From: Haliclystus octoradiatus
Taxonomy: Eukaryota > Cnidaria > Staurozoa > Stauromedusae > Haliclystidae
Length of the DNA: 64,000 bases
Direction: 5' to 3'
Assembly (NCBI GenBank): GCA_916610825.1
Contig: OU744450.1
Span: forward strand, 1,922,001 to 1,986,000
Below the pieces are notes generated by a model. It was not told the DNA's origin. It did no database searches and was given only the letters and a program-made list of their open reading frames with translations. Shown in pieces: positions 1 to 64,000 of this stretch. The position numbers and the translations under genes are program-made. How positions within the stretch are numbered: position 1 is the stretch's first letter; the number at the start of each line of letters is the position of its first letter.

Positions 1-179
1 CAAATGTCAATGAGAATAGTGAGTGCGTCCGTCCTCATGATGCATACTTTTGTAAGCAGTATGTGCCCGTCTGTGGTGGGGGAACGTGCGTTGTGCTATT
101 TCCAGGACATCATTTTTCAGCAATGTGACAGCAATATGGGGATGTGCCAGTATTTCAAAAATATACTATTCAAAAAATT

Positions 180-312
180 TGTAAACCAAAACAGTTGTGG
201 GAAAATTGTTTCTTGTTTCAAGAAAATATGTTCTCGTTTTAAGAAAATATGTTCTTGTTTTGGAAAATAGTTCTAGATTTGAGAAAATATTTTTAGATTT
301 GAGAAAATATTT
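180..312. repeat. Diverged 22-24-bp tandem repeat (AAGAAAATATGTTCTTG type)
   Basis: About five imperfect units of the form TTTTAAGAAAATATGTTCTTG. Similar diverged arrays occur at 41380-41560, 45750-45980, 47865-48300, 57030-57130 and 63090-63500. It makes spurious open frames. Confidence 0.6.
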
Positions 313-399
313 CGGCTCCAATACGTAAGAAATTTTTTCTTAATAATATATATATATATATATATTAATAATAGAGTCAAGAAAGACACACCATTTTTG

Positions 400-441
400 C
401 TGTTACTTGAAGTTTCACGTTGTTAAACGATCATCAGACAG
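400..441 (-). ncRNA. Hammerhead ribozyme motif, palindrome 1, minus strand
   Basis: Read on the minus strand: stem I CTGT, core CTGATGA, stem II CGTT-TAAC-AACG, GAAA, stem III ACTT-C-AAGT closed by the A15.1-U16.1 pair, cleavage triplet GTA, stem I ACAG. All conserved core nucleotides are present. Stem III is minimal, as in the dimeric hammerheads of some retroelements. Predicted cleavage lies between 404 and 403. Confidence 0.7.
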
Positions 442-470
442 AATACAATTGTATACAATTGAATTGTATT

Positions 471-512
471 CTGTCTGATTATCGTTTAACAACGTGAAAC
501 TTCAAGTAACAG
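471..512 (+). ncRNA. Hammerhead-like motif, palindrome 1, plus strand (core mutated)
   Basis: Mirror copy of the minus-strand motif with identical stems I, II and III, but the core reads CTGATTA instead of CTGATGA. The changed G is essential in known hammerheads, so this arm is probably inactive. Confidence 0.6.
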
Positions 513-730
513 CAAAAATGGTGTGTCTTTCTTGACTCTATTATTATTTACCGCTCTGCTATTTACAAGCATTGAGCACTGTTCACCTGCCAATACTTTT
601 AAATTTTTATTAAATTTGAAACATATTATATATATATATATTAGATATTATCTAATAGCAAAAAATAGTGCTCGATATCATTTGACAGAGCTAAATATAA
701 TAAAAGGAGTCAAAGACTACACATTCATAA

Positions 731-770
731 TTGTTACTAATAGTTTCATGCTTACGCAATCATCAGACAA
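731..770 (-). ncRNA. Hammerhead ribozyme motif, palindrome 2, minus strand
   Basis: Stem I TTGT/ACAA, core CTGATGA, stem II TGC-GTAA-GCA, GAAA, stem III ACTA-T-TAGT, triplet GTA. Same architecture as palindrome 1 with different, still complementary stems. Confidence 0.7.
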
Positions 771-821
771 ATAAACTAATTCTAACTCTAATTCTAATTC
801 TAAATAAACTTATTAGTTTAT

Positions 822-861
822 TTGTCTGATGATTGCGTAAGCATGAAACTATTAGTAACAA
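822..861 (+). ncRNA. Hammerhead ribozyme motif, palindrome 2, plus strand
   Basis: Identical to the minus-strand copy: TTGT, CTGATGA, TGC-GTAA-GCA, GAAA, ACTA-T-TAGT, A, ACAA. Predicted cleavage after 857. This palindrome therefore carries a complete motif on each strand. Confidence 0.72.
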
Positions 862-1220
862 TTATGAATGTGTAGTCTTTGACTCCTTTTATTATATATA
901 TATATAAATATATATATGTTGGCTGAAACGATTGAGAAAACCATTGTTTCGATTGCTTATCAATTAATCCCTAGCGAGTTCTGCCAAACCAGAACAAGAT
1001 CGTGATTGCTTTTGACGAACAAAAGACAAACAATGGTTCTCATATTTTAAGCAAGCTTTCTGTCGGCATTAAATAGACCCTACTAATCCTAAAAAATGGG
1101 CCTAGCCTAGGAATGCTATGGCTACGTTGATCTTACTGAAGTGGGACACTCCTGCCGGCCGATATATTTTAGAGATTATCAGCCCCACATATGAAGTAAA
1201 TATATATAAACATTATGTAC

Positions 1221-35105
<33,885 letters not shown>

Positions 35106-35978
35106 CGTATTCAGATCTGGCAAAAAAATAAATTCAATAAGCAATTAGAGGATCCCATCTTGTATATAGGCCTAGTCAAAAAAGTCAAAAGACATTCCCA
35201 TCTGATCTGGCCATCTCCCTTCTCCCAAGTCAATCCTAACGTTTCATTTTACAGGATTTTTTAATCTACAACTACTCCACATCTGTAAATTGGAAATTAA
35301 ATTTCAAAACCTCATTTAATTTATTTAATCCTTACTTCATATGACCTGCTACGTGGCTGCTGACACTCATTTGATCTGCAGTGTCACGACTCACGACTCG
35401 CGGCTGAGATCAACAAAGAGTGTTGAAAATCATTGCGCAGCGAAAAAAGCCACTCCTCTAGAATAGAGGAGAGGTACGGGTGCCTTCGGTAGGGCGACAT
35501 CGTCTACATTACTTATATACTGCTGACACTCCCGGTCTTATCCACTCACCTTCGTCCTTCGCTTCGCTTCTCCTGAGGCTTTTATTTAGCCGAGTGCGTT
35601 CTTCGTGACTTGATAACTTCCATTTATATTAATATCCTCATGTCAAATTGGATTAAATTATTTATATGAATGACATCAAACTTATACTTATATTACTTTA
35701 CAGACCTTAACTTTCTTTTCTTTCAAGCGACGTAGTTTCGCGTTCGCCGTTCGAAAGAAACAAAACAAAACTTCATACTGATGTTGGCACTTTTGAGCCT
35801 GAAATGCGTCCTGATGATTGAGCCTCATTCGAATCCTCAAATATCATGCGAACGAGTATAAACAACAACAGTTTCATGATTTTTTCGTGAAAGTTACGTT
35901 ATATCTTGCTCATGCTATACTACAATTTCTTATACTGACTTAAAACGATTCAATTCAATAGATCAATGGTTATTTATC
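35106..35978. promoter_or_regulatory. Divergent intergenic region between VPS53 and the RING ligase gene
   Basis: The start codons of the two genes face away from each other across 873 bp, so this must hold both promoters or a shared one. I see no clear TATA box positioned for either gene. It contains a copy of the SINE-tail repeat (35437-35515) and a plausible splice acceptor for a VPS53 leader at 35117-35118. The rest is AT-rich without recognised motifs. Confidence 0.5.
35437..35515 (+). repeat. SINE-tail-like repeat copy in the divergent promoter region
   Basis: AAAAGCCACTCCTCTAGAAT then GGTACGGGTGCCTTCGGTAG and GGCGACATCGTCTACA. Same core as in the SINE at 5862. Confidence 0.65.
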
Positions 35979-36206
35979 ATGAAATTGTTTCTAACATGGC
36001 ATATTATTTTAGTTATATTTGATTTAAAATATGAATTCGTTTATGGATGTTCGGAAAACAGTACTGTATCATTGAAGTTTTCAAGAACTCTAGACGTCGA
36101 TACAAGCATCTTAGATTTACAAGATTATTATGAAACAGAAATTATCTTAAAAGGCTGTAACATTGGCCATGACTTTGGAAATTCAATCTCTATTGTTTAT
36201 TCAGAG
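35979..36206 (+). CDS. RING ligase exon 1 (residues 1-76)
   Basis: Starts with the ATG that opens a signal-peptide-like sequence; an earlier ATG at about 35965 is out of frame and short. Encodes the start of the luminal region, with two Cys (C24, C60). Ends in phase 0 before GTAATC. Confidence 0.8.
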
Positions 36207-39200
36207 GTAATCATGTTTTAAATACTATATTATATTGTGAGCCGCAAGGTAATAGTAATTGTAGGTTGGTTAATAATTGAAACAAAGATTAGTCGAGTTG
36301 AAAAAACTTAATAAAACTTGATTAATCTTTTTATTTCATTTATACGTAGCTCTACTTAACTATATCGAGCACTCTTTTAAATGGTTTGCGTATTATTCTT
36401 ATTATAATTAATATAGTACAAATCTTCTATAGATTGGTTAATATCACAAATTATGAAGATCTGTAACTCTTACGTGACGTCACGAATCGATCGATTTATT
36501 GGATTAAATTAACAGCAAATCACACTAAATATTCGTACAGCAAATGAAGGGGGTTCCTAACTTCCTAGAGAGTGTAAAATTGTCCGATCCCCGTTCCGGC
36601 CACGGAGAAATTATTTCAAAATCGCTCAATTCCCTATTCCAAAATTAACCTTCCTAGCTCTAGACACACTGAGAAATTATTTTAGAATTACGTTCCAAGC
36701 CTGCCAAAATCGTCCAATTCCCATTTGGTAAATTAACCGTCATACAACATCGCGGTTATTTTAACCCTCAAGGGTAGCAATAGTTATAATAACCTCTTAG
36801 GCTATAATCACTTCTCATGAAATCTTTGGTCTAAATTTCTCCGTCGCGACAATTTTTGATAAATTTCCTTTTTCTGCTACCAAATGTTCATCCTCTCATC
36901 CCCGTTTCTTAATACCACTCCCTACCACCCCTCGGCCACTCCTATTTGCGTGACATGTCCGGCCCCTATAAATTGCCGGTAACTGCAGGTATGACAAACA
37001 ATACCCTCTATAAATTGCTTACAGAAAATTTGAAATACATTATACATCACCAAACTTAAGCAAACTATTATCCTAATCATTATTTTATTATTTTAATAGC
37101 AGAACAATCTTCTTAGCTGTGACTATCTAGATGTCCTTCCGTGGCTAAGAAATATTGTTTCAAAAGAACAAAGCCCATACACACTCAACATTGATTCTCA
37201 ACATCATCGACATCATCATTCAAATGGAATCTTACACCAAAGTTATATCACTGCGGAAGATACGAACTTGCATTTGAACAATGTAGGCCTAAAATTAGTA
37301 ATATAAAAGCATAAACAGATTGGTTTCAGTTTATCGGGAGCTTACTTGTAGCTCCTCAAAATAGTTTGACCAGAGTTTCACTTTTAGAAAACGAACGGCA
37401 GCCAGTATCCCAAAAGAACGAAATAAAACTCCCATAAGATTTCTATGTGATCCCGTTTGACCAATTTCATCACTCCCATATTAGCCTGTATTTTAGTTTC
37501 TATGATTTCATTTTCTGGTAATTATAATCTTCTGGAAATTTGCAAATGTAGCCGGAAAATTTGAATTGGCTGTGGCAGTGGAATTAAGCTGTCTAACCTA
37601 GTGCTGTGTCATCGGATTATATATATTAATTGCAAATTCCCTAATGCCTTTGCATGCAATGATATAAATCAAATAATATTGTAGCTGACTATAGCAACAT
37701 TCAATATAATAGCGCATATTCATTGTTGTTCAATATGCACTTCACACTTGATGAATTTAGTTAAAATAAAGATCGAGTATTAACAACCAACGCTTACCAA
37801 CCATCAAATCTCGGCACATCAAAGTAAGCGGGACTTGGAGCCAGTGAAATCGTATATATGAAAGTTATTATTATGCATTATTACAAAGACAGATGATAAA
37901 ATATGAACCTAATAGATTATAAAATGTTCAAAAATGAAATTTAAAGTTCTTCATTATTAAAAACTTGCTGCTTTCTATATATTTTTCATCTGTGATTTTT
38001 GTCATTCTCTTTCAGAATGGCAGTTCACCATTTTTAGTCAGCATCGTTGTTTCATTAAAGAACAGAAATTCTTTGAAATCTAAACATTCAGATGTAAGTT
38101 AATCATAATATATCGCCGAAGGTAACGTTCAAACATTTAATTTAATGTGTAGCATAGACAAAACTATATATTATATGCGAAGGAACCTTCAAAATGAAGC
38201 CAACATCAACACCGGAGCTAGAATCAGCCAAGCATGAATTCTGCAATCGGGTCATGAAGCTGGAATACATTGCAGGAAGAATGTGTTTTTTCGACAACTG
38301 TTTCTGCTTTTCAAAAACTCTTTTAAAAGATGTATAAATATATAAATCAGTGCTGAATTCAAATGAATGGATTTGTTTACATTCTTATCTAATTTTATAT
38401 TGTATTCCAACTGCTGTGCGTAAGTGGATGCTGAAAATGTTCTGTATTTTGCTAGTCAACATTTATTTCAACAGGAATCGCATCTTATCTTATCGGATCA
38501 TCCGTTTATTGTCCTAGTAGGAATTGATGCTGTCTTGGCAGACTCATTATTCAAGAGGTATTTATGAATAGTATGTATACAATAGTCAAGTCTAGATTGA
38601 TTGACCACCATATTAGACGTGTGTGGCCTTGATATACAGACAGAGTAGTGTTGATATCATAGAAACACATATATTAGCGAGACGATCTACTGTATAAGGT
38701 ATCTTATGTTCCTGCTGTAGAGAAGTAGAGGTATTTTGTGAAGATGACACAATAAAAGTCAAAACGTCAAATCTGGTAACAAAAATCAAAGACAACAGTA
38801 TATTTGAAGGTGTTTTATTGATAAAACTCAACGTTTCGGCCATCGTCTGTGACCATTTTCAAGAGTGAAAGAAATTTTTACTGTTGGAAATGGTCACAGA
38901 CGATGGCCGAAACGTTGAGTTATATCAATAAAACACCTTCAAATATACTGTTGTCTTTGATTTTTGTTATCAAATGCTTTAAGAAGAAGCTACTCATCAA
39001 ACGTCAAATCGTTACTTTTATATCGCTCACTTTTTTTAATCGCGACATTAATTATCTATAAGCAATTTAATAATTTCCTTATTAAAAATATATACGTTGC
39101 GTGAAAATTGTGCATAGGGGTGTCGAAACGTATTGCTCAGGTTTACTATTCGGTATAAATCATCTTCTGAAATATAAATTTAAAAAATAATTAGAATACC

Positions 39201-42200
39201 AAGACCATATACCACATTATATTTCTTTCGTATACCTATTTCGTGAAGATGGCATGACAAGAAATGTCGAAACGTCAAATCACAGCTTTTGTATCGAGCC
39301 CACGTCTATTGTCCTATAGTCTGACATAGATTAAATGCCTTTATTTCCTCATCCGATTTAAAATTGGACTTTCGAGCAGTCATTAATTGATGAAGCTTCA
39401 TAGTTTTATAATTGTTAAAATATCATTTTTACTTAACAGCATGAAGAATTCTATAATTCACATCGAAGTTAATAAAGCGTCAATGTTGAAGACTGAAGAA
39501 GAAGTAAAAGTACGTGGTCGTGAGTGGTCGTGTTGGGTTCGAAATTAGCATAGGTTGTGCAATGCGATAAGCATTTGGCATCCCGGTTAGGCATACATTA
39601 ACGTTTGGCTAAGTTTGCATTATACGCGGTACATTACGAAGAAATATGATTTTTAAAAAAAATTATTTACAAAATTTATGCAGTCGCCAATACTACAGTC
39701 TAACTTGGTAAATATTGCCCTCTGATCGGATGGATATAGGGACATTAAGTAAGGTAGGAATAGGAGAGCTTACTCCAGAATAAAAATAAATCTAACTCTA
39801 TTTGGGTGGTATTTAGCAAGGTGAGAACATAAAAACAAACATAAAGGAGTTTGACTGTATACAACCTTCTCACTAGCCTGCGTACCAGCCCCTAGGTTTT
39901 TTCTGAAACCTATGGTTTTAGAAATAAACCTCGGGGCTGGTACGCAGCCTACCTTCTCACATGAACCCTATATGAACCCTATATGTTTTTCATACAAAGA
40001 CAGTGATTTAGATCACGGCTATATGTAAGTGGAAGTTTGTTCCAACACGCTTCCCACTATAATTTGCCAGTCAAGTTTGTTGGCCAATGCAACAACAACA
40101 ACAACAATAACCTGCTAAAATCAAACGAGGAAGAGCCATCCATTAGAAATACAAGAGTGGTACGTATGACTCTATTATGACGATACAGTGCCATGTACAC
40201 TCCCGCATCTTTATGTATCCCTATATTGCCTACATGCACGGCCTTATAGGAACCTTTCTAAATGACATGTCAAGGAAAATTATACGAGGAAATCTATAAA
40301 ACGATGATGGTTAACTCGAATACCAGTTTGATAGAATTAGAGGCTTCATTATATATGTTATTAATGCTTTTATCGATTTACCATTATTTAGACCCAGACA
40401 GCCAAAGCGATGTTATTCTGGGGGACGTGCGGTCGACCATTAGGTTGGGATAGTATCGTATGCTTGAATCAAAGTGGCGAAGCAAAAGATGTAAGATACA
40501 TCTACTCCATTCATGCAAACATCGGTTATGTGAGACTGATTTACTGTATTGAAAGTTTATTGCCTTTATTTGAGCTCGAAGTTTTTGTTTTAATAATCAA
40601 AGTTTATAAAAACACTGATTCTCTAATTTCTAATACATTTAACATCAATTTAGGGCTAAACCAAATGTTACTGCATGTCCGTTAATGTATGTAATATACT
40701 TTTTAATATTTTGGATGTGCATAATTTATTGAATTTCAAAATCAAAAACAATTAAATTTGATCAAGCGTTCTGTGCGCATAACAGAAAAAGACGCCTTGA
40801 AGCTCAAGCAATTATATAAATGATTGTATCTTCATTCTATTAATTAAGATCATATTGGAGTTCGAAATCTTGATTAATAATAATAATATCCTATCCCCTA
40901 TTGTCATGTCATTAATGCTCATTGCTAATTTGTTCATGTATTGACTGTTCTTTGTATTCGTATTATTCACGCAATATTTTATCATAATCGTATGCATATA
41001 CTTGATTCGTTATATAAAATATTGTGATTTTTCAAAAATTATTATGTATAACTGTCATGTATGGCGTAATCAATAATTGTAGCCTCGTAAACAAATTAAT
41101 AATATACTCTCTTCGCAGTTCAGTTCAGGTACACCAAGCGAATACAACGTTGTCTTTTAGTTTTCTGTGTCTTATACTTAATGTTATTCAGCATAAATAG
41201 ATATTTTACATTAGCATAATAAATGACCTTCATTTTTGCAATCGATTTTTATTGCAGTTAACGGGAATGTCTTGTGCAGCGAATTCAATAGCATTTATTG
41301 TGTTGATTGCTCTTATCGTAATTATCAAGGTAATTAATGCACAGAAAGTTTAATTTCTGCAATCATATTTGGCTTATTTTGTGCCAAAAATTTCTTGTTT
41401 TAAGCAAAAAATATCTTGATTCAGGCAAAACATTATTATTTGTTCCCAATTTTCAAGCAAGTTGGGCTTGCAAGACAATTACGCGTATAAAAGTTGGAAA
41501 TATTCAATATGCTTTGCTTAATCCAAGAAATGTTTACCACAAAACAAGATTTAAACTAGCAAAATATTATTGCAGGAATTAATTTTCCTGTGAAATTATT
41601 AGAAAATCATGCTATTACTCTATGTCTATTAAAATGCTTTTGCTTTTAAACAAGAAAACATTTCTATGTAACATTTACTTGAAATAAAGGTGCCAATCTG
41701 TCCTCATAGCTAGAACACATTTTCAAATACAATAACCAATTTTTATGGAGATAACGCGAGAGATAACGTATAAATTTTTGTTGAAATAAAGTTAAAATAA
41801 TTTGTTCGCATAGCTATAGCTATAACCTTTCCCAAATTCAAATACAACTGTTCCTAAATCTCACTATTTTGGACAAACGTTTCTTAAATGAAGAACGCTT
41901 TAAAGTCTGAAGTACTACGTTTTGATTGTGAAATATTGTTTCTCCAGAGCTATAGTCATACGTTATAGGTCGTTTTAAATAAAAAAAAATGTTGGATTGA
42001 TACAAAAAAAAAAAAGCATTAAATGATTTATATCAAATCAAATATTCCAACCATAACTAAATTGCCGCCGTGCATTCCAATACATTCTTTCTGTAGGTAT
42101 TTAAATTACATTTTTAATGTGTTTCTTTTATAGGCTAGAGTTTGCTATATTCTAGACATATATTGGGCATCTAAAGCAAATGTAAGTTATTGTTTTCCTC

Positions 42201-45134
42201 GTTTTTAACTTCATCAACATCTATCAAATTCAAGCTCATTGTAAGATAATAAAATGTTTGTTCATTATGATGTAGGTACGTACTATAGTGTAGAATGCAG
42301 ATACATAAGAAAAATCATCTGTATTCCTTATTTACAGCGAGACCAGATATATCAAGCTCAACAGAATCATAAAAATGTATAATGAAACCTGTTTATCAAC
42401 AGCCAGCTACGAGAGGTTGATAAATTGACCACTATGTGCAGGTGGTCTTTATACACAGGGTTGATTCAATAAAGAAATACGAATGTAGAGATAGCAAGAG
42501 TGACCACTATAGACTGGTGGTCGCTGTATAGAGATGGCCGTTATAACAGGTTTGACTTGTACTATATAGATATAAAAAATCACACGTTTAATGTTTAATT
42601 TTTCAATTTGAATACAGGCGATGCTTAGGCAAAGAGCAATATATACTTTGAGTCAACTGAAATTAGTTAAATATGCAAGTGCAGATAAATCTTACAAAGA
42701 ATCAATTTGCAGTATTTGCTTAGAAGATTTCACAGAAAATGAGGTTCGTAATTACAGTCAAACCTGTCTTAGCCGGACACTCAACAGACTGAAGGATTTT
42801 GTCCGGTTAAGACAGGTGTCCGGCTTATACAGAGGTTGACGTCATTACCGCATTATTATTATTTATATACATGTACAGTACATTATAATAATATTAATAA
42901 AGATAGGTTTATCTATCCTCAGATTAGACATTGGCAAAGCTGTAATATATAAGAATGGTGACTGAGTCAAAAATGTGTTTCATTTGAATTAAGAATGTGT
43001 TTTCTTTGACGCAGTCACCATCCTTACATATCATAATTATACATATAATATGGAATTAATGATATTCTTTATATTTTTTGATGCCTACATTAATAGCATT
43101 ATATCATACCTTATTACAATTCCAAATGACTGTATAGTTACATCATTCCAATCGAAGTTACCAAAATGAACATGTTTCGTGTACAAAGATGTTTTCAAAA
43201 ATCTCTATGTGGAATGAGTAAAACCATAATCCAAAACTGATGAGCTGTGAAAGAACTCGTGGGTCTAAATTTCGATGACCCACGAACAAAGAGTGATGTA
43301 ATCATTTTAATAATCATGTATCATAACCTTTGTCTGGAACATCAATTATCTCTTATCAATTTCACCACAACAATGATTTGTTTTCTAATTTAATGGGTCA
43401 TTGATTTTTCATTAAATACAATTGGAATGAAATTCTTACGAATATCATTTCAAAATGTGACTCGAAGACTTCAAGATAATTGTTTTTCAAACATATGTGC
43501 AATATTAAAAATAAAATAAGAGTTACATTTGAATATAGCAAGTCCCAAGTTGTTACTTTTTGAATTTCTCAAGTCGAATTTTTAAATACATTTAATTTGT
43601 GATTTTGAAAAATATTCCATCTGTCGCAGCTTGTCGCCATTTTCAAAACACATACAACCGTGCAGGTATAGGTCTATATCCGCACACGTGCGGGTATAGA
43701 CCTATACCTGCACGCTTTTAGTGGTTACCATGGAATCTCGTGGGTTATCTTGATATAACTGCTAAACACGTGGTACAAATCCACCAATCGTGACTGGAGT
43801 CTTTTTCAAGTGATTATTAAAATTGCTTATGCAGTATTGATTTAACACGCTAGATTCATTTTTGCAGCTTGTGAGAGTTTTGGAATGTCGGCATATCTTT
43901 CATCAGTACTGTGTCGACCAATGGCTCTTATGCAAGCAGTTATGTCCTCTCTGTAAATATGAAATTCCCGGTAAGTGCAGCAAGAAGAAACATTGATATC
44001 GGGCGTTGTCTGCATCGTATCATCGCTTCACATTGCTTTCACGCAGTGAACTTTCCTCTTCAGGCTCTTTATAAAACTTATCTATCAATAATTTATAAAG
44101 TTGACCAACAAAGTTTCTTTTTTTTCCATCGTCAAAATTCTTGTAAAATAATCGTTCATCAAATAATACAGAGAAATGTTTAATGCGAAACGATGATACG
44201 AGGTAGACAACGCCTTGGTTTTATGTTTGATTGATTGTAGAACTATATATGGAACTTGAATATCTATAAATTCGAAAACGTTTGCTATACAAATGGCAGT
44301 AATTGGTTTAATTGCATGTTGTAGAAAGATTAAGTCAGACTAAAGAATTTGGTAGTGAGGATTATTTGATTTCAATCAGTCATCATTTTGTTGATTTTCC
44401 CCTCTTGTATAATAGTATATACAACAACAAATTATATTTTGCCAATAATAGCATATAACTTAATCATAACAAACATATCTTAATCAAATCAAGGAATCCA
44501 ACCAATCATTGCCTCGGTAATCTTTCTTTTAACCAAAGTTAAATGTTAAAGTGAATTACTGAGAAATAAGATACATTTTTGGTTGTCAACATGCCACTCT
44601 AATTGAACAGTACAATATCATCATTACTCAGAAAACGACAGTTGATTGCATGGTTTAATTAGCCAATTTTGAATAAAAAGTATGTATAGTAAAATTAGTA
44701 AAATAAAAAGGAGTCGAATAGACGGTATTGCCTTCTGCCAAAGGTGCCTGTACCCTCTTCTATTTCTATAGAGGAATGATTGTCAATGCATAGCCATACG
44801 GTTGAGACATTCATATCCAAGGACTCATAATGATGATGATGTTAACTTTTACCATAAGTATTATCGCTGTTGTAAGGTTTCTATTGGATCCATGGAATGA
44901 CATTCGAGAATACCTTGCCTATTTGTATCAATTTAACAATATCAGTTAGAATTCAAACCACATAGTCTTCAGAACAATTGTTAACGTAAATCTACACAAA
45001 GATTAAACATTTTACATGCATTCCTAAATTATGTTGAATGGGGTGACCAGTTGACATATCTACAATAAATTAGAAGAATTTTTGTTTTTGTTTTCATAGA
45101 TACTGCAGGATTCTCTTTGAAGTCAACATTTTGA
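35979..45134 (+). CDS. Goliath/GRAIL-like transmembrane RING-H2 E3 ubiquitin ligase (10 exons)
   Basis: Ten phase-consistent exons give 339 residues. Residues 1-23 look like a signal peptide (MKLFLTWHIILVIFDLKYEF), residues about 24-212 are a luminal region in the position of the PA domain of PA-TM-RING ligases, residues 218-235 are one hydrophobic span (SIAFIVLIALIVII), and residues 283-323 are a RING-H2 finger with zinc ligands C283, C286, C301, H303, H306, C309, C320, C323. The run ELVRVLECRHIFHQYCVDQW closely resembles GRAIL/Goliath proteins, which ubiquitinate cargo from endosomal membranes. The luminal part has a His-rich patch (HHRHHHS) and I could not confirm a canonical PA fold. The tail after the RING is only about 12 residues, shorter than usual. 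The final exon is the least certain. Confidence 0.85.
37100..37282 (+). CDS. RING ligase exon 2 (residues 77-137)
   Basis: 61 codons, phase 0. The acceptor could be TAG before CAG (37100) or CAG before AAC (37103); both keep the frame. Contains LPWLRNIVSKEQSPYTLNI and the His-rich HHRHHHS. Confidence 0.75.
38016..38093 (+). CDS. RING ligase exon 3 (residues 138-163)
   Basis: 26 codons in phase 0 with acceptor CTCTTTCAG and donor GTAAGT. Encodes a beta-rich stretch, SSPFLVSIVVSLKNRNSLK. Confidence 0.75.
38475..38557 (+). CDS. RING ligase exon 4 (residues 164-190 plus split codon)
   Basis: 83 nt with acceptor TTTCAACAG. Encodes LILSDHPFIVLVGIDAVLAD, hydrophobic strands as expected near the end of a PA-like domain. 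Confidence 0.75.
38733..38775 (+). ncRNA. Diverged Penelope-type hammerhead-like motif
   Basis: ATTT, GTGAAGA, GAC...GTC hairpin, AAAAC, GTC, AAAT: the stem I ends pair (ATTT/AAAT) but the core departs from CTGATGA and GAAA. Relic at best. Confidence 0.35.
38812..38949. repeat. Palindrome 4 with Penelope-like GGCCGAAACGTTGAG motif
   Basis: Arms of about 55 bp read AATGGTCACAGACGATGGCC then GAAACGTTGAG and CAATAAAACACCTTCAAAT. GATGGCCGAAACGT-type phrases mark the terminal repeats of Penelope-like elements. In the intron between RING exons 4 and 5. Confidence 0.65.
39236..39282 (+). ncRNA. Penelope-type hammerhead-like motif
   Basis: Stem I ATTT/AAAT, GTGAAGATGGC, stem II GACA-AGAAA-TGTC, GAAA, AC-GT, C. 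The core GTGAAGA is non-canonical, so activity is doubtful. Confidence 0.4.
39440..39503 (+). CDS. RING ligase exon 5 (residues 191-212)
   Basis: 64 nt, completing a Ser codon and encoding MKNSIIHIEVNKASMLKTEE. Luminal juxtamembrane region. The two introns around exon 4-5 carry Penelope-type repeat motifs. Confidence 0.7.
39696..39857. mobile_element. TA-flanked MITE (CAGTCTAACTTGG ends)
   Basis: Ends CAGTCTAACTTGGTAAATAT and AAAGGAGTTTGACTG with TA outside. Related to 15149-15339. Confidence 0.65.
39884..39955. repeat. Short inverted repeat
   Basis: CTGCGTACCAGCCCCTAGGT and CCTCGGGGCTGGTACGCAG are inverse, about 20 bp apart. Confidence 0.75.
41258..41329 (+). CDS. RING ligase exon 6, transmembrane span (residues 213-236)
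   Basis: 24 codons, phase 0: LTGMSCAANSIAFIVLIALI then VIIK. The only strongly hydrophobic segment after the signal peptide, ended by Lys. Confidence 0.8.
42134..42181 (+). CDS. RING ligase exon 7 (residues 237-252)
   Basis: 16 codons encoding ARVCYILDIYWASKAN, the cytoplasmic juxtamembrane link. Good acceptor TTTTATAG and donor GTAAGT. Confidence 0.75.
42380..42560. mobile_element. TA-flanked MITE (CAGTCAAACCT family)
   Basis: Inverted relative to 30162: begins ATGAAACCTGTTTATCAACA and ends TTATAACAGGTTTGACTTGT. In the intron before RING exon 8. Confidence 0.65.
42618..42743 (+). CDS. RING ligase exon 8, first half of the RING (residues 253-294)
   Basis: 42 codons. Encodes AMLRQRAIYTLSQLKLVKYA, the helix typical before the RING in Goliath-family proteins, then CSICLEDFTENE with the first two zinc-ligand cysteines. 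Confidence 0.9.
42755..42838. mobile_element. Small hairpin MITE (CAGTCAAACCTGTCTTAGCC)
   Basis: Arms CAAACCTGTCTTAGCCGGAC and GTCCGGTTAAGACAGG plus GTGTCCGGCTTATACAGAGG fold together. It starts about 10 bp after the donor of RING exon 8. Confidence 0.65.
43672..43718. repeat. Perfect short palindrome
   Basis: GTGCAGGTATAGGTCTATA and its inverse around CCGCACACGTGCGG. In the intron before RING exon 9. Confidence 0.8.
43868..43970 (+). CDS. RING ligase exon 9, second half of the RING (residues 295-328)
   Basis: 103 nt with acceptor TTTTTGCAG and donor GTAAGT. Encodes LVRVLECRHIFHQYCVDQWL and LCPLCKYEIP: the C-x-H-x2-H-x2-C and C-P-x-C halves of RING-H2 plus the Trp expected at the E2-binding surface. 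Confidence 0.92.
44718..44775 (-). repeat. SINE-tail-like repeat copy, diverged
   Basis: Minus strand: CTCTATAGAAATAGAAGAGG, GTACAGGCACCTTTGGCAGA, CAATACCGTC. Fourth member of the family. Confidence 0.5.
45100..45134 (+). CDS. RING ligase probable last exon (residues 329-339 and stop)
   Basis: A strong acceptor (TTTTTGTTTTCATAG) is followed by 35 nt that complete the split codon, encode DTAGFSLKSTF and stop at TGA. AATAAA lies at 45569-45574. An alternative short last exon at 46483-46499 (GKSIN-stop) also fits the phase, so the end is tentative. Confidence 0.55.
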
Positions 45135-46495
45135 ATTATATAAATTCAAGCAAATTAATCAAGAATTTAGAATGCCACAATACACAATTTATAGTTAATA
45201 TAGTTGGCGCAGTTGTATGGAAATACAAGTATATATAATATATATACGATAAAGTTAGCGAGGAAAATATTTTGAATTCCCAAAAAGATGGTCGTATACT
45301 ATTTTATGGAGACAAATCGAGTACTTTCTGTTAGTAAAGTCTATATTATTTGACCCTCAAACAATGGCTCGAAATTTAAAAAATACAAAAATAGAATTAA
45401 GAGTACCAATGGTATTAATTTTGGTGACTGCAGTATTTATAGTATTAATATTGCTAACGATTATATAATTTGTAGTTTCTCTTCGATGTATTTATACAGA
45501 AAAATAGATAAAAATGTATTTATAATGTACGTACGTATGTATATTTTTTACACCTTCTCAGCTAGACCAATAAATTTAAAAATAGAAACATCAATTATAC
45601 CTTGAGTAAGCAAAAAAGTGTTTCTAAATTATGCCATTGTTTTTTTTCACGTCAGGTTCTACTATACAGGTATGTAGAATAGTATGTGGGTTTATTCCCA
45701 CTTTAAAACTATAGACAGTATTTTCTCAGAATGGACATATTATTTTTTGCTTGATAGGAAAGTCTTCCCAGACATTTCCCAACAATATTTTAGTTGACAA
45801 GAAAATTTTATTTTTGTGAGACATCTTTTTGTAAGAATATTTTTCTTATATCAAGAAAGCTTTGATTCTTGCGAGACATCTTTTGCGAATATTTTATTTT
45901 TAAAGAAAGCTTATTTTTGCGAGACAGTTTTTCTTTTATCAAAAAAGCTTCCATTCTGTGAGACATCTTCGAGCAATATTTTATTATATTAACACAAATT
46001 AATTCAAAGATGTTTTTTCTTGGTTGAACTTTCTGTAATTACTATGAATCACTCCTACTCTTAGAGTTTGTTAAATAATATTGCAAGATTTTCCAGAAAT
46101 TGGAATATTTATCTATTTAATAAATCATTTGCTTTCATAATATTGAGTTTTTACATTATTTATAGAGGTTTTTCACATATGATGTTTGCATAGAATACAT
46201 CGACGCAATGAATGAAAAGTTAACAAGTTTGTCTCTTGATATTGACTGTTCTTTAATTTATAAATACTTATGAATAATCGAGTTAGTATAATATTTCTCA
46301 TTGTAGTTGTTGCCTTCAAAAGCAATAACTTGAAAAACATCTTTGACTCTCAATTTGAATGCTATTAACCTCTCTACCTGTACTGAAACTGTAACAGTTG
46401 CGAAATAAACCCATTATTATTACATCGATTTGATAATAGCTAAAATATAGAAGCTGTTCAGAATAAAATCATTTCGCTGCAGGAAAGAGCATCAA

Positions 46496-46680
46496 CTAAG
46501 GAAGGTGTGTTTGTTTAGAAGGAGTATTTGACTTTTTACTGAGAACGGAACAACATTGAAGCGAACACGATTGCGGATTGCAATCCATTCGACAACCAGT
46601 CGGACAATTTGTAACACGGTGGACTTCTTCAGTTTTAATATTGCCATTAACATGGTTAGGTGAGACTTCTAATTCTGGTT
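46496..46680 (-). CDS. Unrecognised minus-strand gene, last exon (Cys-rich tail)
   Basis: 60 codons and TAG. The acceptor (GTATCTTATTCTATAG) gives the phase needed by the upstream exon (47256-47865): G plus AA makes Glu. Encodes PELEVSPNHVNGNIKTEEVH, then CPTGCRMDCNPQSCSLQCC, then a basic end. Seven Cys in 21 residues suggest a metal-binding, disulphide or acylated tail. Convergent with the RING gene, about 1.4 kb apart. Confidence 0.6.
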
Positions 46681-47255
46681 CTATAGAATAAGATACACCC
46701 GTGTTAACCATGTCACCGTTCAATGAAGTATATACAGTCAACTGATTATATAATGAATATAGATGTAACATAATTTAAAGAGTAGTATTGACGCTATCGA
46801 CCCATATAAGGTACACGTACCATCCTATCATCGTATTATCTATATAAGTGTTAGTTGTTTTCCGGAAAAAGCTCATATATGATGGCTATATACTCACGTG
46901 CCACATTTTGGGTAGGAGATTTCAGATTCTGCAACTTTTGGGGTATCTTTATTATGCAGGGGCAGAACAAATTACAAACGAAATTTGTATCAATACTTTT
47001 CTACTTAATAGTTGAGTAATAAATGTGAGCGATACAAGAGCTGCCATCCATTTGAGCTTCCATAAATATTAGGAAGATAAATTGATATTTTTGAAACGCT
47101 AAATCACATCTCTTTCATTATTCATAAAAGGGAATGGTTTGATATGTGGAATCATTAATATTCATTGAGAAGTACTGATATTCAGAGACCTTCTGGAGAA
47201 ACATAAATATCGTAATTTGCTTATAACTAAAGTATCTTTTATTTTATTTCCTCAC

Positions 47256-47865
47256 CAAGAAAGTTTGCTTGCTCTGATGAGGTGGAATGGTCTCCAATTG
47301 TGTGGAAACCGTTGCTTGTCTTTTGGATTTCATAACCATGAGTTGTACTTCCTTTGTTATGCAGTGTATTAAGTATGTCATTGACAGTAGCAGAGTGAAC
47401 TCCATCTGTGACTTGATGATATTCATCCGTGATGCTTCCAATTAATGACTCATCTACATTATCAAGATTATCGACTTGACTCGGTGAACCCTGAGAATCG
47501 TATCCGATTAAATTCTCGTTTTCATTCTCGTCGTGCCCGTCTTGATCGTCTGTATTGGCTGGTATTGTTGTCGATCCAAGTACATGGTCAACAGCGAGAT
47601 GGTGCCCGTGATCATGGGTCGCCATTACCAATGAAGATAGTAATGGTTTGCCAATTGGTTTAATATTTTCTTTTCTTTTAATTAATTTTAAAACCCATGA
47701 CGTATCATGATCAAATGCTGCACTGTTGTTGTTGTGCATGAGTCTAACGTAATGTGGTGGCTTGTGGAGATAGCCTAAAAGCCATTCTGATTCAGTCGAT
47801 GGATGAAGATAGTAAGTGTTCCTCTTATCAACAAATCTCTTCATGTTCACAGGAAAATCCATGTG
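47256..47865 (-). CDS. Unrecognised minus-strand gene, penultimate or first coding exon
   Basis: 610 nt, open throughout, with acceptor (TTCTTGTCTTAAG) and donor GTGAGG. An ATG at 47862 is the second codon, so the protein either starts here (263 residues together with the last exon) or is read in from upstream exons that I could not find. The first 70 residues look well structured (YYLHPSTESEWLLGYLHKPP, HNNNSAAFDHDTSWVLKLIK); the rest is low-complexity, rich in His, Asp, Asn and Gly (THDHGHHLAVDH). I do not recognise the family. The last two exons of a cytoplasmic tail of a membrane protein would fit, but that is a guess. Confidence 0.6.
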
Positions 47866-48310
47866 CTTAAGACAAGAAAAAAATTTCTTGAAATAAGTGA
47901 AATTTTGCTTGAAATAAGAATAAATGTACTTGTCCACATAGGAAGCAAATATTCCTACCCTAGAACAAATTTGCTTGTTATATTTTCTTATTTTAAGCAC
48001 AAATTTACTTGACATATTATTCTCTTTTCCAGCTTAAATTTCTTGAAATGAGCAAATTTTTGCCTAAAACAAGACCCTTTTTGCTTTCATTTCTGAAGAT
48101 AGTGTGCAGTCAGAATTATTGGATTCTTGAAATAAGCATATATATGCTTGAAATAAGCATATATTTTCGTAAAATAAGCATATATTTTCTTGAATTAAGA
48201 TAATATTTGCTAGCGCATTTGGAACTACAAATCAAATATTCTCATCAGATTCTTGAAACAAGAACATATTTTCTTGAATTAAGATATTTTTACGATTGCT
48301 TATCAAAATG
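47866..48310. repeat. Diverged CTTGAAATAAG tandem repeat
   Basis: Many imperfect units of TTCTTGAAATAAGCATATAT type. It supplies the acceptor region of the unrecognised gene at 47865. Confidence 0.65.
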
Positions 48311-50729
48311 TTGCACATATAGTCTAATCAAAATATTGTCTATACAATGTTAATCATCATATTACAGCACAATATTAATTTTAGATTAGATTAAACATTT
48401 AATGTAAATCAATTACGATCTATAATAAAGTCACACTGAAACCCTGACGAGAGCCAGTGCAACAATTCAATCGTAACAGAGTAATAGTTTGGATTCATCA
48501 GCTGGTCATTGAAAAAGATCAGTCTACCATAATAATACCCAAACGTCAATAATAATTCCAGAATACAACTGCATGTATAGATAATTGTAAAATAACAGCA
48601 GAAGATCCAAATGTTTAAGAGAAAAGTTGTTGTATAGCTTGTAAGTAGATTTCATCCGCTTTTTGTGTTATTACATCCAGCAAGTAAAATCATCAATATT
48701 CAACCACATGTAATGTTTGATGGTTTGTGAGCAGAGTGTAACATTTCTTTATCATATCAGTGTATTGATTGCTACAGTGTATTAAAGTATTGCTCGTCAA
48801 TTTTGAGATCCAGGATTTTCACTCTGAAAAACAAATGCATATAACACTGATTAGATAAGTAATAAAATATTAAATCTACATTAAGATGAAAGTGACAACT
48901 AGCAAAACACAGTGAAATTAGTTGCGGGCAACGCCGGTGAAATTTTAAGAAAAGTATGTTGTGGACAATGTGCCAATGTAGATGATATTACGTTGCTTGG
49001 TCATAAAAAAATAGAAAATTAATTACTATCGTTCTGATGATGTGTGAACAGAAGTAAAATAAAAACATGCAGATTTTATTCTAAGTTTCAAAAGAAGTAG
49101 GATAGATCCTAATTTATCAAATTAAAATTGTCACGAACCCTCAGTCAATATCACATATTATATTATGATACAATGCCTTATGTAGAGCAATATATCTTAA
49201 ATCAGTAGCAAAAATGCAGTCAAATTCCAAAACCATTATTCTCTGCTATGTATGTTGTTGTGTATGTTTTATCAGAAAATATTGATAGCGATTCATAGAC
49301 CTTCTGGCCCATGAAGTCCTATGAGCTGCTGACAGCAGCTGCACCTAAATTACACTCTTACATCATAACTGTTTACTTAGGAACAAAAGAAACAATCATA
49401 GCAAAAACAATCTCAAGAAAGCTTGTATACATATCTATGTAAATTTATGATTAACAATGCAACATTCTATGCATTATGTTAATCATGCGATACACTATTT
49501 TTCAACAATAATAATACAGACAATGCACAATATTAACGGCAATACTCATGATACCCAACACTAGGCCTACTGACTGTTCTGGAACAGTGATGTGAGAAAA
49601 TTTGAATATTTTCGCATTTGATAAAAATTTTAACCTAATAACAACAATTAAGTAGGCTGTACTTTTGATTTTAAAGGATTGGAACATAATCAAATAAATC
49701 CCTGTCAATATCATAATTTTTCAAAAAAACATTTTTCAATTCCCATGCTAGACTGTGCAGATACACACTGGTATACAAGAATAAGCAGAAAAGATATATG
49801 GATATGTTTATAAAACATTCAAATAAAAGTACAGCAGTGTATTATATTCTTGAACAAAATTTGATTGATAAGAAAACTTTTCAATTTCGGATTATTATTT
49901 AGCCGTAAATATTCTACAACACAATGGAATTGCAAGCGCAATTCCGATAACTGAAATCCCCGCACATATGCAACCTGGCTTTTAAAATCTATTGACTATT
50001 TTGTAGTCATGTCTTTTTTAAACAATTTCAGGTATGCACAAATTTGGATAACTGCAATGAAAATTGTTGACAATTTTGACTAGCATAGCGGGTTCCACTG
50101 TACTCTGTGGGATTAAAAAATGAAGTTGCTTCAAATTATTATTTAGTAGTTCATGGTTACAGTGACCAGGAAGAAAAACACCGGCAGTCGTAACAAGCTT
50201 AATTTTGATAACCTCAAATGTACACAGTTGACACAGTAGGAATGGATGTTTTTTAACAGTTTGTATGATTTCATATTATTTTTTTGACATGGAGGTAATA
50301 TTACTTCCAGACGTAATATTATTTCTGTATAAAAACTTCAAGTGTTAGGTCAATTGTTACAAATGAAGAAGGAAAGCCATAATTTCACTAAATCATTACA
50401 AAACATATGTATTGCATTGACTCTGGGTTGTTATTTCCAAACACATGTACAGTTTTCTGATAATAAAAAAGAGAATTGTTGTGAATCGAAAAGACAGACC
50501 ATTACTAATGTATGAAAATCAATTATAGGCTATTCCTATTTCGTAAAATCCAGGCAACGTAGAACATCATTCCCTGTATTTTTATCTGTAGGCCTATTAT
50601 GAGACATTTAACAATAAAACAGTAATAGGCTTAACATCTATCTCAATGTAGAATTCAGGATATCTGATTTAAGCGAAAATTTGTAAAAAAAGAGAATCTG
50701 ATTAGAATTCTATAGGCTATGGATACTAC
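48311..50729. other. Region without a recognised gene
   Basis: AT-rich sequence. Apart from the weak terminal-exon candidate at 48772-48823 I see no domain, RNA gene or clear repeat. Confidence 0.6.
48772..48823 (-). CDS. Possible terminal exon of an unidentified minus-strand gene
   Basis: Acceptor TTTTTCAG is followed by a frame reading VKILDLKIDEQYFNTL and TAG. Only 16 residues, so it could be chance. No partner exon with the matching phase is certain. Confidence 0.2.
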
Positions 50730-52363
50730 ACTGGTGCAAAAAACATGAAAGTTTGAAATGTTATCGGGCCCATCGATTTTCTTGTTCAGAATGCTTTGAA
50801 AATAAGTTGTGCACAAATTTTATTGTAATTTGACATTGAGAAATGGGGTCCCAAGGCCCCTCTAAATTAATACGTAAAGCTAATGGGGAAAACGTTGATA
50901 TTTTGCAAACGCAAATACATCATCTTTGTGAAAACATGTTCTAAATTTTGCTTACATGGCTGTGGAGGTAATGATCTGAACAATCTGAATTTATTAATTT
51001 AAATGTTTGAATCTTTATCATTGCCGTAAAAAACTATGGGGTTGAATACGATGCATAAAAAAATGTGGCTTCCGCTGTGAAAAAGGATTAATCTATAAGT
51101 GTCTGCTGTGTGCTGTCAATCTTTCAATCTAAAAATATTTCTGTGAAAGGTGTCGCCGCCGTTGATATGGTAGTTTGAAGAAAGTTTGTAACTCGAGAAG
51201 GTCATTCTGTTGAACGGTGGCTGTTTTATAGACACAATATGTCGTTAACTTGTTATTGAAATGTTCATTCTTGCTACGGCCGCTTTACTCAGATAGCAGA
51301 AATATTACTCAGAAAGCTGTTCATTTTGTTTAACTCAGTTAAAATTTATAACAGAACTAGCTGCCATTTGGGAAATAAAACTTCGGAAACAAAGCCTTTG
51401 ACATTGTTCAACTTGATCTACGGAGGTAATTACTTGAATCTCAAAATGTTTGAAAACTTTTAAAGAGCTATATCCCTTGCTACGTGACAAAGAAATAATT
51501 CGATGTCTTCATAAATTCAAGCTTGAACATTTTACTGCTCACATGTAACTTCCGAAAATGTATTCGTAAAATTCTTCGTGGATTACTGAACTTTATCATC
51601 GTTCGACGTTTGGAACAGTTGATCGCTCGAGCTTCATCGTTCTCTGTGGCCCAAAATTTATTAGATTTTTTATAAATTCGAATATAAATTAATGAATATG
51701 AATATGAATATAAATAGGAATCGACATACGAATATATGCGATATCTTTGTTTGATTTCCAACGTTTTATTCAAAACTTTATTTAAACTTTATTAGATATT
51801 CTGTTTATCTAAATAATAGCGACGTAACAATAATGAATATCTCAATAACAACATCAATATGATCTGAATCTATAAAACAGTCACCGTTCAACAGAATGAC
51901 CTTCTCGAGTTACAAACTTTCTTCAAACTGCGATATCAACGGCGGTGACACCTTTCACGGAAATATTTTTTAGATTGACAGATTGACAGCAGACACTTAT
52001 AGATTAATCCTTTTTTACAGCAGAAGCCACGTTTTTTTATGCATCGTATTCAACCCCATAGTTTTAAGGCAATGATAAAGATTCAAACATTTAAATTAAT
52101 AAATTCAGATTATTCAGATCATTACCTCCACGGCCATGTGAGCAAATTTTAGAATATGTTTTCACAAAGATGACGTATTAGCATTTGAAAAATATCAGCG
52201 TTTTCCCCATTAACTTTACGTATTAATTTAGAGGGGCCTTGGGACCCCATTTCCCAATGTCAAATTACAATACAATGTGTGCACAACTTATTTTCAAAGC
52301 ATTCTGAACAAGAAAATCGATGGGCCCGATAACATTTCAAACTTTCATGTTTTTTGGACCAGT
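50730..52363. mobile_element. Large fold-back element, arms about 535 bp
   Basis: 50730-51265 and 51830-52363 are inverse copies with about 90 percent or more identity by eye (e.g. AAAAAACATGAAAGTTTGAA, GATGGGCCCGATAACATTTC on the right). Ends ACTGGT/ACCAGT. The 565-bp middle carries no known protein. Confidence 0.85.
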
Positions 52364-54430
52364 CTAGTGGGTACATAATCTTTTGCGATTTCAGAAGCTT
52401 TGGAATCCTGAAATGGAGTGAAAGAGGGTTTTGTTATCAAATCTCTTTTTACAAAAAAAATGAGAAACGTAATTTTCAATTTCCGAAATAACTACTTGGA
52501 AGTTTAGGAATCCCGAATTACAAACGTAGTACAGTTAAATATATACCATGCCTACCTATTTTTAATTGGGTTGCATAGTCAGGCAAATGTTGACAAAACA
52601 ATAGCCATGAATGTTTTTCAAATTCCCATGCAGCAAATTCCTATAGTTTGTATAGAAAAACACAACAAACAAGTTAAGATAATAAACCTATGCAGACAGT
52701 AGAATATCAAGATGCAAATCGTAGGAGAATATGTGATGTTTTGACAAGGACTATAGGTTTAGAGGCTGAGAACTCTTCAGATAGAATGTATTACAACTAA
52801 TGATTACAATAAATCAGATATGTTTTGAAAAATATCAGCAACACCAATTAGGAATAGCTATTACAGAAAGATTCAGTATAGCCTCAATTCAATACAGAAA
52901 ATGTCTAAGCTCATATAATAATCTGCTTTGTAGCTGTAAGTGGATCACAAACTGCGCGTAAGTGCGTCACATCGTAACTTCCTTGCTTTTTCCAAGTTGA
53001 ATAAAGGTATTTAATAAATTCGATTGTGTTTTCAAGATATCATGTCTAAATAAAACGATGACCAGGATATTTTATGTTTTTCAGTCTGATTGGGGAACAT
53101 GGCAGATTGCAGTAAGTGGGTTACGGCTTGTAAACTCATTCTTATCTACTTGATTTTTCATATCTGTTAAATTATTTTGAATAATAATGTCCCCCTTATC
53201 ATTTTAAACAACTGGTAACAAAAATGAAGCCAAATGTTAAAAGAATTTAAAAGCCCTGAAAGAAAACACTCTCAGCCTTGTAAGTGGGTCACGATGGAAT
53301 TGCAATAGGCTAGAAACAAACTTGAGCCAAACATAACCTTTGCAGCACCTAATTAATACTTTTTTACTGTCAGATATAAACATAAGAAAACTTTAAATGC
53401 TTGGAAAGTATAGAAATATAACAAGCATATTAGATTAGCCCAATTCGAACAGTCAGGCTGAGATAGTCTGCTGATCTGAACTGATTGGTCGACAAAAATA
53501 TCAGGAATCTTATGATCTTTTGAAAAGAAATTCGAAGCTGGGGCAGCTTACAAAATAGACATAACCTACTTGCCAATACCGCAGCATATCTTTAATAACG
53601 ATATGTTTATTTATCTAGAAGGCCTGTTATCCTATGCTTTCGAATTAAGATGGTGGATTAGCTAGCAATGATAACTTCCAAGTTCAATAGCCTAGTATAG
53701 TATTGCAGCAGTGCCATAGCAGCAACATAAGTCTTGTTGATATAAAGAAGCAATTGAAAGAAAACAGCAAATAAACTTACCTATAACATGTCCAATTCTC
53801 AGAAAAATGGATGAGAGAGAGTACGATGTCGTAAAATACGTATTGACCATGACCGCCAAAACATTTCACCGAATCTCGCATGTTCAGAGCAAGTAGAAAA
53901 ACAAACCATATTTCGTTTTGAACGGTAAAGTTAAAGAATTCGTTCCAGTGATAAGTTGTTGTGATATCGCAGTACATCATTTTATTACTTTCATCGTAGG
54001 CTAAACGTTCCTTATGTATCGGGGAAACAAATACTTGTAGTTGAATTCAGTTTGTAAAACCATGGTAAAACAGTAAAATTCGTAAACTGACTGAGCTTTT
54101 CGTTTTCACACTTTTTCAAATTGGGGTCTGGATGCAAGAACGCTCGGGATTGGCTGTAAAGAAACTTCAGGAGGTGCCGAATATCGAGCAGCCTGCATGC
54201 AGACCAAAAATACAATTCAGTGTTCCCTTTATGTCTGCGTGTAGGCTCAATACCGTCATAGCGATTTTTAGACTTCACGAATATTATAAAATGCCTATAG
54301 AAAGCTTCCCAATATTTTCCATATCAGAGACATTGTGGAAATTATCCCGAATGGGTTCGAATAAATTATTTTGTGACGTATTGATTTGTTTATAAGAAAC
54401 AGGCATTGTTTAATATAAAATCTATACACA
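52364..54430. other. Region without a recognised gene
   Basis: Contains repeated short phrases (GTAAGTGGGT at 53113 and 53282, GTAAGTGGATC at 52935) and an open frame ending at a good donor at 53797 (minus), but no domain. Confidence 0.5.
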
Positions 54431-54431
54431 T

Positions 54432-56740
54432 AGCACATAATTGGAATTTCAGCTAATCATTAAATTTTATAAACATAAATCATATTATCTATTTCATATA
54501 GGCTAAACTAACAAACCACCATGAGTAATTTTGCTAAATATTGTTGAGTAGTTTTGAATTCATGAGCAAATACCATTGTGAATTATCATGTTATAATTAA
54601 CAAAATCAGTACCCTTAGCATAATTGGAATTTCAGCTAATTATTGAATTTTTTCAAAATAAATCATATTTTCTATTTCACATAAGCTAAACTAACTACCA
54701 TGAGTAATTTTGTCAAATAATATCAGGAGAAGCTTTGAATTTATTAGCAATTAGCAGTGTGAATTATCGTGTTGATATTAACTAAATCGATACCTTTAAC
54801 ATAATTGGAATTTCAAGTAATCATTAAATTTTTTCAACAACAATCATATTATCTATTTCACCTAGGCTAAATTAACTACCATAAGCAATTTCGCTGAATA
54901 ATGTTGAGAATTTTTGAATTTATTAGCAAATAGCATGGTGAATTATCGTGTTGATATTAACAAAATCAGTACCTTAGCATAATTGGAATTTAAGCTAATT
55001 ATTTAAATTTTTCAAAATAAATTATATTCTCTATTTCACATAAGCTAAACTAACTACCACGAGTAATTTTGTCAAATAATATTGAGAAGCTTTGAATTTA
55101 TTAGCAAATAGCAGTTTGAATTATCGTGTTGATATTAACTGAATTGATACCCTAAACATAATTGGAATTTCAGCTAATCAATAAATTTTTTCAACTTCAA
55201 TCATATTATCTATTTCACATAGGCTAAACTAACTACCATAAGCAGTTTCGCTGAACAATGTTGAGAAGCTTTGAATTTATTAGCAATTATCATTGTGAAT
55301 TATTGTGATGATATTAACAAAATCAGTACCATTACCATAATTGGAATTTCAGCTAATTATTGAATTTTTTCAAAATAAATCATATTATCTATTTTACATA
55401 AGCTAAACTAACTACCATGAGTAGTTTTGACAAATAATCTTGAGAAGCTTTGAATTTATTAGCAAATAGCATTGTGAATTATCATGTTGATATTAACAAA
55501 ATCAGTACCCTTAGCATAATTGGAATTTCAGCTAATTATTGAATTTTTTTAAATAAATCATATTTTCTATTTCACATAAGCTAAACTAACTACCATGAGT
55601 AATTTTGTCAAACAATATTGAGAATTTTTGAATTTATTAGCAAATAGCATTGTGAAATATCGTGTTGATATTTACAAAATCAGTACCCTTAGCATAATTG
55701 GAATTTCAGCTAATTATTGAATATTTTAAAAATAAATCAAATTTTCTATTTCACATAAGCTAAAATAACTGCCATGAGTAATTTTGTCAAATAATATTGA
55801 GAAGCTTTGAATTTATTAGCAAATAGCAGTTTGAATTGTTGTGTTGATATTAGCTGAATCGATACCCTTAACATAATTGGAATTTCAGCTAATCATTAAT
55901 AAATTTTTTCAACATCAATCATATTATCTATTTCACCTAGGCTAAACTAACTACCATAACCAATTTCGCTGAATAATGTTGAGAATTTTTGAATTTATTA
56001 GCAAATAGCATTGTGAATTATCGTGTTGATATTAACAAAATCAGTACCCTTACCATAATTGGAATTTCAGCTAATTATTTAATTTTTTCAAAATAAATCA
56101 TATTTTCTATTTCACGTAAGCTAAACTAACTACCATGAGTAATTTTGTCAAACAATATTGAGAATTTTTGAATTTATTAGCAAATAACATTGTTAATTAT
56201 CGTGTTGATATTAACAAAATCAGTACCCTTAGCATAATTGGAATTTCAGCTAATTATTTAATTTTTTCAAAATAAATCATATTATCTATTTCACATAGGC
56301 TAAACTAACTACCATAAGCAGTTTCGCTGAACAATGTTGAGAAGCTTTGAACTTATTAGCAAATAACATTGTGAATTATCGTGTTGATATTAACAAAATC
56401 AGTACCCTTAGCATAATTGGAATTTCACCTAATTATTGAATTTTTTCAAAATAAATTATATTTTGTAATTTTGTCAAACAATATTGAGAATTAGTGAATT
56501 TATTAGCAAATAACATTGTAAATTATCGTGTTGATATTAACAAAATCAGTACCCTAAGCATAATTAGAACTTCAGCTGATCATTAAATTTTTTAATATAA
56601 GTTATATTATCTATTTCACATATGCTAACTACAATGAGTAGTTTTGTTAAATCATTTTTAAAAGTTTTGATTTTATGAGCAAAAAGCATTGTGAATTTTC
56701 GTGATGATATTTTGTAAACTATTCTAGATTGCTACATTAA
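54432..56740. repeat. Satellite array of about 13 units of 180 bp
   Basis: Each unit begins near CATAATTGGAATTTCAGCTA and contains TCATATTATCTATTTCACAT, GAGTAATTTTGTCAAATAAT and GTGTTGATATTAACAAAATC. Unit starts step by 177-183 bp; one unit near 56460 is shortened. Units diverge by perhaps 5-15 percent, with alternating variants. Confidence 0.9.
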
Positions 56741-57771
56741 TTTGGGCTAAATCTGTTATCTAAGACGTGACGTAAGATAATAGAAATTTCAATCAATTAT
56801 AAAAGTTTGCTGTATATTATAATTTCTACTTCAAGATCCATTATCTAACTGTTAAACAGTGTATAATATTGAATTTATGAGCCAAGAGCACAAAACAGTA
56901 TGAATTTATAGGGCTAATTTTAACAGAATTGATACTCTATATTTTTATAAATCAAATACATGACAACAAGCAAATTTAAACTAGGCTAGCAAATTTCAAT
57001 AATTCAAGCAATTTTAGTCTAGCGTAGAAACATTTTCTTGATTCGAGAAAATATATTCTTTATCAAATATTCACACCACTTATTTTCTTGTTTTAAGAAA
57101 ATGTGTTGCTTAAAACAAGAATAAAAGCCTACCCTAGCAAATGGATTTTCCTGTGTTGAATGTTAATGAAATATCTTTGGGAAACAAGAGAGACTAAAAC
57201 GTGTCTATAAATTACATAACTCTGTAAAGCTCACTCATAACAATATTGCCCCCTCATTCTGTGTGAGACAGGCCGACAGTGTATCACATTGATTATAGAA
57301 CTTCAGCACGAAACAAAAATTTTTACGAAAACCAAAAGCAAAAAGACTTGTGTAAAATCTTTCACCTACTTTGATTGTTCCAGAATTATATATTACGTTA
57401 ACGAGGCGATCTATCGTGTTTATTACTTTTTCAAAACAGTTTTGGAAAGAATTATACAAAATTACATTCACCATCGGTTTTCCATGTGTTATGTAACTAT
57501 AGCATCAACTGATGTCTCAAGCAAATGTAAGAATTTAGTTTCAAGATCTTTATGGGAGATGAATGGACCTTGCTTTAAGCAAACAAACATTCTCCTAAAT
57601 GCCTGGGTATATGCATTGATTGGCAAATCCGAAACTCTCGTGTTGGGTTATGTTATAAAAAATGTAGGTTGCTCATCAAGCTGGATAAAAAGCCAGTCGT
57701 TATATTTGTCTTGATAATAAGCAGGTCAAGCCAGTGTCCAGATGAGTGGGTTGCAGTTACTCACCGTAATT

Positions 57772-58009
57772 AGAATCGTCGATACGTGGTTCTAGATAAA
57801 TATCTCTTACCTTCCTTTGAAGAAAATAACTTTCATGGAAAGCAGGTTCAAGAGACATTGTTCCAGCATCACCATTTAATCCTGGCATGTGAACTTTGAA
57901 CTGATCAGGTATTTATCCAATGCGAACTAATTCATGAATTTCAGCTTTGATACCCATCACTGGTCTCATGCCAGATACACCAGGAATGTAAAGCTTGATT
58001 GATGCTCCT
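57772..58009 (-). pseudogene. AbfB-like domain exon with an in-frame stop
   Basis: After acceptor CATTTTAG the frame reads ASIKLYIPGVSGMRPVMGIK, then a TAA, then PDQFKVHMPGLNGDAGTMSL, HESYFLQRK and VRDIYLEPRIDDSNY to donor GTGAGT. The pattern P-G-L-x-G-x-x-G-T-x-S-L-E-P followed by Y-F-L and a Y-L-E-P repeat resembles the beta-trefoil AbfB (arabinose-binding) domain. The stop at about 57914 breaks it, so this is a pseudogene, a read-through, or an unrecognised splice variant. The phase joins to the exon at 59625. Confidence 0.4.
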
Positions 58010-58544
58010 AAAATGATATTGTATAGACTGAGCATTTTACAGATCTAAAACAGAACGTTACTCAGAGTAACTTCAACTTCACGTAAAAATAAAAACACCA
58101 TAAACACTTTCGCATTTCTTGTTTAAGTTAAATTGTTTTTTCAAAATGTTAAGAAGGATTGGTCCTTCAATTGTCATATAGAAATTGGATTTTTGGATAA
58201 TATGTTTATGAACAAAGTAAGTATGTTTATGAATTGTTTGACGAAAGTTGCAAGCCAGGGAGAACTAATGACGTCGTGTCGCAGTTTATCTAACAACCGA
58301 GGTCCATTGATTTAACCTATTTTCTAAATGCAAGCAGCTTGCAGTTCGATCAAGTAATCCATTCGTCCCTAGGTCCGTTAGAAATCGCTTAGGACTCCAG
58401 GGTTTGGATATTTTTGAATATGTTTGGTTTCATCACCTCTCATCGGTCATGGTGCCGTGTTTAGTGCGTCTGACTAGTGTGCAGTTCTTGCTAGTTCAAG
58501 TTTTGGTATGGTCATTCGGAAATATTAAATTATTTTATTGACTA

Positions 58545-58797
58545 AAGGGTTACCACATACTTGCCATGTTTGTATTCATATTTACTAAACGAGAAAATGT
58601 TGGGAGACACGAGTGAAGCGCTAAAATATCACGAGCTCCGAGCGAGTGAAGCGCTAAAAAATCACGAGCTCCGAGCGAGTGAAGCGCTAAGAAATCACGA
58701 GCTCCGAGCGAGTGATTTTTAGCTTCCCGAGTGTCTCCCAACATTTTAGAGTTTAGTAAATATGAATACAAACATTTGCAAGCATTTGGTAACCCTT
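58545..58797. mobile_element. AAGGGTTACCACA fold-back element with three 33-bp repeats
   Basis: Inverse ends AAGGGTTACCACATACTTGC and GCAAGCATTTGGTAACCCTT. Inside, GAGTGAAGCGCTAAAAAATC then ACGAGCTCCGAGC is repeated three times in tandem (58611-58710). Confidence 0.8.
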
Positions 58798-59624
58798 TTC
58801 TAAAATAAAACAAATGTCGGAATCTCATTCGACGGCGAATTTTCAATACATGAATTCACAATTTAAAATTCAATTTCAATTCATAAACCAAGCATAAAGA
58901 CAATCCCACAACAAGATGAAGATAAATATTGTCCAATAAAGAAAGACATATACAAGAACGTCTGTAATATAAGTGGTACAATAGTTCTTTAGCAAAACAG
59001 CGACGTAGCCTATAATTGTCTTTCATTCTGTGTTATTAGTTTGCATGTTACACGACCAATAACTCATTCACCACGCTTTTCAATAAATATAAACATCTTG
59101 AGCTAAATGTCGTTTTGTAAATCGTAGGCATTATTGAGTTATTTATTGGATTGTTATCAAAAAGTTATAAATTCTGTATTTTATCACAGATCAAACTTTT
59201 TGAAGCTTGCGGTTTTTCCAGGTTTTTGGAGCCATGCTTTACCCTAGGATTTCATGCACGCTCTTTCTACCAATCAGATCTCAGAAAACCTTCGTGATAT
59301 TTTAGAATGTTCGTTCATAATACGTCACCAAGATGTTCATAATAGCTTCTGACATTTTTAAACCTATTGAGTGCGGATATTTGATAAAGCTGCGGCATTA
59401 AAGCATCAGGTTGCCATGGATTGCAATTTCCGTGAACCTATAAGGTAACATGATTGACAATGGCGTGCCGTTTTTTTAATAAACTGAAATACTGTACGAA
59501 ACAACAAAACTTTAATATTTACAACTTTAGATAATAAGGTCACTGCAGAGGCCATCATTTGAGTCGTCAATTCTCACTCAGGAGGTGAATCGTGTTTGGA
59601 AGTATAATTTTCTCACTATCCCAT

Positions 59625-59721
59625 TAAATCCATTACCTGGTCCAAGCATTGATCCATCAGTTAATCCTGGCCCAGGAGCATTTGCTGCTGTATCCGGTAC
59701 TTCATTAATAGTGCCAACCAT
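59625..59721 (-). pseudogene. Candidate upstream exon of the AbfB-like locus
   Basis: ATG starts a frame MVGTINEVPDTAANAPGPGL then TDGSMLGP, ending at donor GTAATG in phase 1, which fits the acceptor at 58009 (joined codon Gly, then ASIKLYIP). Gly/Pro-rich; no clear upstream acceptor. Probably the N-terminal coding part of the same broken locus. Confidence 0.3.
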
Positions 59722-60221
59722 TTCAATTGCTTTTTTTTTGTTAACTCATTAACACCATACGAGCATCTATTTGCAAAGTATTTGCTATCGTCATCTACCT
59801 TTATGGAGAGTGGCCAAGGTTTTGAAAATGTGTTGCAGATGAAATGGGACTCAATTGAAATATGTAAGCACCTGTACTGATTTTATCATGTCCTAAGAAA
59901 GTACCATGTTCTTCTAAAAATATAAAAGATGATTATAATTAATATTATATGCATAGCAGCTCATGTATCATAGGAGTAAACATAGCTTCTAACTAGAACA
60001 GAGCGCTAAAGATACAGTTCTATATAGTTCCATTGTTGTCAGAGGATTGCAAAATTATCCAGGTATCCTTTTAGCTTTATTAATAATGGACTATTGGAGA
60101 TTTTGAAATTTTGAAAATTGGGAAAAAACCTGCACTAAATTGCGAGGGTGACTCTATTATGCAATATTTAAGAAGTTAGATGCAACTACAATAGCATACA
60201 TAAGTAAGAGTAATGGCCATT

Positions 60222-60398
60222 AACACATGTCATGGAACAAGGTGTTGAGTACTTAAAAAGCGACAAAACGCTTTGTATTCTCTTCGCCGCGGATGATGAT
60301 CAAAACTCCTTGCTCTATTTTGGTCGATCTCCAGTGAATACAAAGCGTTTTTCCACTGTTTAAGTACTCAATACCTTGTTCCATGACATGCGTTGATC
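60222..60398. repeat. Inverted repeat, arms about 60 bp
   Basis: TGTCATGGAACAAGGTGTTG ... CAAAACGCTTTGTATTC and its inverse at 60340-60398. Confidence 0.8.
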
Positions 60399-60984
60399 CA
60401 GTATTCTAACACCTTTTTGAGGGAAAAACTCCATCGAATTCTAATAAAACCTTTCTAAACTTTACAATTTGCGTTCAATTTCAGTCATGTATGGTCAACA
60501 AGATGTCCCAAAGATATGGGCATATCTGTTCTGGGAAGTGGACCATTTCTTTTTCGCGAGAAAAAAGTTACGATTTTTTGAAGTCTAGACTTTGTTTTTT
60601 TGCCATAGTGGGCTCTCATCATTTCTTCGTGACATGAGTACCGACTTTCGAAGGAGCACTACTTTTGAAATATGGTACTTTCAACATTAAATAACTCATC
60701 TTATAAGAGTCCAAATCTAAAAACTATTGCCGCCATTCCTATTTATTTTGCATGGGCTACTCGATTCCGGAAAAACATTTTTGGTGTCATGTGCAATTTA
60801 ATAATCTCAATAGAGTTTTCTATTAGCCTAAACGCAGATTCAATTCTTTCCTTTATGAATAGTACAGATATTAATTATTTTTAATCCTTATAATGCAAAT
60901 AATTAGTAAATGTAAAGAAAATTGTAATCTGCTTTATGCGGCTGCAACATTTTACGTAACAATTAGTCAACCAACCAATTAATC

Positions 60985-62460
60985 AATCAAGAGGAAGAAG
61001 TCATTGATGCGATTTTGTCAACTTCAGATCATAAAGCTACTGGATTAGATATAATTACAAATGAACATTTGAATTTTCTTTGATATGTCTGAATCTTGGT
61101 AAGATCCCGCAGCGCTGGTGTTGCAGCATAGTTAAGGTCTAAAAATAGATCCAAATAATTATCGTGGTATATCTCTTTTATGCTGTCCTCTCAAAGTACT
61201 TAATACACTTCTCAATCGTCTTTTTAAAGACAATATATTTCACTTAGTTCCATCAGAACAATTTGGCTTCCAAGAAAGCAAAGGTAGTATACAACCTTTA
61301 AATATTTTAATAAATGATATTTTTAACCAATTTTCTCAATCCAAAGAGAAGCGGCACATGCACTCTTGCTTTATGACTTTACCGAAGCTTTTGACAATGT
61401 CAACCATTTTAAGTTGATCACAAAATTGAAACAAGATTTTGATGTGAATGGTTTGATTTTACTTTTAATTTCTGCATTATTACAAGATAATCATATTTCT
61501 ATTGACGATGGTCTCAATTATTCAAAACCAATTGAGCAGAATCATGGCTTTGTCCAACGAGATTGCCTTTCTCCAACATTGTTTATTTTATTTATTGTTG
61601 ATCTTGCTACACAGTTGAGAAAGACTTGTACCGATCTCACATTTTCATTTTATGCTGATGATTTAGTTTTTTATTCCTCTAGTAAAGACTGCTGTTTGTA
61701 AACTTCAAGAAAAGCAAAATAGTAAAGTTTAGAAAAGGAGGTGAACTCAAGAAAACACATATTCTTATTTATGAAAATTAAATCGTGGAATTTGTCAATT
61801 CATATGATTGCCTTGGTGTATGCTTACAACAAACATTGACATTCACACAACATAAATCAAATAAATTTAACAAATTTATGGTAACTATTGGTGCCTTAAC
61901 CTCCCAACAGTGTCATTGACAACAGCTTTAGCCTTCAATGGTTTTCTCTATGGAAGTTTCTCCTGTTATTACTTACGTTTTCGAAGTCATAGCTCCATTT
62001 TAAAAATTAAATCAGCTCGTCTATATCTCGACAGAATAAAAGCAGCATATTTGAAACGTACTCTTGGTGTCTACACAAATTCATCAAACACATTGATGTT
62101 TATTTTCTGTAATACACCTTCGTTTGTTGAAGAAATCAAGAGTCAATATCCTTTCCAAACATATGCTATTGAATTATGCATCAAATAACGTAATGAAATA
62201 GTATATACGCTGCAATCTGATGATTATATAAACGCATCTATTCTAAAAACTCTAAATTGGCAGGCATGCAACCAAAGCAACTGAAATTACATTGCTAGAT
62301 TGTCCGTTCACGGCTTTCATTACGGAATATGTACTAACGAAGTCTTCCATGAGCCTAAACCAAGCTGCTACTGCCAAGAGTGTAATGTGAGTGCAAATGA
62401 TCTCTATCACATCACGAAGTGTCCATCAATTCTTTCATGTACCCAATACATCAAAAACAA
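60985..62460 (+). pseudogene. Broken LINE (non-LTR retrotransposon) reverse transcriptase
   Basis: Frames on the plus strand shift several times. In order: DAILSTSDHKATGLDIITNE (RT start), NYRGISL, LLNRLFKDNIFHLVPSEQFG, YDFTEAFDNVNHFKLITKL (first catalytic Asp region), QRDCLSPTLFILFIVDL, FSFYADDLVFYSS (catalytic YADD box), then a C-terminal CYCQEC...HITKC zinc-knuckle-like motif at about 62370-62425. No endonuclease or ORF1 is seen upstream, so it is 5'-truncated and dead. The (AAT)n-rich stretch at 62480-62640 may be its 3' tail. Confidence 0.85.
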
Positions 62461-62639
62461 AGAAGCTTTATAAAAGAAAAAAAAAGAAATAATAATAATA
62501 ACATATTACCTATAATAATTAGGTATCAAATGTTTATGTTCTACTTGACAATAACGGAAAATCACCATAATAACATTAGCGAGAACAATAATAATAACAA
62601 TTATGATAACAAAAAAATATGTATAATATATATATATAT

Positions 62640-63658
62640 ATATGAAACTAATATACCAACCTGTTATCCTTTATCCTTTAACTATTCCAAATATTACTAA
62701 TGCATTTTTTGATTGTAATAACCAAGTATATATCATAAAAAGTTTTTTCTCGAATTGAGATGCAAATATATGACACATCATTGATCTATTAATCCTAAAA
62801 TCAAGAAATTATTCTGGAAATTAATGATGCACTGTTTTTCAGGATAGCAGTTTGAATGCCATTTGTAAACTCTTTAACATCACCCCCAAATACTACATAT
62901 TTATCACCTGTTGATAAGCAAAGCAATTAATTTTTATTATCTATTTTGAGATGAAATTGAGCAAAAGTTGCAAACGAGTATCTAGGCAGATCAAAGAAAA
63001 GTAACAACTGGTTCCTTCCTTTTCCAATGTCAATAATAAAATATCTCATTCCTAGCAAAACGTTGCTTGTTTCAAATATTCCTATACTTAATTCTCGTGG
63101 AGTAAGCAACTTTTTACTTACATAGGCAGTTTTTACTCAAATCTAAGCCAACTGTACTTTACTCTCAGAATGAGTAAAGCTGTTACTTAATTCCAAAAAC
63201 ATTTGTTAAATCCAATTCAAGAAACTATTAGCAATAACTTACCTTATATGAGACACATTGAGCTGAGAATGTTTACTTGAATCGAACCAAATAATCCGTT
63301 TTCCTTAATAAGTACTATTTTCCTCAAAGTTAAGCTTTACTTGATACAAGCAACTTTTAATATGGACGTTTTAATTGAAACAAGCAAACAAGGTGAACTT
63401 TACTTAAAGCAATCCAATGACGTTATTCAAAACCAGCCAATCATTTTACTCAAAACAAGTCAAACAGTTTTACTTGAAACCTTGAAACTAGCCTATAATT
63501 TTACTCAAAAAGATTTGTTTTCATTATTATTATGTAGAATAGTGGTTTATAATGTATTATCTTATCTACGGCATTATCGTCTATTGCGAATTATTTCCTG
63601 TAAATCTAAATGTGTGTAGACTACTGTACCACTGTACCACATATATGTATATATATAT
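62640..63658. repeat. AT-rich region with ACTTGAAAC-type diverged tandem repeats
   Basis: From about 63090 imperfect units such as TTACTTGAAACAAGCAA recur. No gene recognised. Confidence 0.5.
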
Positions 63659-64000
63659 CCCGGGGGGTAACTCAAGAACTTCAGGGACGGGGGGTGCCAA
63701 TTTGAATTTAAAAATACCCCCCAAAAACTTTTTTTAATCCTAAAGTGGAACCTCAAATATTTTTTTCACACCAAAATATATACCCCAGAAAATAATCCTC
63801 AAATGCGAAGAAAGCATTTTATGTTCTTTAAGCATTATTTTCAAATTGATACCTGCAAATAATTTTTTTTTTGAAAACTAATACCCCAAATATTTTGAAA
63901 ATCATGAAATGTATACCCTAAATATTTTACAAGACGATGAAAAGGTACCCTCAATAATTGGCACGTCCCCGTATACCAAACCATATGGAGTTACCCCCCG
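63659..64000. mobile_element. MITE-like element, second copy of the 4792 family
   Basis: Begins CCCGGGGGGTAACTCAAGAA and ends GGAGTTACCCCCCG at the window edge. The interior has TACCCCAAATATTTTGAAAA and ACGTCCCCGTATACC, as at 4792-5118. Confidence 0.7.

Follow-up and report, generated by a model that had tools for sequence, protein, structure and literature searches.

An amplified family of hammerhead motifs in the Penelope-like terminal repeats of Haliclystus octoradiatus and its short palindromic insertions

Hammerhead ribozymes of the minimal type I are known from the pseudo-LTRs of Penelope-like elements (PLEs), where they number in the thousands and occur in many animal genomes (Cervera and de la Pena, 2014; Lunse et al., 2017; both as summarized in reviews). 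The Penelope elements of Adineta vaga carry head-to-head inverted terminal repeats (pLTRs) with palindromes at the junctions and a 31-bp tail on one inverted repeat, and occupy AT-rich targets with short target duplications, according to the relevant sections of PMC3846280; that paper nowhere uses the word hammerhead. For an Anolis PLE studied in vitro, PMC11167929 describes a hammerhead-bearing pLTR, two internal start sites by which the tail is determined, and AT-rich targets of which both strands are cut and extended. Animal non-LTR retrozymes, as outlined in PMC7229834, are direct tandem repeats of 150-450 bp with mostly classical hammerheads. Hammerheads are not mentioned in the relevant passages of PMC12910113. 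PLE hammerheads, inverted terminal repeats and the one-sided tail are already in print.

The window analyzed here is the whole stretch of 64,000 nucleotides at bases 1,922,001-1,986,000 of contig 6 of the H. octoradiatus assembly (262 Mb, 33 contigs), and contains three palindromes with head-to-head hammerhead motifs (P1, P2, and P3; Table 1). Like the PLE hammerheads of the reviews (Cervera and de la Pena, 2014; Lunse et al., 2017), the motifs are of the minimal type I and are located in pLTRs, whereas many of the copies in this genome are head-to-head palindromes without an ORF, a difference judged from the reviews' descriptions. Inverted repeats, junction palindromes, a one-sided tail, AT-rich targets, and duplications are shared with A. 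vaga Penelope; the A. vaga examples in the sections concerned surround an ORF or captured DNA, whereas those found here are numerous insertions of approximately 200 bp (PMC3846280). The Anolis PLE similarly has a pLTR with a hammerhead, a tail, and AT-rich targets, although the parts of that study concerned make no mention of head-to-head products, in contrast to the palindromes found here (PMC11167929). The retrozymes described in PMC7229834 resemble the present copies in being short, non-coding repeats of animal genomes that bear type I hammerheads. The present copies differ in that they are palindromic and their hammerheads are minimal, although direct arrays of 94 bp are present as well.

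Table 1. Positions of the three palindromes and their parts in the window (R2, covariance model described in the text).
Feature	Position	Strand	Evidence or remark
Palindrome P1, two head-to-head PLE terminal units	366..546		arms 366-450, 462-546
P1 hammerhead motif, intact core	399..442	-	R2, E 3.1e-12; pattern match
P1 hammerhead motif, core change CTGATTA, predicted inactive	470..513	+	R2, E 3.8e-10
P1 3' tail (GCTCTG...GAGCAC), right arm only	547..628, outer end approximate	+	read by eye
P2 3' tail, left arm only	643..691, outer end approximate	-	read by eye
Palindrome P2, two head-to-head PLE terminal units	692..900		arms 692-780, 812-900
P2 hammerhead motif, intact	730..771	-	R2, E 1.2e-11; pattern match
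P2 hammerhead motif, intact; predicted cleavage after 857	821..862	+	R2, E 1.2e-11; pattern match
Palindrome P3 as whole insertion, 226 bp	2362..2587		arms 2437-2508, 2515-2584; palindrome 2437-2584
P3 left target-site duplication ATATAACAAACCATT	2347..2361	+	
P3 hammerhead motif, core present, interrupted stem III	2466..2514	-	R2, E 3.0e-6; alignment
P3 hammerhead motif without one core base and without stem I 5' half	2510..2555	+	R2, E 2.8e-6; alignment
P3 right target-site duplication ATATAACAAACCTTT	2588..2602	+	14/15 identical to left copy

The inverted repeats of P1 and P2 both show 99% identity and are 11 and 31 nt apart, respectively. P3 has the same layout, but its stem II is longer, and its tail is on the left arm only. 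The 3' tail of P1 recurs in locus L081, and cleavage of the P1 minus-strand motif is predicted between 404 and 403. A preliminary description had placed a hammerhead layout on both strands of P1 and P2; this holds for both arms of P2 and for the minus strand of P1, whereas the plus-strand motif of P1 is not intact. Three of the six window motifs have an undamaged core and stems (P1 minus and both P2 motifs), and three look damaged (P1 plus and both P3 motifs). A tblastn search of the whole window with pieces of the PLE endonuclease (EN) and putative reverse transcriptase (RT) gave no match at E<=0.01. The window copies thus encode no PLE protein and are non-autonomous terminal pieces of PLEs. 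Other features of the window include a Vps53 exon (Pfam, E 5.6e-15), a palindrome at 38771-38975 with 100-nt arms (94%, 5 nt between) and no hammerhead match, tandem repeats at 19948-22146 (480 bp, 4.6 copies, 95% matches) and 54436-56462 (179 bp, 11.3 copies), an inverted-repeat element at 58533-58809 enclosing a 33-bp tandem repeat, and a reverse transcriptase fragment at 61327-61701 (Pfam RVT_1, E 3.6e-12) that the PLE pieces do not match.

The window motifs have the minimal type I core (CUGANGA...GAAA...NUH, three helices). The pattern CTGANGAN{6,30}GAAACN{3,20}GTA matched the window at 404-437(-), 735-766(-), and 826-857(+), compared with 0.09 matches on average and never more than 2 in 100 shuffles of the window. 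The search with hammerhead covariance models that the preliminary description had proposed gave a divided answer. Rfam yielded no hits in the whole window at the gathering threshold and no hammerhead match in three window stretches at E<=10, missing all six motifs, whereas a covariance model (R2) of 16 exact motifs, none of which is present in the window, returned both arms of each palindrome (six hits, E 3.1e-12 to 3.0e-6; next 1.1), its source families being related to the window families and the search therefore not a test on independent sequence. Rfam may not cover the PLE-type hammerheads, because reviews describe this form as minimal, that is, without helix III or tertiary contacts. At loose E-values, the palindromes were matched by Rfam models of microRNA hairpins, which may happen with long hairpins in general.

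All three stems differ between P1 and P2 yet remain paired, as had been pointed out from the window alone, and other families in the genome extend this covariation. In an alignment of 25 distinct exact motifs, 90.3% of the cells were paired, and compensatory changes were found in 49 cells, compared with 18.2 in shuffled alignments (none of 500 shuffles reached 49) and 0-12 when the alignment was slid. Pairs changed on both sides (7 vs. 6.3) and further pair types (18 vs. 18.0) were not above the shuffles in the same 25 motifs. Stem II was weak, with 75% of the cells paired and the first pair formed in 7 of the 25 motifs. A full 4-bp stem I occurred in 26 of 43 distinct motifs unselected for pairing (shuffled 13.4, maximum 20 in 1000). 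From an earlier version of the motif alignment, RNAalifold predicted stems I and II without stem III. Twelve hits with the stem I CAGTA/TGCTG, which are probably unrelated, were left out. The compensatory changes, the excess of stem I, and the R2 matches in the window support the earlier proposal that past selection on the RNA fold has shaped these motifs, and the stems covary in the alignment of the 25 motifs.

The core pattern matched the 262-Mb genome 3,702 times (1,825 + 1,877; a few places are counted twice through overlapping gap lengths), compared with 22 matches (11 + 11) in the reversed control. Head-to-head motif pairs 10-40 nt apart numbered 636, compared with 3 in the control. A few dozen of these pairs may be due to chance, because composition alone predicts approximately 24 of them and at least 4 of the 50 listed pairs look like chance by eye. 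This genome-wide amplification supports the suggestion of a mobile element, and the motif family is mobile, amplified DNA. The hammerhead unit also occurs in direct tandem arrays (period 94 bp), at C2:34255799-34256213 (L062), C2:34664444-34664953, and C2:34904415-34904642; two inner units of the L062 array keep 15 nt of natural upstream sequence, with the same edge as the palindrome arms.

Elsewhere in the genome, the hammerhead motif sits in the terminal repeat (pLTR) of PLEs. Long copies carry an ORF for a GIY-YIG-type endonuclease, the assignment from the structure search of P0001 covering the endonuclease part only, and L079 has a tandem pLTR-ORF-pLTR organization. A 251-aa ORF without a Pfam or PDB hit was found between two motif copies, and two homologues contain YRDDG upstream of the endonuclease; both may represent the telomerase-like reverse transcriptase of PLEs. 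The PLE units in this genome have two 3' ends, that is, an optional 3' tail. The palindromes are almost certainly short non-coding insertions of the PLE pLTR, the RNA of which bears a minimal type I hammerhead. The preliminary description had considered an undescribed class of small mobile RNA or element and had set it apart from PLEs on account of their usual direct repeats. Neither view can be retained: the motif belongs to PLE terminal repeats, and head-to-head inverted terminal repeats have been described for PLEs in sections of PMC3846280. The case remains unusual in how many ORF-less mini-palindromes there are and in the features of their ends.

Within a monomer, a 1-nt loop is too short for a stem III hairpin to close. 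In the 25 motifs, the first two pairs of stem III are invariant, the third is nearly so, and the fourth alternates among U-A, C-G, and A-U. Pairing of stem III between two copies would fit these data, because the fourth pair covaries although the one-base loop cannot form. ViennaRNA dimer folds showed no stem III dimer and were uninformative. According to a review, PLE hammerheads pair through stem III between two copies and are considered to cleave as dimers. Tandem or read-through transcripts are the probable substrates of the hammerhead, which may cut them as a stem III dimer. The predicted cleavage site was run through by 84 of 88 scored partner arms, with one arm (L023) stopping exactly at the site and three stopping 8-29 nt beyond it; both arms were scored separately, and the loci were found via the motif, which under-samples arms without it. 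Because these 84 arms continue past the site, the copied RNA would be mostly uncut in this sample, which favors motif-bearing arms, as it is in the in vitro reaction described in parts of PMC11167929. The antisense arm at L023:1501 ends at the predicted cleavage site by alignment, and that at L003:1501, which was unscored, does so by eye, as if cut RNA had served as template.

The mini-palindromes have a sharp 5' edge that adjoins the TTTTTCATTA box. In family A, all 20 palindromic arms (two of which are array units) retain at most 16 nt of the natural upstream sequence before the core, whereas at least 23 nt are retained in 13 of 19 singles, 11 of which have the full 42 nt examined. A box like GTATGTTTTTCATTA is located directly upstream in long copies of several families, and its pattern matched 21 of 67 non-palindromic copies vs. 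3 of 73 palindromic copies. Because the arms stop at this edge and the long copies hold the box just upstream of it, the DNA points to an RNA 5' end at this position. At the other end, by eye, exactly one arm carries the tail in 51 of 53 palindromes, some of which duplicate one another (39/39 in the first set and 12/14 in a further set). The first set excludes one duplicate each of L010 and L034 and includes L013 and the second L034 palindrome, and L084:603 was left out of the count. Both arms are tailed in L035:2747(-) and L059:1505(+), none of the 53 is tailless, and the tails of L027 and L048 are partly deleted. Of 65 singles, 27 matched a strict tail pattern, which misses some tails. Complex direct repeats of 15-18 bp with at most one mismatch flank 7 of 38 palindromes, compared with 31 of 1392 mismatched flank pairs; many other palindromes sit in AT repeats, where duplications are not visible. 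The flanking duplications suggest that the palindromes bearing them are single insertion events.

The same stem I 4-mer occurred on both arms in 25 of the 50 listed pairs, chance-like ones included, compared with a random mean of 7.85 and a maximum of 16 in 5000. A family A marker showed its minor form in 5 of 22 singles and was discordant in 1 of 56 palindromes, a set in which two of the nine palindromes shown in letters belong to a family other than A; the sole discordant palindrome stands beside a tandem array. Because the marker was discordant only once, the two arms would nearly always come from one source. On the other hand, the minus arm of L076 scored 55 to one family (next 37), and its plus arm scored 100 to another family and 29 to that of the minus arm. 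L076 has a tail on one arm and is flanked on both sides by an exact 12-bp repeat; a repeat of this length was found in 29 of 5000 resampled flank pairs and in 7 of 5000 random genomic 40-mers. L076 is a palindrome with arms of two families, but it could also be two separate events. Loops mostly differ among the listed and fetched palindromes, even within one family. Shared loops were observed in P2 and L034 and in L068 and L070 (1755-1804), which are composite or duplicated palindromes. These common loops indicate that copying or duplication can also involve a whole palindrome.

Taken together, the PLE identity of the palindromes and a two-ended, target-primed mode of reverse transcription from the RNA 5' end are, in our view, probably the best explanation. 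The two-ended mechanism itself is our preferred model; it is unproven, and we give it an even chance. We infer that a PLE enzyme would nick both target strands approximately 15 bp apart and that copying of an element RNA would start at an internal site at each nick, as a rule with one distal start (tailed arm) and one proximal start (untailed arm). Reverse transcription would continue to the RNA 5' end, immediately downstream of the TTTTTCATTA box, and run off there; the two short cDNAs, both ending at the edge, would join head-to-head via self-complementary or re-copied AT-rich ends. The resulting palindrome would carry one hammerhead per strand and lie within a target duplication. Somewhat more tentatively, two enzyme subunits at opposite nicks may each begin reverse transcription on the 5' end of a PLE RNA of their own, usually with one subunit per start site, and the run-off cDNAs would serve as mutual second strands; if true, this paired mode would explain the one-tailed palindromes and would make a large ORF-less hammerhead class with both polarities. 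Several observations count against the two-ended model: only a single two-family palindrome was seen, which is possibly two events, the arms nearly always appear to have one source, some palindromes have loops in common, and no strand difference in start sites was observed in vitro in the parts of PMC11167929 concerned.

The closest alternative is a cis snap-back, in which one cDNA from one nick would fold its 3' end near the RNA 5' end, self-prime the second strand, and then be joined to the other target end. It needs no extra assumptions for arms of one source and accounts more simply for the usual arm identity than the two-ended model. Arms are often identical, and some are far closer to each other than to any fetched family copy (94.7% vs. 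at most 82.9% in L048; 100% vs. 82.9% in L006 and L080). Furthermore, the marker was concordant in 55 of 56 palindromes, many loops resemble re-copied local sequence by eye, and self-priming has been proposed for PLE palindromes in sections of PMC3846280. However, snap-back cannot produce the two-family palindrome L076, 2 of the 25 same-stem pairs have no unpaired centre, and there is no reason in it for the second arm to stop usually at the proximal 3' end. We consider snap-back possible, but less likely than the two-ended model. Arm identity in family A does not separate it from the two-ended model, and the double tails of L035 and L059, by which the one-tail rule is not absolute, are explained by neither.

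The palindromes themselves could be mobile, with an existing one transcribed and re-inserted whole, as the common loops of P2/L034 and L068/L070 would allow; this is unlikely, given that most loops differ among the listed and fetched palindromes, also within a family. It is very unlikely that two independent side-by-side insertions or a foldback DNA transposon gave rise to the palindromes: insertions favor AT repeats, which makes clustering likely, and L076 could be two events, but the target duplications flank whole palindromes (7/38 vs. 31/1392) and 51 of 53 palindromes have a single tail. An origin as DNA copies of a circular, viroid-like RNA that bears hammerheads of both polarities, which would agree with the motif on both strands and the 94-bp direct arrays elsewhere, is hardly credible in view of the linkage to PLE ORFs, the target duplications, the one-sided tails, and the absence of matches to one motif pattern in viral contigs.

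In literature searches, in which the main PLE-hammerhead papers were known via reviews, we found no ORF-less mini-palindromes with a sharp 5' edge at a TTTTTCATTA box, and no one-arm 3' tail on such mini-palindromes, 15-18-bp duplications, or two-family palindrome. The finding is a real one: a hammerhead family located in known PLE terminal repeats is heavily amplified and takes a short palindromic form, with footprints that bear on the insertion mechanism. It bears on how PLEs complete their insertion and on the reason for the frequent inversion and one-sided tailing of their terminal repeats. The genome of H. octoradiatus supplies hundreds of minimal insertion products with sharp ends, from which start and stop sites, junction rules, and template sharing can be tallied for comparison with the in vitro reaction.
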